Positions 1-64,000 of a DNA stretch of 64,000 nucleotides are shown here, one piece after another. The first letter of the stretch is position 1. Every line of letters begins with the position of its first letter. Under the pieces are notes generated by a model, which was given only the letters and a program-made list of their open reading frames with translations, did no database searches and was not told where the DNA came from. The translations under genes were made by a program, and so were the position numbers. The DNA comes from Flavipsychrobacter sp. (GTDB lineage Bacteria > Bacteroidota > Bacteroidia > Chitinophagales > Chitinophagaceae), in NCBI GenBank assembly GCA_016786615.1, contig JAEUVX010000004.1:248001-312000 (forward strand), in the 5' to 3' direction.

Positions 1-103
1 GTTGTTTATATTTTCTGATGGCGAATCGCTGATGGTTAAAGACGTAAACGCATTGAAAAAAGCGCTGAAACGCGTTGCGATGGAAGCAGGTGCATTTGCA
101 TAG
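1..103 (+). CDS. C-terminal end of an unidentified protein
   Basis: An open frame enters from the left edge in the frame starting at base 2 and ends at a TAG at 101-103, giving about 33 residues that finish MEAGAFA. It is rich in Lys and Ala (KKALKR) and looks like a closing amphipathic helix. Too little remains to assign a family. It converges on the histidine kinase gene, and a hairpin lies between them, which supports a real gene end. Confidence 0.45.
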   Translation, partial: LFIFSDGESLMVKDVNALKKALKRVAMEAGAFA

Positions 104-163
104 CAGACAAATGCTTATTGCGCTTGTGTTCTTAATATAATTCTGTAATGGTCTGCGGATAGC

Positions 164-187
164 CACCTTGTGGCTTGCCACAAGGTG
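164..187. terminator. Hairpin between convergent gene ends
   Basis: A perfect 10-bp stem (CACCTTGTGG / CCACAAGGTG) with a 4-nt loop lies between the stop codons of the two converging genes. No T-run follows on either strand, so it may be a weak or factor-assisted bidirectional terminator. Confidence 0.45.
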
Positions 188-196
188 ACGGCCAAT

Positions 197-2356
197 TTAA
201 ATAGTATTAGGAAGTGTGATGGTGAATGTGCTGCCTTTGCCCGGTGTACTGGTGACAACAATGTCGCCGCCATTCTTCTTGATGAATTCGTAGCATAATT
301 GCAAGCCCAGCCCCGTACCTTTTTCACCACCTGTACCACGGGTACTATCCAGGCTCAATTCTTTGAACAGTTTGCTTAATTGTTCATCCGTCATACCCAC
401 TCCAGTATCGGTTACAGATATTTGTGTGGTATTACCATTTGTAAAGCCATTGATTGTGACACTGCCACTTTCGGGTGTAAATTTGATGGCATTAGATACC
501 AGATTTCGCAGTACAATATCTACCTGGTTGGCATCGCCATAAGCACTGAGCCCTTCGGGAATATTATATGTAAGGTTGATGTTTTTCTGGGCTGCGGCAT
601 CTTTCAGTACAGCCATTGTTTTCAGTGCTTTCCGTTTTATGTTAAGCTTTTCAATATCCAGTGCATGTTCTCCCTTCATGCGGCTTTGTGCCCAAAACAG
701 CATGTTTTCAAGCAGCAGGCTAACAGACTGTAATTTGTTGTTCAGCTCGTTTTTGTGCATGGCAAACTCTTCGGGTGTCATCAGCTTTTCGTCCAGCATC
801 ATCATGGTGCCTGTAAGTGCATTCACCGGGCTGCGCAGGTCGTGAGAGAGTACAGAAAATGTAACATCTTTAAAATCGTTCAGTTCTTTGAGATTAGCTG
901 CTTGTTTTTCAATTTCCTCTTTCTGGCGCAGTATTTCGCTTTGTCGTTTACGTTCGCTTTGAGAGTTTCGGAAGAACATATAAGCAATGATACCTGCAAG
1001 GATAATACCAATAAATGCAGCCAGCAATTGGATGTTTTTACTCTTTGCCTGTGCAGCAGACAGTGCTTTGTCTTTTTCGAGCAGTGTTATTTCTGTTTCT
1101 TTCTTTTCTATCTCGTAATTGAAAAGCATTTGCTGCGCTTCATTATGTCCGTTGTCTTTCAGTAAACTATCGCGGTAGCTGTTATTTATTTTGACGTATT
1201 GGAGTGCATTTTTGTAATCTCCATGCTGCTCGTAAATAGCAGCCAGCTTGCCAGATATATCTCTTGCCTGTTCTTTAATGCCAATTTGCTGCATGGTGTT
1301 GAGTGCGCTTTTTAAACTCAACAATCCGGTTGCAGTATTTCCCTGTTTGCAAAGTATCTCACCGATTCCGGCATCTGCTATAGCTACGCCCTCAGCATCA
1401 TTCATTTTTTGTGATGATTGCTTTGCTTCCTTATATAGTTGCAATGACTTTGAATAATCACCTTTTTTCAGGTAAACTTCCGCAATATTGCCCTTCAGCA
1501 GGGTGATGATGAATTCATTATTAACACTTATGGCAATGTCCAGTGCTTCTTCAAGTATTATTTGGGAAGAATCATACTGCTTTTGTTCGTTATAGATAAT
1601 AGCTGCAGTAGTGAGGTTGGCAATGATATTGCCTTTTGCACCTGCTTTGCGGTTAAATGCAAGGCCACGGTTATTATAAGCTATTGCATTTTTGTAATCT
1701 CCGAGCCGCATGTACACATTTGCAATGTTAGACATGTCTGATGCTATGTCAGTAATATTGCCTAGTTCTTCCTGAACTGTTAATCCCTTAAGGTAAAAGC
1801 TGAGTGCCTTTGTGTAATTGCCCTGGATGTAAAAGATATTGGCAATATTGCTGGATGCCTTCCCTTGCATTAATTTATTGCCCGTTTGCAGGGCATAATG
1901 CATAGCGCTATCGTATGCATTCAGGGCATCGTAGTATTGCCCTTTTCTGAAGAGGGCATTGGCAATATTGTTATGTAAGGCACTACGTTCGTAAGTATTG
2001 GCTGATGTATAACAATTTTTCAACCCCTCTTGCTGGTAATAGATGCTGCTGTCATAATTGCCATGAAGGAAATGCGAAGAACCTATTTCTTCCAGCGATG
2101 CTATGATGCCAAGAGTATATTGCAGTTTTCGGGATATGGCCAGTGCCTGTGTGGCATATTTGTATTGAGAGTCGGCATTGCTGTAATAATACTGCTTTGC
2201 CATCAAGACAAGCAGGCCCGCTTTGCCGGTATCTTCTTTTTTGTAACCGGACAGCTCTCTGCGCAGGCTGTCTGTTTTCAATTGCGCATAAGAGTGATTG
2301 GTGGCTGCAGCAAATACGAATACCAGTAATGCAATAAATCGAGACAATCTGTTCAT
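197..2356 (-). CDS. TPR-containing sensor histidine kinase (orphan)
   Basis: Membrane-bound two-component sensor of about 719 residues. The start is placed at the Met beginning MNRLSRFIALL because it opens a signal peptide ending SYAQ; the open frame extends further upstream without such a signal. Residues 50-430 hold repeated TPR units (NIANALFRKGQYYDALNAY type). One transmembrane helix (about 445-467) is followed by a coiled coil and a HisKA dimerisation domain with the phospho-acceptor His505 in SHDLRSP. The HATPase_c domain shows an N box (NLVSNAIKFTP), G1 (DTGVGM) and G2 (GTGLGL). The TPR part probably acts in the periplasm (inference). No response regulator lies next to it and no receiver domain is fused, so its partner is elsewhere. 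Confidence 0.92.
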   Translation of the reverse strand: MNRLSRFIALLVFVFAAATNHSYAQLKTDSLRRELSGYKKEDTGKAGLLVLMAKQYYYSNADSQYKYATQALAISRKLQYTLGIIASLEEIGSSHFLHGNYDSSIYYQQEGLKNCYTSANTYERSALHNNIANALFRKGQYYDALNAYDSAMHYALQTGNKLMQGKASSNIANIFYIQGNYTKALSFYLKGLTVQEELGNITDIASDMSNIANVYMRLGDYKNAIAYNNRGLAFNRKAGAKGNIIANLTTAAIIYNEQKQYDSSQIILEEALDIAISVNNEFIITLLKGNIAEVYLKKGDYSKSLQLYKEAKQSSQKMNDAEGVAIADAGIGEILCKQGNTATGLLSLKSALNTMQQIGIKEQARDISGKLAAIYEQHGDYKNALQYVKINNSYRDSLLKDNGHNEAQQMLFNYEIEKKETEITLLEKDKALSAAQAKSKNIQLLAAFIGIILAGIIAYMFFRNSQSERKRQSEILRQKEEIEKQAANLKELNDFKDVTFSVLSHDLRSPVNALTGTMMMLDEKLMTPEEFAMHKNELNNKLQSVSLLLENMLFWAQSRMKGEHALDIEKLNIKRKALKTMAVLKDAAAQKNINLTYNIPEGLSAYGDANQVDIVLRNLVSNAIKFTPESGSVTINGFTNGNTTQISVTDTGVGMTDEQLSKLFKELSLDSTRGTGGEKGTGLGLQLCYEFIKKNGGDIVVTSTPGKGSTFTITLPNTI

Positions 2357-2520
2357 CAAAAGGTGCGATGTTGTTTGTTTGTGTTTGTCATGGTAGTTCT
2401 GTACAGAACAGGAATAGCGTATATATATAGCTGTAAATATACAATGGAAATATGAAACCCGCTTGTAGAAGTGTTGATGCATGGGCATTCAAGCTTTTGT
2501 CATTATATTGTAGGTACATC

Positions 2521-2661
2521 GTGTGTAAATTTTTACTAATAATATTGTTCTGTGTCGCGTCGCATAAAGCTATATCGCAAAAAGCTGTATTAAGTGCGGA
2601 CGATACAATATCGCGTCAGGAATATTTGTTGCTAAAGGAGATTACTAATGACGGTAATTAG
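2521..2661 (+). CDS. Possible small secreted peptide or 5' gene remnant
   Basis: A frame open from 2452 contains, from a GTG at 2521, a sequence that looks like a signal peptide (KFLLIILFCVASHKAISQ) followed by about 26 polar residues and a TAG. The 46-residue product would be a small exported peptide. It could equally be the surviving 5' end of a decayed secreted-protein gene or chance, since there is no clear ribosome site or recognised family. It is divergent from the histidine kinase and precedes the phage-like cassette. Confidence 0.25.
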   Translation: MCKFLLIILFCVASHKAISQKAVLSADDTISRQEYLLLKEITNDGN

Positions 2662-2721
2662 TTTGATGCGCCTTTAATAGTCATCTGAATAAAAAGCAAA
2701 AAAACTTTTTTAAAAATATTT

Positions 2722-2755
2722 TTTGTTATCTAAAATAGTTTGTACATTTGTACAA
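2722..2755 (+). promoter_or_regulatory. Promoter with overlapping 16-bp palindrome
   Basis: TTTG at 2722-2725 and TACATTTG at 2743-2750 resemble the Bacteroidota -33 (TTTG) and -7 (TAnnTTTG) boxes, here with a 17-nt spacer, slightly shorter than usual. A palindrome, TTGTACA-TT-TGTACAA (2740-2755), sits on the -7 box, where a dimeric repressor would block the polymerase. It lies about 22 bp upstream of the ATG at 2777. Confidence 0.5.
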
Positions 2756-2776
2756 CAAAAACCAATATCACCTACC

Positions 2777-3256
2777 ATGAATCTTAAGCATTTCTCGCCC
2801 AAAGATGCCCGTATTATAAAAGATAATGAGGGTAAAACACCTGATGAGCTACTTGCGATAGGCCTTTCTCAACGCGGTTATCGCCGATTGATTGAAGCTG
2901 GCATCGAAGTAGAGCAAACTAACAGTGTATTGTTGCAGCCTGTAAGTGTTGAGGCTGTGTCTTTAACGTCCGTACTACTTAATCCTGCCGATATGCCGCT
3001 GCGGATAAATCTGCACAATAAGAAAAGCGGCAGAGTGGTATTGATGGGTTATAAAGCAGCCGCAATGCTCGCAGAAAAATATCCTAACGAATTTGAAATT
3101 TTCTTGCTGTTGTCTTGTGCTGTTTTTATGGTTTCTGATTATCCGGGAATAGATGAACATACTAAGTTGTTACTATTGAAATGGTTTTCAGGTGTTAATA
3201 TGCTGGTTTGGGGATTATCTAAATTATTCGGTTTAGAAGAAACAACATCATCATGA
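2777..3256 (+). CDS. Phage-like membrane protein with N-terminal helical domain
   Basis: About 159 residues. I start at the ATG giving MNLKHFSPKDAR, since the upstream Met in this frame lies inside the promoter region. The first 40 residues look like a compact helical domain (KTPDELLAIGLSQRGYRRL) that may be helix-turn-helix-like. The C-terminal third carries two hydrophobic segments (FEIFLLLSCAVFMV; LLLLKWFSGVNMLVWGL). It overlaps the next gene by 4 bp (ATGA), so the two are translationally coupled. The layout (small two-helix membrane protein, short membrane protein with coiled coil, short lipoprotein) resembles lysis-type modules in phages of this phylum, but no endolysin or structural gene is present. 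Function unknown; holin-like is only a guess. Confidence 0.6.
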   Translation: MNLKHFSPKDARIIKDNEGKTPDELLAIGLSQRGYRRLIEAGIEVEQTNSVLLQPVSVEAVSLTSVLLNPADMPLRINLHNKKSGRVVLMGYKAAAMLAEKYPNEFEIFLLLSCAVFMVSDYPGIDEHTKLLLLKWFSGVNMLVWGLSKLFGLEETTSS

Positions 3257-3465
3257 CGACACAAGAAATAACAATCATTGATAAACAGTTGCGGGGCATA
3301 AATCTACGCTTAATATGGGCTTTAGTTGTATGCACTGCTGTAAGTGTATCAACAGTACTAAGCGTATATTATGGATTTAAAACGGACTTGGCTATTCAAA
3401 AGTTACATATAAAATTATTAGAAGCCCGTATCGATCGAATTGAGGATACGGTAAACCGCAAATAA
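3253..3465 (+). CDS. Small membrane protein with C-terminal coiled coil
   Basis: Seventy residues: a polar N-terminus, one transmembrane helix (about 20-42, LRLIWALVVCTAVSVSTVLSV) and a C-terminal heptad-like stretch (IQKLHIKLLEARIDRIEDT). The start overlaps the stop of the previous gene (ATGA) and the next gene begins 2 bp after its stop, so the three form a tight operon. Such short TM-plus-coiled-coil proteins are common in phage lysis or membrane-anchoring cassettes. Function not assigned. Confidence 0.6.
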   Translation: MTTQEITIIDKQLRGINLRLIWALVVCTAVSVSTVLSVYYGFKTDLAIQKLHIKLLEARIDRIEDTVNRK

Positions 3466-3467
3466 AT

Positions 3468-3953
3468 ATGAAAACCCTTATCACTTATTGCTTCATCATG
3501 CTCTCATTGTGTATGATGTTTACAGGATGCTATTCTGAGAATAAAGCACATCGTCAATTATTTAAAGTAAATTCAAAGTATCCGTAGGTTGTAACAAAAC
3601 ATTGTGCAGATATATTTCCAGAACAAAGCTTTTCAGTTGATAGCGTTGTCTACATTCAGGGAGATGTTATTACAGTTCTGGATACTGTGTTTATCTCGGA
3701 TACGATTGCAAAAGTTGTAACAAAGAATATTGTACACTTTAAGAGGAGAACAGATACAGTCTTTAGATTGCGAAATCTTCAAACTGTAAATAAAGCAAAG
3801 GAATTATTGCTTACTACTGAAAATCAAAAAATATCTACTCAACTTGCTAAAGAGCAAAAGGAGAATAGTATACTCTTTTGGGTTGTTGTAGTTGTAGGAG
3901 GATATACAATACTTCGCTGGATAGTAAGGTTTTGGGGGATTCGACTGCCTTAG
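3468..3953 (+). pseudogene. Lipoprotein / coiled-coil membrane gene interrupted by an in-frame TAG
   Basis: An ATG at 3468 opens a lipoprotein signal (MKTLITYCFIML, lipobox ending TGC at Cys21) and runs 39 codons to a TAG at 3585-3587. The same frame then stays open without a break to a TAA at 3951-3953. It continues with a Cys-containing stretch (VVTKHCADIFP), a coiled coil (about 90-125) and a C-terminal transmembrane helix (SILFWVVVVVGGYTI). Read through, it is one protein of about 161 residues with lipid anchor, periplasmic or extracytoplasmic stalk and TM helix. The residue at the stop could have been Glu or Gln (GAG or CAG changed to TAG by one base). A 39-residue lipoprotein alone, or re-initiation at the ATG at 3687, are alternatives. 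Confidence 0.6.
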
Positions 3954-4011
3954 AGATATTCCGTCTGAATGAGGTATTATTCCGTTTCGCTGACACTTAT
4001 TTTATTAATAC

Positions 4012-4053
4012 AACGCATTGTGTTCATTTTACATAAAATTGATACAATGCGTT
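4012..4053 (+). promoter_or_regulatory. Inverted repeat enclosing the TolC start codon
   Basis: AACGCATTGT (4012-4021) is the exact reverse complement of ACAATGCGTT (4044-4053), and the second arm contains the ATG at 4047. If transcribed as one RNA, the 10-bp stem with a 22-nt loop would bury the start codon of the outer-membrane efflux gene. It could instead be a protein-binding site with half-sites 32 bp apart (three helical turns). Confidence 0.4.
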
Positions 4054-5342
4054 TTTTCTATACGCTCATATTATTAACATTATCTGCTGTCTCATTTGCA
4101 CAGGTCGATGTGCATAGTCCGGATGCCTTACTAAGATATGCCGATAAGCAGGCTCCTCAGGTATTGCAATCAAAATTGATTCCTGAAATGGCAAAACAGG
4201 ATGTAAACATACAGGCTTCCGGGCTGTATCCACGTGTAAATGTATTTGGTGCCGGAGATTACTACCCTATTATAGCCACACAGGTTATACCTGCAGAGGT
4301 TTTGGGTGGGGCTCCGGGAACATATCTGAAGGCGCAGTTTGGATTGCCTTATGTTTTTGCTGCAGGTGCAGAATTAACCATGCCGGTGGTAAATCTTGAA
4401 AAATGGACACAATTATCTAAGTCCAGAACTATCTATAATCAATCAAAATGGACGGGTAAGGCTTCCTTAGAGAGTTTTCACGTGCAATTAATTCAGGCTT
4501 ATTATCAAACATTGGTAACAAAAGAGGTGCTCAGCTTGAATGATGAGAATGTAACTACTGTTGCAGAGCTTAAAAGAATCATGGAGGAACGTTATAATAA
4601 TGGGGTTGTAAACCCAGCAGACTATAACCGAACTACTAACCTGTATATGGACGTTCAATCTGCCGGGTATAATTATAAAAAGCAGTTGCAACAGTCTTAT
4701 AATGCCCTTTCTGCTATGTTGAATCTGAACAACGATTCGCTGATGCTGTCTGAAAATATAATTGAATTTAACTGGCCGTTATTGCAACATGTAAATGATC
4801 CGACTAACAGGTCGGCTTGGAAGGAGGCCGACTATAAACTCCAAGCAGCAGAATTGTCGTTGAGTGAAAGCCGTAAAGGAGGATTGCCACGTTTATCTCT
4901 TACAGGAAGGTATACATATAATATGCAGAGCAAGTTTGAGGTTGCGGGGAATAACGTTGAATTCAATACTGCAAATGTGGGTATGCGTGTAGATTTTCCA
5001 TTGTTTCAGGGCAATTATTATCGCTCTTTACAACATAAAAGTAAGTTGCAGTTAGAGAATGCAAAATTGGAACAACAGCGTACGCAGGCTACTCTTACGC
5101 AGCAACAAAGTGATTGGTATGCGCAATATCAAGCGGCATTCAGCAAGCACAACGTATTGAATGAAAAAGTAAAGAACGCATCCGATAATCTACGCATAGC
5201 TAAGCTGAACCTGAAAGAAGGGGTGATGGAGTTTGATGAATTTAATAACATATTTACCGAATACAACCGAGCAAGGATGGAAAATCTGCAAAACCTTGCT
5301 GATGGGATATTATATTATCTGTTAAGCACACAAAAATTTTAG
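4047..5342 (+). CDS. TolC-family outer membrane efflux protein
   Basis: Outer-membrane channel subunit of a tripartite exporter, about 431 residues. The start is set at the ATG giving MRFFYTLILLTLSAVSFAQ, a clean signal peptide; an upstream in-frame Met at 3969 gives a poorer N-terminus. Two OEP halves are seen as long alpha-helical hairpins (about 35-220 and 250-425) with the typical Gln/Asn/Ala-rich heptads (NLRIAKLNLKEGVMEF). It is first of four genes (TolC, membrane fusion protein, permease, ATPase) spaced by 4 bp, 1 bp overlap and 10 bp, which identifies the pump as ABC-type. The substrate is unknown. Confidence 0.9.
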   Translation: MRFFYTLILLTLSAVSFAQVDVHSPDALLRYADKQAPQVLQSKLIPEMAKQDVNIQASGLYPRVNVFGAGDYYPIIATQVIPAEVLGGAPGTYLKAQFGLPYVFAAGAELTMPVVNLEKWTQLSKSRTIYNQSKWTGKASLESFHVQLIQAYYQTLVTKEVLSLNDENVTTVAELKRIMEERYNNGVVNPADYNRTTNLYMDVQSAGYNYKKQLQQSYNALSAMLNLNNDSLMLSENIIEFNWPLLQHVNDPTNRSAWKEADYKLQAAELSLSESRKGGLPRLSLTGRYTYNMQSKFEVAGNNVEFNTANVGMRVDFPLFQGNYYRSLQHKSKLQLENAKLEQQRTQATLTQQQSDWYAQYQAAFSKHNVLNEKVKNASDNLRIAKLNLKEGVMEFDEFNNIFTEYNRARMENLQNLADGILYYLLSTQKF

Positions 5343-5346
5343 TACA

Positions 5347-6435
5347 ATGAAACAACAGCTATTATGGTTGTTACTGGCTGCGGTTGTTAGTAGCTGCGGA
5401 AGCAAAGAAAAAGAAATAATGCCTGAGATGAAACTGCTCACATCCGCAGTTTATGCATCAGGTACTTTGGTGCCCGAACTGGAATATAAAGTAGTCTCCG
5501 GTGTAGATGGTTATTTGGTGCAGGCGTTAGTAAAAGAAGGGGATACTGTTCATAAAGGACAATTGCTTTTTACAATCAGCAACGATGTGCGTAATGCTCA
5601 GGAGCATGGGGCCCAGGCACTGGTGCAGCGTACCGCACCTGCGGTAGCCGATAATGCACCTGTATTTAGGGAATTGCAGGGCAGGTTGGAAGTCGCTCGT
5701 ATTCGTATGCAGCAGGATAGTATGCAGTATATACGATACAAAAGCCTGTTTGACCAGAACGCAATTTCTAAAAGCAATTACGAGAAATATTATCTGCAAT
5801 ATCAAAGCTCTTTGAAAGATTTTCAGAATTTGAAACAAAACCTGCATCAACAACGTATAACTGCCGATTTGCAAATGCAGCAGGCACAGAATAATTATAT
5901 GGTCGCTTCTGCTCAATCGGATATCGGGAAACTGAAAAGCTTTGTAGATGGTATTGTATATGATGTGTACAAAAAAGAAGGTGACCTTATTAATCCTAAT
6001 CAGGCAGTAGCACTGGTAGGTGCCGGAGATATGTTTGCAAAACTGATGGTAGATGAGGATGACCTTGATAAAGTTTATAAGGGGCAGCAAGTATTGATTA
6101 CAATGGACGCATTTCCTGACAAAATATTTAAAGCCCACATCAGCAAATTATATCCGTTGCTCAATAAACTGGAGCAGTCTTTCAGAGTAGATGCCACCCT
6201 CGATGAACCAATACCGGTATCTATGTACGGGTTGAATCTTGAGGCAAACATTGTAGTTGCTGACAAAAAGAATGTATTGGCAATACCACGTGCGGCTTTG
6301 ATGAAAGGAGACACTGTATGGGTAAAAGAAAATGGTGAAAAGAAGAAAGTGAAAATATTGAAAGGCGTTGAAGATGATAGCTGGGTAGAAGTGCGTGGGG
6401 GATTAACCCAATCATCTGTAATAATCATGCAATAA
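5347..6435 (+). CDS. Periplasmic adaptor (membrane fusion) lipoprotein of ABC efflux pump
   Basis: Links the inner-membrane ABC permease to the TolC channel; 362 residues. A lipoprotein signal ends at Cys17 (VVSSC), so it is lipid-anchored. In order: first half of a lipoyl-like domain (about 45-80, VSGVDGYLVQALVKEGDTV), an alpha-hairpin coiled coil (about 110-185, rich in Gln), the second lipoyl half (GIVYDVYKKEGDLI), then a beta-barrel domain and a membrane-proximal domain. This is the HlyD/MacA architecture. The TAA stop shares its last base with the ATG of the permease (TAATG), indicating coupled translation. Confidence 0.9.
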   Translation: MKQQLLWLLLAAVVSSCGSKEKEIMPEMKLLTSAVYASGTLVPELEYKVVSGVDGYLVQALVKEGDTVHKGQLLFTISNDVRNAQEHGAQALVQRTAPAVADNAPVFRELQGRLEVARIRMQQDSMQYIRYKSLFDQNAISKSNYEKYYLQYQSSLKDFQNLKQNLHQQRITADLQMQQAQNNYMVASAQSDIGKLKSFVDGIVYDVYKKEGDLINPNQAVALVGAGDMFAKLMVDEDDLDKVYKGQQVLITMDAFPDKIFKAHISKLYPLLNKLEQSFRVDATLDEPIPVSMYGLNLEANIVVADKKNVLAIPRAALMKGDTVWVKENGEKKKVKILKGVEDDSWVEVRGGLTQSSVIIMQ

Positions 6436-7697
6436 TGAACTGGAAATTAGCCTTTACAATTGCGGTAACCCACCTGCTCAGCAAAAAGAAGCAGACACTC
6501 ATTGCCATGCTGGGTGTTACATTCGGTATATCCATGTTTATCATCATGATAAGCTTTATGACCGGTGTAAACACTTTTCTGGAAGATATGGCAATGGATA
6601 ACACACCGCATATACGTATATACAAACCGATAGAGCTTCGTGAAAACAAAATTATTGCTGCCGGTAAACCGCAAACAGATAAGGATTGGTATGTGCTGGA
6701 GCATCAACGCCCTAAAAAGGAACTGACAAAGATTAAGAATGGATTGATACTGGCAGAAAAAATAGAACAGATGCCTGAGGTTATTGGTGTTGCACCGCAG
6801 GTGTCATCTCAGGTGTTTTTTAATAATGGCCCTACACAGATACCTGGCACACTATCTGGTATCGATATCGATATGCAGAAAAAGCTGTTCGAATTGGATG
6901 AGAAACTGGATGAAGGGGAACTGGAGGATTTACTGAAAGGTTCGGATGTGATAATAGTAGGCAAGGGATTGGCGAAGAAGATGAATGTGAAACTAGGCGA
7001 CAGGGTAAGCGTTACCACACCGGAAGGTAATAATGTGAATGTAAAAATAGTAGGTATTTTTTCTTTTGGTATCGCAGCTTGGGACGAAACGAAGAGCTAT
7101 GCTACATTGGCTACTGTACAAAAAATAATGGGGGTTGATCCTTCTTATGTTACGGAACTGCACATGAAGCTGAGAGATAAAGAAACGGCGCTTGCCTTTA
7201 AAGAAAAGTTGAGTGCCCGATATCCGAATGTATATATGGAGGACTGGGCAACAGCAAATGCTTCTATAATGGCTGGTACCGAAATCAGGAATGTAATGAC
7301 GATAGTGGTTTGTGTTACGCTCCTCATTGTGGCCGGTTTTGGTATTTACAATATCATGAACATGAATATCATCAATAAGATGAAAGATATTGCCATACTG
7401 AAGGCAACCGGTTTTCAGGGCAAGGATATTACAGGGATATTCCTGCTGCAATCTGTAATGATTGGTGTAGCAGGTGGTTTGTTGGGTTTGCTGATAGGGT
7501 GGTTCTTTAGCTTTGTCCTTTCACGCACCCCATTCCCGGCAGGCGAGATTGTTCGTATGAGTACTTTTCCTGTCAATTTCAAATTAGTTCACTATGCATC
7601 GGGTTTGTTCTTTGGTTTCCTTACTACACTGTTTGCGGGCTATTTCCCGTCAAGAAAGGCAGCTAAGGTAGATCCTGTAAGTATCATTCGCGGATAA
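6435..7697 (+). CDS. MacB/FtsX-type ABC transporter permease
   Basis: Inner-membrane subunit of the exporter, 420 residues. Four transmembrane helices in the MacB/LolC pattern: one near residues 20-45, then a large periplasmic domain (about 50-285), and three more (about 290-315, 335-365, 380-405). It ends with the family-typical pattern SRKAAKVDPVSIIRG. MacB-fold permeases do not form a channel but drive the periplasmic adaptor mechanically using cytoplasmic ATP hydrolysis. Its neighbours, adaptor before and ATPase after, match. Unlike MacB itself, the ATPase is a separate protein here. Confidence 0.92.
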   Translation: MNWKLAFTIAVTHLLSKKKQTLIAMLGVTFGISMFIIMISFMTGVNTFLEDMAMDNTPHIRIYKPIELRENKIIAAGKPQTDKDWYVLEHQRPKKELTKIKNGLILAEKIEQMPEVIGVAPQVSSQVFFNNGPTQIPGTLSGIDIDMQKKLFELDEKLDEGELEDLLKGSDVIIVGKGLAKKMNVKLGDRVSVTTPEGNNVNVKIVGIFSFGIAAWDETKSYATLATVQKIMGVDPSYVTELHMKLRDKETALAFKEKLSARYPNVYMEDWATANASIMAGTEIRNVMTIVVCVTLLIVAGFGIYNIMNMNIINKMKDIAILKATGFQGKDITGIFLLQSVMIGVAGGLLGLLIGWFFSFVLSRTPFPAGEIVRMSTFPVNFKLVHYASGLFFGFLTTLFAGYFPSRKAAKVDPVSIIRG

Positions 7698-7707
7698 TAT
7701 TAATGCA

Positions 7708-8403
7708 ATGACGATTCTTAAAGCATCAAATATCAGAAAATATTTTGCCCAGCCCGAAAAGTTTGAGGTACTGAAAGGCGTAAGCTTTGATGTGCAGCAG
7801 GGAGAGTTTCTTTCTATTGTAGGTAAAAGCGGCTGTGGTAAAAGTACATTGCTCTACATACTTTCTACAATGGATACCGATTATGAAGGTACTATGGAAA
7901 TAAAGGGGCAGCAGCTGACAGGGCAGGGGCAGAATGAACTGGCGCATTTCCGTAATGAAAATCTTGGTTTTGTATTCCAGTTTCACTACCTGTTGCCAGA
8001 GTTTACAGCGTTGCAGAATGTTATGATGCCTGCGTTGAAGCTGGGCAGGTATAGCAAGGAAGAAATAGAACAACGTGCCATGCAAAAGTTAAGCATGGTA
8101 GATATGCAGGATTATGCGCTGAAGCACGCATCGCGCCTATCGGGCGGGCAGCAGCAGCGGGTAGCCATTGCACGTGCCCTGGTAAACGACCCGGCCATTA
8201 TTATGGGCGATGAGCCGACAGGTAATCTGGATAAAAATAATTCCCAAAAAGTATTCGATATATTCAGGGAGCTGACAATAACAAACAAACAAACGATTAT
8301 AACCGTAACCCACGACCCTGATTTCGCAAATGGCAGCGACAGGATTATTGAAATGGAGGATGGTAATATTATCGGCACACATTTTCCTAAGGGTAAACAT
8401 TAA
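7708..8403 (+). CDS. ABC transporter ATP-binding protein (MacB/LolD type)
   Basis: Energises the permease encoded just upstream; 231 residues. Walker [10 protein letters not shown] (39-47), Q-loop Gln91 within [12 protein letters not shown] (the FQ-HLLPE stretch typical of LolD/MacB ATPases), signature LSGGQ (144-148), Walker B with Asp168-Glu169 and switch His202 (TVTHD) are all present, so it should be active. The gene follows the permease by 10 bp and precedes the sensor kinase by only a few bases, so pump and regulator genes probably share one transcript. Confidence 0.95.
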
Positions 8404-8406
8404 GAT

Positions 8407-9498
8407 TTGTATTTTGTGATAATAAGAAAAGAATGTTCGGAACTGGTGACAAATAAATTGCAAAAACAGATAAGGTTTTTGAAGTACAGGTTTACGCCCT
8501 ACTTCATCATTGTCATGTTTTCATTTCTTGCATCATTTGTACGTTTTTACATGCTGCCCGATTGGGGATTAGGTGTGCATGTATTTATGTTCCTTTCGCA
8601 GATAGTTATTCTTACATTTATTTGGCTGCTCATCAGGGCGCTGAATACTTATCTTGATAAACGCATCCCTTTCAGTAATGGCCCTATAAGCCGCATTGCT
8701 CTGCAGATAGTACTTACACTTATAGTTGTTGCACCGGTTTTTACAACAATGTTTTTAGTGACGCATAAGCAACTGCCAACCTTTGTTACCCGGGAATTTG
8801 TTGGCATTGCTGTAGCATTGTTTGTAGTAGTTATATTCTTATTCAACTTCGCGTTCTATGCCTTTTACTTTTTTAAAAACTGGCAGGATAGCATTGAAGA
8901 CAGGGCAGCGCTTGAAATACAGGCAGCACAGCTTGAAAAAGAAAAAATGGATTTGCAGTATCATCAGTTGCGCAATCAGGTCAATCCGCATTATCTCTTC
9001 AACACACTTACATCGCTCGACGGTTTGATACACACCAACCCTGAGCTGGCAAGCGAGTTTGTTCGCCACATGTCGAAAGTGTACCGGTATGTATTGCAGC
9101 ACAAGGAAAGTGAAGTAGTAAGCCTGTATGAAGAGCTGGAGTTTATACAGCACTATATAAGGTTGCTGCACATACGCTATGCAGAAGGGTTGCAGATAAG
9201 AACCTGTATTTCGGACGAGGCTAAAGATAAAGGCGTTGTAATGGTAACGTTGCAGATGCTAATAGACAATGCTGTAAAGCATAATATTGTGCAGGCAGGT
9301 GAACAATTGTGTATAGATATTTATGATGAGGCTGATTGCCTGGTTGTTCGCAACAACAAGCAATTGCGCAAACAGATAGAAACATCTAACGGACAAGGCT
9401 TGAAACAGCTGAAACAACTCTACACATTTCTTACAAACAAGCAGTTAGTAATAGAAGATACTGCTGATACATACATTATTAAAATACCCTTGCTGTAA
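8407..9498 (+). CDS. LytS/YehU-family sensor histidine kinase
   Basis: Membrane sensor of the His_kinase (PF06580) family, about 363 residues. Four hydrophobic segments (about 33-50, 57-80, 97-118, 130-156) form an integral-membrane sensor without a large periplasmic domain. A short coiled coil leads to the phospho-acceptor region QVNPHYLFN (His195), and an ATPase domain with LIDNAVKHN follows. The start is uncertain: there is no ATG before the first TM helix. TTG at 8407 gives the full frame, GTG at 8446 (VTNKLQKQ) is an alternative. It sits between the efflux genes and a LytTR regulator 9 bp downstream, so it probably senses envelope stress or substrate and controls the pump (inference). 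Confidence 0.9.
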   Translation: MYFVIIRKECSELVTNKLQKQIRFLKYRFTPYFIIVMFSFLASFVRFYMLPDWGLGVHVFMFLSQIVILTFIWLLIRALNTYLDKRIPFSNGPISRIALQIVLTLIVVAPVFTTMFLVTHKQLPTFVTREFVGIAVALFVVVIFLFNFAFYAFYFFKNWQDSIEDRAALEIQAAQLEKEKMDLQYHQLRNQVNPHYLFNTLTSLDGLIHTNPELASEFVRHMSKVYRYVLQHKESEVVSLYEELEFIQHYIRLLHIRYAEGLQIRTCISDEAKDKGVVMVTLQMLIDNAVKHNIVQAGEQLCIDIYDEADCLVVRNNKQLRKQIETSNGQGLKQLKQLYTFLTNKQLVIEDTADTYIIKIPLL

Positions 9499-9507
9499 AT
9501 TTGAGTT

Positions 9508-10269
9508 ATGAAGATACTGGTATTGGAAGATGAGCATTTGGTGGCTGAGAGCCTCATAAAACTGGTGAAACAATTGGAACCGGGTGCAGAGATACAGGGG
9601 CCTGTTGCAAGTGTGAAAGAAGCGAAGAAGATATTAGCGGTATCAATTCCCGATTTGATAATATCTGATATTCAGTTGTCAGATGGTATATCGCTCGATG
9701 TGTTTTCTGATGCCAATATTACTTGTCCTATAATATTTACTACCGCATTTAATGAATATGCCATACGCGCTTTTAAGGTAAACAGTATAGATTACCTGCT
9801 GAAACCGATAGACAAAGAAGAACTGAAAGCAGCATTGGATAAATATCACCTGCTGCAAAGCAAATTCGGCAATGAGCAATATCTGGCACAAATAAATGAA
9901 CTCTTTAAAAACTTCGGTGGCAGCAAAAAGTATAAAGACCGTTTTACCGCGCATCTTGGGCGCAATATAGTGCTGATGCACACCGATGATATCACGTGCT
10001 TTACCAAAGAGGAAATCATATACCTTGTACACAAAGACGGCAAGAAGTTTATTACAGACTATCGTTCTCTGGACGAAATTGAAGAATTGCTGAACCCCGA
10101 ACAGTTTTATCGTGCCAACCGCCAGTTTATCATATCACTGCCCTATATCGATACCATGCGTAGCGATGAAACAGGCAAGATTATCGTGAAGCTGAAATAC
10201 CCGGGTACTCCCGAAATCATCGTCAGCAAAGAAAAAGCTGCACAATTCCGCAAGTGGGTAGAGGGATAG
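9508..10269 (+). CDS. LytTR-family response regulator
   Basis: Partner of the upstream LytS-type kinase, 253 residues. The receiver domain (1-120) has acidic residues ED near position 8, phospho-acceptor Asp54 (SDIQLSDG), the switch Thr in FTTAF and Lys99 in LLKP. A LytTR DNA-binding domain (about 145-250) ends with YRANRQFIISL and a C-terminal KAAQFRKWV helix. Known LytTR domains bind direct repeats about 21 bp apart. The pair ends the efflux operon, and a new promoter follows at once, so the pump operon is its most likely target; the phased GTTAAC arrays elsewhere in this window are other candidates. Confidence 0.93.
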   Translation: MKILVLEDEHLVAESLIKLVKQLEPGAEIQGPVASVKEAKKILAVSIPDLIISDIQLSDGISLDVFSDANITCPIIFTTAFNEYAIRAFKVNSIDYLLKPIDKEELKAALDKYHLLQSKFGNEQYLAQINELFKNFGGSKKYKDRFTAHLGRNIVLMHTDDITCFTKEEIIYLVHKDGKKFITDYRSLDEIEELLNPEQFYRANRQFIISLPYIDTMRSDETGKIIVKLKYPGTPEIIVSKEKAAQFRKWVEG

Positions 10270-10280
10270 CAGAGATTGTA

Positions 10281-10288
10281 TATATTTG
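10281..10288 (+). promoter_or_regulatory. Candidate -7 box TATATTTG
   Basis: TATATTTG matches TAnnTTTG exactly and lies 16 bp upstream of the ATG at 10305. No good TTTG is found about 19 bp further upstream, so the assignment rests on one box. Confidence 0.3.
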
Positions 10289-10304
10289 ATGCATATTACC
10301 CAAT

Positions 10305-11792
10305 ATGCGAAAATTCACCATAGCTCTGTTGTTTGTTGCATCCAATCTGTTTGCACAAGACAATCCTAACGAAACCATAGAAGGTGTTCGCAATATTTCA
10401 GTGTCAAATATCCCATTTATTGCCCGCCAGTATAATGTATTGCCTTATAAAATAGCGGACTATAGTTATGATAAGGAAACACATAAGTTGTACATATACA
10501 TAGATGAAACCATCGCACGTAGTGGACCCGATAAAAAAGGGAATGGAGTAATATGCTATGATATGGAGAATATGAAGCAACTGTATCGCTATGACTACAG
10601 TGGTTCGTCTGATATGCTTCATATTGTCGGTGGGTATATTCTGCGCGACGAATCTTTAGGCACACTCATAAAAGATGAAAAGACCAATAAAGAAATAGCA
10701 TTTCTGAAAGGCAAAATCGCAATGTTTAGTGCCAAGCACAAGCTTTACATAAATACCAACGGTACTGCATACGATATTACAACTGGTGAAAAACGTTGGA
10801 AAGCTGAATTTAAGAGAAAAATTCCATGGCGAAATGTGCTTGCAGTTGATGATGATAACATCATCGTTGGTACAGAGGGTATTCACAAGCTCAACTTCAA
10901 TACAGGTGTTGTATGGTCTTATCCTATGAATACAACACTTACAAGCATGCCTTCCATTTGGGATGTAATTAATTATTCCGCTATGGTGTTTGCACCTGTT
11001 GGGTACTATGCTAAATCTGTAGGTCCGGATTATAATCATGGTATGTGCTCAAATGTATTGGTAGATAGTAATAATAATTATTACGAAGCCGGTAGTGATA
11101 GGATAATCAGTGTAAACAAAGATGGGAAACTCAGGTGGGATAACCCTTTAAAAATTTACAATACCGGCAAATCAAAAGTATGGAGCAGTGGAGATACGCT
11201 ATATATGTTGAGTCTTGGTTATGCAAATCGTCAAAATTTGCTTGTGAGGCAAAGTTTTCCCTACATAGATGCATACAACCGGAATAGTGGGAGACTTATC
11301 TATCATAAAGAATTGGGAACAAATGAGCCTGTCATAGATTATCTTATTGATGAAGATAACTTATTTGTCAGAACGATAGATTTATTAGTGAGATTCAGCT
11401 TGAACAAGGGCATATTATATATGCAGCATTATGTGCAGGATGAAGATGGTTTCAGAAATGCGTTTTCTATAATTCCATATAAAGACTTATATAGAAGAGG
11501 GCAAGATGGTTATAAACCCATAGATGCAAAACACAAAAAAAGTATGTTGCTACTGGGCAATGATAAAGTATATGCTATTAATGATAAAGGGGAATACGAG
11601 GTATGTGTAGGTGAAGACCGTGCATATAGAATGCTCACTGTTGATGATAAAGAAGTGTTCAACAGCAAAGGTCAATCAGAATTCATCTGTGGTAATAGAA
11701 AGGTTGCTATCAATGAATATACTGATGCGATATTTGATAATAGGGTACTGATTGTAAATGAGCAGTCTTTTATAGTAGCTGAGTGTAAATAG
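10305..11792 (+). CDS. Secreted PQQ-like beta-propeller protein
   Basis: Exported protein of 495 residues with a clear signal peptide (MRKFTIALLFVASNLFAQ). Internal blade-like repeats include YDITTGEKRWKAEF, LNFNTGVVWSYPM and DKDGKLRW-like strings (NKDGKLRWDNPL), the pattern of PQQ-like or BamB-like quinoprotein propellers where each blade carries a Gly-x-x-x-W. It lacks a T9SS tail and a lipobox, so it is probably periplasmic. It stands alone behind the efflux/LytTR operon. Codon use is more AT-rich than in the pump genes. No catalytic residues can be named and no cofactor is implied. Confidence 0.6.
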   Translation: MRKFTIALLFVASNLFAQDNPNETIEGVRNISVSNIPFIARQYNVLPYKIADYSYDKETHKLYIYIDETIARSGPDKKGNGVICYDMENMKQLYRYDYSGSSDMLHIVGGYILRDESLGTLIKDEKTNKEIAFLKGKIAMFSAKHKLYINTNGTAYDITTGEKRWKAEFKRKIPWRNVLAVDDDNIIVGTEGIHKLNFNTGVVWSYPMNTTLTSMPSIWDVINYSAMVFAPVGYYAKSVGPDYNHGMCSNVLVDSNNNYYEAGSDRIISVNKDGKLRWDNPLKIYNTGKSKVWSSGDTLYMLSLGYANRQNLLVRQSFPYIDAYNRNSGRLIYHKELGTNEPVIDYLIDEDNLFVRTIDLLVRFSLNKGILYMQHYVQDEDGFRNAFSIIPYKDLYRRGQDGYKPIDAKHKKSMLLLGNDKVYAINDKGEYEVCVGEDRAYRMLTVDDKEVFNSKGQSEFICGNRKVAINEYTDAIFDNRVLIVNEQSFIVAECK

Positions 11793-11879
11793 TAAATTTC
11801 TCTTTAGCAAAAAGTTAATAACTATAGCCTTTCATAGTATTAACAACACGCTTCATTCCCTTTTTTGTAAATTGCCTGT

Positions 11880-12800
11880 ATGATAAAATGTAGTCGTATC
11901 ATTTTGCTGTTTGTTGTACTGCTATATACAGCAAGAACAACGGCACAGAAAGTGTCTTTTGAAGGGTTTAAAAAAGTAAATGGCGTAAACCTCTATTGCA
12001 AAGTTGTAGGTGAGGGAACACCGATATTAGTTGTGCATGGCGGCCCTGGTATGAATATGGAATACATAGAACCGCACCTGCTGTTGCTTGCAAAAAAGAA
12101 CAAACTCATTTTCTTCGACCCCCGCAGTACAGGCAGGTCCGATATCCCTGCTGATACTACCGCTACCAAACATCAAAATCTGATAGATGATATTGAAGGG
12201 CTGCGTAAAGTATTTGGTATTAAAAAGCTGAACATTCTGGCACATTCATGGGGGGCAAAGTTGGCGGTGTATTATGCCCTGCGCTATCCGTCTGCTGTTA
12301 ATAAATTGATTTTGTCTGATGCAGTACCGCTGAATCATGATTATGATAGCTTGCAGGCAGCATACAGTAATAACCGTTCTGTGGCACCTGAGCTGAAGGA
12401 TAAGAAATTTGAAATCATGAACAGGCATATAACGGTCATTGAAATAAAACAGCGCCTTGCATTCATGTATAGCATGTACGATTACAACAACATAGATAAA
12501 ATAAACATTACATATCCCGAAAACTATGGCGATGCTCAGATAGCGTTGTTTCGCGGGCTTACTGCCGATTACAGAAAATACGACAATGATATTTATCCTG
12601 TTATCAACCGCATAAAGCAGCCTGTATTGGTATTGCATGGTGACGCAGACGCTACACCGGTAGCTGCTTCTGTAAAGCTTGCAGAAAGTTTAGGTAATGC
12701 TACACTCATAAGGTTTGATAAGTCAGGCCATTTCCCGTTTATAGAAGAACCACAGCACTTTGCCGATGAGGTAAGCAATTTTATTAATGCTAAGAAATAA
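11880..12800 (+). CDS. Alpha/beta hydrolase, prolyl aminopeptidase-like
   Basis: Exported hydrolase of 306 residues with a signal peptide (about 1-23). It carries the oxyanion-side motif HGGPG (53-57), the strand LIFFDPRSTGRSD, a nucleophile elbow HSWGAK with Ser123, an acid in HGDAD (Asp255 or Asp257) and His284 in GHFPF. HGGPG plus an S-W-G elbow is the hallmark of the proline iminopeptidase branch, which removes N-terminal proline from peptides; in that branch the elbow is usually GGSWG, here AHSWG. Other small-ester or epoxide substrates remain possible. A strong hairpin follows its stop. Confidence 0.85.
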   Translation: MIKCSRIILLFVVLLYTARTTAQKVSFEGFKKVNGVNLYCKVVGEGTPILVVHGGPGMNMEYIEPHLLLLAKKNKLIFFDPRSTGRSDIPADTTATKHQNLIDDIEGLRKVFGIKKLNILAHSWGAKLAVYYALRYPSAVNKLILSDAVPLNHDYDSLQAAYSNNRSVAPELKDKKFEIMNRHITVIEIKQRLAFMYSMYDYNNIDKINITYPENYGDAQIALFRGLTADYRKYDNDIYPVINRIKQPVLVLHGDADATPVAASVKLAESLGNATLIRFDKSGHFPFIEEPQHFADEVSNFINAKK

Positions 12801-12810
12801 TAACAACTGA

Positions 12811-12847
12811 ATTAATAAAGCCACGCATCGCGTGGCTTTATTAATTT
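12811..12847. terminator. Bidirectional intrinsic terminator
   Basis: A perfect 17-bp stem (arms 12811-12827 and 12831-12847, core AAAGCCACGC / GCGTGGCTTT) with a 3-nt loop, AT-rich at the base on both sides, between the convergent hydrolase and LamG genes. It can end transcription in both directions. Confidence 0.85.
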
Positions 12848-12864
12848 GTGTATGTGTCAAATCT

Positions 12865-14469
12865 TTATTCGGCCACCATCTTTAATGTGGCTGTTTCGTT
12901 GTTGTTGCGCAGGTGTACAAAATAGATGCCTTTAATATCGTCAGGCAATGAAATTGTATGGTTGATAACAGAAGTATTGATAGTAAGGCTCGTATGATAT
13001 ACCAACTGTCCGATGGCATTCAATATGCGTACTTCCATCGTCCCGGGTTTCAGATTATTGCCTTTTATGGTAAACGTACCCTTGTTAGGGTTGGGATACA
13101 CCTCAAAGTTATGAAGCTGTGCTGTTTGTTTGATATCTGTGCCTATTACCGTAAATACAATTGGTGTACAGGTAACAGTATCGGGTACTGCGCAGATATT
13201 GCTGCTTTTTACCGTAACGGTAATGGTATCGTTATGTACAAAATCTACGCCGGCGGTAGCACCGTAAGTAATGCTTGTTGCACCCGGTATAGCTACACCG
13301 TTTTTCTTCCACTGATAAGTGGGGCTGCTGCCCGCGTTGGTAGGTATCGATGTAAAGAACATTACAGTACCATATGTAACCCATGTGCCCGGTGCTGCTG
13401 ATGCATATACACTGGGTGGTGTGCCCGGTAGTCCTACAGTTACATTAATGGTGTCTGATATTTTTGCAGGTAGTGTAGAACGGATGCGGATGCGATAGCC
13501 GCCGCCTACGCCTGTACTTCCCGGTACAGTACATGCAATGTTGCCACCCGTAACAGATGCACTGCTGCCGATTGTAGTAGCTGCTGCAAAACTTCCTGTG
13601 TTGTCAGACAATTCTACATTGAAAACATTGGTAGGTAAAAAATCATTCACTGTAGAAAAGCTGATACTTGTTGGTACAGATTTGCATATAGTGCCGATGG
13701 CCGGTGGGGTAATATATAAACCGTTGCTGTAGTGTTTTATTTCCTCAACGCTCAATACACGGTTATACAGTCGCATGTCGTCAATAAAACCATTAAACCA
13801 ATAAGGGAATGAACCGCCTACACCCTGATAGTTTGCACCGATATATAATCCCTCGTTCGATGAGCCCATTGTGCCTGACGTAGCTACGTATGTAGATTTC
13901 AGGTTGCCATTTACATAACACCTGAATGTGTCTTGCCTGTATGTAAGCACTACAGTGTACCAAGTGTTGGAAACAATGCGTGGTGTATAACACCATTGCG
14001 ATACAGCCCCTGTGGATGTGCCGGCATATCCGTTGAATACCTGTGCCGATGTATCGAGCGAACTGCAGTTGTCGCCATCACATGGACCGTCATAAAAGCT
14101 GAGGCCATAGCAGCCACCGGTGTTTTGATATCCGCGCCATAATATGGCGTTTACCTGGCATGTGCCGCTATAGTATCCCGTTGGTTTCACTATTGCACAA
14201 ATAGAGTATTGGCTCAGGTTCATGCCACTTTTATAGGGTACGTTTACATAACTACTGGTTCCGTTGAAAATGGCCGCAGTATTGAAGCCGCCATTCATGC
14301 CCTGTCCATAACTTACAGTTACAGATGTTCCATGATTGCCGTTGCCACTGCTGTCGCCGGCGTTGCCGTTGAATGGCCAATGTGCTACCAGCCCGCTTGA
14401 TAATTGTGCAGATGCTGCTGTTGTTATTAAGATGCAGTACAGGGTAGTCAGAATACGGTTCGCTTTCAC
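12865..14469 (-). CDS. LamG-domain T9SS-secreted surface protein
   Basis: Cell-surface or released protein of 534 residues. After a signal peptide (to about 21) comes a LamG/concanavalin-like jelly-roll domain (about 25-245) opening with VAHWPFNGNAGDSSGNGNHG and containing the strands WYTVVLTYR and DDMRLYNRVLS. A beta domain of about 90 residues (about 250-345) also occurs at the N-terminus of the 697-residue protein nearby. An Ig-like domain (about 348-440, YQWKKNGV) precedes the type A sorting domain (VYPNPNKGTFTI to LKMVAE), which directs export by the T9SS. LamG domains commonly bind glycans. Its 3' end meets the bidirectional terminator. Confidence 0.88.
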   Translation of the reverse strand: MKANRILTTLYCILITTAASAQLSSGLVAHWPFNGNAGDSSGNGNHGTSVTVSYGQGMNGGFNTAAIFNGTSSYVNVPYKSGMNLSQYSICAIVKPTGYYSGTCQVNAILWRGYQNTGGCYGLSFYDGPCDGDNCSSLDTSAQVFNGYAGTSTGAVSQWCYTPRIVSNTWYTVVLTYRQDTFRCYVNGNLKSTYVATSGTMGSSNEGLYIGANYQGVGGSFPYWFNGFIDDMRLYNRVLSVEEIKHYSNGLYITPPAIGTICKSVPTSISFSTVNDFLPTNVFNVELSDNTGSFAAATTIGSSASVTGGNIACTVPGSTGVGGGYRIRIRSTLPAKISDTINVTVGLPGTPPSVYASAAPGTWVTYGTVMFFTSIPTNAGSSPTYQWKKNGVAIPGATSITYGATAGVDFVHNDTITVTVKSSNICAVPDTVTCTPIVFTVIGTDIKQTAQLHNFEVYPNPNKGTFTIKGNNLKPGTMEVRILNAIGQLVYHTSLTINTSVINHTISLPDDIKGIYFVHLRNNNETATLKMVAE

Positions 14470-14481
14470 AAAAATTATTTT

Positions 14482-14500
14482 ATGATGTAAAATACATCAT
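14482..14500 (-). promoter_or_regulatory. Perfect inverted repeat upstream of the LamG gene
   Basis: ATGATGTA-AAA-TACATCAT, 8-bp half-sites with a 3-bp spacer, ends 12 bp before the LamG gene start codon on the minus strand. It may be an operator or a short leader hairpin. Confidence 0.35.
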
Positions 14501-14534
14501 TTTTCTGCATCAGCGTTCATTCAATATGGGGAGA

Positions 14535-15116
14535 TTAATGCACTGTTAGTTTGGCTTCGTAGTCGCCGTATTTCGCAGGTAGCGGGTATCCCAGGCTTTG
14601 CATAATGTGTTCCAGCATGGGTTCTTCAAACGGGTCATATTTCTTATTCAGATTAAAACCATGAAACCTTGCCCATGCCTGCCACCTCATTGCGTACAAC
14701 GCGTTTTTATAGGCCTCCATTTTGCTGTATATATTGGCGCCGCTCTGTCTGGCAATCAGTTTTACCAGCAGTACGCCCTGTGTTTCATTCAATGCGGAAA
14801 TTTCATTTTCAAAACGCCTGCGTATTTCATCTTCTTTGGTATTTACAAATGCTTTTCTTTCGCGCTTGCTTATGTTCGGGTTTTGTTCTTTTTGGTTCAG
14901 TTCTTCCATAATGCTGCTGGCGGCATTCAGGTAGGGTAGTATTGTTGTTACATAATACTTCATCTGGTTGTATTGATAACGTATGGTATCGTTACTCCAA
15001 TTTCTTTGAGTGTTGATGTTGACATTCGGCAGATTAACCAGCAACATAGTGTCCCTGTTTTGGGCGTAGGTATTAACAGTAAGTATTACAGATAATATTG
15101 TAAAAAGTATTCTCAT
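14535..15116 (-). CDS. DUF4294 family secreted protein
   Basis: Exported protein of 193 residues with a signal peptide ending TYAQ. A helical core (about 45-170) has the conserved family pattern RRRFENEISALNETQG followed by LVKLIARQSGANIY and the Trp-rich turn AMRWQAWARFHGF, ending near EHIMQSLGYP. This matches DUF4294, found almost only in Bacteroidota; the role is unknown. It lies between two T9SS surface genes on the same strand but its own C-terminus has no sorting domain, so it should be periplasmic. Confidence 0.8.
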   Translation of the reverse strand: MRILFTILSVILTVNTYAQNRDTMLLVNLPNVNINTQRNWSNDTIRYQYNQMKYYVTTILPYLNAASSIMEELNQKEQNPNISKRERKAFVNTKEDEIRRRFENEISALNETQGVLLVKLIARQSGANIYSKMEAYKNALYAMRWQAWARFHGFNLNKKYDPFEEPMLEHIMQSLGYPLPAKYGDYEAKLTVH

Positions 15117-15181
15117 ACACTATGGCTATATCAAGCCATGTGCCAAAGATATTGCCAATTGTTAAAGAAAACAGAAAGCAT

Positions 15182-17275
15182 TTATCGTACTACTGTAAAT
15201 GGTATGCGCAACAGGTGTCCGTTGTGTGTTATTTGCAGGAAATAAATGCCGCTACTCAGCCTGTCTTTCAGGTTGAAATGATGAAGGATGAATTTTTTAT
15301 CGCTTTGCAGGCGTATTTTATATACTTCCTGCCCAGCGCTGTTCAGAATACGCGCATCAATAGACTGGTCGCTGTATAGTTTGCCCGATATGGTGAATGT
15401 ACCGTTGTTGGGCGATGGGTATAGTGCAAAATCGTAGCGTGATATAAAGTCCCTCACATCAATACTCGCTATGTTCGATGCTTTACATCCGTTTTTGTCT
15501 ATTGTAAGGATGTATGTACCGATGTGGTTTTTGCTAACGTTGCTGATGGTTACATTATCGCCGCTGTCAGCCCAGTTGTTGGGGCCTACCCAGTAGCTTA
15601 CAATACCTGTCTCGTTACTGTTTGTTGTCAGTTGCAGTTCCTGCCCTTCCCACAGCGGGCTGTTGTGTATGATGCCCGGTATGGCAGGCATAGGTTTCAG
15701 GCTTACGTGGGCAGTGTCTCCCTGTGTGGTACATCCGCCATTATCTGCCAGTACCGTATGCCATCCTGTATCAGAAGCTGATACAGGGTATTTAATAATT
15801 GTTTCACCCGTATCAGTTGTGTTTTGCTGAGAAGCCCATTTGTATTGTATGCCTTGTATATTACTTACAGCTTTCAGCATCAATGTGTCAACAGGGCACA
15901 ACGGTGCGTTAGTCAGTATATGTGGTTTTTGCGGATAGGCATTTACTTCAACATAAATAGTATCGGCATTGGTGCACCCGCTGATGCTGTCTTGAATAAT
16001 ATAATAACCCGTAGCCAGGGTAGAAGCATTGTTGAGTAACGGGTTCTGAATATTGCTCTTGAAATTATTCGGTCCTATCCACAGGTATGTTGCCCCGGGT
16101 ACATCCTGTACGGTCAGTTGCATGCCATCGCCTTCGCATAACGGACTGTTGCTGCCGCCTACAGGTTTTTCAGGCCTGTCCAGTATAGTTACCGTATCGT
16201 ATGCGGGTACAGAATAGCAACCGTTGAATTTGGAACGGAGCATATATACACCGGCATTTGCATGGCTTATATTCAATACAGATGGTGTTGGTGCTGCAGA
16301 GCTGAAACCCGCAGGTCCGCTCCATTCATATGTTGCAGATGGCGAACCGCCAAGCAGTGCATAAAACTGGATGTTTGCACCAACACATAGCGGGCTGTTA
16401 CTGATGATAACAGGGGTATCTGGCAGGAATTTAACGGTGAAATTGCTGTAAACTGTTGCGCTGCACCCATCCTGCATGGCTTTCAGTGTACAGGTGCCTG
16501 CATACTTAAATACAGCCTGATGTACTATCAGGTATTGAATACTATCGTAGGAGGATGCGTCCGGTAAAGTCAGTTCGTATATCGCACCGGGTGCACCGCT
16601 GAAGTTAAATTTCATCGTATCTCCCAGGCATACCGGTGAATTTGTGGTAAGTATAGGTGTAGGTTTTGGCTTTATGGTTACATTGATGTTTTGCTGAATG
16701 GTGCAGCCGTTCAGTGTAGCTTCTATGGTATAAGCACCTGCCATGCCCATAGTTGCCGGGCTGCGTGTTACACCATTGCCGATATCATTATAACCACCCG
16801 GCCCTGTCCATACTATGGAAGCACTGCCGGTGTGCCCTGCATTCAGTTGCAGGTTGTTGCCTTCGCATACGGGGCTGTTGCTCGATGGTGCAATTACAGG
16901 GAATGGCCTTATCGTAAAATCAGCACCATTATTGGGCGATGTGCGAACGGGGGATGATGATAGGATACGTACCCTGTAGCCATTGCCCGTAGTAGTATTA
17001 GATGGTATAGTGCCTATTATCATGCCATTGGTATCAGACGCATAAGCTCCGATAGCAAGAGGGCTGCTAAAGCTACCTGAAGAGTTAGATAACTCTAATG
17101 TAAAAGTATTGCCTGCTAAAAATTTTCTTGAAACAGTATAGTGTACATGAATGGTATCGCCGGGGCAAAGGCTTAGTGTGCTTAGTTGCTGGCTGATGCT
17201 GACAGTAGTATCAGGCCCTTGTGCAAAGCCGGATAGTGTAATAGCCAGTAATACCAGTGTAAATAATGCCCGCAT
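15182..17275 (-). CDS. Ig/PKD-like repeat T9SS-secreted protein
   Basis: Surface protein of 697 residues. Signal peptide (to about 19), then an N-terminal beta domain (about 25-128, FTLELSNSSGSF to GYRVRILSSSP) homologous by eye to the middle domain of the neighbouring LamG protein. Six Ig-like modules of about 80-85 residues follow, each opening with a variant of SNSPLCEGxxLQL; the sixth has Trp in place of Cys (SPLWEG). A type A sorting domain closes the protein (LYPSPNNGTFTI to PFTVVR). Such tandem modules are typical stalks or adhesive surface proteins. No catalytic domain is visible. Confidence 0.88.
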   Translation of the reverse strand: MRALFTLVLLAITLSGFAQGPDTTVSISQQLSTLSLCPGDTIHVHYTVSRKFLAGNTFTLELSNSSGSFSSPLAIGAYASDTNGMIIGTIPSNTTTGNGYRVRILSSSPVRTSPNNGADFTIRPFPVIAPSSNSPVCEGNNLQLNAGHTGSASIVWTGPGGYNDIGNGVTRSPATMGMAGAYTIEATLNGCTIQQNINVTIKPKPTPILTTNSPVCLGDTMKFNFSGAPGAIYELTLPDASSYDSIQYLIVHQAVFKYAGTCTLKAMQDGCSATVYSNFTVKFLPDTPVIISNSPLCVGANIQFYALLGGSPSATYEWSGPAGFSSAAPTPSVLNISHANAGVYMLRSKFNGCYSVPAYDTVTILDRPEKPVGGSNSPLCEGDGMQLTVQDVPGATYLWIGPNNFKSNIQNPLLNNASTLATGYYIIQDSISGCTNADTIYVEVNAYPQKPHILTNAPLCPVDTLMLKAVSNIQGIQYKWASQQNTTDTGETIIKYPVSASDTGWHTVLADNGGCTTQGDTAHVSLKPMPAIPGIIHNSPLWEGQELQLTTNSNETGIVSYWVGPNNWADSGDNVTISNVSKNHIGTYILTIDKNGCKASNIASIDVRDFISRYDFALYPSPNNGTFTISGKLYSDQSIDARILNSAGQEVYKIRLQSDKKFILHHFNLKDRLSSGIYFLQITHNGHLLRIPFTVVR

Positions 17276-17472
17276 TTATCAGATAAGTACTTAATAAATA
17301 TAAATTTACAGAAAAAAACTACCCGAACCGTCCTGTATGGTTGTTTTAAGCATATCTTAATGGACTGAACAGATTTATTATCAAACAGTTATTATAATTG
17401 CAGGTAGTATATTAAAAATCCTGTGCAGGCATACCAACAATACATTATGTTCTTTATCTTTAAGTTTGCCGC

Positions 17473-18024
17473 ATGATAAAATACCTTTTTTCAGTTATGG
17501 CTCTGTGTATGGCAATGCAGCTCAATGCGCAGGCCGTTTACGAAGTGCAGAAAGGTATGATACGTTTTTACTCAGATGCTCCGCACGAGCTGATACGCGC
17601 CTCTACAACACAGTTAAAGGGCGTATTGGATATTAAGAAGAAGATTTTTGCTTTTAAAGTGTCCAACGCGAGTTTTGCAGGCTTCAACAGCCCGCTGCAA
17701 CGAGAGCACTTCAACGAAAATTATATGGAAACGGAAGTGTTTCCGGAATCGAGCTTTACAGGAAAGATAATAGAAGATGTAGATGTAAGTAAAGACGGTG
17801 AATATAAACTTCGGGCAAAAGGAAAATTGAAAATTCATGGCGTAGAACAAGAGCGTATTATTGATGTGGAAATCAGGTCAAAAAACAATAAACTGACCAT
17901 ACACTCAGAATTTCTTGTTTCATTATACGACCATAATATAAAAATACCCAAAGTGGTATATGATAAGCTGGCACCTGATATTCATGTAACAGTAGGGGGA
18001 AGCATGGTGCCTGCGGCTAAATAA
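17473..18024 (+). CDS. YceI-family periplasmic protein
   Basis: Exported protein of 183 residues, signal peptide ending LNAQ. The rest is one YceI domain (lipocalin-like barrel that binds isoprenoid or amphiphilic lipids in characterised members), with REHFNENYMETEVFP, the KLKIHGV strand and the closing IKIPKVVYDKLAPDIHVTV. A second, divergent YceI gene lies at 23352. The histidine kinase begins 5 bp after its stop, so the YceI protein and the sensor share an operon, which suggests YceI either presents the signal or is the main output. Confidence 0.88.
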   Translation: MIKYLFSVMALCMAMQLNAQAVYEVQKGMIRFYSDAPHELIRASTTQLKGVLDIKKKIFAFKVSNASFAGFNSPLQREHFNENYMETEVFPESSFTGKIIEDVDVSKDGEYKLRAKGKLKIHGVEQERIIDVEIRSKNNKLTIHSEFLVSLYDHNIKIPKVVYDKLAPDIHVTVGGSMVPAAK

Positions 18025-18029
18025 AATTT

Positions 18030-20882
18030 ATGCGTTGCGTTATAACAATTCTACTTCTTGCAATAGGCACTTGCTATGCATTGGCGCAACGTCCGTTTAC
18101 ACGAAATTTCTGGCTTAATGAAGCCCAGTTGCCATCGAAGGTTAATGCAATACAACAGGATGGCTACGGGTATATATGGCTTGGTACGGATAATGGCCTG
18201 TACCGGTTTAACGGCAGGGAGATAAAGCCTGTTACCGATAGTGCGCACAAAGCAATTACAGCACTTACATTCGATGGTAAGAATATATATGCGGGTTATG
18301 CAGATGGCCGCATTGCTATAATAGCTGGGATGAAGGTAATCCCGTTGCGCTTCAGGGGGCAACAACCCAAAGCTGCAATATCTGATATGAAAGTTGATGG
18401 CAGCGGTGTCATCTGGCTGAGTACGGAAGGAGATGGTGTCTTTGCAATCCTGAATAACTATGCACTCCATTGCAATAGTGCCGACGGACTGACAGACGAT
18501 TTTGTTTATAATATTTCTGTTTTCCCAAATAAGCACGTTGTTGTAAGTACAGACCAGGGTATTAACGAACTGTACTTTGAAAATAAGATACTGAAAGTTA
18601 AAAGCTTCTCTACCGGCGATGGATTGCCCGATAATATTGTACGCACTATAAAACCAATGCCCGATAATACCGCCTGTTGGGTGGGTATGCAGGAAGGGGG
18701 TATTGCTTTCTATTGCAGGCAAAGCAGAGAAGTATGGTCGCCGAAACTGGACAGCAGCTGGCATTGGGGGCAGATAAATGATATACTACCGCTTGGCAAA
18801 GGCAAAGCATGGGCTGCAACAGAAGATGGTTACCTGGTGGAAATGACTACCAACGACCTGGAAACTGTAAAGACAAGGGCATACCGCTTTGAGGGCAAGA
18901 TGCGCAAATTGGTACTGGGCAGGTCGGGTATCATCTGGATTGCTACCAGTGCAGGTATGACAATGATAGCTGATGAGTATATGATGTATTTACCTGTTAC
19001 AGAATCGTATGCACTTACCAGCCTGCGCACTGTTGTATGCGATAATAATAATAATGTATGGTACTCTCAGGATAATAAACTGTACACACTCTCATTGAGC
19101 AGACCTGCCGAAAAGCCGCGCTATGTGTACACAGCAATGGCAGGTATAACGGCACTGCACGCTGATGCTTCGGGCAATCTGTGGATAGGCACTTTCGGGG
19201 CAGGCCTGTACAGACGCAATAACAGGGGAGATATCAAAAAGATGGATAACATTCCTATGTTGCAGAATGAAAGTGTGTTGGATATAAATAGTCACAATCA
19301 ATACTTGTGGGTGTCGGGGCTTAATGGTGTTGCACAACTGCAGTACGATACCGTTTCGGGTGTGTTAAATCTCGCGAGGGTGCATAATAAAAACAGTGGT
19401 GCAGGCAGCGATTATATATATCAGGTTTACCCCGATAGTAAAGACCGGGTGTGGATGGCTACAGATGGTGGCGGTGTTGTAATGTATAAAGACAACAAGT
19501 ATCAATACTTTAATGAAGGAATAAGGAGTAAAGTAGCATACACTATTGCCGAAGATGCTACAGGTAATATATGGGCTTCTACCCTGAATGATGGCTTGTA
19601 TTTCTATAACAATAAAACATGGAGCCGTGTAGGTACTTCGCAGGGTTTGCAGGATGTGAATATACATACCATTGCACCAAATGCTACAGGGCAGGTGGTG
19701 ATAGTAAATGATAATGGGGTGGATGTATGGTATCCTTTCAGCAGACAGTTTCGCAATTATTCGCCCAAGCAGGGGCTGCACCTCGATAGTACATCAACAG
19801 TATTGAAACTATATGCGCGTGATACCGCAGGGAATGTGTTGCTGCCTTTTGAGCATGGGTTTATTATATTCAAAAACATACACGCCCCTTTTGATATCAG
19901 CCCGAACGTGCATATAGAAACAGTAAGCATGTTCTTCAAACCGGTAGCATTGGTCGATAATAACTTTTCTCACAGTCAGAATCATATAAGTATATCATAC
20001 GAAGGCATCAATTTCGCCAACCCCGATAAGCTGCATTACAGGTATAAGCTGGAAGGCTATAACGATAGCTGGATTGTTACCAATGACGAGGCAGTAACAT
20101 TTCCGCAACTGTCCCCCGGTAAATATACTTTCAGGGTGCAGGCATCGTTGAGTAATCATTTCGGTAAGCATAACGAAGCCGTATATAGCTTTGTGATAAC
20201 AAAACCTTTCTGGCGAACGCCGTGGTTTTTATTATTATTCAGCGCTGCTGTATTCGGGGTTGTATACACCTATATTGTAATACGCGAAAAGAACCTGAGA
20301 AAGCTATCGCTGCTGCAACGGGAGCGTATGATGTTTGAATACGAACACCTGAAAAGCCAGGTCAACCCGCACTTTCTGTTCAATAGCTTGAATACACTTG
20401 CCAGCCTGATAGAGGAAGATAAAGATATTGCTACGAAATACACCACCCACCTGTCAGACCTGTATCGCAACATGCTGTCGCACCGAAACAAAGACCTTGT
20501 GTTGCTGAGCGAAGAGTGGGATATACTCGAAAATTACCTGTACATACAAAAGAGCCGTTTCGGCAACTCGCTGGTGATCGAAAAAGATATACCGGTTAGT
20601 GTAATGGAAACAAAAAAAATCATCCCGTTGGCTTTGCAGATGCTTGTTGAAAACGCGTTGAAGCATAATGTGGCATCACAGTCGCGCCCGCTTACCATAC
20701 GCATTAAGGCCGATGAAGAAACGATAACTATACGCAATACGCTCAACCCCAAACTCAGCAAAGAAAAAGGTGCGGGTTTAGGGTTGAAAAATATACAGAA
20801 AAGGTATTCGCTGTTAACGGATAAGAATATCTATTACGGCGTCAGCGATACCGAATATGTTGTAAACTTACCACTGTTATGA
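18030..20882 (+). CDS. Two-component propeller sensor with LytS-type kinase domain
   Basis: Large membrane sensor of 950 residues. A signal peptide leads into two seven-bladed propellers (about 25-630) built of reg_prop repeats (IWLGTDNGLYRFNG, LWIGTFGAGLYR, VWMATDGGGVVMY). A Y_Y_Y domain follows (about 645-725, YRYKLEGYNDSW), then one transmembrane helix (about 730-752), a coiled coil and a His_kinase domain with SQVNPHFLFNS (His781) and the N box VENALKHN. Related propeller sensors in Bacteroidota sense periplasmic ligands, often oligosaccharides, but here the nearby genes are YceI and cytochrome-like. It overlaps the LytTR regulator by 4 bp. Confidence 0.93.
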   Translation: MRCVITILLLAIGTCYALAQRPFTRNFWLNEAQLPSKVNAIQQDGYGYIWLGTDNGLYRFNGREIKPVTDSAHKAITALTFDGKNIYAGYADGRIAIIAGMKVIPLRFRGQQPKAAISDMKVDGSGVIWLSTEGDGVFAILNNYALHCNSADGLTDDFVYNISVFPNKHVVVSTDQGINELYFENKILKVKSFSTGDGLPDNIVRTIKPMPDNTACWVGMQEGGIAFYCRQSREVWSPKLDSSWHWGQINDILPLGKGKAWAATEDGYLVEMTTNDLETVKTRAYRFEGKMRKLVLGRSGIIWIATSAGMTMIADEYMMYLPVTESYALTSLRTVVCDNNNNVWYSQDNKLYTLSLSRPAEKPRYVYTAMAGITALHADASGNLWIGTFGAGLYRRNNRGDIKKMDNIPMLQNESVLDINSHNQYLWVSGLNGVAQLQYDTVSGVLNLARVHNKNSGAGSDYIYQVYPDSKDRVWMATDGGGVVMYKDNKYQYFNEGIRSKVAYTIAEDATGNIWASTLNDGLYFYNNKTWSRVGTSQGLQDVNIHTIAPNATGQVVIVNDNGVDVWYPFSRQFRNYSPKQGLHLDSTSTVLKLYARDTAGNVLLPFEHGFIIFKNIHAPFDISPNVHIETVSMFFKPVALVDNNFSHSQNHISISYEGINFANPDKLHYRYKLEGYNDSWIVTNDEAVTFPQLSPGKYTFRVQASLSNHFGKHNEAVYSFVITKPFWRTPWFLLLFSAAVFGVVYTYIVIREKNLRKLSLLQRERMMFEYEHLKSQVNPHFLFNSLNTLASLIEEDKDIATKYTTHLSDLYRNMLSHRNKDLVLLSEEWDILENYLYIQKSRFGNSLVIEKDIPVSVMETKKIIPLALQMLVENALKHNVASQSRPLTIRIKADEETITIRNTLNPKLSKEKGAGLGLKNIQKRYSLLTDKNIYYGVSDTEYVVNLPLL

Positions 20883-21631
20883 ATGTAGTAATTATTGAAG
20901 ATGAAATGCCTGCATACAGAAGGCTTGCAAAACTGATAGATGAAACATTGCCGGGTACTACTATTGTCGCGCATCACGATAGTGTGGCAGATGCACATGC
21001 ATGGTTCAGTACCAACAAGTCGCCCGATATCGTGTTTATGGATGTACACCTTGCAGATGGTTCTGCTTTTGATTTGCTTAAAATCATCAAAATAGATGCT
21101 CCGATAATATTCACAACTGCTTTCGACCAATATGCAATAGATGCCTTCAAAGCATCCAGTATCGATTACCTGATGAAGCCGATAAAGAAGGAAGAATTAA
21201 AATCGGCATTAGATAAGCTGGACGAATTCAAAAAACTGTTTAATGAGAAGAGTCTGGCTTTAGAACAGGCATTTAATGCACCCGAATACAAACGCAGGTT
21301 TGTTATTCGTTTTGGTGAACATATCAAAACACTGGAGGCCGACCAGATAGCCTATTGCTATAGCGAAAACAAAGGCACAATGGCACGTACTTTCGAAGGG
21401 CGAAACTACCCGATGGACCATAACCTGGATGCGTTGCAGGGAATGCTTGATCCAAAAACATTTTTCAGGCTGAATAGGCAATATCTTATTAATATAAAAT
21501 CTATAGAAGATATGAAGTCGCACACAAAGGCGAGAGTAATCGTTACGCTGAGGCCTGCTGTGAAAGAAGCGCCGGTTGTGAGTTCGGAAAGGGCAGCAGA
21601 CTTTAAGAAATGGCTGGCTGATGATATATGA
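20879..21631 (+). CDS. LytTR-family response regulator
   Basis: Cognate regulator of the propeller kinase (ATGA overlap), 250 residues. Receiver domain with acidic pocket ED at 7-8, phospho-acceptor Asp55 (MDVHLADG), FTTAF and Lys100 (LMKP), then a LytTR domain (about 145-248) with FRLNRQYLINI and the end helix ADFKKWL. It is closely similar in layout to the regulator at 9508. Likely targets are its own YceI-kinase operon and the redox/YceI cluster that starts 123 bp downstream (inference). Confidence 0.93.
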   Translation: MNVVIIEDEMPAYRRLAKLIDETLPGTTIVAHHDSVADAHAWFSTNKSPDIVFMDVHLADGSAFDLLKIIKIDAPIIFTTAFDQYAIDAFKASSIDYLMKPIKKEELKSALDKLDEFKKLFNEKSLALEQAFNAPEYKRRFVIRFGEHIKTLEADQIAYCYSENKGTMARTFEGRNYPMDHNLDALQGMLDPKTFFRLNRQYLINIKSIEDMKSHTKARVIVTLRPAVKEAPVVSSERAADFKKWLADDI

Positions 21632-21754
21632 TACAAGGATTATCTGTTCGGGAAGGAGAATACACTACTCGTCAATACTATTTCCCGTTTCGTCACAATC
21701 CATTAGTCATTAAAAAGCGTAGTTAATAATTTTGAAAAATAATATGGCAACACT

Positions 21755-22159
21755 ATGACAAAAAAGAGAATACTATACCTGTTGTTAGCAGCAGTATTTG
21801 TGGGTGGTGCGGTAGGATATTATATGTGGAATAAACCCCATGCTAAAATTGAAAACGAAAAAGGTTTAACCATTACAGCATCTCAATTATGTGCCGCATT
21901 TGCAGCGAATGAAGCTGCTGCTACTGCAGAATACACATCTAAAGTGCTGGATATTACCGGTGTGGTTGCCGAAGTAAAGCAAAATCAGGAAGGTAAATCA
22001 GCCATTACTTTGCAGGGCGACGATATGATGTCTGTACAATGTACAATGCGGGATGCTGATGTTAATGTATCAGTTGGCAGCAGTGTAACCATTAAAGGGC
22101 GTTTTGCATCTGTTGATATGTTTGGCCCTACACTTACAGATTGCGTATTAAATAAGTAA
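21755..22159 (+). CDS. Membrane-anchored OB-fold protein (tRNA_anti-like)
   Basis: Small envelope protein of 134 residues: an N-terminal anchor (about 5-24, ILYLLLAAVFVGGAVGYYMW), then a periplasmic OB-fold-like domain (about 45-130) with VLDITGVVAEVK, SAITLQGD and SVTIKGRF strands. This is the pattern of the tRNA_anti-like family seen in small Bacteroidota envelope proteins; a nucleic-acid role is not implied. It heads a run of five same-strand genes ending at 24879. The gene after it begins about 22 bp downstream. Confidence 0.7.
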   Translation: MTKKRILYLLLAAVFVGGAVGYYMWNKPHAKIENEKGLTITASQLCAAFAANEAAATAEYTSKVLDITGVVAEVKQNQEGKSAITLQGDDMMSVQCTMRDADVNVSVGSSVTIKGRFASVDMFGPTLTDCVLNK

Positions 22160-22181
22160 ATTGTTAAAAGAGGGATTGATA

Positions 22182-22904
22182 ATGAAACAAACACGAAGTC
22201 TTGGAATACTTGTTGTACTATCTGTACTGATGATAATAGCATGTACACACAAGCCCGAAACTCCGGTTCCTGCTGCTGCTAATAACAACACAGGAAACAA
22301 TGGTGGTAATAACGGGGGGAATAATGCAGATACGGGTATTTGTTTTTCCCGCGATATACTTCCGGTTTTTATTGCAAACTGCACGCAAAGTGGCTGCCAC
22401 AATGCAGTTGACAAAGCCGAAGGTTATGTGTTCACCAGTTACGAAACCATTACCGCAAAGGATTTTGTAAAAGGCAATGCGGGCGAAACCAAACTATATA
22501 AGACAATAACGGATAAAGATATTAAAGACCGTATGCCGCAAGCGCCTAATGCACCGCTTACAAGCGCGCAAATAAGCCTGATAGCACGATGGATAAATGA
22601 AGGAGCGAAAAACACTACCAATTGCGGTACGCCATGCGATAGCAATAATTATACATACAGTGCCGCTATAAAGCCAATGATGGATACGTATTGCAAGGGG
22701 TGTCATAGTACGGCGTCGCCATCTAAAGGTGTAATATTAGATACCTACGATGGTGTTAAGAGTGCTGCTACAGCAGGCAAGCTGTTGCAAGCCATACGCC
22801 ACGAGGCAGGAGCAGTAGCTATGCCAAGCGGTGGCAGTAAACTAAGTAGCTGCCAGATAGTGCAGGTGCAAAAATGGGTAGCTGCCGGAGCGCTAAACAA
22901 TTAA
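22182..22904 (+). CDS. Cytochrome-like lipoprotein with CX4CH and CXXCH motifs
   Basis: About 240 residues. The start is the ATG giving MKQTRSLGILV, preceded by a purine-rich AGAGGGA; a longer frame begins 21 bp upstream. A lipobox ends at Cys21 (IIAC), followed by an Asn/Gly linker. Two similar modules follow: CTQSGCH (Cys67, Cys72, His73), an unusual five-apart spacing, and a standard haem c site CKGCH (Cys171, Cys174, His175), each followed by a Thr/Ser-Tyr-x-x-(V/I) strand. The C-terminus has AMPSGG, offering a Met ligand. The CX4CH form binds haem in some cytochromes c3. The protein probably carries one or two c-type haems at the periplasmic membrane face. Confidence 0.7.
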   Translation: MKQTRSLGILVVLSVLMIIACTHKPETPVPAAANNNTGNNGGNNGGNNADTGICFSRDILPVFIANCTQSGCHNAVDKAEGYVFTSYETITAKDFVKGNAGETKLYKTITDKDIKDRMPQAPNAPLTSAQISLIARWINEGAKNTTNCGTPCDSNNYTYSAAIKPMMDTYCKGCHSTASPSKGVILDTYDGVKSAATAGKLLQAIRHEAGAVAMPSGGSKLSSCQIVQVQKWVAAGALNN

Positions 22905-22949
22905 TCTGTAAAAAACCGATATTTATATAAAGAAGCACAACACACGTAT

Positions 22950-23321
22950 ATGAAAAAAATACTCGTACTGTTTATTAGTGTTATTACCTTTTCGGGCTGC
23001 TATTTCGATAAGGAAGACCAGTTATACCCTAAAACCACAACAGGCTGCGATACTACTAACGTCACATTCTCGGCCACAGTACTGCCTGTAATGCAGCAAA
23101 AATGTGCTACTGCCGGTTGTCACGATGCACTGGTGAAACAAAGCGGGTATGACCTGAACCTGTATGCCGATGTGAAAAAATGCGTTACAGACAACAAACT
23201 GCTGCCTGTAATACGTCAGGATGCGGGTGCAAAAGCTATGCCGCAGGGTGGTGCCAAGCTCGATGACTGCACTATCAGCAAAATATCAGCATGGGTAAAC
23301 CGTGGTATGCTGAATAACTAA
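22950..23321 (+). CDS. Small cytochrome-like lipoprotein with CX4CH motif
   Basis: 123 residues with a lipobox ending at Cys17 (TFSGC). A single module matches the second half of the preceding protein: CATAGCH (Cys52, Cys57, His58), then a tail IRQDAGAKAMPQGGAKLDDC that aligns with IRHEAGAVAMPSGGSKLSSC next door, and both end (G)xLNN. The two genes arose by duplication. If haem is bound, Met in AMPQGG is the likely sixth ligand. The module also resembles the domain fused to planctomycete-type cytochromes. It is 45 bp from the gene before and 30 bp from YceI. Confidence 0.7.
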   Translation: MKKILVLFISVITFSGCYFDKEDQLYPKTTTGCDTTNVTFSATVLPVMQQKCATAGCHDALVKQSGYDLNLYADVKKCVTDNKLLPVIRQDAGAKAMPQGGAKLDDCTISKISAWVNRGMLNN

Positions 23322-23351
23322 AAAATCTTACAGAAATATAAAACTAAGAAC

Positions 23352-23897
23352 ATGAAAAGGATAATAATTGTTGCTGCGCTTTGCATAGGCTTTACAAATG
23401 CACAGGCTCAGAAGTACATGACGAGAACAGGTAAGGTTACTTTTTTCTCATCTACACCAATAGAAAATATACAGGCTGTAAATAACGAGGCCGGTGCTGT
23501 AATGGATAGCAAAACTGGAGACTTTGTTTTTCAGCTGGCTATCAAAAGTTTTAAGTTCGAAAAAGCCCTGATGCAGGAGCACTTCAACGAAAACTATATG
23601 GAAAGCAATAAATATCCTAAAGCCGAATATAAAGGTAAGGTTACGGATATTGCTTCGGTTAACTTTGCTAAAGATGGAGCCTACAAAGTAAACACTACCG
23701 GCAAACTGACTATACACGGTGTAACCCGCGATGTTACTATACCTGCAACAGTTACCGTAAAAGGAAATTCAGCAACGGTAAATACAAAGTTTAATGTGAA
23801 GCCTGCCGACCATAAAATAAAAATACCGGCTGTAGTAGAAGGTAAGATTGCTAAAGAAATAGAAGTAACAGTAAATAGCATATTAGATAAAAAGTAA
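23352..23897 (+). CDS. YceI-family periplasmic protein
   Basis: 181 residues, signal peptide ending AQAQ, one YceI lipocalin-like domain. QEHFNENYMESNKYP and GKLTIHGVTRDVTIP match the family and the paralogue at 17473, though overall they have diverged. YceI proteins bind long isoprenoids such as quinone-like lipids in characterised cases, which fits the adjacent cytochrome-like lipoproteins. The next gene follows by 31 bp. Confidence 0.9.
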   Translation: MKRIIIVAALCIGFTNAQAQKYMTRTGKVTFFSSTPIENIQAVNNEAGAVMDSKTGDFVFQLAIKSFKFEKALMQEHFNENYMESNKYPKAEYKGKVTDIASVNFAKDGAYKVNTTGKLTIHGVTRDVTIPATVTVKGNSATVNTKFNVKPADHKIKIPAVVEGKIAKEIEVTVNSILDKK

Positions 23898-23928
23898 CAC
23901 TCATTTTAACCAACAATCATATTGTATC

Positions 23929-24879
23929 ATGCGTATTATACCCGCAATACTGTTAACCGCCGCTGTATTTACAACATACAACGCAGGTGCGCAGGAAAAC
24001 AATAAAAACAAGAAAGAAGTAACAGAGAGTGATGATTTGCTGGGAATGCTGGAAGATGGAGATGCCAAATCAAAATCTTATACAACGGCAACATTCAAAA
24101 CATCGAGGCTGGTAAACGGCCATAGCATCGAAAATACAGCCGCAGGTGTATTGGATTTTAAAGTGAACCACCGCTTTGGCGAGTTGAAAGATGGTTTCCA
24201 GACATTCTTCGGCCTCGATAACGCGAATACACTTATCGGGTTCGATTATGGTATAACAGACTGGCTGATGATAGGTGTAAGCCGCAGTACATACCAGTCT
24301 GAGTATCTGGGCTTTGCTAAGGTAAAACTGCTACGCCAGACGGATGGTAAGGGAATGCCGTTCAGCCTTAGCTATTATGGTGCAGCCAGCGTACAAAGCA
24401 TGCCTGCACCAACATTACCTGCCGGGCAGGAATATCACTTCAGCAACAGGATGTTTTATGTAAACCAACTGCTGATAGCACGTAAATTCAATCAATGGCT
24501 TTCTTTGCAGTTGATGCCTACACACATACATTACAACCTGGTGCCAACAACGGCAGAGCCTAATGATATGATAGCAATGGGTGTTGGCGGACGCTTCAAA
24601 TTATCGAACCGCGTATCGCTGAATGCAGAATATTATTATCGCTTTAATGAGTTGAACGGTTATTTCAATTCATTGTCAATAGGTTTCGATATAGAAACAG
24701 GCGGCCACGTATTTCAGTTGATGGCTACCAATGCTACTGCTATGACAGAACGCGCATTTATCGGACAAACTACTAGCGACTGGGGAAATGGCGGGATACA
24801 TTTCGGGTTCAACATATCGAGAGTATTTACAATTGTTAAACCTAAAGAGTTTAAAGGTTCTAATTCAAATAAGTGGTAG
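23929..24879 (+). CDS. DUF5777 family outer-membrane beta-barrel protein
   Basis: 316 residues with a signal peptide ending AGAQ and then alternating amphipathic strands to the C-terminus (for example FGLDNANTLIGFDYGI, VSLNAEYYYRFNEL, IHFGFNISRVFTI). The motif FKTSRLVNGHSIE and the FKVNHRFGEL strand match DUF5777, a Bacteroidota barrel family often encoded next to YceI and cytochrome genes. It is the last gene of the run, and a hairpin follows further downstream. Pore or scaffold function is not known. Confidence 0.82.
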   Translation: MRIIPAILLTAAVFTTYNAGAQENNKNKKEVTESDDLLGMLEDGDAKSKSYTTATFKTSRLVNGHSIENTAAGVLDFKVNHRFGELKDGFQTFFGLDNANTLIGFDYGITDWLMIGVSRSTYQSEYLGFAKVKLLRQTDGKGMPFSLSYYGAASVQSMPAPTLPAGQEYHFSNRMFYVNQLLIARKFNQWLSLQLMPTHIHYNLVPTTAEPNDMIAMGVGGRFKLSNRVSLNAEYYYRFNELNGYFNSLSIGFDIETGGHVFQLMATNATAMTERAFIGQTTSDWGNGGIHFGFNISRVFTIVKPKEFKGSNSNKW

Positions 24880-25139
24880 TTTTGCCACGGGTGTATTATT
24901 TTTCATAGAGGATAAGGCTAAAGTTAATTCTGAGGCCTTATTCTTTTTTTATGCAGTATTGACAAACAACAATGGTGTTATACTTGGATTTAAAACCCTT
25001 GTATGTTTGGAGGATAAGCTTATTGAAGCTACTGCTTTAAGATATGTTAGCGTACGTAGATATTGTACGTAGAGCAATACTTCTTCATGCAATAGAAAGT
25101 TCATAGTAGTTAAGTTATTAAAGCTTGATAGATTAATCG
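24880..25139. other. Intergenic, short 9-bp direct repeat
   Basis: No convincing gene. GTACGTAGA occurs twice at a 13-bp pitch (25052-25060 and 25065-25073). A frame on the + strand across 24788-25072 starts inside the DUF5777 gene and has no protein-like features. Confidence 0.4.
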
Positions 25140-25163
25140 AATCCCGACAGAAGTGTCGGGATT
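25140..25163. terminator. Intrinsic terminator after the DUF5777 run
   Basis: Stem AATCCCGACA / TGTCGGGATT with loop GAAG, followed by a T-rich stretch on the + strand. Confidence 0.75.
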
Positions 25164-25190
25164 TATTGTTTGTTTAGTGCAGGCATAAAA

Positions 25191-25216
25191 AAACGGGTAG
25201 CAATTGCTACCCGTTT
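25191..25216. terminator. Terminator of the 1481-residue gene
   Basis: A 26-bp perfect palindrome (AAACGGGTAGCAA / TTGCTACCCGTTT). On the minus strand it follows the stop of the Ig-repeat gene and leads into a T-run (plus-strand A-run just before 25191). Confidence 0.8.
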
Positions 25217-25237
25217 CAGTATTTGATTGTTTAATCC

Positions 25238-28200
25238 TTATTGCTTCACAAAGCGGATAACTTTCAATGTATTGTTGTCGCTGTCTGCAACATGCAGGTT
25301 GTAAACACCCGCTGCAAGGTTTGCTACGTTGATGCTGCCTGTGTTGTTCATCAGGGTTACATTTTCGTTAGCTACCAGGCTACCCATGTTATTGGTTACT
25401 TTCACCAATACATTGCGGCCGTTGTAGTTGCCACTCAGCATGATGTTCAGTGTATTACCATTTACAGGGTTAGGGTAGATGTTCATGTCAACTTCGTTGC
25501 CATTGATATTAGCTACAGAGCTGCTGAAGAACAATGACAGTCCTACACCGTTTGATGTAACTGACGGAGAGCAAAGGCCACTCACGATACACCTGTACAT
25601 TTTGCCGTTCATGTATCCGCCTGCAGGGTTGATAACTAATGTGTCGTCGTTAACGCCTGAGTAGAATGCATTGTTGCTGATGTTCATGTAAGACCTGTTA
25701 CCGTTGATGATAGTATCAGCCTGCCATTGGTAAGTCAGGTCGCGGCCTACCGCTACTACGCGGAAACGAGCCAGGCCTTTGTAATTAGCAGCCAGTTGCT
25801 GAGGCTGATAAGTGATAACCGGAGCAGGATCTACAAACAGTACTCTTGGTTGAGTGTATTCTATACCGCAAGGGCTTGTGATTTTACACCTGTAAGAATT
25901 ACCGTTCAGAGATTGAGGAACGTTTGCAAACGTCAGATTAGTACCATATACGTTTTGGTAAACATTTGTGTTAACTAATGGCTGCCATCCACCTGATGTA
26001 CCTGATAATTCTTCCCACTGGTAAGTCATATCCTTGCCATCAACAGTAAAGCTGAATGATGCATTTGTGCTTACACATGTAGTATCATTAATCGGTTGAG
26101 TCAATACAGTAGGAGAGCTGTAAACTGTTAATGTTACAGTATTAGTTATAATGTTTGGCAGGCAAGGTGTGCTCAATACGCAACGGAATTGCATACCACG
26201 CATACTTGTGTTCACATTGTATATCCTCATCTGGTTTGTATTTGTAAAGCTATAGTCGCCGCCTGATATTACAGGAGTCCATACCGTACCGTTCAGCCAT
26301 TCCCACTGGTAGTTGCTTGCATTACCGTTTACATTGAAGAATACAGTAGTGTTAACGCAAACTGTCTGGTCTGTTGGTTGTACGTTTATTGACGGTGGAA
26401 TGTTAACTGTCAGCATTGCAGGATTAGTGATTGCAGCCGGAGCGCAAGAACCTAATACAACACAACGATATAGTTTAGTATTCAGTGTAGTAGTAGCGCC
26501 TGTGATGCTCAGTGTGCTTGTATTAACACCGCTGTAGAAACCACCATTGCTCAGGTTGGCATAAGTAGAGCCGGAGCTTATCTGCCATTGGTATCCTATA
26601 CCTGTACCTGTAGCTGTAGTGCTGAATGATGTATTCAGTCCTGCACAAACTGATGCAGCAACCGGTTGTGCTGTAATAGTTGGCAGAGAGTTAACAGTAA
26701 GTGTAGCAGGAGCAGATATTTGTGACGGAGCACAAGTACCACCTACAACACAACGGTAAGTATATCCATTGTAGCTGAGCGGTGTATTGATGATTGTCAG
26801 AGTAGCACCGTTATTGCCATTGTATGGAGGATTGCTGATAATGTTTGTGAAACCACTACCTGTATTTACCTGCCATTGGTAGGTAAGTGTAGCACCTGTA
26901 GCACCTACTGTGAATGATATATTCGTGTTAGCACAAGCTACTGCTGAAGTAGGATTTGAAGCAATTGTCGGCAAACCGTTTACTGTAAGTGTAGCAGGGT
27001 TTGAAATAATTGTTGAAGGACAAGTACCTGATATTACACAACGGTAAGTATAAGCGTTGAAGCTGAGTGGTGTAGTTGTAAATGACAGGGTAGCTGTTGT
27101 AGCACCGCTGTATGTACCACCATTTGCTACGCTTGTGTAGCCACTACCTGTATTTACCTGCCATTGGTAGGTAAGAGCAGTACCGCTTGCATTTACATTC
27201 AGAGAAGTATTGCTGTTTTGGCAAACTGCTGTATTAACAGGGTGTACGTTGATAACCGGAGCTGTATTTACAGTCAGTACCGCATCTGCAGATATTGCAG
27301 GAGGCGCACAAGTACCGCTTACTACTACACGATAAACATAACCGTTCATAGCAGCTGTAGTGCTTGAAATGCCAAGTGTTGCTGTAGTAGCACCACTGTA
27401 TATACCACCGTTTGTTACGTTTGCAAAGCCTGTGCCTGCATTCAACTGCCATTGGTAGCCTATTGCAGTACCTGTAGCTGCTGTAGCAAAAGAAGTGCCG
27501 CTGCCCGCACAAACAGTACTGTTTGCAGGTGCGCCAACTATTGCAGGAGCTGTATTTACGTTAAGTGTAACTGTGCTTGATGTAAGTACCGGTCCGCAGA
27601 AGCTACCTACCAGACAACGGTAAGTATAACCATTCTGAGAAGCTTGCGGATTGATAACAGTAAGTACTGCGCTGTTCATACCTGTATAAGGTGCGCCGTT
27701 AGTGATGTTTGTAAAACCACTACCTGTATTTACCTGCCACTGATAAGTGATAACGCCTGCAACAGCACCAATGCTGAATGTTGCATTTACATTAGCACAT
27801 ACTGTAGTGCTTACAGGTTGTGTATTGATAACCGGCAGTTCATTTACTATCAGGTTAGCGTTGTTTGTCTGTACAGACGGAGAACAAGTACCTGATACCA
27901 CGCAATAATATTTATTACCTGATAATGCAGTTGTTGCACCGGTAATAGTTAATGAAGCAGTTGTTGCACCACTGTAAACACCACCATTGCTGATAGGGCT
28001 TGATGTAACACCGCTTAATACATACCACTGATAAGTAAGGTTGGTACCATTAGCAGTAGTATTGAATGTTGTATTAGCACCTGCGCATATTTCAGCATTT
28101 GCAGGATGGCTCATTAAAGAAGGAGCAGTAAAGAAGTTGAATACAGAATTAGCAGATGTAATTGGCGGAGCACAAATGCCGCTTACAACGCAACGTACTG

Positions 28201-29683
28201 TATAGCCGTGGTAGATAGCTGCACTTAAACCTGTGAAAGTAAGTGTGCTTGTATTAACGCCTGTGAATGCAGGGCCGTTTGTAAGGTTGGTAAATGTGCC
28301 ATTACCCGGAGCACCCTGCCATTGATATGCTATGCCTGCACCGCTTGCAGTAATAGTAATATTGTTTGAAAGCGGATTAGAACATGTAGGTATTGTAGCA
28401 GGTGGTTGTGTAACGATTGCAGGGCTTGAGTTCACTGTTAATCCTACAATGTTTGAAGCTACAGCAGGTGCACAAGTGCCGCTTACCATACAACGGTAAG
28501 AATTACCATTGAAAGAAGCTGATACGTTAGTTATAGTAAGGTTGTTTGTATAGATACCTGCATAAGGATAACCTGTAGGTATTGTAGTCCATACGCCACC
28601 GCTGAAAATCTGCCATTCATACAGCAGTCCTGTGCCGGTAGCCGCTACGCTGAAAGATGTATTTGTATTAACGCATATAGTAGCATTAACCGGTTGTGTT
28701 GCAATAGCCGGAATACTGAACAGGCTCAACGTAGCTGCATTAGATGTAACACTTGGTGCACAAGAACCGTTCACAACACAACGGAAAGTATAACCGTTCA
28801 TTGCATTAGTTACTTGTGTTATAGTTAGGTTGGCACCATTCATACCCGAATAAGGATAAACATTAGGGATGTTATTAAAGCCACTACCTGTATTTACTTG
28901 CCATTGATAGAAAATAGGATCGCCGCTGGTACCTGTAGCACCTACAGCAAAGCTTGCGCCTGCACTAGGGCAAACAGTTTGATTGGCTGGCTGAGAAGAA
29001 ATGCTAATCGGAACACGTACACCCAGTGTAGCGTGTGTAGATGCAACCGGTATGCCGCAAAGGCTGCTTACTTCGCAACGGAAAACATCGCCGTTCATTG
29101 TGCTGTTAGCACCGGTAACATTCAGCGTAGCAGTATTAACGCCGCTGTATGCACCACCATTAGGAATGTCTGCAAAACCTATACCACCATCCATCTGCCA
29201 TTGGTAGGAGAGGACATTGCTTACTGTAGTAGCAGTAGCGCCTACAGAAAAACTGGTGTTGCCACCATCACATATAGTTTGTGATTGCGGATTGCTGGTG
29301 ATAACGTGCTGACCATTTACAAAAAGTATTGACTGGTTTGTTACGACACTCGGGCCGCAAGCAGCTGTAACCTGGCACCTGTAAAAAGTGCCATCCATAG
29401 CCAATGATGGATTGCTGACAATCAGTACCGATGTACCGGTACCGCTGAATACAGCGTTGTCTGAAATGTTTGAGTAGTTGGCCCCCGTCCACATTTGCCA
29501 CTGATAATTCAGTGTTGTGCCCGAGGCTACTACGGAAAAGAAAGTATTGGATACCCCCTGGCAGACGGTGCTGTTCGATGGCTGGGTAACAATACTCGCA
29601 GATGTACATTGTGCATTCACTTTGCTGCCGATGGATAACATCATCAGCAACAACATCGCGGTGTAAAATTTGACTGTTTGCAT
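25238..29683 (-). CDS. Giant surface protein with 14 Ig-like repeats and T9SS tail
   Basis: 1481 residues, the longest gene in the window. A signal peptide (to about 24) is followed by 14 tandem Ig-like domains of 93-102 residues (about 25-1385), each with the pattern Q-P-x-x-x-x-x-C near the start, YQWQ in the core strand, Y(T/N)GxNTxTL in the middle, YRCxVSGxCAP near the end and a closing LTVN. Most repeats have three Cys; repeat 8 has YRV in place of YRC and repeat 14 lacks the first Cys. A type A sorting domain ends it (IYPNPVNGNTLNI to RFVKQ). It is probably a long adhesive or spacer fibre. The repeat DNA is diverged, so recombination between units is not obviously recent. Confidence 0.93.
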   Translation of the reverse strand: MQTVKFYTAMLLLMMLSIGSKVNAQCTSASIVTQPSNSTVCQGVSNTFFSVVASGTTLNYQWQMWTGANYSNISDNAVFSGTGTSVLIVSNPSLAMDGTFYRCQVTAACGPSVVTNQSILFVNGQHVITSNPQSQTICDGGNTSFSVGATATTVSNVLSYQWQMDGGIGFADIPNGGAYSGVNTATLNVTGANSTMNGDVFRCEVSSLCGIPVASTHATLGVRVPISISSQPANQTVCPSAGASFAVGATGTSGDPIFYQWQVNTGSGFNNIPNVYPYSGMNGANLTITQVTNAMNGYTFRCVVNGSCAPSVTSNAATLSLFSIPAIATQPVNATICVNTNTSFSVAATGTGLLYEWQIFSGGVWTTIPTGYPYAGIYTNNLTITNVSASFNGNSYRCMVSGTCAPAVASNIVGLTVNSSPAIVTQPPATIPTCSNPLSNNITITASGAGIAYQWQGAPGNGTFTNLTNGPAFTGVNTSTLTFTGLSAAIYHGYTVRCVVSGICAPPITSANSVFNFFTAPSLMSHPANAEICAGANTTFNTTANGTNLTYQWYVLSGVTSSPISNGGVYSGATTASLTITGATTALSGNKYYCVVSGTCSPSVQTNNANLIVNELPVINTQPVSTTVCANVNATFSIGAVAGVITYQWQVNTGSGFTNITNGAPYTGMNSAVLTVINPQASQNGYTYRCLVGSFCGPVLTSSTVTLNVNTAPAIVGAPANSTVCAGSGTSFATAATGTAIGYQWQLNAGTGFANVTNGGIYSGATTATLGISSTTAAMNGYVYRVVVSGTCAPPAISADAVLTVNTAPVINVHPVNTAVCQNSNTSLNVNASGTALTYQWQVNTGSGYTSVANGGTYSGATTATLSFTTTPLSFNAYTYRCVISGTCPSTIISNPATLTVNGLPTIASNPTSAVACANTNISFTVGATGATLTYQWQVNTGSGFTNIISNPPYNGNNGATLTIINTPLSYNGYTYRCVVGGTCAPSQISAPATLTVNSLPTITAQPVAASVCAGLNTSFSTTATGTGIGYQWQISSGSTYANLSNGGFYSGVNTSTLSITGATTTLNTKLYRCVVLGSCAPAAITNPAMLTVNIPPSINVQPTDQTVCVNTTVFFNVNGNASNYQWEWLNGTVWTPVISGGDYSFTNTNQMRIYNVNTSMRGMQFRCVLSTPCLPNIITNTVTLTVYSSPTVLTQPINDTTCVSTNASFSFTVDGKDMTYQWEELSGTSGGWQPLVNTNVYQNVYGTNLTFANVPQSLNGNSYRCKITSPCGIEYTQPRVLFVDPAPVITYQPQQLAANYKGLARFRVVAVGRDLTYQWQADTIINGNRSYMNISNNAFYSGVNDDTLVINPAGGYMNGKMYRCIVSGLCSPSVTSNGVGLSLFFSSSVANINGNEVDMNIYPNPVNGNTLNIMLSGNYNGRNVLVKVTNNMGSLVANENVTLMNNTGSINVANLAAGVYNLHVADSDNNTLKVIRFVKQ

Positions 29684-29996
29684 ATGGTAGATAATAAATG
29701 AAAAAACAATGTTTAGTTAATACAATCCAAATACCATCAATAATATTCTTATTGATAATAGCTTATAAATCTCCGGTAACGACCGGGCGTTTCTCTAATA
29801 CTCTAATATATGTAACAAAAGATGCATGTAATGCTTGGGTTAATGCATCTGATAGGGGTATCTTCTATTCAAAATACGGGTTAAAGGTATAAAACACAAT
29901 CTATAAATGAAAATCCCCATCTTTATTTTTTTCTTACTTACAGGCTTAATGCTATAATCTTGTTTATATACATTTTAATATAACTGTATAAAAAAA
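29684..29996. other. Intergenic region between two minus-strand surface genes
   Basis: AT-rich. It must hold the promoter of the giant Ig-repeat gene on the minus strand. A 64-codon frame on the + strand (29698-29892) has a hydrophobic start but no family or ribosome-site support. I see no RNA gene or clear array of phased hexamers here. Confidence 0.4.
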
Positions 29997-30016
29997 GCCA
30001 CCCTGAAAAGGGTGGC
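29997..30016 (-). terminator. Terminator of the downstream ELWxxDGT gene
   Basis: Stem GCCACCC / GGGTGGC with a 6-nt loop; on the minus strand it follows the stop at 30038 and runs into a T-tract. Confidence 0.8.
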
Positions 30017-30037
30017 ATATTAATTAATGTTAATATA

Positions 30038-31531
30038 TTACTGTTTTGATAATCTGCCGCTTGTTAACAGTTGTCCGTTATCATCGCGTACTGTATATAT
30101 ATACATGCCAGATGCCTTATTTGCTACCGGCAATATCAGGTTGTTTTTACCTGCCTGGTAGTTTGCAGCATTGTTATAGATAATACGGCCTGCCATATCA
30201 GTAAGTGTTACATGCAGGTATTGGCTGCTTTCCAGCGATATTTCCATTTGCGCGTCAGCAGTTGCAGGGTTAGGATATACTGTTACATTGCCTGTAAAAG
30301 ATACATTTTTAATGCTCAGTGTGCTATCCATCAGCATAAACAGTTCAGTGCCGTTTGCGCTGTCAGCCGCACGGAAATAAACATTCTTGCCCATTTGTGT
30401 AATGTCAGACGGAGAACCGCTTATTGCACCTTTGTATATGTCTGCAATCATTACAGGTACGCCTGTACCGTTGTACATCCATAGTTCATTGCCTACAGTA
30501 CCGTTGTCTGCAGAGAAATAGATTTTGTTTTTAACCGTCAGGATATTAGTGATATTACTATTGCCTGTTGGGTTTACTTTATAAACCAATGTTGTAAGTC
30601 CGTTTGAAGGGTCGTATTTATAAAGATGGCCCGATGTAGAAGCCTCGTTGCCCGAGAAGTAGATTTTACCACCAATGTTGCCAATCATTGCAGCACCGCT
30701 TACAGTATTACTGATACTATTTGAAAAACCGCTTACCACATCTGTCAGGCGCGTTGCTGTAGTTCCGTTGTAGCCATACAGTTCGCGTCCATTTGTGTTG
30801 GTATAAGCTGTGAAATACAATGTAGTATCTGCAACCTTGAAGTTGTTGGGTGAAGAGCTGGATGCACCAATCTCTATATCGCTAACCATTACAGTATTAT
30901 TTGTAGCAGGGTCGTAGCTCCACAATTCTGTACCCGAAGTATTGTTGAATGCTGCGAATACTATTTTGCCGCGATAAGCAGTAATGTTTTGAATACTGCT
31001 GGAACCGAGGGTATAAATATCTGTAATGCGAGAAGCTGTATTGGTAGTTGTATCATATACCCACAGCTCTTCTCCGAAAGAACCATCGTTGGCATCGAAG
31101 TATATTTTGCCGTTCATTGATACTACTTCGTCTATGCCGGAACCATTGGTGCCTGCCCATATTTCTGCTGCCAGCATCGGAGGGTTTGTGCCATCCCACC
31201 TGTATAGCTCAGTACCGCTGCTGCCATTTGCCGCAGGGAAGTAAACGTATTTACCCAAAACTGCCATGCCGCGGTTTGCGCTATAATTGATGCTGCTTGC
31301 TGCAGCCGGATTGATGTTGAATGCCAGATTTGTGCCCGATGTATCTCGTGCCCATAATTCGTATCCGTTTGTACCATCGTTAGCGGCAAATACAAGTTTG
31401 TTGCCAAACGCCGTCATGCGGAATGGAAAACTACCGGCGTTGCCCGGGTTCATGTCTTTTACAAGTGATGTTTGTGCATATGCAGACATCAGGCCTGCGC
31501 ACAATGTTATACTCAGTAAACTACGTTTCAT
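30038..31531 (-). CDS. ELWxxDGT-repeat T9SS-secreted protein, copy 2
   Basis: 497 residues, signal peptide ending AYAQ. Seven or eight propeller-like blades of about 50 residues carry the motif E-L-(W/Y)-x-x-(D/N)-(G/T/P)-T: ELWARDTSG, ELYRWDGTN, ELWVYDTTT, ELWSYDPAT, ELYGYNGTT, ELWMYNGTG, each preceded by a (I/V)YF-A-A-x-(N/D)-G strand. This is the ELWxxDGT family, whose function is not established. A type A sorting domain closes it (VYPNPATADAQMEI to GRLSKQ). It is 47 bp downstream of a paralogue of exactly the same length, so the pair is a tandem duplication and probably one transcript. Confidence 0.92.
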   Translation of the reverse strand: MKRSLLSITLCAGLMSAYAQTSLVKDMNPGNAGSFPFRMTAFGNKLVFAANDGTNGYELWARDTSGTNLAFNINPAAASSINYSANRGMAVLGKYVYFPAANGSSGTELYRWDGTNPPMLAAEIWAGTNGSGIDEVVSMNGKIYFDANDGSFGEELWVYDTTTNTASRITDIYTLGSSSIQNITAYRGKIVFAAFNNTSGTELWSYDPATNNTVMVSDIEIGASSSSPNNFKVADTTLYFTAYTNTNGRELYGYNGTTATRLTDVVSGFSNSISNTVSGAAMIGNIGGKIYFSGNEASTSGHLYKYDPSNGLTTLVYKVNPTGNSNITNILTVKNKIYFSADNGTVGNELWMYNGTGVPVMIADIYKGAISGSPSDITQMGKNVYFRAADSANGTELFMLMDSTLSIKNVSFTGNVTVYPNPATADAQMEISLESSQYLHVTLTDMAGRIIYNNAANYQAGKNNLILPVANKASGMYIYTVRDDNGQLLTSGRLSKQ

Positions 31532-31578
31532 ATTCTGTAGATTTTATTTGTTGAATTGTGAATATAAAATGGTTGTAA

Positions 31579-33072
31579 TTATTGTTTTTCTATGCGTCCG
31601 CTTGCTTGCATACTGCCGTTGTTATCAAACAGTCGGTAGATGTATATGCCTGCAGGCAGTGTTTGCATATTCAGTGTTATAGTATTGGTACCTGCACTGT
31701 AAGTCTTTGCATTTTCACGCGCAACTATCTTGCCTGATACATCTGTTAATACATAACCAAGTTGCAATGCCGATTCGCTGCTTATTTCAATGTTAGCAAC
31801 ATTAGCAGTAGGGTTAGGATATACCTTAACCGCTGCATCGAAACGTACATTCTGGATGCTTAATGCTGCAGAATCGCTCAGTTTGTACAACTCCATACCA
31901 TTTGCATTGGTGTATGCACTGAAGTAGAAGTTGGTACCCCAGCGCAGCATGTTTGACGGGTAGCTGCTAACGCCAGTATTGCTGTCTATGTCAGCTGTCA
32001 TCAGAGGTTGGTTGGTGCCATCGTAAGACCATAATTCTGCGCCATGTGTACCATCATCTGCACTGAAGAATATTTTGCCGGCATAGTAGGTGAAGTTTTG
32101 CGGATAACTGCTGCCCGATGGGTTGATAGCATATACTTTTGATGCTACGCCATTTGACGGGTTGTATTGATACAGGTCAACAGTGATGCCGTCATTACCT
32201 GCAAAGTATATTTTGTTTTTGTACCAGATAAGCTGTGTTTGCCCGTTCGATACTGCATAAACACCATCGCCGCTGCCATTATCTACGTTAGTAAGGCGCA
32301 TGATGTTTACACTGTCGAAAGAATATAATTCCCTGCCGAAAGATGGGGTGTATGCACTGAAATAAAGTTTGTTGTTGATAACAGCATATCCCTGAGGGAA
32401 GCTGCTGGTAGCACCCGCTGCAATGTCAGATACCATAGCGGTTACGTTTGTTGCAGGGTCGTATGCATACATTTCAGAGCCGCTTGTACCGGTATTGGCA
32501 GTGAAGTATATTTTGTTTTTATAAACAGTAAAGTTCATCGGGAAGCTGCTGTTGATGCCCGGGTTCAGGTCTGTAAGGCGTTGTGTATAGTTTGTAGCTA
32601 TTGTATAAGACCATAGCTCCGTACCATGTGTACCATTGTCCGCATTAAAATAAATGCGTCCGTCGTGCGCCAGTACTTCTGTAATGTTTGCAGAGCCACC
32701 TGTGTTTACCTCTGTAGCAATTGATGGTGTGTTTACACCATTCCATTTGTACAGTTCGATGCCATTGGTGCCATTGTCAGCCGGGAAGTATAGTACCCCA
32801 CCTGATTGAGCCATTCTTTGGTTGTCGCTGAATACACCGCCGTAGGCTACGCCCGGGTTGATGTCATACTCCAGCCTTGCAGCTGTGTCATAAGACCAAA
32901 GCTCGCTGCCGACGCTGTCGTTATTTGCGAAAAACACAACCCTGCTGCCGAAGCCTGTTATCCACATAGGTGAGGCGTCTCCATTGGGGTTGATGTCTTT
33001 TATTAATTTAACCTGGGCAGTTGCAGTCAGGCTGCCGGCAAGTAGTATTGTGCTGAGTAAACCAAATTTCAT
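31579..33072 (-). CDS. ELWxxDGT-repeat T9SS-secreted protein, copy 1
   Basis: 497 residues, paralogue of the next gene downstream. Signal peptide ending ATAQ, then blades with ELWSYDTAA, ELYKWNGVN, ELWSYTIAT, EMYAYDPAT, ELYSFDSVN and ELWSYDGTN, then a type A tail (VYPNPTANVANIEI to GRIEKQ). The two copies align over their whole length but have diverged at most positions, so the duplication is old. Upstream, on its promoter side, GTTAAC (33093) and TTTAAT (33104) are 11 bp apart, a short echo of the arrays in front of other surface genes. Confidence 0.92.
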   Translation of the reverse strand: MKFGLLSTILLAGSLTATAQVKLIKDINPNGDASPMWITGFGSRVVFFANNDSVGSELWSYDTAARLEYDINPGVAYGGVFSDNQRMAQSGGVLYFPADNGTNGIELYKWNGVNTPSIATEVNTGGSANITEVLAHDGRIYFNADNGTHGTELWSYTIATNYTQRLTDLNPGINSSFPMNFTVYKNKIYFTANTGTSGSEMYAYDPATNVTAMVSDIAAGATSSFPQGYAVINNKLYFSAYTPSFGRELYSFDSVNIMRLTNVDNGSGDGVYAVSNGQTQLIWYKNKIYFAGNDGITVDLYQYNPSNGVASKVYAINPSGSSYPQNFTYYAGKIFFSADDGTHGAELWSYDGTNQPLMTADIDSNTGVSSYPSNMLRWGTNFYFSAYTNANGMELYKLSDSAALSIQNVRFDAAVKVYPNPTANVANIEISSESALQLGYVLTDVSGKIVARENAKTYSAGTNTITLNMQTLPAGIYIYRLFDNNGSMQASGRIEKQ

Positions 33073-33253
33073 AAGTGCTCCGCTCGTTTTATGTTAACAA
33101 ATATTTAATTATAGCTATAAATATAAAAACTATTAAGTGAATATTAAATACTTGTGACCCTTATTGATGAAAAATACCCTATATACGGTATATCATGCCT
33201 TTTAAAAGGCTATATAATGTTTATCTGATTGATTCATAGATGATTACCCAAAT

Positions 33254-33292
33254 GTTAACCGCTGGTTAACCGTTTGCAAATCAGTGGTTAAC
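33254..33292 (+). promoter_or_regulatory. Phased GTTAAC array upstream of small secreted protein 1
   Basis: GTTAAC at 33254, 33265 and 33287, with GCAAAT at the intermediate 33276 position and ATTACC at 33243: an exact 11-bp pitch. The 29-bp block from 33264 to 33292 (GGTTAAC, 3 nt, TTGCAAA, 5 nt, GGTTAAC) recurs upstream of the paralogue at 35639 at the same distance from its -7 box. Likely a regulator-binding array. Confidence 0.7.
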
Positions 33293-33304
33293 AAACGGCG
33301 AAAA

Positions 33305-33338
33305 TTTGACAACCGACTACCCGTACCCCCATATTTGC
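33305..33338 (+). promoter_or_regulatory. Candidate promoter of small secreted protein 1
   Basis: TTTG/TTGAC-like -33 region at about 33305 and CATATTTGC at 33330-33338, seven of eight matches to TAnnTTTG. The box starts 37 bp after the last GTTAAC. The identical CATATTTGC occurs at the same offset in the paralogous promoter (35582). Confidence 0.55.
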
Positions 33339-33401
33339 TTCATAATCAACAACAAACAACATTTTTAATCGCAAACATTAACAAGCAAAAAACAAGCAAT
33401 A

Positions 33402-33947
33402 ATGAAAAAAATCATCGCAATCGCAGCTTTCTCAATCACAGCAGTCGCAGCTAAGGCTCAAAACGCTTCTTCTACGGCTCAGCAACAAGTAAATCTGAAC
33501 CTGAACAATGCTATCGAACTGACTTTTACCGGGTCTAACAGTGCTACAGGTGCAGCAGTTAACATCGCTTTCAACACAGTTAACGATTACGCAAACGGTG
33601 TTGCATCAAATGCACAGGAACTGAAAGTACGTTCTAACAAGAAATTTGATGTAACAGTTAAAGCAAACGCTGCTTCTTTCTCTTACACTGGTAGTACTAC
33701 TCCTGCTCCTGTAATGCCTGTACAAGGTGTTCTGGCACTGAAAGTAAGTGCAAACGGTACAGGTGGTACTATAGCAGGTGGTTTCAGCGGCTACACTAGC
33801 CTTACTTCTTCTGCTGCTAACCTGATAACAAATGGTAACAACGGTGGCAACCAGACATTCAGCGTTATGTACAATGCAACTCCGGGTTTTGCATACCCTG
33901 CAGGTACTTACACTGTAGATGTGGTATATACTGCTACTCAACAATAA
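33402..33947 (+). CDS. Small secreted beta-sandwich protein, paralogue 1
   Basis: 181 residues, signal peptide ending AKAQ. The mature part is Thr/Ser/Asn/Ala-rich, beta-strand-like, and without Cys. Landmarks shared with the two paralogues downstream are NLNLNNAIELTFTGSN, FNTVNDYANGV, LKVRSNKKFDVTVKA, FSYTGST, and the C-terminal strand YPAGTYTVDVVYTATQ. The closing GTYT-V-x-(Y/F)-T-x-T strand resembles WxL-domain and spore-coat-U/fimbrin-type beta sandwiches, but I cannot assign either family. No T9SS tail. Its promoter holds the GTTAAC array. Codon use is strongly biased to few codons, hinting at high expression. Confidence 0.75.
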   Translation: MKKIIAIAAFSITAVAAKAQNASSTAQQQVNLNLNNAIELTFTGSNSATGAAVNIAFNTVNDYANGVASNAQELKVRSNKKFDVTVKANAASFSYTGSTTPAPVMPVQGVLALKVSANGTGGTIAGGFSGYTSLTSSAANLITNGNNGGNQTFSVMYNATPGFAYPAGTYTVDVVYTATQQ

Positions 33948-34014
33948 TTACAGGGAGATAAAAGATGCTGTAAACAGCTTCTGTCAATACACGGATCTTT
34001 TTCATCCAAATACG

Positions 34015-34042
34015 GAAAGCTACTCTTGGCGGGGTAGCTTTC
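34015..34042 (+). terminator. Terminator after small secreted protein 1
   Basis: Stem GAAAGCTAC / GTAGCTTTC with a 10-nt loop, followed by TCTTTTTTG. Confidence 0.75.
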
Positions 34043-34077
34043 TTTTTTGTGTAGATTGCAGTCTTGTATAAGTAATT

Positions 34078-35421
34078 ATGAAACGGATTATAGTATTATC
34101 GGCAGCAGCACTGCTTTTTTATGTAAATGCCACCGCACAAAGCACAACAAAAACAATCGATTCTGTATTAAGCCTGTATTACAAACATGGCATGTTTAAT
34201 GGTACCGCACTGGTATATCAGTATGGCAGGCCCGTATTGGTAAAAGGATACGGATACAGAGATGTTGCAAAGAAATTGCCAAATGACAGCAATACGGTAT
34301 TCCAGATAGGCTCTGTCAGCAAAACCTTTACATCGGTAATGATAATGATGCTGCAGGAACAGGGTAAACTGAATGTAAAAGATAAACTCACAAAATACTT
34401 TCCCGACTACCCGGATGGTGATAAAACCACTATCGAAAACCTGCTGACTCATACGTCGGGTATATATAATTATACAGAGGATACCGCATTTGCCAATTCC
34501 GGCATGTACTCTCATAAGAGCAGGAAAGAAATGATGAGCTTGTTTAAAGATAAGCTGACAGGAATAGAGCCCGGCTCAAAGTTCAGCTACAGCAATTCCA
34601 ACTATCTGCTGTTGGGTTATATTATAGAAGATGTGACAGGAAAGACATACTATGCTGCACTCAGAGATATGATACTGCTGCCGCTGGGTATGAAAAACAC
34701 AGGTTGCAATTTCAGTGGCTTGAAAAATAAAAACAAGGCTACCGGTTATTATTCAATAGATGATGTGAACGGGATGAAAGCACCTGCTGTAGATTCCTCT
34801 GTGTCTTATGCTGCGGGTTGTATATATACTACCGTTACTGATTTGTATAAATGGGCAGATGCGGTGCATCATGCAAAACTCATCAGTGCAGAAAGCTGGA
34901 AGCTGATGACTACACCGTTCAAAGAATACTATGGCTACGGGTGGATGATTGGGGAGACGATAGGCAAAAAAAGCATAGGCCATAATGGTAGCATTCATGG
35001 CTTTGGCTCCAATCTTTTTTTAACACCCGACGATGCCGGAACGATTATACTCATATCAAACTGTATGGATAATGATCAGGCGCAGATACGCAGAAACATA
35101 TCATCGGTGCTGAACAATAAAAGGCTGGAACTGCCTGAATTCAGAAGCGAAATGAAACTGGCAGCCGGTGTGTTGAAGGATTATGTAGGCGTTTACCAGT
35201 TGGCTCCAGGTTTTAATATTACCATTACAATGGAGGGCGAAAAGATGTATGCACAGGCCACGGGCCAAACCAAACTGCGTATTTATTCTCAACGCAGAGA
35301 TTACTTCTTCTTTAAAGTGGTGAATGCGCAAATTTCTTTTCACCGCAATGTTTACAGCAAAGTGGAAAAGATGGAGCTGATACAGAATGGCCGCATATTG
35401 CCAGGTATGAAGAAAGATTAA
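34078..35421 (+). CDS. Serine hydrolase, class C beta-lactamase / PBP-like
   Basis: Exported penicillin-binding-protein-fold enzyme, 447 residues, signal peptide ending ATAQ. The three catalytic boxes are present: S-x-x-K as SVSK (Ser79, Lys82), Y-x-N as YSN (171-173) and H-x-G as HNG (302-304), the last typical of esterase/peptidase members rather than KTG of lactamases. A C-terminal beta domain of about 90 residues (LKDYVGVYQLAPGFN onward) resembles the DUF3471 type. Possible substrates are D-amino-acid peptides or esters. The gene sits between two paralogous small secreted genes and has its own terminator. Confidence 0.9.
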   Translation: MKRIIVLSAAALLFYVNATAQSTTKTIDSVLSLYYKHGMFNGTALVYQYGRPVLVKGYGYRDVAKKLPNDSNTVFQIGSVSKTFTSVMIMMLQEQGKLNVKDKLTKYFPDYPDGDKTTIENLLTHTSGIYNYTEDTAFANSGMYSHKSRKEMMSLFKDKLTGIEPGSKFSYSNSNYLLLGYIIEDVTGKTYYAALRDMILLPLGMKNTGCNFSGLKNKNKATGYYSIDDVNGMKAPAVDSSVSYAAGCIYTTVTDLYKWADAVHHAKLISAESWKLMTTPFKEYYGYGWMIGETIGKKSIGHNGSIHGFGSNLFLTPDDAGTIILISNCMDNDQAQIRRNISSVLNNKRLELPEFRSEMKLAAGVLKDYVGVYQLAPGFNITITMEGEKMYAQATGQTKLRIYSQRRDYFFFKVVNAQISFHRNVYSKVEKMELIQNGRILPGMKKD

Positions 35422-35444
35422 CTATCAGATTATAATATACCGGC

Positions 35445-35471
35445 ACAGCCAACCCATTCCGGGTTGGCTGT
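35445..35471 (+). terminator. Terminator after the serine hydrolase
   Basis: Stem ACAGCCAACCC / GGGTTGGCTGT with loop ATTCC, followed by a T-tract. Confidence 0.85.
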
Positions 35472-35505
35472 TTTTATTGATTGTCAATGCCTTAATAAGA
35501 AGCCT

Positions 35506-35544
35506 GTTATTGCGTGGTTAACAGGTTGCAAAGGGGCGGTTAAC
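35506..35544 (+). promoter_or_regulatory. Phased GTTAAC array upstream of small secreted protein 2
   Basis: GTTATT at 35506, GTTAAC at 35517, GCAAAG at 35528 and GTTAAC at 35539, an 11-bp pitch. The block 35516-35544 repeats the organisation of 33264-33292 base for base in GGTTAAC, TTGCAAA and GGTTAAC positions, while the bases between differ. Confidence 0.7.
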
Positions 35545-35581
35545 CTATTGGTTTTTTTAGGCAAGGGGGTGTTGTCGATAG

Positions 35582-35590
35582 CATATTTGC
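35582..35590 (+). promoter_or_regulatory. Candidate -7 box CATATTTGC
   Basis: Starts 37 bp after the last GTTAAC, as in the promoter of paralogue 1, and lies 48 bp upstream of the ATG at 35639. The conserved spacing to the array supports a functional promoter with an upstream-bound regulator. Confidence 0.55.
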
Positions 35591-35638
35591 ATTACAAACT
35601 GAGCACAGCCCCTGAAGGGTACAAACAAAACCAACTGA

Positions 35639-36181
35639 ATGAAACAAACCATCGCACTAATCGGCATCATAGCTTGCAGTATTGGCGCACATGCACAAAG
35701 CAGCAACAGTTCTCAAACTGTTACAATGGGCGTAAGCAGTACCATAGAGCTTGCATTTACAGGAAGTAACAATGCAGCCAGTGCTACCGTAAATCTGAAT
35801 TTCAATACAGTTAACGATTACGCAAATGGCGTTACTTCATCTAATCAGGAATTGAAAGTAACATCCAATCGCAACTTTACAGTAGCTGTAAAGACCAGCG
35901 GTACGCATTTCAGTTATACAGGCAGTACTTCTCCTGCACCTGCTATGCCGGTTGGCATACTTGGGTTGATGATAGCGTCAAACGCTACAGGTGGTACTAT
36001 AGCAAGCCCGTTTTCTGCAACGGCATACAACAGCCTTACAAGCAGTAACCAAATGTTGCTCAATACCTGTACCGCCGGCAATAGCAAACTGTTTGCTGTA
36101 AAGTATAAAGCGACACCTGAATTTGCATACCCTGCAGGCACCTATACTGTTGATGTTCTTTTCACCGCAACACAATTATAA
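35639..36181 (+). CDS. Small secreted beta-sandwich protein, paralogue 2
   Basis: 180 residues, signal peptide ending AHAQ. Same fold signature as paralogue 1: IELAFTGSNNA, FNTVNDYANGV, LKVTSNRNFTVAVK, FSYTGSTSPAPAMPV and the closing YPAGTYTVDVLFTATQ. It has one Cys (NTCTAGN) where paralogue 1 has none. The third paralogue follows 19 bp after the stop, so these two form an operon behind the GTTAAC-array promoter. Function not known; a fibre or matrix subunit is possible. Confidence 0.75.
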   Translation: MKQTIALIGIIACSIGAHAQSSNSSQTVTMGVSSTIELAFTGSNNAASATVNLNFNTVNDYANGVTSSNQELKVTSNRNFTVAVKTSGTHFSYTGSTSPAPAMPVGILGLMIASNATGGTIASPFSATAYNSLTSSNQMLLNTCTAGNSKLFAVKYKATPEFAYPAGTYTVDVLFTATQL

Positions 36182-36200
36182 ACCCCGAAACAAGACAAAA

Positions 36201-36776
36201 ATGAAAAGAACAAACAAACAATTCAGCACAATAATAAAAGCAGTACTGCTGTTTGTATTAGGTATGGCTGCGGCTATCGCTGCTTCTGCACAAAATGCAA
36301 ATACAAGTGCAGTGCAAACTGCAAATCTCAACCTGAATGATGCTATAGAATTATCATTTGTAAATGGCGGTGGCGGTACAGTTAACTTTGCTTTTACAAA
36401 CGCAACTGAGCTGATAAACGGTAAGGAGAGTATCACACAGGATATCAGGGTACGTTCCAACAAAAAGTTTAAAGTAGCAGTATCAAGCTCTACAGCCAAC
36501 TTCACTTATACAGGTACATCTATTGTAAATAATATACTGCCCGTAAGTACGGGTTTGAAGGTGATGGTGACGAGCAATAATACAGGCGGATACATGACAC
36601 TGTCTGCATTGCTGGGCTGGCTGGGTGTAACATTCGGTAACAGTACTACACTACTTACTTATTGCGACCCTGGTGGCAATCAAACCTTTACTGTAAAATA
36701 CAAAGCTACTCCGGGCATACTCGCGGCACCCGGCACCTATACTACCGATGTTATTTTCACCGCGACACAAATGTAA
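36201..36776 (+). CDS. Small secreted beta-sandwich protein, paralogue 3
   Basis: 191 residues from the ATG giving MKRTNKQFSTIIK; the longer frame upstream overlaps paralogue 2. Signal peptide ending ASAQ. It keeps LNLNDAIELSFVNG, IRVRSNKKFKVAVS, FTYTGTS and the final GTYTTDVIFTATQ, but the middle is diverged with a hydrophobic LSALLGWLGVTF loop and one Cys (YCDPGGN, near the Cys of paralogue 2). Divergence suggests a specialised subunit in a multi-component structure. Terminated by a hairpin 24 bp after the stop. Confidence 0.75.
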   Translation: MKRTNKQFSTIIKAVLLFVLGMAAAIAASAQNANTSAVQTANLNLNDAIELSFVNGGGGTVNFAFTNATELINGKESITQDIRVRSNKKFKVAVSSSTANFTYTGTSIVNNILPVSTGLKVMVTSNNTGGYMTLSALLGWLGVTFGNSTTLLTYCDPGGNQTFTVKYKATPGILAAPGTYTTDVIFTATQM

Positions 36777-36799
36777 GTGCACGTACTATGAATTATAAC

Positions 36800-36824
36800 A
36801 AGGGCAGCCTTCGTGGCTGCCTTT
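36800..36824 (+). terminator. Terminator after the small secreted gene pair
   Basis: Stem (A)AGGGCAGCC / GGCTGCCTTT with one G-T pair around loop TTCGT, then a T-rich stretch. Confidence 0.7.
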
Positions 36825-36833
36825 CTGCTTATG

Positions 36834-36895
36834 GTTAAGCTCATGTTAACTGGGGGCGTATTTTTTGAAACGCCTTGTTTGTAGCGGATATTTAC
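36834..36895 (+). promoter_or_regulatory. Weak GTTAA pair and -7-like box before a 53-residue gene
   Basis: GTTAAG (36834) and GTTAAC (36845) are 11 bp apart; GATATTTAC (36887-36895) starts 36 bp after the second, within 1 bp of the spacing seen in the two paralogous promoters. It may extend the same regulon to the next small gene. Confidence 0.4.
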
Positions 36896-36917
36896 AATAA
36901 CAAAACATGATAAAAAC

Positions 36918-37079
36918 ATGAAAGCATATTCCGAAGCACGACCAAAATTATTCAGCAATAAAGTATTGCACTATTTCACAAAACTCAACCCTTTTCGCGG
37001 AGAACTGGTAGAAGTAGAAATGAAAGTAGTAGGCAAGCGTATTGTTTATACTTACACCAAAATCAGGGATACTCATTAA
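36918..37079 (+). CDS. Small basic cytoplasmic protein (53 residues)
   Basis: An ATG at 36918 opens 53 codons: MKAYSEARPKLFSNKVLHYF, then KLNPFRGELVEVEMKVVGKR and a short basic end. It has no signal peptide or membrane segment and reads as a compact alpha/beta unit (LVEVEMKVVGKRIVYTYTK would make a beta hairpin). Family not recognised. It lies between a terminator and a possible promoter upstream and an M50-like protease gene 53 bp downstream, and codon use is gene-like. Confidence 0.55.
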   Translation: MKAYSEARPKLFSNKVLHYFTKLNPFRGELVEVEMKVVGKRIVYTYTKIRDTH

Positions 37080-37132
37080 TAATCCCGTCTTATTCTTTTG
37101 CTGTAATATTGTATTCATAGCCGTTTTTAATA

Positions 37133-37765
37133 ATGCCTGTGAATAACCTGCGCATCTTTCTTCTCTTTTTCTTTGCTGCCATAGTTGGTACGGTTGCACA
37201 CGAGTGCGGACACGCTTTAGCAGGCACGCTTGTTGGGTTCAAAACATCAGTACATTATGCCTATACCACTTGTCTTAATTGTTTTGAACTGAGCAATGCT
37301 GCAAAGACTTTCCGGCAATTACAGGAGTACGAGCATCGACGCATTCTTTTTACATGGGGTGGCCCGATTCAAACTATTCTTACAGGTGTTATCGGTATTG
37401 TTCTATTACTATTCATGCGGAGAAAAGAACTGATTGATGCTTATAATGTGAAGCACCTGTTTGCGCTTACCTTATCTTTCTTTATCAGCAGAAACGTGTT
37501 TAACGAAGTGTTTTTCTTGGCAAAATATTTTACATCAAGTAAAGTGTCTTACAGGTGCGATGAGTGCAAGTTATTGGATTACTACGATGCAAGTCCGGTT
37601 GTCGGACATCTTACTATATTACTTGTTGTGTGTGTTGTATTATGGTGGGTTACTTTCAGCATACTCAAAAAGCATCGCGTGCAATTTATAGTGTGGGGTG
37701 GGCTTGGCAGCCTTAGTGGTGGCTTATTGTGGTTATACGTAATTGGTGAATATATACTGCCATAA
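37133..37765 (+). CDS. M50-like (site-2 protease type) membrane metalloprotease
   Basis: Integral membrane protein of 210 residues with about five hydrophobic helices. The first contains the zinc motif HECGH (23-27) inside the membrane, as in M50 and related peptidases, and a later GGP turn (FTWGGPIQT) resembles the loop that follows in that family. A candidate third ligand is Asp in DYYDASP. Cys pairs (CLNC, CDEC) are unusual and could bind metal or form disulfides. It lacks the PDZ domain of RseP-type enzymes and is short, like some stand-alone members. Substrate unknown. Confidence 0.65.
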   Translation: MPVNNLRIFLLFFFAAIVGTVAHECGHALAGTLVGFKTSVHYAYTTCLNCFELSNAAKTFRQLQEYEHRRILFTWGGPIQTILTGVIGIVLLLFMRRKELIDAYNVKHLFALTLSFFISRNVFNEVFFLAKYFTSSKVSYRCDECKLLDYYDASPVVGHLTILLVVCVVLWWVTFSILKKHRVQFIVWGGLGSLSGGLLWLYVIGEYILP

Positions 37766-37769
37766 AAAA

Positions 37770-37788
37770 GCCCGCTTATGCAGCGGGC
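37770..37788. terminator. Terminator between convergent genes
   Basis: Stem GCCCGCT / AGCGGGC with a 5-nt loop, A-run before and T-rich after, so it can serve both the protease gene and the minus-strand T9SS gene. Confidence 0.8.
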
Positions 37789-37795
37789 GGTTCTT

Positions 37796-38719
37796 TTATT
37801 CCTTTATCAGCTTTCTTCGTTCAGTCACATTGCCACTATCATCATGTAGTGTTAATATGTACAAGCCTGCTGGTAGTTCAGAAGTATTGATTGTATTGTT
37901 ATTGCCAAGTTGGGTTGTCACACCTTTGCCCATGGCGTCTGTTAGCTTTACAGAAGCAGCATCCGCATCCACAGTCAGTTGATTGCTGAATGGGTTGGGG
38001 TAGATGTTGGCAGGATTGTTTGTTGTAGTGTTATTAATAGCTGTTGGTGTTTGATTTGAGTATATGTATATGCAAGAAGTATTGAAAGGATTGTAGGTGA
38101 TGTTGTTCTCTGTATAGCAGAGCGGGGTGCCACCGTATACAGTCATCATGCTGCCATAATAAAATAAGAATCCGTTTACGCCAAGTCCGTCAATGAGGTT
38201 TACTTTGGGATCGTTTGTCAAGAAGCGTTTTCTGTATATACCACCTATGCTTACACTATCTGTGCTTGTTATTATGGCATTGGTCAATTTAGAGTTTCCG
38301 GTATTGTATTCAGTAATATGTTTTATCGTATCTCCGATTGTTTTGTTGAAGTCCCAAAGTATTGATTCAAACGTATCCATATCACAGATGTAAATACGCT
38401 TGTTGTCTTCCCTTATACCAAAAGCATACTTGTCTGAAGTTGTGGCTCTTCCGTTTGATAACTGCGGAAAGCCTATAGTGCTTGTTTGCATAAAGGTTCT
38501 TTTGCTAATCTTCTGATAGGTCTTGCCGGCTATTATGGTATCTGTACCTGTGGCGATGTACATGTCTTCGTATGTGGCGTAGTTGTTTACATTAGATGGT
38601 TTAGAACCGTAGGTAAATGTCCACCATGCATTGCCGTAAGGAAAGGGGCGATACTGTTGTGCAGAGGCGCTGCAGAAAAAGAGAATGGCTGCCAGTTGCA
38701 GCAAAATGAAAGGTCGCAT
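37796..38719 (-). CDS. T9SS-secreted protein of unknown function
   Basis: 307 residues. Signal peptide to about 20 (SASAQ), a 200-residue beta-rich domain (about 22-225) with WWTFTYG, TIIAGKTYQKISKRTF and ICDMDTFESILWDFN, then a Thr/Asn linker (INNTTTNNP) and a type A sorting domain (IYPNPFSNQLTV to KLIKE). The TD-T-I-(I/N)-G-K-x-Y-x-K-(I/L) string recurs in many secreted Bacteroidota proteins of unknown role. Isolated gene between two terminators. Confidence 0.82.
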   Translation of the reverse strand: MRPFILLQLAAILFFCSASAQQYRPFPYGNAWWTFTYGSKPSNVNNYATYEDMYIATGTDTIIAGKTYQKISKRTFMQTSTIGFPQLSNGRATTSDKYAFGIREDNKRIYICDMDTFESILWDFNKTIGDTIKHITEYNTGNSKLTNAIITSTDSVSIGGIYRKRFLTNDPKVNLIDGLGVNGFLFYYGSMMTVYGGTPLCYTENNITYNPFNTSCIYIYSNQTPTAINNTTTNNPANIYPNPFSNQLTVDADAASVKLTDAMGKGVTTQLGNNNTINTSELPAGLYILTLHDDSGNVTERRKLIKE

Positions 38720-38797
38720 AGGTTGGTTGTTTTATTAAAGTTACAAGTTCATAACGGAAATTGCAAAGAGCTTAGTGTCACGGTATTGCAAAAAAAA

Positions 38798-38822
38798 TAC
38801 AGCCCCTCATTGAGGGGCTGTA
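38798..38822 (-). terminator. Terminator of mdh
   Basis: Stem TACAGCCCCTCA / TGAGGGGCTGTA with a minimal loop; on the minus strand it follows the mdh stop and leads into a T-run (plus-strand A-run at 38790-38797). Confidence 0.85.
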
Positions 38823-38855
38823 TACATATATTAAGTATGGGCAATCAAAATATGA

Positions 38856-39791
38856 TTACGCTACCAGCGTATCCAGTACAGCGTTCATGCTGCGTACTGC
38901 TTCTGCACTTTTGTTGAATGCTTCTTGTTCTTCAGCGTTCAGTTTGTAGTCGATGATTTTTTCCCAACCGTTGCTGCCTATTACTACAGGTACGCCCAGG
39001 CAAATGTCGCTTTGGCCATATTCGCCATCCAGCGCTACGCAGCAAGGGAATACTTTCTTCTGGTTGCGGATGATGCTTTCTACCAGTGCAGCACCAGCAG
39101 CACCCGGTGCATACCATGCACTTGTGCCCAGCAGTTTTGTAAGTGTAGCACCACCTACCATTGTATCAGCAGCAACTTGTTTCAGCTGTTCTTCGTTCAG
39201 GAAGTTGCTTACAGGTGTGCCGTTCAGTGTAGCAAGGCGTGTCAGCGGTATCATTGTAGTATCGCCGTGGCCACCTATTACTACTGCGTGCAGGTCGTTC
39301 TGAGAGCAGTTCAGTGATTGTTGCAGATATGTTTTGAAGCGTGCGCTATCCAGTATACCACCCATGCCGATGATGCGGTTTTTAGGCAGGCCTGTAGCTT
39401 TCAGCGTCAGGTATGTCATAGTATCCATAGGGTTGCTTATCACCACTATGATAGTATTAGGAGAATATTGCAGCAGGTTTTTAGCAACTGTTTCAACGAT
39501 TTTAGCGTTTGTGCCAATCAGCTCTTCACGAGTCATACCCGGTTTGCGCGGAATACCTGAAGTGATAACGCAAACATCAGATCCGGCTGTTTTGCTATAG
39601 TCGTTTGTGCTGCCTATCACGCGGGTATCAAAACCCAGCAATGATGAAGTTTGCATAATGTCCAATGCTTTACCTTCTGCAAAACCTTCTTTAATGTCAA
39701 CCAGTACCAGTTCTTCAACCAATCCCCTGCGGGCAATGTTGTCGGCACAAGTAGCGCCTACTGCGCCTGCACCCACTACAGTTACTTTCAT
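38856..39791 (-). CDS. mdh: Malate dehydrogenase
   Basis: Interconverts malate and oxaloacetate with NAD in the TCA cycle; 311 residues, the usual length of the LDH-like bacterial type. The nucleotide-binding GAGAVG (7-12) opens a Rossmann fold; Asp32 in LVDI selects NAD. Substrate residues are Arg82 (PRKPGMTR, Arg rather than the Gln of lactate dehydrogenase) and Arg88, with Asp148, Arg151 and the proton-relay His175 in GGHGD. Single-gene unit with its own promoter and terminator. Confidence 0.97.
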   Translation of the reverse strand: MKVTVVGAGAVGATCADNIARRGLVEELVLVDIKEGFAEGKALDIMQTSSLLGFDTRVIGSTNDYSKTAGSDVCVITSGIPRKPGMTREELIGTNAKIVETVAKNLLQYSPNTIIVVISNPMDTMTYLTLKATGLPKNRIIGMGGILDSARFKTYLQQSLNCSQNDLHAVVIGGHGDTTMIPLTRLATLNGTPVSNFLNEEQLKQVAADTMVGGATLTKLLGTSAWYAPGAAGAALVESIIRNQKKVFPCCVALDGEYGQSDICLGVPVVIGSNGWEKIIDYKLNAEEQEAFNKSAEAVRSMNAVLDTLVA

Positions 39792-39837
39792 TTTAGTGTA
39801 TTCTTTTTATTGTGAGTAGAAAAAATAATAATCGGTG

Positions 39838-39866
39838 CAAAGATAGGGGGAATTACTATTTGACAA
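39838..39866 (-). promoter_or_regulatory. mdh promoter
   Basis: Read on the minus strand: TTG, 18-nt spacer, TATCTTTG, about 47 bp before the mdh start codon. TATCTTTG matches TAnnTTTG exactly and is followed by CAC as in the aldolase promoter. Confidence 0.6.
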
Positions 39867-39993
39867 GATGATTTTCGTTAGTAATTACACACCATAAATA
39901 CAGTTTTTAACATATTTGGCATAGTTTTTTCTTTAGGTGTAATAAGGATTACCCGTTTCGTATTGGTTCACCAATCTAAAAACGAATTGTGTT

Positions 39994-40131
39994 ATGGAAA
40001 TGGAAAAGGAACATGAAGCACAGGTGTCTGACCCCTCTGTCCTGTCTATGCTGGCATTGCTTACTGGCTTGTCTTTACTGCTGGGTGCTGCGGTTTTTCT
40101 GATTTTTTCGGTTACTCAGGTATTCCAGTAG
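39994..40131 (+). CDS. Possible small membrane protein (45 residues), antisense overlap
   Basis: An ATG at 39994 opens 45 codons: a charged start (MEMEKEHEAQ), then a single hydrophobic helix (LALLTGLSLLLGAAVFLIF) and a short tail ending VFQ. Its last 57 bp overlap the 3' end of the minus-strand transglutaminase-like gene. Composition is that of a real single-pass protein, and a CATATTTGG string (39911) lies upstream, but the overlap and lack of a recognised family keep this uncertain. Confidence 0.35.
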   Translation: MEMEKEHEAQVSDPSVLSMLALLTGLSLLLGAAVFLIFSVTQVFQ

Positions 40132-40923
40132 TGCATTTACCTCCGGGCGGAACAGGCGAAGCGCAATCATAACAGATATGATAAAGCCCGCTGCAGCCAT
40201 GAATACAAATGCCTTGTTCATACGGATTACAAAATACCTTAACGACAATTTATCGGCTTCTTCTTTACCAATGAACAGTGCTGTGGTTTTATACACCAGT
40301 TTGGTCATTACGCCCAGTTTGTCCCAGTTCGTATATTTCCAACCCATCTGATAGTTGTACGATTTGTTGTAATTGGCAGATAAGTGGTTTTTGTAATAAC
40401 TGTTCCAGTATTTAGATACGGTATCTATTTCTGTCATATTACCGTTGCTGTCTCTGAATATGTGCCCTGATAGGGGGTCAACCAATAAGAGCTTATCATC
40501 CTGTTCTACAACAGTAGCAATATGCCCACCTTCCCGTCCGTTTACATTCAGTATTACGAACTTGCTGCGGTAGCCAATGCGCGCCATCAGCCTGCTGAAG
40601 AAACTGGCATAAGCACCACAGGCGCCTTTGCCGAAGTAAAAATTGGAAAATGAACTGCCGGTAAGTATTGTTTTAGGAGAGCTGAACTCTTTATTGCCAA
40701 AGAGTGTCATCATAGGGTCTTGAATGATATGTGTGTAATACATAGCAGTATCGGCTATGCAAGACAGGTTTGAAGGTCCATCGCAGCGTTTGATAACTTC
40801 GGCAGATAAATGTTCAATCAATTCATCCTCGTATTTCCAGTCGCTATAACTGAGAATCGTAAACATGAATAAAAAACCGGCTATAAAAATAAATAAGAAG
40901 CCGGCAATCTTCCTTTTGAGCAT
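40075..40923 (-). CDS. Membrane protein with transglutaminase-like domain
   Basis: 282 residues. N-terminal transmembrane helix (about 8-27), an extracytoplasmic domain (30-235) and a second helix (about 237-258) with a basic tail. The domain shows the transglutaminase-like Cys-His-Asp triad: Cys102 in GKGACGAYASFF, His134 in EGGHIATVV and Asp149 in LLLVDPLSG. Such domains act as cysteine proteases or cross-linkers, or bind ligands. The gene is alone on its strand. Similar proteins occur beside polysaccharide or surface genes, but nothing adjacent indicates the substrate. Confidence 0.75.
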   Translation of the reverse strand: MLKRKIAGFLFIFIAGFLFMFTILSYSDWKYEDELIEHLSAEVIKRCDGPSNLSCIADTAMYYTHIIQDPMMTLFGNKEFSSPKTILTGSSFSNFYFGKGACGAYASFFSRLMARIGYRSKFVILNVNGREGGHIATVVEQDDKLLLVDPLSGHIFRDSNGNMTEIDTVSKYWNSYYKNHLSANYNKSYNYQMGWKYTNWDKLGVMTKLVYKTTALFIGKEEADKLSLRYFVIRMNKAFVFMAAAGFIISVMIALRLFRPEVNALLEYLSNRKNQKNRSTQQ

Positions 40924-41116
40924 TGCGCTATTGTGTTTTTTTTGATTAGGGTTACAGTCAGAGGATGTGCAAATGTATTATTTTGCCTGAAATCAATATG
41001 TAGTCAGTTCATATAATTATACACAGATGTGTATTACATTGACGGTATTAACAAAGAGTTATTGCCGGTTTTCTATCCAAAGCATTTGAGTATCTTAGCA
41101 GCAAGATTTTAAGAAT

Positions 41117-42490
41117 ATGAACGCATCAAAACGCGTGTACGATAATGTACTGCAAACAATTGGTAACACTCCGCTGATAAAACTGAACAAGGTAACGGCC
41201 GACCTGCCATGCCCTGTTTATGCAAAGGTAGATTTCTTTAATCCGGGCAACAGCATCAAAGACCGTATGGCGCTGAAGATGCTGGAAGTAGCAGAAAAAG
41301 AAGGTAAGATAAAACCCGGCGGCACTATTATTGAAGGTACAAGTGGTAACACTGGTATGGGCCTTGCATTGGCTGCCATCATCAAAGGCTACAAATGTAT
41401 TTTCGCTACTACAGATAAGCAATCGAAAGAGAAGGTAGATATACTGAAGGCCGTAGGTGCAGAGGTGATTGTATGCCCTACAAACGTTGAGCCTGAAGAT
41501 CCGCGTTCTTACTACTCTGTATCTAAGCGTCTCGCAACAGAGATTCCTAATAGCTGGTATGTAAATCAGTATGATAATCTGGCAAACCGCGCTGCACACT
41601 ACGAAAGCACAGCCCCTGAAATCTGGGAACAGACAGAAGGTAAAGTAACACACATTGTGGTGGCGAGCGGCACGGGTGGTACCATTACAGGTATTGGCAT
41701 GTTCATGAAAGAAAAGAACCCCGACATCAAAATGTGGGCGATAGATACCTATGGCTCGCTGCTGAAAAAATGGTTTGATACAGGTGAACTTGATATGAAC
41801 GAGGTGCACCCTTATATATCAGAAGGTTTTGGTGAAGACTTCCTGCCGCAGAACTACATTAAAGATGTAATAGACCATTTTGAAAAAGTAACTGATAAAG
41901 ACGGTGCTGTAATGGCTCGCCGCATAGCGAAGGAAGAAGGTTTGTTTGTTGGTTACTCTGCGGGTTCTGTAATTGCAGGGCTGAAACAATTGAAAGACAA
42001 GCTGAAGCCTACGGACCTTGTAGTGGTGGTATTCCACGACCACGGTAGCCGCTATGTAGGTAAAATATACAATGATGAATGGATGCTGGATCGTGGTTTC
42101 CTAGAAGTATCAACCGTTCGTGATTTGATTGGTGGCCTTGGCCGTCGTCGTTTGGTAACTATAGATGAAGGTGCTAAAGTGAGCGATGCACTGGAATTGA
42201 TGAAGAAATACGACATTGAGCAGATACCTGTATTGAAGGACACGGAAGTAACTGGTGCCATCACGCAGTCGGGCCTTTTTAAACAAATGATAGATAATGG
42301 CGAGGTGCGCGATTTCAATATTGGCGATGTGAAGGAAGCTGCACTGCCAATGGTAGAAATGGATATGCCGTTGGAACGCCTGAAGCACTACATCAGCAAA
42401 GAAAACGGTGCTGTGCTTACAAAAGACGATAGCGGCCAGTATCACATTCTTACCAAGTACGATGTGCTGAACGCTTTTAGTAAAGGATAG
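41117..42490 (+). CDS. Cystathionine beta-synthase-like PLP enzyme with CBS pair
   Basis: Cytoplasmic enzyme of 457 residues. Residues 1-330 are a fold-type II PLP domain with the Schiff-base Lys48 in NPGNSIKDR, the substrate loop TSGNTG and the phosphate-binding GTGGT. Two CBS domains (about 338-457) follow, as in cystathionine beta-synthase, which condenses serine with homocysteine; many bacteria use the same architecture as O-acetylserine-dependent cysteine synthase, so the exact thiol acceptor is not settled. The CBS pair probably regulates activity by binding adenosyl ligands. Stands alone upstream of a small membrane gene. Confidence 0.92.
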   Translation: MNASKRVYDNVLQTIGNTPLIKLNKVTADLPCPVYAKVDFFNPGNSIKDRMALKMLEVAEKEGKIKPGGTIIEGTSGNTGMGLALAAIIKGYKCIFATTDKQSKEKVDILKAVGAEVIVCPTNVEPEDPRSYYSVSKRLATEIPNSWYVNQYDNLANRAAHYESTAPEIWEQTEGKVTHIVVASGTGGTITGIGMFMKEKNPDIKMWAIDTYGSLLKKWFDTGELDMNEVHPYISEGFGEDFLPQNYIKDVIDHFEKVTDKDGAVMARRIAKEEGLFVGYSAGSVIAGLKQLKDKLKPTDLVVVVFHDHGSRYVGKIYNDEWMLDRGFLEVSTVRDLIGGLGRRRLVTIDEGAKVSDALELMKKYDIEQIPVLKDTEVTGAITQSGLFKQMIDNGEVRDFNIGDVKEAALPMVEMDMPLERLKHYISKENGAVLTKDDSGQYHILTKYDVLNAFSKG

Positions 42491-42537
42491 GCGTTTTGTT
42501 GGTTGAATAGTTGATTGGTTACTAAAACGTATAAGTT

Positions 42538-42876
42538 TTGAGTTTTGTAGAAAGATTTATAAAAAAGCCGCCGGTGTTATTTCCACTGGTGGCTTTGTTT
42601 CATATCGGCATGCTGGTGTTTAGCATATACAATGCAAGTACAGAGCCATTTAGTTCGCTGATATGGCTGCAGCCTTTGTGGATGGTAGCATACACATTTG
42701 CATGGTTGTTTGTGTGCGATATGAAACGGTGGGCTGCTTATGCCTATATTGGTGTTACAACATTAAGTCTGCTCTTGCATTTTCTTGTAAAGGAAGAACT
42801 GTATCATAGCAGCCTGTTTCTGATCGATGCAGTATTTGCAATGATTGTAATGGCATATATAAAGAGGTTTAACTAA
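42538..42876 (+). CDS. Small four-helix membrane protein
   Basis: 112 residues starting at a TTG (42538) that gives MSFVERFIKKPPVL; no ATG precedes the first helix. Four hydrophobic helices (about 12-30, 40-60, 66-86, 92-108) joined by short polar loops. No recognised family. It lies 47 bp after the CBS enzyme and may be cotranscribed with the downstream binding-protein gene, separated from it by a short repeated element. Confidence 0.65.
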   Translation: MSFVERFIKKPPVLFPLVALFHIGMLVFSIYNASTEPFSSLIWLQPLWMVAYTFAWLFVCDMKRWAAYAYIGVTTLSLLLHFLVKEELYHSSLFLIDAVFAMIVMAYIKRFN

Positions 42877-42903
42877 CCCCTAAATCCCCTAAAGGGGGAC
42901 TTT
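42875..42903. repeat. CCCCTAAATCCCCT repeat, copy 1
   Basis: AACCCCTAAATCCCCTAAAG followed by GGGGACTTT. A near copy is at 44103. The CCCCTAAAGGGG part can fold back, so it may act as a dispersed terminator-like intergenic element. Confidence 0.6.
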
Positions 42904-42932
42904 ACTAAATTTGAAGTAATCACTTACGACTT

Positions 42933-43721
42933 ATGCCTGACGACTTACGACTTATTACCGATATGCTTGGGCGCGATGTGGAATTTCAGTTTCCGCCAAA
43001 GCGCATAGTGTCTGTGGTGCCATCGCAGACAGAGTTGTTGCATTATCTGGGGCTGGAAGATGAAGTTGTAGGCATCACCAAGTTTTGTGTACACCCCGAA
43101 AGCTGGTTTCGCAGCAAGACAAGGGTAGGTGGCACCAAGAAGCTGAATATAGATGTGATACGCGAACTAAAGCCCGACCTTATCATTGCCAACAAAGAAG
43201 AAAACGAACGCGAACAGATAGAAGCACTGGCAAAAGAATTTCCCGTATGGATAAGTGATATGCACAACATACCACAGGCACTGCAAATGATACAGGTTGT
43301 GGGGCAACTGACTGGTAGAGAAGGTAAGGCAAACGAACTTGTGGATGAAATAGTGGTTGGTTTCACCAATCTGCAAAAAGCAACAACGCCAAAGCGCGTA
43401 GCATATTTTATCTGGTACAATCCGTGGATGAGTGTAGGTGGCGATACATTCATCAGTAATATGATACAAACCATAGGTTGGCAAAATGTACTGAAGCACG
43501 AAAGCCGCTACCCTGAAGTAGACCTTGAAAAACTGAAAGAACTGAATCCTGAGCTGGTGTTGCTTTCATCAGAGCCATTCCCTTTTAAAGAAAAGCACAT
43601 TGCAGAAATAAAAGCAGTACTGCCCGATGCTGACGTAAAGCTGGTAGATGGCGAAATGTTTAGCTGGTATGGCAGCAGGATGAAAGAGGCTGTGGGGTAT
43701 ATGAGTGAGTTAGTGAAATAG
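42933..43721 (+). CDS. BtuF-like helical-backbone metal receptor, no signal peptide
   Basis: 262 residues of the periplasmic-binding-protein fold used for cobalamin and metal chelates (BtuF/TroA-like): RIVSVVPSQTELLHYLGL, the loop VVGITKFCVHP, GGTKKLNIDVIRELKPDLIIAN and the C-terminal lobe NPWMSVGGDTFISNM. No signal peptide or lipobox is present at this ATG or at the next one (MLGRD, 42963), so it is probably cytoplasmic. That fits a branch of stand-alone Bacteroidota members of unknown ligand. No permease or ATPase gene is adjacent. The VOC gene begins 14 bp later. Confidence 0.8.
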   Translation: MPDDLRLITDMLGRDVEFQFPPKRIVSVVPSQTELLHYLGLEDEVVGITKFCVHPESWFRSKTRVGGTKKLNIDVIRELKPDLIIANKEENEREQIEALAKEFPVWISDMHNIPQALQMIQVVGQLTGREGKANELVDEIVVGFTNLQKATTPKRVAYFIWYNPWMSVGGDTFISNMIQTIGWQNVLKHESRYPEVDLEKLKELNPELVLLSSEPFPFKEKHIAEIKAVLPDADVKLVDGEMFSWYGSRMKEAVGYMSELVK

Positions 43722-43735
43722 TCTAACTTTAAGCT

Positions 43736-44101
43736 ATGTATACACCATTCCTCGGCCTGCGTACATTCGGGTTCAAAGTAAATGATATAGAAGCTGCAAA
43801 ACAGTGGTACACCAAAGTGTTAGGCATAGAGCCTTATTTTGATATGCCTTTTTATGTGGGCTACAATGTGGCAGGTTATGAGTTTGGTTTGCAACAAACT
43901 GATGACGAGCTTACCTATGGTAATAACACGGCCACTTACCTTGGGGTAGATGATGTACATGCTACTTATACAATGCTGCTGTCAGCAGGGGCTACCGAAT
44001 ATGAACAGCCGCAGGATGTAGGAGATAGTATTATGATAGCTGCAGTAAGAGACCCATGGGGCAATATCTTCGGGATAATCTACAATCCGCATTTTAAGTA
44101 G
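43736..44101 (+). CDS. VOC-family (glyoxalase/bleomycin resistance-like) protein
   Basis: 121 residues, cytoplasmic. Two beta-alpha-beta-beta-beta units: FGFKVNDIEAAKQWYTKVLG, then VDDVHATYTMLLSAGA, ending DPWGNIFGIIYNP, the classic end strand of the family. One domain per chain, so a homodimer is expected. Metal ligands cannot be fixed without an alignment. It follows the binding-protein gene by 14 bp and is likely cotranscribed with it. Confidence 0.88.
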   Translation: MYTPFLGLRTFGFKVNDIEAAKQWYTKVLGIEPYFDMPFYVGYNVAGYEFGLQQTDDELTYGNNTATYLGVDDVHATYTMLLSAGATEYEQPQDVGDSIMIAAVRDPWGNIFGIIYNPHFK

Positions 44102-44102
44102 T

Positions 44103-44129
44103 AACCCCTAAATCCCCTGAAGGGAACTT
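44103..44129. repeat. CCCCTAAATCCCCT repeat, copy 2
   Basis: AACCCCTAAATCCCCTGAAG followed by GGAACTT, immediately after the VOC stop codon. It matches the 42875 copy in its first 16 bases and shares the G-rich second half. Confidence 0.6.
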
Positions 44130-44153
44130 CTCACAACAATTGGAATGTAGACA

Positions 44154-44519
44154 TTAGTATTTAGAATTTCCATCAGGTACTTCCTCTATGCTATAATACA
44201 CAGGCAGTCCTTTGCTCAGTACAAGGTCTCGCTCCATATTGGCACCACGGCTTTCTGCAATTAATAATAGTGCCTCACAGTTGTCTATTACAGCCATCGA
44301 TATATCCATAATGGCTTTGTAGCGGTCTATTACATTCGCAGCATCTACAACAGGCAGTGCAGCATTAATGCCTATCAATGGAATATGTCCTTTTTCTAAA
44401 AGCATAGCGGCAGCTTTGTTCAACCTTTCAAGATTTGCATGTCGCTGTTCTTCTGTGTCTGCTGAGTATGGTCCTGCTACGCCTATTATCATAGCTGTTG
44501 TTTCTCTAAAGTTAGCCAT
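44154..44519 (-). CDS. DUF4406 (nucleoside deoxyribosyltransferase-like) protein
   Basis: 121 residues, cytoplasmic, a small Rossmann-like fold. Family features are IGVAGPYSADTEEQR near the start, a helix NLERLNKAAAMLLEKGHIPLIGI and D-I-x-M-A-V-I-D-N-CEALLLIAESRGANME, with Glu in the last string equivalent to the catalytic acid in deoxyribosyltransferases. DUF4406 members are annotated as nucleoside 2-deoxyribosyltransferase-like; true activity is unproven. A terminator hairpin from the upstream gene lies just before it. Confidence 0.78.
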   Translation of the reverse strand: MANFRETTAMIIGVAGPYSADTEEQRHANLERLNKAAAMLLEKGHIPLIGINAALPVVDAANVIDRYKAIMDISMAVIDNCEALLLIAESRGANMERDLVLSKGLPVYYSIEEVPDGNSKY

Positions 44520-44525
44520 AAAAGA

Positions 44526-44551
44526 AAAGCCACAACAATTGTCGTGGCTTT
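44526..44551 (-). terminator. Terminator of the desaturase gene
   Basis: Arms AAAGCCAC and GTGGCTTT enclose an ACAATTGT palindrome; on the minus strand it follows the desaturase stop and runs into TTTCTTT. Confidence 0.7.
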
Positions 44552-44570
44552 CTGTAAAATATGTAGGTTC

Positions 44571-45326
44571 TTAGAAGTCAGTTTCTACAGGGTTCAGCTT
44601 TGGTTGTTTCAGCTTTACCATTCCTAGTGCGCTGAAGAGGCGGATGATATAATACACAGGGTCTATCTCGTGCCAACGCACACCAAAATTGGGGTTAGAT
44701 GCACGCATGTGGTGGTTGTTGTGGTAAGATTCGCCCAGCATCAGTACATCTACGTGAAAGAGGTTGTCTGATGTATTTTTCATTTCAAAGTTCCTGTAAC
44801 CGTATTTATGTGCATACCAGTTGATGATAGCACCATGTACCGGGCCAGATGCATAGTGTATCGGCAGCAGCAGGTACATCCACCAGCTTGTAGCAAAGTA
44901 GGCGTAGTAAGCAGTATAAGCTGCCGCCCAGAAGAGGCGTGGCGCCCATCCGTGTGCAAACTTGTCGAAGCTGCGCCATTCCGGTACGTTCTTCTTAAAG
45001 CGTTCTTCAATCTCAAACTTCTCGTCAAAGATAGAAGTGTACACATTCTTCGTGTGCCACATCATCGTAAACACATTGGAGAAGTATTTAGGAGAATGCG
45101 GGTCTTTCTCTGTATCTGCAAATGCGTGGTGCATACGGTGCATAAGTGCATAAGTGCGTGTACTGAGGTAAGAAGAGCCCTGTGTGACGAAGGTGAATAT
45201 AAACCAGAATTTTTCCCAACCCTTGCTCATGGTATAAGACCCATGTGCTGCATAGCGATGTTGAAAGAATGTTTGAGAAAAAAGTGATAAATACCAGTGA
45301 GCAATAAAAAATATCAGTATAGCCAT
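44571..45326 (-). CDS. Fatty acid desaturase (acyl-CoA/acyl-lipid delta-9 type)
   Basis: Membrane di-iron enzyme of 251 residues that introduces a double bond in acyl chains. The three His boxes are complete: HRYAAH (23-28), HRMHH (63-67) and HNNHH (202-206). Helices before and after the boxes form the usual membrane hairpins (about 2-20, 38-55, 130-168). It begins with a short N-terminus directly in a helix (MAILIFFIAHW), and is somewhat shorter than many bacterial members. Monocistronic by its terminator; probably adjusts membrane fluidity. Confidence 0.93.
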   Translation of the reverse strand: MAILIFFIAHWYLSLFSQTFFQHRYAAHGSYTMSKGWEKFWFIFTFVTQGSSYLSTRTYALMHRMHHAFADTEKDPHSPKYFSNVFTMMWHTKNVYTSIFDEKFEIEERFKKNVPEWRSFDKFAHGWAPRLFWAAAYTAYYAYFATSWWMYLLLPIHYASGPVHGAIINWYAHKYGYRNFEMKNTSDNLFHVDVLMLGESYHNNHHMRASNPNFGVRWHEIDPVYYIIRLFSALGMVKLKQPKLNPVETDF

Positions 45327-45510
45327 TTAATGTCTTGTTCGATTTTATCGGGCGCAAAATTAGGTGTTTTTCTTTCTGCATCGGGTTTTATTTCATTGAT
45401 ACGGGTATAATTATGCTGGTTTCATGATGATTTACCGCTATGTATGAAGATTGTTTAATGATTGAAATAGGCATTGCATAAAGATGTGAACAGATTATAT
45501 TTGTACATAC

Positions 45511-46881
45511 ATGGCTGCTTTTTCCTTGTTTGCAAAACCTACCAGGGCAGATATACGTTTCCTGGTGTCACTATTGGTGATACATGCAGTATATTTTTTT
45601 GTGGCCACGCAGTACAAATGCATATACAACGGCGATTCGCTGGAGTATATAAACATGGCACTTAATTTTAATAAAGGGTGGTTCTATTCCGGTGGTTTAC
45701 TCGAGCCGTTCGACCCGATGTATTATACATTGCGCCCGCCGGGCTACCCGGTTTTTCTATGGATTATTTACCTGTTCGGTGTCAACAACTGGCTTGTTTT
45801 ACTGGTTCAAAATCTGATATCTGTTTTTAATATACTGTATCTCAGGCATACACTTCGTGTAGTTGGCTACAGCCGCAAGTACGATTGGATACTGATGGCA
45901 TTTGTGATACTATATCCATCGCAATTTATTAATGCCAATATCATTCAACCGGAACTGCTGCTGCAAACCTGTGTATTGTTCTACTTCAGCAACCTGATAC
46001 TATTAGTCAGAAAGCGTTCCTGGACACATGCCTACGTAATGAGCATTGCCCTGATATGCGGGTTGATGATGAAACCCGTATGGTATCCATTTGTACTGAT
46101 GCATTTTGTGATATTGGTAGTGTTTACAGCCAAATACAGGAAAGGTATCCTAAGGTCTTCTGTCGCTGCAATTCTGCCTTTGTTTGTAGTGCTGGTTTAC
46201 AGCTATTGGAATGGGCAACGTACAGGCAAAGTGCATTTTTCCAGTATTCAATCAATCAATGCGCTCTTATATAATCAGGAATATTTCATACGCGAAACTC
46301 AAGGGGCAGATTCCGCAGAACGTTTTTACCACAAAGAATTAGCTACATCTAAAGCTATACCTGATTTCACAGAAAGGTATAATTATCAGTCGCAAAAAGC
46401 ACTGACTATGCTGAAGGATAACTTTGTGTCATACATCGCTATTCATATCCGCAAAAGCATGTTTATGCTTATAGACCCCGGGAAGGGAGAGATGGATTTA
46501 TTTACCGCGCAAACCACATTGCAACAGATATTCAATCCATCGAAAAGGCCATTCAGAGAAGTAATAATGAAAGATGGGTTGTATGGTGCAAAAGCTTATA
46601 TCAGTGCCAATCCTTCAGCTCCCATCGCTATACTGATATTGGTATTTAATATCTTCAGGTTGATAGGCATCATTCTGTTTTTCTATTCTCGCAATGTAGC
46701 ACTCAAGTACAAATGGATTGCCGGGGTGCTGTTGTGTTATTTTGTTTTTATAACAGGCCCTGTGGCATACGCACGTTATTTTATGCCTGTTTCCTTAATA
46801 GCAATAGGCTGTGCTGCCATCGGTTACCAGTTATTATTGCAAAGGCTGCGTAATACTTCTAATATTGTAGCGGTTAAATAA
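45511..46881 (+). CDS. GT39-like membrane glycosyltransferase
   Basis: 456 residues, about ten transmembrane helices. The first periplasmic loop has the acidic motif GDSLEYINMA and later RPPGYPVFLW, the catalytic-loop signatures of the GT-C superfamily (PMT / ArnT-like), which transfer sugar from a polyprenyl-phosphate carrier on the outer face. The N-terminus AFSLFAKPTRADIRF precedes the first helix. The next gene, similar in layout, starts 8 bp after its stop. Target unknown: O-glycosylation of surface proteins would fit the many T9SS proteins here (inference). Confidence 0.75.
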   Translation: MAAFSLFAKPTRADIRFLVSLLVIHAVYFFVATQYKCIYNGDSLEYINMALNFNKGWFYSGGLLEPFDPMYYTLRPPGYPVFLWIIYLFGVNNWLVLLVQNLISVFNILYLRHTLRVVGYSRKYDWILMAFVILYPSQFINANIIQPELLLQTCVLFYFSNLILLVRKRSWTHAYVMSIALICGLMMKPVWYPFVLMHFVILVVFTAKYRKGILRSSVAAILPLFVVLVYSYWNGQRTGKVHFSSIQSINALLYNQEYFIRETQGADSAERFYHKELATSKAIPDFTERYNYQSQKALTMLKDNFVSYIAIHIRKSMFMLIDPGKGEMDLFTAQTTLQQIFNPSKRPFREVIMKDGLYGAKAYISANPSAPIAILILVFNIFRLIGIILFFYSRNVALKYKWIAGVLLCYFVFITGPVAYARYFMPVSLIAIGCAAIGYQLLLQRLRNTSNIVAVK

Positions 46882-46889
46882 AGTAAGGA

Positions 46890-48449
46890 TTGCTACCTGT
46901 ACGAAAATACATGCCGTTTATACTAACTGCACTATATATGGTGTTGCTGGTAGTATTGTATTTTCCTTATTGCAAATACTATGTTGACCCGGATGCTACT
47001 GCATATCTGACCATATCTCAACGCTATGCCGATGGAGACTGGCAGAACGCAGTCAACGGATACTGGAGCCCGTGGAGTTGTTGGATGACTGCATTATTCA
47101 TAAAACCCGGTGCAGGTGCTCTAGTTGCTGCAGTCATAGCCAATACAATAGGTGCAGTATTATTATTGTGGGTTACACAATCATATTTTATTAAGTATAG
47201 CATCACACCATTTGCGCAATGGATGCTATGTGCGGCAATGGCTGTGTTTCTCTCTTATGCAGTCTACTGGCAAAATTTTGATGACCTGTGGGAGTGTTTC
47301 TTCCTGTTGTATGCACTGCGCATAATGATTAGTCATCGTTTCAGACATACACCTGCGTTGTGGATAGGTGCAGGTGTGCTGGGTGCACTGGCATATTTTG
47401 CTAAAGCATACGCGTTTCCTTTTTTCATACTAAGTACATTGGCTGTTGTATTTTATAACACAAGGGCATGGAGAAAGGCAAACATGGCAGAGTGGTTGAA
47501 GATATCAGCTGTTATAATAGGGGTAATGTTGCTGTTGTGCAGCCCCTGGCTATATGCATTGCATCATAAATACGGTATGTGGACTACAGGTACAGCCGGC
47601 AAACTCAATATGTCATGGTATCTGGTTGGCCATCCGTATTGGAAAGATGGAATAGGTTATTTATTGCCGCCGGGTAATGGTATTACGTATTGGGAAGACC
47701 CATGGCTGGTAAATGGTGAAATGCCAAGGTTTTGGAGTTCTAATGAATTGTTCATCCGCCAGTTGATGAAGCTGGTACAGAATAGCTACAAGTTTACGCT
47801 CAGCAGCCTGATGATTGGTGCAGGTTTCCTTGCAGTGTGGGTATATATGGTTTGGCTCTTGCTTTTCCGTAAAGTAAGGCGGCAAAAGTACAGGGTATAT
47901 TATCCAATCATTATACCATACATACTTTTCCCGCTGCCTTTCTTCCTCATTAACTTCGAACCACGATACATCTGGTACATGTTGCCAATCAGTATGGTGT
48001 TGGGCATTGCTATCCTCAGAAAGAACAGACTGTTCAGCCGCAAGTGGGTGATAGTATTGTTTGCTGCCAGTTATATTGTTTGGCCGATATGGGATATACA
48101 GAATATGTGGAATGTAGGCAAGGATGAACATCAACTTGCACAGCAATTAAAGCAAAAAGGTATTAGTGGCACTTGTGCTTCCAATGTTGTATTTGGTATG
48201 TATGAAGCTGTTAAGATGCAAAGAGTAGCCTATTTCTCTGGCAATCGCTATTATATCAAGACTTCAAGCTCTGTTCACAATCAAGAATTGCTCCCAGAGC
48301 TAAGAAAGTATAAGATTGAATATTTTTTCTATTATTACGATCAGATAGCGGATGCAAACTATTATGCTCATTTGAGTGATGAACATCACAATCCATTCCC
48401 GGTAGTATTTGAAAATAGAGAAGTGAAGGTGTTCTTCCTTAACCCCTGA
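46890..48449 (+). CDS. GT39-like membrane glycosyltransferase
   Basis: 519 residues by the TTG at 46890; the ATG at 46911 (MPFILTALYM) is an equally good start and loses 7 residues. About eleven helices. The first loop reads YVDPDATAYLTISQRYADGDW, with the paired acidic residues of GT-C enzymes, followed by NGYWSPWSCW. It ends in a soluble domain (about 400-519). Translationally adjacent to the similar 456-residue protein, so the two may act in one pathway. Sugar donor and acceptor are not evident. Confidence 0.75.
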   Translation: MLPVRKYMPFILTALYMVLLVVLYFPYCKYYVDPDATAYLTISQRYADGDWQNAVNGYWSPWSCWMTALFIKPGAGALVAAVIANTIGAVLLLWVTQSYFIKYSITPFAQWMLCAAMAVFLSYAVYWQNFDDLWECFFLLYALRIMISHRFRHTPALWIGAGVLGALAYFAKAYAFPFFILSTLAVVFYNTRAWRKANMAEWLKISAVIIGVMLLLCSPWLYALHHKYGMWTTGTAGKLNMSWYLVGHPYWKDGIGYLLPPGNGITYWEDPWLVNGEMPRFWSSNELFIRQLMKLVQNSYKFTLSSLMIGAGFLAVWVYMVWLLLFRKVRRQKYRVYYPIIIPYILFPLPFFLINFEPRYIWYMLPISMVLGIAILRKNRLFSRKWVIVLFAASYIVWPIWDIQNMWNVGKDEHQLAQQLKQKGISGTCASNVVFGMYEAVKMQRVAYFSGNRYYIKTSSSVHNQELLPELRKYKIEYFFYYYDQIADANYYAHLSDEHHNPFPVVFENREVKVFFLNP

Positions 48450-48489
48450 TTAACTACAGCGGGTGTAACCAACTTATTGGTTTAATAAT

Positions 48490-48497
48490 TATCTTTG
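48490..48497 (+). promoter_or_regulatory. Aldolase -7 box TATCTTTG
   Basis: TATCTTTG followed by CAC, an exact TAnnTTTG match 31 bp before the aldolase start codon, and the same 11-mer as in the mdh promoter. No ideal TTTG is found 19 bp upstream. Confidence 0.5.
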
Positions 48498-48528
48498 CAC
48501 ACTTTTTAAGGAAAAATATCATATATAT

Positions 48529-49587
48529 ATGGCATCGAAAAAAATACAGGAACTGCTGGGCGATCAGGCAGGCTTTTATCTGGACCACACTTGCAAAACC
48601 ATCGACAAATCTGTACTGCACCTGCCTACAGGTAGCGTAGTAGATGACGTATGGCAAATGTCTAACCGCAACATCCAGACGCTGAAAAGCATTCAGGCAC
48701 TGATGGGCAATGGCCGTCTTGCAAACACAGGTTATGTATCTATCCTTCCTGTAGATCAGGGTATTGAGCATAGCGCCGGTGCGTCTTTCGCTCCGAACCC
48801 TATTTATTTCGATCCTGAAAATATTGTGAAGCTGGCTATGGAAGGTGGTTGCAACGCGGTTGCATCTACTTATGGCGTACTGGGTTCTGTTGCTCGCAAA
48901 TATGCTCACAAAATACCTTTCATTGTAAAAATCAACCACAACGAGTTCATCTCTTACCCTAACAAGTTCGATCAGATCATGTTCGGCACTATTAAAGATG
49001 CGTGGAACATGGGTGCAACAGCAGTAGGTGCTACTATCTATTTTGGTAGCGACGAAAGCGCTCGCCAGATTGTAGAAGTTGCTAAAGCATTTGAATATGC
49101 GCACGAACTGGGTATGGCTACTGTATTGTGGTGCTACCTGCGCAACAGCGGTTTCAAGAAAGATGGCGTTGACTACCATACTGCTGCCGACCTTACAGCA
49201 CAGGCAAACCACCTGGGCGTAACAATACAGGCAGATATCATTAAACAAAAATTACCTGCAGGCAATGGCGGTTACAACGCGCTGGCTTTCGGTAAAACAC
49301 ATAAGAAAGTTTACGAAAACCTGACTACAGACCATCCGATAGACCTGTGCCGTTATCAGGTAGCTAACTGCTACATGGGCCGTGCCGGTTTGATAAACTC
49401 TGGTGGTGAGTCTAAAGGTGCATCTGATATGGCAGAAGCTGTAATGACTGCCGTTGTTAACAAGCGTGCAGGTGGTATGGGCCTTATCAGTGGCCGTAAA
49501 GCATTCCAGAAACCAATGAACGAAGGTGTGGAATTGCTGAATACTATTCAGGATGTTTACCTGGATAAAGACATCACAATCGCATAG
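48529..49587 (+). CDS. fbaB: Fructose-bisphosphate aldolase, class I (FbaB/DhnA type)
   Basis: Cleaves fructose 1,6-bisphosphate in glycolysis or forms it in gluconeogenesis via a lysine Schiff base; 352 residues, cytoplasmic TIM barrel. [31 protein letters not shown] and [11 protein letters not shown] (candidate Schiff-base Lys239) mark the archaeal-type class I family rather than the zinc class II. Codon use is clean and biased, fitting high expression. Monocistronic, with a promoter and hairpin terminator. Confidence 0.95.
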
Positions 49588-49612
49588 TTTTTAACTTTAA
49601 ATTAATTTTACA

Positions 49613-49645
49613 TAAGAGCTGTCGTGTTTATTCACACAGCTCTTA
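49613..49645 (+). terminator. Terminator of the aldolase gene
   Basis: TAAGAGCTGT / ACAGCTCTTA arms with an inner GTG-CAC pairing, followed by a T-rich stretch. Confidence 0.75.
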
Positions 49646-49690
49646 TTTTATGTGTAAAATATTGCCATCCCGATAGTTTTTTTGTTTATA

Positions 49691-49740
49691 TTTAATGTAT
49701 CTTTAAGGTGATTTTAACCTTATATTGAAGCATTTTTAAT
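49691..49740 (+). promoter_or_regulatory. 11-bp phased TTTAAn array upstream of FN3-like gene 1
   Basis: TTTAAT at 49691, TTTAAG at 49702, TTTAAC at 49713, a degenerate ATTGAA at 49724 and TTTAAT at 49735: an exact 11-bp pitch over five positions. The last copy ends only 12 bp before the ATG, so the array lies over the promoter and leader, unlike the other arrays. A TTTG (49681) and TATCTTTA (49699) may be the promoter inside it. Confidence 0.65.
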
Positions 49741-49752
49741 GTAGTCATAATT

Positions 49753-51540
49753 ATGAAACATCTCTACAAACTCAAATTTTTGTTGCCTGTACTGATGCTG
49801 TTTGCAATCAGTGCAAAAGCACAACTACCGGCGTGTTCTACATACGTATTCACGACGTCTAGTGAAACGTTTACATATTTATCAGGAGGTACTTCGGCAT
49901 CTAGTATACTTTGCGATGATTGTATTCAGACAAATATCCCAATGAACTTCACATTTCCGTTTTGTGGTAACAACTACAATACAATTAGCGTTGGTTCAAA
50001 CGGTTACATATCGTTGTCAAACAGTGCTAACGTATGGTTGGGAGTTTCTACATCAGCTATTACCAGTACACAACCTGTGCTTTTCGGTATGTGGGGCGAT
50101 GAGTGGGGAAGTGCTGGTGCTGCATCATATTTGACAACGGGTAGCGCCCCTAACCGTGTATTTACTTTCGAATGGCGTAACTGGCGCCCATACGCAAATA
50201 CAGCAAATCCTGAATATTCTATGCAAATGAGGTTATATGAAACTTCTGGCAGGATACAATTCTTATATAAAAGGGAAGGTACTACTACCCGCACATCTAC
50301 TTATGGCATTGGTATTGCATGGTCTGCTGCGGACTACCAGTCTCTGCAAACAAATACTGCTACACCTGCTATATCAAACACATCGTTATTTACTTATTCC
50401 GGGTATCCACCTAACAATCAGGTATATCAATGGGATCCGCCAACACCATGTACCAAGGCAAGTGCGTTAACAATGGGTAATTACAACTCACAAGCAGCAT
50501 CATTCAGTTGGACAGGCGTTCCCGGTTCGTTAGATTATCAATATGCCGTAGATACGAGGGCAGATTTGAGCCCTAATCTTACTACGACAATTACTAATAC
50601 TACAGTGACAAGTGGCACTGCAATAGGTCTGACACCCAATACAAGGTATTATATTCACGTTCGTACACGTTGTTCACTCACGAGTATTTCACAGTGGGAC
50701 ACGCTATCTTTTGTAACGCTGCCTCAATGTTCTCGTCCTGATACGTTGATAGTAGGCTATGTAGATTCTAATAGTGTGAATTTCCAGTGGTCGCCTGTTA
50801 TCACTGCCTTGTCTTATGACTATATATTCAGCAGTACAAAGATAGTGCCTACAAAAGCAATGGCTACAAACATATCAAGCCCGGTAGTAGCAAAAGCAAG
50901 CCTTACAGAGGGTACATGGTATTATGTTTACTACAGGTCGTTGTGTACTAATGCAGATAGTTCAGGCTGGATGTTAGATTCTATCTATACACCGGTGCCA
51001 TGCCGTGCACCACAGCTTAGCATGAATATGCTTGTCAGTAACAATGCAATTGTTACATGGAGCCCTGTGAATACTGCATATCAATATGAATATTTTGTTG
51101 GCACATCAGCTACAGAACCTACATTAGGTACACCACATAAGTTCACAAGCCTGCAACTGCCATACCTTGTGCCAAAATCTACTTATGACCTGTTTGTAAG
51201 ATGTAATTGTAGTGATAATGGTATTAAAACAAATTCTAAGTGGGCATTGCTTGAGTTTGCAACACCTCCGCCAACAGCTATTAACAGTATATATATGAAT
51301 GCTGTAAATCTCAGCGTTTATCCTAATCCTGCACACGATGTGTTGTATATAGAGTTGAGTGGTAAATATTCTTCTAAAGCATCAATCTATATTACTGATG
51401 TTGCAGGAAGGGTGATACAGACAGTTGATGTTTCTGCTGACAAATTCTCTGTTGATGTGAGCCGTCTTGCAAAAGGTGTTTACTTCCTGAAGTTTATGGA
51501 TGGTGAGCATACAAAGACAACACGTTTTAATAAGCTCTAA
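49753..51540 (+). CDS. FN3-like T9SS-secreted protein 1
   Basis: 595 residues. Signal peptide ending AKAQ. The N-terminal domain (about 25-230) has FTFPFCGNNYNTISVGSNGYISLSN and FEWRNWRPYAN, which resembles nidogen-like or galactose-binding-like beta domains. Three fibronectin III-type modules follow (about 235-510), opening PCTKAS, CSRPDT and PCRAPQ; each begins with Cys. The type A sorting domain (VYPNPAHDVLYI to TTRFNKL) ends it. It is the first of five consecutive same-strand genes with related tails. Probably an adhesin or matrix protein (inference). Confidence 0.9.
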   Translation: MKHLYKLKFLLPVLMLFAISAKAQLPACSTYVFTTSSETFTYLSGGTSASSILCDDCIQTNIPMNFTFPFCGNNYNTISVGSNGYISLSNSANVWLGVSTSAITSTQPVLFGMWGDEWGSAGAASYLTTGSAPNRVFTFEWRNWRPYANTANPEYSMQMRLYETSGRIQFLYKREGTTTRTSTYGIGIAWSAADYQSLQTNTATPAISNTSLFTYSGYPPNNQVYQWDPPTPCTKASALTMGNYNSQAASFSWTGVPGSLDYQYAVDTRADLSPNLTTTITNTTVTSGTAIGLTPNTRYYIHVRTRCSLTSISQWDTLSFVTLPQCSRPDTLIVGYVDSNSVNFQWSPVITALSYDYIFSSTKIVPTKAMATNISSPVVAKASLTEGTWYYVYYRSLCTNADSSGWMLDSIYTPVPCRAPQLSMNMLVSNNAIVTWSPVNTAYQYEYFVGTSATEPTLGTPHKFTSLQLPYLVPKSTYDLFVRCNCSDNGIKTNSKWALLEFATPPPTAINSIYMNAVNLSVYPNPAHDVLYIELSGKYSSKASIYITDVAGRVIQTVDVSADKFSVDVSRLAKGVYFLKFMDGEHTKTTRFNKL

Positions 51541-51562
51541 TTAATAATTGATATTATAAGAC

Positions 51563-51588
51563 AAAGCCTGCAGATACCTGCAGGCTTT
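51563..51588 (+). terminator. Terminator after FN3-like gene 1
   Basis: Stem AAAGCCTGCAG / CTGCAGGCTTT with loop ATAC and a following T-tract. Confidence 0.85.
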
Positions 51589-51652
51589 TCTCATTTATAC
51601 ATAGTTTTTTTTAAAAAGTTTAATAATTCTGTTTGTCAGTGCATTATGTTTT

Positions 51653-51724
51653 TTTAATGTGTTTATAATTCCGCTTTAATCGTAGGTTAAGTGTATTTTA
51701 ACTACCACATAATTGCATTTTAAT
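51653..51724 (+). promoter_or_regulatory. 11-bp phased TTTAAn array upstream of FN3-like gene 2
   Basis: Seven positions at exactly 11-bp pitch: TTTAAT 51653, TATAAT 51664, TTTAAT 51675, GTTAAG 51686, TTTAAC 51697, CATAAT 51708, TTTAAT 51719. Five carry an intact TTAA core. A TAATTTTA (51757-51764) downstream could be the -7 box, 25 bp before the ATG at 51789. Confidence 0.7.
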
Positions 51725-51788
51725 TGACCTGAATAGTGCTTGGGGCAAGGCTTCCATAATTTTACAATTATAGATAACAGGTAAAATT

Positions 51789-53606
51789 ATGTTTATGAAG
51801 TATATATGTAATGCCATTAAATCCGCTTTACTTTTCATATTGTTGATGGGTATTGCTAATAATGTTCAGGCTCAGATACCGGCATGTTCTACCTATGTTT
51901 TTACAACATCCTCCGAGCCATTCACCTATCTTACCGGAGCCAGTTCAGCATCTACAATTCATTGCGATGACTGTACCATGCGGTTTATATCAGTTGGGTT
52001 TAGTTTCCCTTTTTGTGGTAATAATTACTCGTCAGTGAGTGCGTGTTCCAATGGGTTTTTATCACTTTCAAATTCATCCAGCGCATCGTTATCAAATTTA
52101 TTATCAGGTGTTAACAGTATAGCTCCTATTCTGCAGGTAATGTGGGATGATATGTATGGAGCGATTGGTTCAACAGCCAGTTATAAAACACAAGGCACAA
52201 GCCCAAACAGGGTGTTTATATTTGAATGGAAAAACTGGCGTACATATGCCAATCGTAATACCGGAGCAGCAATATCTATCCAGTTGAAGTTGTATGAAAC
52301 ATCGGGCAGAATTCAAATGCACTATAAAAGAGAAGCATCTGCATCATCATACAATCCCAGTAGTGCATCTATAGGTATTGCATACAGTAATGCCGATTAC
52401 CAATCATTACCTAATGCTGGTGTCAGCCCGGTTCCTTCTTCAACTACATTCACAACCGGCATCAACGCATGGCCTGCTACCAATCAGATTTATCAATGGG
52501 ATCCTCCAACGCCTTGTACCAAATCAAGTGCATTTACTATGGGCAATTACAACTCACAGGCTGCATCATTCAGTTGGACAGGTGTACCGGGGGCATTGGA
52601 TTATCAATATGCGGTAGATACAAGGGCCGACCTGAGTCCTAATCTTACAACACCCATTACAAATACAACAGTAACCAGCGGTAGCGTTACAGGCCTCACG
52701 CCTAATACACGGTATTATCTTCATGTGCGTACCCGTTGTTCTCTTACAAGCATTTCTCAATGGGATACGTTGTCTTTTATTACGCTACCCGCATGTTCAC
52801 GCCCGGATACTTTGATTGTCGGTTATATTGATTCAAATTCTGTAAGTTTTCAATGGACTCCTGTTACAACCGCATTGTCTTATGATTATATAGTTTCTCA
52901 AACGAAACTCACCCCGATTAAAGCGCTTGCAACTAATATTATCTCGCCGACAGTAGCACTTAATAATCTTACAGAAGGTACTGTATATTATGTTTATTAC
53001 CGCTCTTTATGTACAAATGCGGATAGTTCTGCATGGATGTTAGATTCTTTCCGTACTCCGGTGCCATGCCGTGCACCTGAGCTTTCATTGTCGATGCTCG
53101 CTAATAACAACGCTGTGGTATCCTGGAAATTAGTTAATACTGCATATCAATACGAGTATTATTTAGGTAAAGAACCCACACCACCAGCTCTCGGTACACC
53201 AATAAAAACAAATAGTGTGCAAACGCCTTATCTGGTACCCAGTACGATGTATGATTTGTTTGTGAGATGTAATTGCAATGACCACGGTATCCTTACTAAT
53301 TCCAAATGGTCGATGCTGGAGTTTGTAACATTGCCACCTACAAGTATTTCCGGTGTCAGTCTGAATACGGTATTTATAAGTGCATATCCCAACCCCGCTA
53401 CTGAAACTTTGAATATTGCCATATCCGGTCAGTATTCTTCAGATGCAATGTTATTCATTACAGATATTGCAGGTAAGCAATTGCAAGTCGTGAATGTGCT
53501 TTCGGGTAAAACATCAATAGACATCAGTAAGCTGACACCTGGTGTATATCTGTTGAAATATGCAGATGGTGCTAATTCAAAAGTATTGCGATTCAACAAG
53601 ATGTAA
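51789..53606 (+). CDS. FN3-like T9SS-secreted protein 2
   Basis: 605 residues; the next Met (MKYICNA) is an equally possible start. Paralogue of the previous gene with the same order: signal peptide (QAQ), N-terminal beta domain (FSFPFCGNNYSSVSACSNGFLSLSN), modules PCTKSS, CSRPDT and PCRAPE, and a type A tail (AYPNPATETLNI to LRFNKM). The first module is nearly identical to that of gene 1 (GNYNSQAASFSWTGVPG, RADLSPNLTT) while the N-terminal domain has diverged and gained about ten residues. This points to exchange or selection on the modules. Confidence 0.9.
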   Translation: MFMKYICNAIKSALLFILLMGIANNVQAQIPACSTYVFTTSSEPFTYLTGASSASTIHCDDCTMRFISVGFSFPFCGNNYSSVSACSNGFLSLSNSSSASLSNLLSGVNSIAPILQVMWDDMYGAIGSTASYKTQGTSPNRVFIFEWKNWRTYANRNTGAAISIQLKLYETSGRIQMHYKREASASSYNPSSASIGIAYSNADYQSLPNAGVSPVPSSTTFTTGINAWPATNQIYQWDPPTPCTKSSAFTMGNYNSQAASFSWTGVPGALDYQYAVDTRADLSPNLTTPITNTTVTSGSVTGLTPNTRYYLHVRTRCSLTSISQWDTLSFITLPACSRPDTLIVGYIDSNSVSFQWTPVTTALSYDYIVSQTKLTPIKALATNIISPTVALNNLTEGTVYYVYYRSLCTNADSSAWMLDSFRTPVPCRAPELSLSMLANNNAVVSWKLVNTAYQYEYYLGKEPTPPALGTPIKTNSVQTPYLVPSTMYDLFVRCNCNDHGILTNSKWSMLEFVTLPPTSISGVSLNTVFISAYPNPATETLNIAISGQYSSDAMLFITDIAGKQLQVVNVLSGKTSIDISKLTPGVYLLKYADGANSKVLRFNKM

Positions 53607-53626
53607 GTCTGACGTTTAATTCTGAA

Positions 53627-53661
53627 ATACACTATGCTACATCATGTGGCATAGTGTATTA
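53627..53661 (+). terminator. Terminator after FN3-like gene 2
   Basis: Arms AATACACTATGC / GCATAGTGTATT with an 11-nt loop; no strong T-run, so the efficiency is uncertain. Confidence 0.6.
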
Positions 53662-53773
53662 TATGTTACAAAAAACAAATCCAATTTATTGTTGTTATAA
53701 TGTTTTTTTGTTTTTCACAAATTACATTCATTTATCATCTCAACGCCGTATATATATGCGATTATTCCAGACA

Positions 53774-53834
53774 ATTAAAATCTAATTAAAGTGCGATTAA
53801 AGACTGATTAAACAGAGGTTAAACATTGATTAAA
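53774..53834 (+). promoter_or_regulatory. Six-copy 11-bp phased ATTAAA array upstream of FN3-like gene 3
   Basis: The clearest array: ATTAAA at 53774, 53785, 53796 and 53807, GTTAAA at 53818 and ATTAAA at 53829, all spaced exactly 11 bp with unrelated bases between. The motif is in the opposite orientation to that of genes 1, 2 and 4 (ATTAAA versus TTTAAT), although the TTAA core is palindromic. The array ends 110 bp before the ATG, as does the array of small secreted protein 1. Confidence 0.8.
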
Positions 53835-53943
53835 ATTGACTCTTGGAGAATTTAATGACGTTGTGTTCTCATAATAGTGTTTAAATTGATATTGATTGTA
53901 TTACCTATTGTTTTTGGTATAAACAAAATAACAACTTATAGCA

Positions 53944-55605
53944 ATGAAGAGAAATTTACTATTATTCTTGTTTTTATGTTTTAACTGTGTTACTGCATTT
54001 GCGCAGCCTCAACATGTTAGATCGGCAACCAGTGCAAACAACTCATTCCCATTTAATACTACCAGTAGTAACAGGGTTCAGAATCTCTTTATGGCATCTG
54101 ACTTTTCACCAGCGTTGCCAATGGGTACAATCACTAAAATATATTATAAAAGTGCAACAAGTACAACCAGTACGTTTTCAAACGTTACGATAAGCATCGG
54201 CACTACTACATTAACGGCATTTGCAACAGGCCCATGGAATACAGGCCTTACTACTGTTTTCGGACCTGCTACTTACGCCAATACATTTGTTAGTGGCCAG
54301 TGGTTTGAGTTCACTTTAAGCTCTCCTTTCTTTTATGATGGCACTTCAAACTTTATTGTTGAGGCATCTCAGACAGGTTATACAAGTGGTGTTATCATTC
54401 AGCAAGGAAGTGTAGGTGGGAACAGGCGTATGTGGGGTAATGTAACAGCTACAACAGCTTCTGCCGGTACAGGTAGTCCTGAGTTTGGTATAGATATTAT
54501 TCCGGGGTCTCCATGCACAAAAGCAATTTCATTACCTACAACAAATATTGCATCCACATCTGCACAGGTAAACTGGAATGCTGTTCCGGGTTCATTTAAA
54601 TATGAATACATCATTGATACCACAGCACCTGGAAAGGCATATACAAGTATCGTGTCAACAACTAACACGAATGCATTTGTAACGGGTTTGATACCGGGTA
54701 AAACACATTACTTACGTGTTAGGAATTACTGTAGTGCTATCAGCTACTCTATGTGGGATACTATGCAGTTTGTTACATTGCCTCCGTGCAGCAAGCCAGC
54801 AGGTTTTACTGTCAGCAATGTAGATTCCAACTCTGCGAATATCCAGTGGGATACTGCAAATAACGTAATATCATGGCAGTGGCTGGTAGATACCAATAGA
54901 GCCAATCCATTGTTAAGCAACCCGAATATTCAGAATACGACGATACGATTCAAAGCTTTAACAGGCCTTGCTGAAGGAAAATGGAACTATGTGCATATAC
55001 GTGCAAAATGTGTTGCCAATGATAGTTCAAGTTGGTCGTTAGACTCATTCTATACACCAACTCCATGTCGTAAACCCGCATTGTCACTTTCATTCCTCAA
55101 TCCATTTACAGCATCTATATCATGGCCTGCAGTTAAGACAGCCGTTAACTATGAATACTTTATGGGCCCTGTATCGGCCATACCTGCAAATGGTACGCCA
55201 TTAATCAATCCGTTTATCCTGACACCATATCTGGTTCCAAGCACCAACTATACAATGAGTGTACGTTGTAATTGTATAGACAATGGAGTTAAACAAACAT
55301 CGGGCTGGGCATCGTTAGATTTCACATCGGCACCACCATTAAGTGTTAGCAATGTATCAGAAACACCATTCAGTATTGCGACATACCCCAATCCTGTAAA
55401 AGACAACCTGGTAATCAAGGCTACTGGCAAACGCAATGGTGCAGCTACCATTACTATTATGGATGTAAAAGGTAAAGTGATCGAAAAGCTTACGATGGAA
55501 ACAGACGACCTGACAATTAAAACAAATCATTATGCTGCAGGCATCTACATACTGCAGTATGCAGATAATGCTACAAGCAGGGTAACTAAGTTTACCAAGC
55601 AGTAG
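53944..55605 (+). CDS. FN3-like T9SS-secreted protein 3
   Basis: 553 residues. Signal peptide ending AFAQ. N-terminal beta domain (about 22-190) with VRSATSANNSFPFNTTS, MGTITKIYYKSA and WFEFTLSSPFFYDGTSN, GGNRRMWG, a fold common to secreted Bacteroidota proteins. Three FN3-like modules (about 195-465) open PCTKAI, CSKPAG and PCRKPA. Type A tail (TYPNPVKDNLVI to RVTKFTKQ). Its modules are almost identical in DNA to those of gene 4, including a stretch of about 95 identical bases from 55132, while N-terminal domain and tail end differ. Confidence 0.9.
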   Translation: MKRNLLLFLFLCFNCVTAFAQPQHVRSATSANNSFPFNTTSSNRVQNLFMASDFSPALPMGTITKIYYKSATSTTSTFSNVTISIGTTTLTAFATGPWNTGLTTVFGPATYANTFVSGQWFEFTLSSPFFYDGTSNFIVEASQTGYTSGVIIQQGSVGGNRRMWGNVTATTASAGTGSPEFGIDIIPGSPCTKAISLPTTNIASTSAQVNWNAVPGSFKYEYIIDTTAPGKAYTSIVSTTNTNAFVTGLIPGKTHYLRVRNYCSAISYSMWDTMQFVTLPPCSKPAGFTVSNVDSNSANIQWDTANNVISWQWLVDTNRANPLLSNPNIQNTTIRFKALTGLAEGKWNYVHIRAKCVANDSSSWSLDSFYTPTPCRKPALSLSFLNPFTASISWPAVKTAVNYEYFMGPVSAIPANGTPLINPFILTPYLVPSTNYTMSVRCNCIDNGVKQTSGWASLDFTSAPPLSVSNVSETPFSIATYPNPVKDNLVIKATGKRNGAATITIMDVKGKVIEKLTMETDDLTIKTNHYAAGIYILQYADNATSRVTKFTKQ

Positions 55606-55632
55606 CAGAGCAGAGATGTCATAATTTTTCAA

Positions 55633-55656
55633 AAAGCCACTTTTTTAAGTGGCTTT
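55633..55656 (+). terminator. Terminator after FN3-like gene 3
   Basis: Stem AAAGCCACTT / AAGTGGCTTT with loop TTTT. The phased TTTAAT array begins 15 bp later. Confidence 0.75.
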
Positions 55657-55671
55657 AAGTGTTTATATAAT

Positions 55672-55721
55672 TTTAATCTGTTTTTAATCTTAACATTAAT
55701 AGGTTTTAATCCAATTTTAAG
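55672..55721 (+). promoter_or_regulatory. 11-bp phased TTTAAT array upstream of FN3-like gene 4
   Basis: TTTAAT at 55672, 55683 and 55705, TTTAAG at 55716, and between them ATTAAT at 55695, shifted by one base. A degenerate TTTCAT lies at the next 11-bp position (55727). Four of five intact cores are in perfect phase. The ATG of gene 4 is 73 bp after 55721. Confidence 0.7.
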
Positions 55722-55794
55722 TAATTTTTCATATCAAGATGATTCTAATGAAAGAATCGGGTAACGCAATTGTTATTAAAAGAGACTATTTGAT

Positions 55795-57462
55795 ATGAGT
55801 AAAAAATTACTATTGTTGATGTTGCTTATTGTATCGGTTAATCTGGTACAGGCACAGACTTACATACGCACAGCTACCGGAGCGACAAACGTTTTCCCTT
55901 TTGGTAGTTCTACCAATAGGGTACAGTATTTATACGAGGCTGCTGACTTTTCGCCGGCAGTGCCAATGGGTACAATTACTAAAGTATATTTTAAAGCGCA
56001 GTCAACGTCAACCTCTACTTACTCCAATATGACGTTGTTGATAGGTACTACTGCATTGACACCTACTACATGGCCTACGGGGGCAGTGCCTTGGATTACC
56101 GGACTTAACTCAGCATTTTTTGCTTCATCCTACACTATTCCTGCGGTTACAGGCCAATGGTTTTCATTTACATTAACAACTCCATTCTTTTGGGACGGTA
56201 CATCAAATATTATTATAGATGTGTACTCAAATAGCGCGGGGGGTATATATCTCGATCAAGGTAGTGTTGGTGGCAACAGGCGTTTATGGGGTGTTTCTAC
56301 CAACACCAATGCTAATGCCGGCGGTACAGGTAGTGCTGCTCTTGGTTTAGATATCATTCCCGGTTCTCCGTGTACCAAAACATTGGCATTGCCTACAACA
56401 AATATTGCATCTACATCTGCGCAGGTAAACTGGAATGCTGTTCCGGGTTCATTTAAGTATGAATACATCATTGATACTACAGCACCGGGCCAGGCATTTA
56501 AACCTATTGTATCTACAACCAATACGAATGCATTTGTAACGGGTTTGATACCGGGTAAAACACATTACCTGCGCGTAAGGAATTATTGCAGTGCTATCAG
56601 CTATTCTCTGTGGGATACAATGCAGTTTGTTACGCTGCCTCCATGCAGCAAACCATCAGGTTTTACTGCAAGCAATATAGACTCCAACTCTGCGAATATT
56701 CAGTGGGATACTGCTAATAACGTTATATCATGGCAATGGCTGGTAGATACCAATAGAGCCAATCCATTATTAAGCAACCCGAATATTCAGACTACTACTA
56801 TACGATTCAAAGCTTTAACAGGCCTTTCGGAAGGGAAATGGAACTATGTGCATATACGTGCAAAATGTGTTGCCAATGATAGTTCAAGCTGGTCGTTAGA
56901 CTCATTCTATACACCAACTCCATGCCGCAAACCGGTATTGTCGCTTTCATTCCTCAATCCATTTACGGCATCTATATCATGGCCTGCGGTTAAGACAGCC
57001 GTTAACTATGAATACTTTATGGGCCCTGTATCGGCCATACCTGCAAATGGTACGCCATTAATCAATCCGTTTATCCTGACACCATATTTAGTTCCAAGCA
57101 CCAACTATACAATGAGTGTGCGTTGTAATTGTGTTGACAATGGAGTTAAACAAACATCGGGCTGGGCATCGTTAGATTTCACATCGGCACCACCATTAAG
57201 TGTTGGCAATGTATCAGAAACACCATTCAGTATTGCGACGTACCCCAATCCTGTAAAAGACAACCTGATAATCAAGGCTACTGGCAAACGCAGTGGGGTA
57301 GCTACTATTACCATTATGGATGTGAAAGGCCAGGTAGTTAAGCAACTGAAAATGGATACGGAGCAGGCAGATATTGATGTAGCATCATTAGCATCAGGTA
57401 TATATCTGCTGCAATACGTTGATGCAAATACCAATACAAATACAAAATTCACTAAGCAATAA
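55795..57462 (+). CDS. FN3-like T9SS-secreted protein 4
   Basis: 555 residues, paralogue of gene 3. Signal peptide ending AQAQ, N-terminal beta domain (RTATGATNVFPFGSSTNRV, MGTITKVYFKAQ, WFSFTLTTPFFWDGTSN, GGNRRLWG), three modules opening PCTKTL, CSKPSG and PCRKPV, and a type A tail (TYPNPVKDNLII to NTKFTKQ). The second half of the tail (QVVKQLKMDTEQADIDVASL) is unlike gene 3 and closer to other tails here, suggesting mosaic exchange. Own array promoter and terminator. Confidence 0.9.
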   Translation: MSKKLLLLMLLIVSVNLVQAQTYIRTATGATNVFPFGSSTNRVQYLYEAADFSPAVPMGTITKVYFKAQSTSTSTYSNMTLLIGTTALTPTTWPTGAVPWITGLNSAFFASSYTIPAVTGQWFSFTLTTPFFWDGTSNIIIDVYSNSAGGIYLDQGSVGGNRRLWGVSTNTNANAGGTGSAALGLDIIPGSPCTKTLALPTTNIASTSAQVNWNAVPGSFKYEYIIDTTAPGQAFKPIVSTTNTNAFVTGLIPGKTHYLRVRNYCSAISYSLWDTMQFVTLPPCSKPSGFTASNIDSNSANIQWDTANNVISWQWLVDTNRANPLLSNPNIQTTTIRFKALTGLSEGKWNYVHIRAKCVANDSSSWSLDSFYTPTPCRKPVLSLSFLNPFTASISWPAVKTAVNYEYFMGPVSAIPANGTPLINPFILTPYLVPSTNYTMSVRCNCVDNGVKQTSGWASLDFTSAPPLSVGNVSETPFSIATYPNPVKDNLIIKATGKRSGVATITIMDVKGQVVKQLKMDTEQADIDVASLASGIYLLQYVDANTNTNTKFTKQ

Positions 57463-57482
57463 ATTCGGGAGTGTATTATTTT

Positions 57483-57514
57483 AAGACGAATACCTGTAAT
57501 CAGGTATTCGTCTT
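57483..57514 (+). terminator. Terminator after FN3-like gene 4
   Basis: Stem AAGACGAATACCTG / CAGGTATTCGTCTT with loop TAAT and a T-run. Confidence 0.9.
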
Positions 57515-57670
57515 TTTTGTAACCCGAAATTAATATGTTCAAAATCCTAACGATTTTCTGGTTATAGCCGTCTATTATATATAGAAACAGGTGTTTTGAG
57601 TATTCATTTTTTTTTATTATTATTGCTACAACACTTAACTTTATAAAGGTTTATTCAAATTATAGAGCTC

Positions 57671-59158
57671 ATGCTAATAAAACTTTACCCAAACCGTATT
57701 AAGACCGCTATTGCAATTGCAGGTTTAATACTGACAGCAGGCACTGCTGATGCTCAGGTATATTGTACACCGCAAGCAGCAGTTTCCGGTGCCAATTGTG
57801 GCCAGGGGTCTCCGAGCGCAATTCGTATCAATAGTGTTACCACTACAGGTGCTGTTACAAACATTGCAAACGCAAACAATACCTGTAATACAGCTACAGG
57901 GTACGAAATATACAGTGGCCCGGGCAAAGAGCTGACGGTTAACGCAGGTACAAGTTTTGGCTATACTATACAGTTGGCAAGTACAGGTACTGCATTCCCT
58001 TATAAAGTAGCAATATGGGTTGACTGGAACAGAGATAGCGTATTTAATACACTGGCTTATCCCGCCAATGCCAATGGTGAGTTTATGGTAGTATCTCCGG
58101 GGGCATTTACTTGTTGTACAGTACCATCGGGTACTATGGGTACAACAATACCTGTGCCACCTACTGCAAAAAATGGCCGTACGCGTATGCGTATCCGCGT
58201 GGGTACAAGGAATGGTGTTAACCCGCCATACGCACCACCAGTAGGTGAAGACCCTTGTTTCCTGGGTGGTTTCTATTACGGAGAAGTTGAAGATTATTAT
58301 GTAAACGTAATCAATCCGTGCTCTCCGCCACCACAAATCACATATTCAAACCTCACATACAATTCTGCGAACATTAAGTGGAAAAAATGGCCAACTGCTC
58401 TGATGTATGAGTATGTAATTACAACTACACCGGGAACACCTGGTAATGGTAATAATCTTACAAAAGATACATCGTTGAGTTTGCCTGATAGCAACTTCCC
58501 GATAGTATGTAATACAAAATACTACTTCTACATACGCAGCATTTGTGATACAGCAGGCCTTAATCAACAAAACTGGGTTGTATCTCCATGGAAGCTGGAC
58601 TCGTTTGTAGTGCCGCCATGCTGCTATACACCACAGATAACAATTGCAAATATTTCGAGTACAACTGCCATTGCAAGCTGGACGCCGGTACCAAGTGTGC
58701 AGCGTTATGAGTATGCCGTGCGTATAGATACACAAATACCACAGAGCGGCAATATCACAACACAAACAAGTGTAGTGTTGCAAGGTTTGGCACCGGGTAA
58801 AGAATGGTATTTCTTCCTGCGTGCGCATTGTACACCAACACCGTTATCTCCTTGGGGGCTCGACTCGTTCCTGACACAACCGGGTACAGGCATCGTAGCT
58901 ACAGGTAATGTTAAGAACTTTGAAATACAGGCATTCCCTAACCCGATGAAGGATAAATTTAACCTCCGCGTAGTTGGCGGCATGAAGTCAGGAATAGGTA
59001 ATATTATCGTTACGGATATTACTGGTAAAGTAATATCTCAACTGAAAATGGAAAATGACATGATGGATGTTAACCTTGAAGGCAAACCGGCTGGTATGTA
59101 TTTGCTCAAATACACCGATGATGCCAATAGTACCATCATTAAGGTCACGAAAGAATAG
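57671..59158 (+). CDS. GEVED / FN3-like T9SS-secreted protein 5
   Basis: 495 residues. Signal peptide (to about 29, ADAQ). A GEVED-type domain (about 60-215) shows VAIWVDWNRDSVFNT, RMRIRVGTRNG and the name-giving GEVEDYYVNV. Two FN3-like modules follow (about 217-412), opening PCSPPPQ and PCCYTPQ, then a type A tail (AFPNPMKDKFNL to IIKVTKE). GEVED domains are common in secreted adhesins and enzymes of the phylum. Unlike the four genes before it, no 11-bp array of TTAA hexamers is visible upstream, so it may be regulated separately. Confidence 0.9.
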   Translation: MLIKLYPNRIKTAIAIAGLILTAGTADAQVYCTPQAAVSGANCGQGSPSAIRINSVTTTGAVTNIANANNTCNTATGYEIYSGPGKELTVNAGTSFGYTIQLASTGTAFPYKVAIWVDWNRDSVFNTLAYPANANGEFMVVSPGAFTCCTVPSGTMGTTIPVPPTAKNGRTRMRIRVGTRNGVNPPYAPPVGEDPCFLGGFYYGEVEDYYVNVINPCSPPPQITYSNLTYNSANIKWKKWPTALMYEYVITTTPGTPGNGNNLTKDTSLSLPDSNFPIVCNTKYYFYIRSICDTAGLNQQNWVVSPWKLDSFVVPPCCYTPQITIANISSTTAIASWTPVPSVQRYEYAVRIDTQIPQSGNITTQTSVVLQGLAPGKEWYFFLRAHCTPTPLSPWGLDSFLTQPGTGIVATGNVKNFEIQAFPNPMKDKFNLRVVGGMKSGIGNIIVTDITGKVISQLKMENDMMDVNLEGKPAGMYLLKYTDDANSTIIKVTKE

Positions 59159-59178
59159 ATTTAATAAAACTTCATAAC

Positions 59179-59204
59179 AAAGCCTCCGCAGTCAGCGGGG
59201 GCTT
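59179..59204 (+). terminator. Terminator after the GEVED gene
   Basis: Stem AAAGCCTCCGC / GCGGGGGCTTT with one T-G pair and loop AGTC-A, followed by TTCTTTTTT. Confidence 0.85.
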
Positions 59205-59291
59205 TTCTTTTTTATAGATAGGGTGATAAAAAGCGTTAATCAGAAATAAAGTTTATTTTGGAGCGTTATATCTAACAACTAAAACGAGTAT

Positions 59292-60776
59292 ATGTCTCAA
59301 GACCTGACATTAGAACAGATACAGGATTTTAAAGGGAAGTACCCCAAGCAGATATGGTACCTCTTCCTCACCGAAATGTGGGAACGATTTTGTTTCTACG
59401 GATTGCGTGGTATGCTTACCGTATTCATGGTTACGCAGCTGATGATAGACGAGAAAGCAGCCAACCTGCAGTATGGTGCTATACAGGCGTTTATTTATGC
59501 ATTTACTTTCATAGGTGGTTTGTTTGCAGATAAGATACTTGGTTTCCGTAAGTCGCTCTTTTGGGGTGGTATATTGATGATAGCAGGCAGCTTTATCATT
59601 GCGGCAAATCCAACAGAGTTCTTTTATATAGGTACATGCTTTACCATCGTGGGTACCGGTTTCTTTAAGCCTAACATATCTACCATGGTGGGTGAGCTAT
59701 ATCGTGCAGGAGACCCGCGCAGGGATGCCGGTTTTGGTTTGTTTTATTCAGGTATTAATATCGGTGCATTCTTTGGTGGTATGGTTTGTGTCTATCTGGG
59801 CAAATACCATTCATGGAATCTCGCCTTTGCTTCTGCAGGTATTGTAATGATGATAGGCTTACTGACTTTTGTGTTTACACAAAAAAGTATGGGTCCTATC
59901 GGTTTGTCGCCGCTGAAAGATTATGTGCCTGGTAAAAGAAAAATATATGAAATAGCAACTTTCATTGGCTCTTTGGCAGTAATGCCGTTGATACTGCTGA
60001 TGGTAAGCAAGACAGAATATACAGACTATTTCATGTACACCATCGGGCCGTTGACGCTTCTCTACCTGGTATATGAAATGACAAAACTAACAGGTGCAGA
60101 ACGCAAAAAAATGATTGCAGCGTTAGTGTTCATTATCTTCTCGGTATTCTTCTGGGCATTCTTTGAACAGAGTGGTGGTTCATTGAGTTTGTTTGCCTTG
60201 TATAACTTGAATGATACATTACTTGGCGTATCCGGTGTGGACCCGAATGTGGTAAATAATAGTGCCAACTCGGTGTTTGTTATTGTATTCAGCATTGTTC
60301 TTGGTTTGTTATGGATATGGCTTGCAAAAAAGAAAATTGAACCCAACTCTGTTGTGAAATTCGGTTTAGGATTTTTGTTCCTTGCGGGTGCATTTTATAC
60401 TTTCTATGCAACACGCTTCTTTGCTGGGCCTGATGGTAAAACATCGTTGGATATTTTTACACTAGCATATCTGGTAATCACATTCGGTGAATTGTGTCTT
60501 TCTCCTATCGGCTTATCGCTGATGACGAAACTGGCACCTAAAAAGCTATGGGGTGTGATGATGGGTATGTGGTTCCTTGCCAGTGCATACGGGCAATATG
60601 CAGCAGGTTTGCTGGGTGCAGGCATGGCTACAACCAACGAAAATGCCAGCCTTACAGAAAAGCTGATTTCTTATACAGATGGTTACAAGCAATTGGGTAT
60701 CTACGCGCTGATAGCAGGTATTGCACTGATTGTAATATCTCCGATTGTCAGGAAGCTGATGCAGGAAGTGAAATAA
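59292..60776 (+). CDS. POT-family proton-dependent oligopeptide transporter
   Basis: Inner-membrane importer of di- and tripeptides driven by protons, 494 residues, 14-helix MFS fold. The family motif ExxERF is seen as EMWERFCFYG (near residue 29), followed by FADKILGFRKS, and the PTR2 motif GTGFFKPNISTMVG and FGLFYSGINIGAFFGG. SGGSLSLFAL in the centre and SPIGLSLMTKLAP near the end also match. Monocistronic between two terminators. A peptide importer fits a secretory, protein-degrading lifestyle. Confidence 0.95.
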   Translation: MSQDLTLEQIQDFKGKYPKQIWYLFLTEMWERFCFYGLRGMLTVFMVTQLMIDEKAANLQYGAIQAFIYAFTFIGGLFADKILGFRKSLFWGGILMIAGSFIIAANPTEFFYIGTCFTIVGTGFFKPNISTMVGELYRAGDPRRDAGFGLFYSGINIGAFFGGMVCVYLGKYHSWNLAFASAGIVMMIGLLTFVFTQKSMGPIGLSPLKDYVPGKRKIYEIATFIGSLAVMPLILLMVSKTEYTDYFMYTIGPLTLLYLVYEMTKLTGAERKKMIAALVFIIFSVFFWAFFEQSGGSLSLFALYNLNDTLLGVSGVDPNVVNNSANSVFVIVFSIVLGLLWIWLAKKKIEPNSVVKFGLGFLFLAGAFYTFYATRFFAGPDGKTSLDIFTLAYLVITFGELCLSPIGLSLMTKLAPKKLWGVMMGMWFLASAYGQYAAGLLGAGMATTNENASLTEKLISYTDGYKQLGIYALIAGIALIVISPIVRKLMQEVK

Positions 60777-60795
60777 TAAGTGCTTTTTAGATATG

Positions 60796-60817
60796 AAGCC
60801 CCGCACATGCGGGGCTT
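60796..60817 (+). terminator. Terminator of the POT gene
   Basis: Stem AAGCCCCGCA / TGCGGGGCTT with a 2-nt gap (effectively a 4-nt loop), then TTTCTTTG. Confidence 0.9.
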
Positions 60818-60863
60818 TTTCTTTGTTGTGTAAATTATATACTGTTTTTTTGTGGCTGTATCT

Positions 60864-61541
60864 ATGAAGAAATATGCTGTAATAGTAGCGGGTGGCAAAG
60901 GTGTGCGCATGGGTAGTGCTGTACCTAAACAGTTTTTGCCACTGAACGGGCATCCGATTTTATATCATACCGTAAAAGCGTTTGCAGATGCGTATGCAGA
61001 TATGCAATTGGTACTGGTGTTGCCGCAAGACCAGCTAAGCTATGCACAGATGGTGCTGCAATCTTTCCCCGAAAGAATAGATATAACAATAGTAGCAGGT
61101 GGAGAAACACGCTACCACAGTGTGCAGAACGGACTGAAAGTTGTTGACGCGGACAGTATTGTATTTGTACACGATGGTGTGCGCCCGTTGGCAACAACAG
61201 AACTGATACACCGCTGCTACGAGCAGGCTGTAGATAAAGGCAGCGCCATACCTGCCATCCCCGTTGCAGACAGTATGCGTATATTGGAAGATGAAGACAG
61301 CCGCCCGATAGACAGAGAACAGATGCGCATTATTCAAACCCCGCAAACATTCAAAGCAGAAGTGATACTGCCTGCATTTGCACAGGAGTATCAGGCTGCA
61401 TTTACAGACGAAGCTACAGTTGTAGAAGCTTACGGAGATAATGTGCATCTGGTACAGGGAGAGCGCAGCAATATAAAAGTAACAACGCCCGAGGATATGA
61501 TAGTAGCAGAGGCTTTACTGAAAGCAAGAGAAAATGCGTAG
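60864..61541 (+). CDS. ispD: 2-C-methyl-D-erythritol 4-phosphate cytidylyltransferase
   Basis: Second committed step group of the MEP isoprenoid pathway: joins MEP with CTP to form CDP-ME; 225 residues, cytoplasmic. The start is the ATG giving MKKYAVIVAGG; a GTG 12 bp upstream only adds four residues. The CTP-binding loop GGKGVRMGSAVPKQF (10-24), HDGVRPL and PVADSMR, and NIKVTTPED at the end are characteristic. The next gene overlaps its last 8 bp, so they are coupled although functionally unlike. Confidence 0.96.
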   Translation: MKKYAVIVAGGKGVRMGSAVPKQFLPLNGHPILYHTVKAFADAYADMQLVLVLPQDQLSYAQMVLQSFPERIDITIVAGGETRYHSVQNGLKVVDADSIVFVHDGVRPLATTELIHRCYEQAVDKGSAIPAIPVADSMRILEDEDSRPIDREQMRIIQTPQTFKAEVILPAFAQEYQAAFTDEATVVEAYGDNVHLVQGERSNIKVTTPEDMIVAEALLKARENA

Positions 61542-62445
61542 TGTTTTTACCCTGATATTAATTGTGTGTAGCACTGTGTCTTTTGCGCAAAAAGATACAA
61601 GTATATTCAAACTGCCCATCAAAATGGATGATGTGGTGATAAAAGCAGTACGAAAAGGCTGGGATGTGCAGGGATTTATAAAACGAGTGAAAACCGATAC
61701 CACTTTCTACAAAGCTTTTCGCAGCCTGCATGTGCTTACCTGGAATGCAACCAATGATATTCGGGTGTACGATAACAAAGGAGCAGTACAGGCATCGCTC
61801 AATAGCAAGACAAAACAAGTGTATGCTAATGGCTGCCGTACGATGCAGGTGCTGGAAGAAAAAACAACAGGCGATTTTTATAATCGTAAAAGGCAGTACA
61901 ATTATTACACTGCCGAATTGTATGCTTACCTCTTTTTTACAGTCGGTAAAAAATGTGGTGAGAATGATTATGTAACAGCCGGCATCAGGAAGGTAGGCAA
62001 CAGTAAAAATGAGAGCAACAGTTATAAGCTGAAACAACTGATGTTTAACCCCGGCAGCAAGGTTACCGGCATCCCGTTAATGGGTGATAAAAGTGCCATC
62101 TTTGAACCCGAAGTCGCTAAGATGTATGACTTTAAATTATCATCGCAGGAGTATCGTGGAGAGGAATGTTATGTATTTAGGGCCGTACCCCAAAAAGGTT
62201 ATGAAAAAGAAGTGGTATATGATGATTTGACCACATGGTTTCGCAAAACGGATTACAGTATTGTCGCTCGAGATTATTCATTGTCTTACAGGGCAGGTGT
62301 GTACGACTTTATTGTGCGAATGAAAGTGCGCATGACGCATGCACATGGTAAAATGGTGCCGTCGCATATAGAATATGATGGAAATTGGCATGTGTTTACC
62401 AAGAAGCGTGAACGCGTAAAGTTTACTACCAGCCTCACCTATTAA
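61534..62445 (+). CDS. Secreted protein of unknown function
   Basis: 303 residues, signal peptide ending SFAQ. The mature protein starts with IKMDDVVIKAVRKGWDVQGFIKRVKTDTTFYKAF and continues as a basic, beta-rich domain with a Cys pair (NGCRTM, KKCGEND) and EECYVFRAVPQKGY. It has no T9SS tail, lipobox or known enzymatic motif. The VVIKA(V/I) plus VxxFIxRVxxDTTFYKAF string recalls periplasmic carboxypeptidase-regulatory-like or DUF outer-membrane-linked proteins of the phylum, but I do not recognise the family. Overlaps ispD by 8 bp; dnaG starts 38 bp later. Confidence 0.7.
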   Translation: MRSVFTLILIVCSTVSFAQKDTSIFKLPIKMDDVVIKAVRKGWDVQGFIKRVKTDTTFYKAFRSLHVLTWNATNDIRVYDNKGAVQASLNSKTKQVYANGCRTMQVLEEKTTGDFYNRKRQYNYYTAELYAYLFFTVGKKCGENDYVTAGIRKVGNSKNESNSYKLKQLMFNPGSKVTGIPLMGDKSAIFEPEVAKMYDFKLSSQEYRGEECYVFRAVPQKGYEKEVVYDDLTTWFRKTDYSIVARDYSLSYRAGVYDFIVRMKVRMTHAHGKMVPSHIEYDGNWHVFTKKRERVKFTTSLTY

Positions 62446-62482
62446 TTACCCGCTGCCATTTTCTTTAATTAACTTCGCAGAA

Positions 62483-64000
62483 ATGATTTCCCCCGCATCC
62501 ATACAGGAAGTAATGAACCGTGCCGACGTCGTTGAAGTCATAGGCCAGTTTCTGCGTTTGAAGAAACGTGGGGTGAATTATATTGCCAATTGCCCTTTTC
62601 ATAACGAAAAGACACCTTCGTTTACCGTATCGGGTGCCAAGGGCTTGTATAAATGTTTTGGTTGTGGCAAGGGGGGCAATGTGGTAAGTTTTGTACAAGA
62701 GCATGAAAAGCTGACTTATCCCGAAGCCATCCGCTGGCTGGCAGATTACTACAAGATAAAGCTGGAAGAAACAGAGCGCAGCCCCGAGCAACAGCAAATG
62801 CAACTTGCAGAGGAAGCGCTTCGTATTCTGAACGAATATGCCGCACAGTATTTCTCCGAAACCTTATCGGACAGTGAGGAAGGGCAGACTATAGGAGGCA
62901 GCTATTTTAAGCAACGGGGTTTTTCTAAAGAAACGATTGAAAAATTCAGGTTAGGGTACAACCCTGAAAGCGGGGAGGCATTTTATACAGCCGCTACAAA
63001 GAAGGGCTATAATGCCGATTTGCTTGAAAAAGCTGGGCTGATAAAAAACAGCGGGCGTGGTTATTACGATATATACCGTGGCAGGGTGATATTCCCCATA
63101 CAGAGCATGACTGGGCGTGTACTTGGCTTTGGTGCACGCATACTGAAAACAAACGACCGCGCACCTAAATACATTAATACACCGGAGAATGAACTGTATA
63201 ACAAAAGCCGTGTGCTGTATGGCATGTACCAAAGCCGTACTGCCATCAGCAAACAAGACGAGTGTTTTCTGGTTGAGGGCTATACAGACGTTATATCATT
63301 GCACCAGGGTGGTGTAGAGAATGTAGTAGCCAGTAGCGGTACATCGCTTACCGAAGGCCAATTAAGATTGATTGGCCAACTGACACACAATCTGACAATA
63401 CTTTATGATGGTGATGCTGCGGGTGTGAAGGCAGCGCTACGTGGGTTGGATATGGCTTTGGGGCAGAGCTTTAATGTGAAGCTGGTATTGTTGCCCGAAG
63501 GTGAAGACCCGGATAGTTTTATACAGAAAAATGGTGAGCACGGTTTTCGTGATTATGTAAAAGCACATAAGCAGGATGTGATAAACTTCCGAATGGAAGT
63601 AGGTATGAAAGAAGTGGGTGACGACCCAGTGCGCAAATCGAAACTGGTAAACGAGATTGCCGAAAGTGTAGCGCGTATTAACAAGGCAGAAGACTTTGCT
63701 TTGCAGGATTATTACATCCGCGAAGCAGCAAGGAGGTTGCAGGTAGATGAAACAAAGCTCGTCAACCTTGTAAACAAATATATACGCGACAGGGTAGAGA
63801 ATGACCAGAAGCAACAGGAACGGAATAAAGCAGCAGCTACCCCAACTACCGACCCTGACCAGATAAAAACAGAATCGGAGCTGATAGATCATGTATCGAA
63901 GGTGAAACCGAATGTGCAGCAGGAATGGGAGCTGGTGCGTGTGTTGCTGGAGCATGGTGCAAAGGATATACCGGATTTCAAAAATGTTGCAGATAAGGTA
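62483..64000 (+). CDS. dnaG: DNA primase, 3' end outside the window
   Basis: Synthesises RNA primers at the replication fork. 506 codons are present, open to the right edge. N-terminal CHC2 zinc finger with Cys37, His40, Cys58 and Cys61 (CPFHNEKTPSF, CFGCGKGGN), the RNA-polymerase-like core, then a Toprim domain with the catalytic Glu265 (EGYTDV) and the Asp309 pair (DGDAAG). A Gln-rich linker (about 440-460) leads into the helicase-binding domain that is cut off. Start ATG is unambiguous. Confidence 0.97.
   Translation, partial: MISPASIQEVMNRADVVEVIGQFLRLKKRGVNYIANCPFHNEKTPSFTVSGAKGLYKCFGCGKGGNVVSFVQEHEKLTYPEAIRWLADYYKIKLEETERSPEQQQMQLAEEALRILNEYAAQYFSETLSDSEEGQTIGGSYFKQRGFSKETIEKFRLGYNPESGEAFYTAATKKGYNADLLEKAGLIKNSGRGYYDIYRGRVIFPIQSMTGRVLGFGARILKTNDRAPKYINTPENELYNKSRVLYGMYQSRTAISKQDECFLVEGYTDVISLHQGGVENVVASSGTSLTEGQLRLIGQLTHNLTILYDGDAAGVKAALRGLDMALGQSFNVKLVLLPEGEDPDSFIQKNGEHGFRDYVKAHKQDVINFRMEVGMKEVGDDPVRKSKLVNEIAESVARINKAEDFALQDYYIREAARRLQVDETKLVNLVNKYIRDRVENDQKQQERNKAAATPTTDPDQIKTESELIDHVSKVKPNVQQEWELVRVLLEHGAKDIPDFKNVADKV

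Follow-up and report, generated by a model that had tools for sequence, protein, structure and literature searches.

TTAA arrays at an 11-bp pitch before T9SS cargo genes of Flavipsychrobacter sp.: putative tandem operators of an OmpR-family regulator

What are evenly spaced TTAA motifs doing in front of four consecutive genes for T9SS cargo, and is there a protein that reads them? The question is raised by a stretch of 64,000 nucleotides from Flavipsychrobacter sp. (here the window), in which four tandem genes of the forward strand encode proteins with fn3 and Por_Secre_tail domains (49753..51540, 595 aa; 51789..53606, 605 aa; 53944..55605, 553 aa; 55795..57462, 555 aa). The T9SS tail was identified as PF18962 in all four, as the initial annotation of this DNA implied, and each gene is preceded by an array of units repeated every 11 bp. 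Array 1 (49691..49740, forward) is composed of TTTAA(T/G/C) units at 49691, 49702, 49713 and 49735, with a degenerate slot at 49724, and leaves 12 bp to the start codon at 49753. Array 2 (51653..51724, forward) has seven slots, five of them with exact TTAA, while array 4 (55672..55721, forward) has four exact TTAA and one slot out of register. The TTAA tetramers start at 49692/703/714/736 (pitch 11) in array 1, 51654/676/687/698/720 in array 2, 53775/786/797/808/819/830, and also 53852, in array 3, and 55673/684/706/717 in array 4. The hexamer coordinates of the initial annotation are these starts minus one base, and every site that it listed was found in the letters; the form TTTAA(T/G/C) holds for three arrays, but array 3 (53774..53834, reverse strand), with six consecutive exact TTAA, shows ATTAAA on the forward strand and points the opposite way, reversed relative to its gene.

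The spacing is strict. Counted over the 64 kb, two TTAA lie 11 bp apart in 18 cases, 22 bp in 14, 33 bp in 11 and 44 bp in 9, with at most 5 cases at any other spacing from 4 to 43 bp, and chains of three or more TTAA, one gap allowed, occur at pitch 11 only (pitches 8–15 tested). When each of the four regions was put through 2000 dinucleotide shuffles, no shuffle had as many in-frame TTAA in five slots as the real sequence; as many simple 11-bp pairs as observed arose in 0, 12, 0 and 9 of 2000. The spacers differ from unit to unit, as had been claimed in setting the arrays apart from simple-sequence expansion. TTAA pairs 11 bp apart also occur in the rest of the intergenic DNA of the window, 5 of them over 25 stretches, an array at 33244–33291 included, so that the arrays do precede the four T9SS genes without being limited to them; unrelated intergenic DNA did not equal their periodicity, though other genes do have arrays. 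Across the whole genome, three TTAA at pitch 11 gave 18 forward matches against 1 with the pattern backwards, and a pattern of five units that allowed at most 3 mismatches gave 38 against 4.

A search with fixed spacing in related genomes, which the initial annotation had proposed, revealed arrays far above the controls. Where arrays were sought by TTAA only, the 34 found have neighbouring units that point in the same direction in 68 pairs and in different directions in 10. The pattern of three TTTAAT units, with at most one mismatch, has 68 matches in 15 genomes of the genus versus 5 backwards; these fall into 45 sites, none of them called within an ORF, and PF18962, the Pfam family by which T9SS genes were counted, is present in 23 of the 56 genes that face the sites within 600 bp, even with 8 genes cut short. 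Exact four-unit TTAA arrays are present in 12 of the 15 genomes, and there are 57 four-unit forward matches, of which 9 are true 11-bp tandem repeats in one related genome, G020. Only a few of the 142 genes with a PF18962 tail in the window's own genome carry an array. The orientation to the gene is not fixed: 34 of 119 array-gene pairs, in which a divergent array is counted once for each of its two genes, point away from the gene, as array 3 does. One array is conserved across seven species; it belongs to an arylsulfotransferase gene. The arrays of the seven orthologues of this gene, like array 1, end 6–30 bp before the start codon, and in five of the seven a TTTG-N18-TAnnTTTA sequence lies directly upstream, thus the array may be transcribed there. 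Pairing of the leader with the start of the coding region, noticed by eye, was dropped because two of the seven orthologues do not have the same coding side.

Direct repeats of 11 nt are described as a hallmark of operators of OmpR/PhoB-family regulators, and TTAA-N7-TTAA as the CtrA consensus in Alphaproteobacteria (PMC4415409 and PMC11264516). The window-type arrays fit the OmpR/PhoB format, being direct repeats of about one helical turn with units head to tail. Hence the view that no element of such form is described in this phylum holds in a narrow sense, as open-licence papers yielded none for Bacteroidota, while the form itself is known elsewhere. The CtrA box resembles the arrays in the letters and pitch of the unit pair, in being bound by an OmpR-family regulator and in that position decides between activation and repression (PMC11264516), yet it is mostly a single pair, whereas here 4–7 units share a TTTTAAT core. 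The PHO box of PhoB/PhoP likewise consists of tandem head-to-tail 11-nt units in simple or complex operators of varying unit number (PMC4415409), but its core is different, and the genes concerned here are T9SS cargo and stress genes, not phosphate genes. For the CusR/CopR-type metal regulators, the AgrR box offers a comparison: AgrR binds an inverted repeat, ATKACANNNNTGTMAT (PMC7380067), while the window arrays are direct repeats. The TAACTGA repeats of Beggiatoaceae, some Cyanobacteria and Bacteroidetes are likewise short direct repeats in intergenic DNA ahead of start codons (PMC4679880); they are described as heptamers in split sets broken by other 7-mers, with RNA action proposed and no regulator linked. 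Membership in this type was rejected in view of the 11-bp pitch, variable spacers and TTTTAAT core.

A candidate regulator came into sight outside the genus. TTTTAAT-N4 arrays, counted when they had 4 units with no more than 2 mismatches in 16 positions and lay within 1.5 kb, are present at 17 of 46 loci of one OmpR-family regulator/kinase pair versus 1 of the 54 loci that belong to other regulators (Fisher p = 3e-6). By kinship of the regulator, the counts are 13/30 among the closest relatives, 4/16 among the mid, 1/24 among the distant and 0/30 among the PhoB-like loci. In the best 80 of 572 relatives, arrays within 3 kb occur at 44 loci with pitch 11 and at 1–5 with pitches 8–10 and 12–15; with at most one mismatch the numbers are 32 and 0–1, respectively, and the other AT cores TATA and ATAT give no arrays in these 80 loci. 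Among the 63 arrays of this set, 20 directly precede the regulator gene and 31 directly follow the kinase gene, in windows that make up about 14% of the sequence. The 46/54-locus and 80-locus sets overlap and include related genomes, so these counts are not independent. The core TTTTAAT is common to the regulator-side and T9SS-side units, and the two-component system occurs in at least two Bacteroidota orders, e.g., in Niastella (Chitinophagales) and Larkinella (Cytophagales).

How are these arrays placed relative to promoters? A scan with the -33/-7 consensus gave few clean promoters, and a clear signal emerged only when sequences were aligned at the last TTAA, and this for regulator-side arrays alone. 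In other genera (best 80 of 572 relatives plus six loci), with arrays taken outside ORFs and with a facing gene within 300 bp, the -7 box TAnnTTTG begins exactly 11 bp past the final TTAA in 21 of the 54 forward arrays; in 8 more the distance is 22 bp. This total of 29/54 includes the six loci, which were picked for having arrays, and is 26/47 without them; no other offset of these regulator-side arrays exceeds 2, and 0 of 500 shuffles reached the observed register. Such an exact register is as it would be for an activator that replaces the -33 box; in E. coli, the pho box replaces the -35 box. For the T9SS-side arrays of the genus the register was not significant (best offset 4/31, reached by 28 of 500 shuffles).

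In the window's genome the orthologue of this regulator is encoded at G000:C1:38571-39263, beside a histidine kinase, and contains a receiver (PF00072) and a Trans_reg_C domain (PF00486). Its gene is flanked by PF18962 genes on both sides and keeps two units upstream. We consider it the most likely regulator of the window arrays, which would then be its tandem operators, a reading that we regard as probable. Of the 15 genomes in the genus set, 14 have the orthologue, with identities of at least 76%, but a full array within 1.5 kb of it was found at 0 of 14 loci examined with at most 2 mismatches, and at 2 of 14 with at most 3. An attempt to link presence and absence of regulator and arrays inside the genus failed: with the orthologue in 14/15 and exact four-unit arrays in 12/15 genomes, G003 has arrays and a relative of only 51% identity, and G010–G012 have the regulator without an exact four-unit TTAA array. 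The closest NCBIfam family of the candidate is that of the CusR/CopR-type metal regulators (TIGR01387), and the adjoining kinase is nearest to TIGR01386; membership was rejected, the score of 246.1 bits being below the cut-off of 279.2, and a place in the CtrA regulon was rejected at 165 bits against a CtrA cut-off of 350. Five other OmpR-family regulators of the same genome were scanned, and among the 25 families listed none of them showed CtrA at the cut-off.

The genome encodes nine Trans_reg_C proteins, the candidate and eight other OmpR-family regulators, and one of the latter, e.g., the paralogue L109 (G000:C6:658766) or a PhoB-like protein, might bind the window arrays instead. The lack of full arrays at the 14 candidate loci speaks for this, as do two genomes of other families in which TTAA arrays lie near PhoB-like regulators (L075, L106), and TTAA arrays before PhoU_div (DUF47) genes (L043, L044, L084), findings that had prompted a Pho box reading. 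However, PhoB-like loci have arrays in 0/30 cases at up to 2 mismatches and in 7/30 at up to 3 (0–3 at other pitches), loci of L109-like paralogues in the genus have none (0/12, pitch 11, at most 2 mismatches), and the unit matches that of the regulator-side arrays in the clade of the candidate. We therefore rejected the Pho box reading, keep the Pho-side arrays only as a possible separate class, and hold binding by another regulator to be unlikely.

Could the arrays work without a dedicated DNA-binding protein? The initial annotation had allowed for a protein making repeated contacts with one face of the helix or for a built-in bend, and AT-rich steps at about one helical turn in AT-rich intergenic DNA could indeed curve a promoter. 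A bend requires only an average near 10.5 bp, though, whereas spacings of 10, 21 and 32 bp are no commoner than background; the flanks and direction of the units are conserved, the -7 register in other genera is exact, and TATA and ATAT cores form no arrays. The protein is thus the best-supported part of that proposal, and the bend a very improbable one. It is just as improbable that the element acts as RNA, with UUUAAU repeats of a 5′ leader recognized by a translational regulator, the mode of action proposed for TAACTGA repeats. The short distance to the start codon in array 1 and the arylsulfotransferase orthologues, and the TTTG-N18-TAnnTTTA sequence just upstream of the array in five of the latter, would suit it, but array 3 is not alone in running against the direction of its gene, the arrays of other genera lie upstream of the -7 box, and 11 bp is the helical repeat of DNA. 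Finally, chance or simple-repeat expansion in AT-rich DNA could be argued from the tandem copies in G020, yet for the arrays as a class it is refuted by the shuffle and pitch controls, and both the differing spacers and the array conserved in seven species speak against it; we give it next to no credence for the window.

Given binding by the candidate regulator, its phosphorylated form would occupy the window arrays cooperatively, activating where the array replaces the -33 box and possibly repressing where it overlies or follows the promoter, as seems to be the case at the arylsulfotransferase gene. In the genus of the window the operator would now stand before a subset of T9SS cargo genes. 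A broader proposal, which we put forward tentatively and with less than even confidence, is that this two-component system of Chitinophagales and Cytophagales owns a TTTTAAT-N4 operator of 4–7 units, filled by a graded cooperative row of phosphorylated regulator, and that in the window's lineage the operator left its own locus and was repeatedly placed before newly arriving T9SS cargo genes. If this were true, one kinase signal would set the cargo displayed by the secretion system. T9SS cargo is abundant here, with its 142 tail matches, and the literature search, among open-licence papers, turned up no DNA motif that controls it; the evenly spaced motifs are a concrete lead on how this bacterium may control some of its secreted proteins. 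From the analysis come a candidate regulator identified by name, a consensus for the unit, the register to the promoter and a list of targets, which can be tested in non-pathogenic culturable relatives. The motif could also serve to predict which genes belong to the regulon of this unstudied two-component system, present in two or more orders of Bacteroidota. Within the window, the related array at 33244..33291 (no strand assigned) is of a GTTAAC flavour, precedes an unrelated secreted-protein gene at 33402, and is possibly served by the same regulator as the four arrays or by a sister of it.

The four arrays of TTAA-centred hexamers that the initial annotation reported ahead of tandem T9SS cargo genes (49691-49740, 51653-51724, 53774-53834 and 55672-55721, preceding genes that start at 49753, 51789, 53944 and 55795) are present in the window just as described, at an exact 11-bp pitch. 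Across the 64 kb, TTAA pairs are found 18 times at 11 bp, 14 at 22, 11 at 33 and 9 at 44, and at most five times at each remaining spacing from 4 to 43 bp. The periodicity also withstood dinucleotide shuffling, since none of 2000 shuffles reached the observed in-frame TTAA count in any of the four upstream regions. Searching the window's own genome for three pitch-11 units gave 18 matches vs. one for the backward-read pattern; for five units, with a tolerance of three mismatches, the figures were 38 vs. 4. A search for the fixed 11-bp motif extended the observation to relatives: four exact units were present in 20 of 59 related genomes (57 forward matches vs. 4 for the control, nine of the 57 being true tandem repeats in one genome, G020). 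The true 11-bp repeats of G020, TTAAACATGCT and TTAAGACATGC (C22:290601-290681 and C3:94889-94936), mimic the array pattern and are a source of false positives for such searches.

The unit consists of a T-T-T-TTAA-T core followed by four free bases, and it has a direction: in 34 arrays picked by TTAA alone, neighbouring units pointed the same way in 68 pairs and opposite ways in 10. The first, second and fourth arrays of the window run forward and the third backward. PHO boxes are likewise described as 11-nt direct-repeat units bound head-to-tail (PMC4415409), and direct repeats are bound by many OmpR-family members, the metal-sensing AgrR having an inverted repeat as its target (PMC7380067). 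The CtrA consensus is TTAA-N7-TTAA, with position deciding between activation and repression (PMC11264516). In Bacteroides fragilis PhoB binds the pstC promoter, for which the paper gives no consensus in the passages covered and its main text uses neither "consensus" nor "direct repeat" (PMC3547664); the TAACTGA repeats are heptamer-based and so distinct (PMC4679880). The form of the arrays is thus explained by an already known operator class, and from sequence they are very probably operators of an OmpR/PhoB-family response regulator. What is new lies in the unit, its link to a regulator, the register with the promoter and the T9SS genes as targets; in the portions of the open-licence literature covered, no Bacteroidota operator of such form, nor T9SS cargo control by one, was recognised.

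In two other genera (loci L076 and L103) an array lies immediately after a response-regulator/kinase pair, whose regulator has its own-genome orthologue at G000:C1:38571-39263, a PF00072 + PF00486 protein adjoining a HAMP/HisKA/HATPase kinase. The regulator was found in 73 of 117 genomes of the family (E <= 1e-60). Within 1.5 kb of each locus, arrays accompanied 13/30 of the closest relatives, 4/16 of the middle and 1/24 of the distant ones, and 0/30 loci of the PhoB-like protein (17/46 vs. 1/54, Fisher p 3e-6); control pitches at the 30 closest loci gave no match at 8-10 and 12-14 and one at 15. In a separate named-genome search, probably overlapping the family set in part, the best 80 of 572 relatives' loci were retained. 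Of these, 44 had pitch-11 arrays within 3 kb vs. 1-5 at other pitches, Niastella (Chitinophagales) and Larkinella (Cytophagales) among them, or 32 vs. 0-1 with at most one mismatch. Of 63 arrays, 20 preceded the regulator gene by no more than 330 bp, and another 31 came shortly after the kinase gene. The orthologue is a well-supported candidate and quite likely the regulator of the window arrays. The contigs whose titles name Azovibrio restrictus and Candidatus Saccharibacteria (L273, L300) also carry regulator loci resembling those of Chitinophagaceae, probably through mislabelling or a mixed assembly.

Within the genus, 14 of 15 genomes encode the regulator (at least 76% identity); a full array within 1.5 kb of it was found at none of these 14 loci, or at two if three mismatches are permitted. 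At the own locus two units remain ahead of the regulator gene, and PF18962 (T9SS tail) genes stand on either flank. In G001 and G013 an array and a secreted cargo-like gene lie about 4 kb away in the same cluster, and G003 has arrays but only a 51% relative. Taken together, this may reflect a regulon that has moved or been rewired in the genus.

The TAnnTTTG motif is the Bacteroides -7 box. When the 54 array-gene pairs with forward orientation at regulator loci were aligned on the last exact TTAA, a similar box (5/6 bases) stood exactly 11 bp past it in 21 and 22 bp past it in 8, without overlap (29/54; 26/47 using named loci only), and at most twice at any other offset; a count of 21 was reached by 0/500 shuffles. 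This register, seen at loci of other genera, places the last units at the -33 box position, which suggests that the regulator would there act as an activator taking the place of that box. At the T9SS arrays of the genus no fixed -7 register was found (best offset 4/31, reached by 28/500 shuffles). A TTTG-N18-TAnnTTTA promoter just upstream of the arylsulfotransferase array in 5/7 orthologues would fit repression; the array itself, which precedes the arylsulfotransferase gene, is shared by seven species of the genus and contains an 18-base block that does not vary, TTTTAATTACTCCTTAAT.

Searching the 15 genus genomes for TTTAATx3 (at most one mismatch) gave 68 matches vs. 5 backwards, grouping into 45 sites, none called within an ORF. 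Within 600 bp, 56 genes face 44 of the 45 sites: 23 carry PF18962, a count to be read with eight of the 56 truncated ahead of the C-terminus, seven are arylsulfotransferases and four are glycine-cleavage H proteins, which have divergent regions in common with T9SS genes. Against an estimated share of PF18962 near 5% of the genes of the own genome, T9SS cargo is strongly enriched among the facing genes; with 142 matches there, the arrays precede only a small fraction of such cargo. A fifth adjacent cargo gene (57671-59158; GEVED + fn3 + tail) lacks an array of this kind upstream. The aldolase gene at 48529-49587 is separated from a cargo gene by an array also in G010 and G014 (L242, L249), where the cargo gene differs and is much longer.

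A related flavour, in which G stands ahead of the core (GTTAAC, TGTAAA), is found before genes for short secreted proteins, as at 33244-33291 before the gene at 33402-33947, and at 11-bp pitch at L031, L033, L034, L039, L080 and L101. These proteins are about 180 aa long and NASSTATQT-like, and none of five scanned (window:33402, L034, L039 twice, L117) had a Pfam match. In G070 (L117) two such genes adjoin the candidate regulator with TTTAAT-type arrays, and for this reason a single regulator may use both flavours. PhoU_div (DUF47) genes are preceded by TTAAG-flavoured arrays (L043:3380-3427, L044:917-942, L084:2989-3025), followed after about 40 bp by a TACATTTG box; these are possible Pho boxes of the group.
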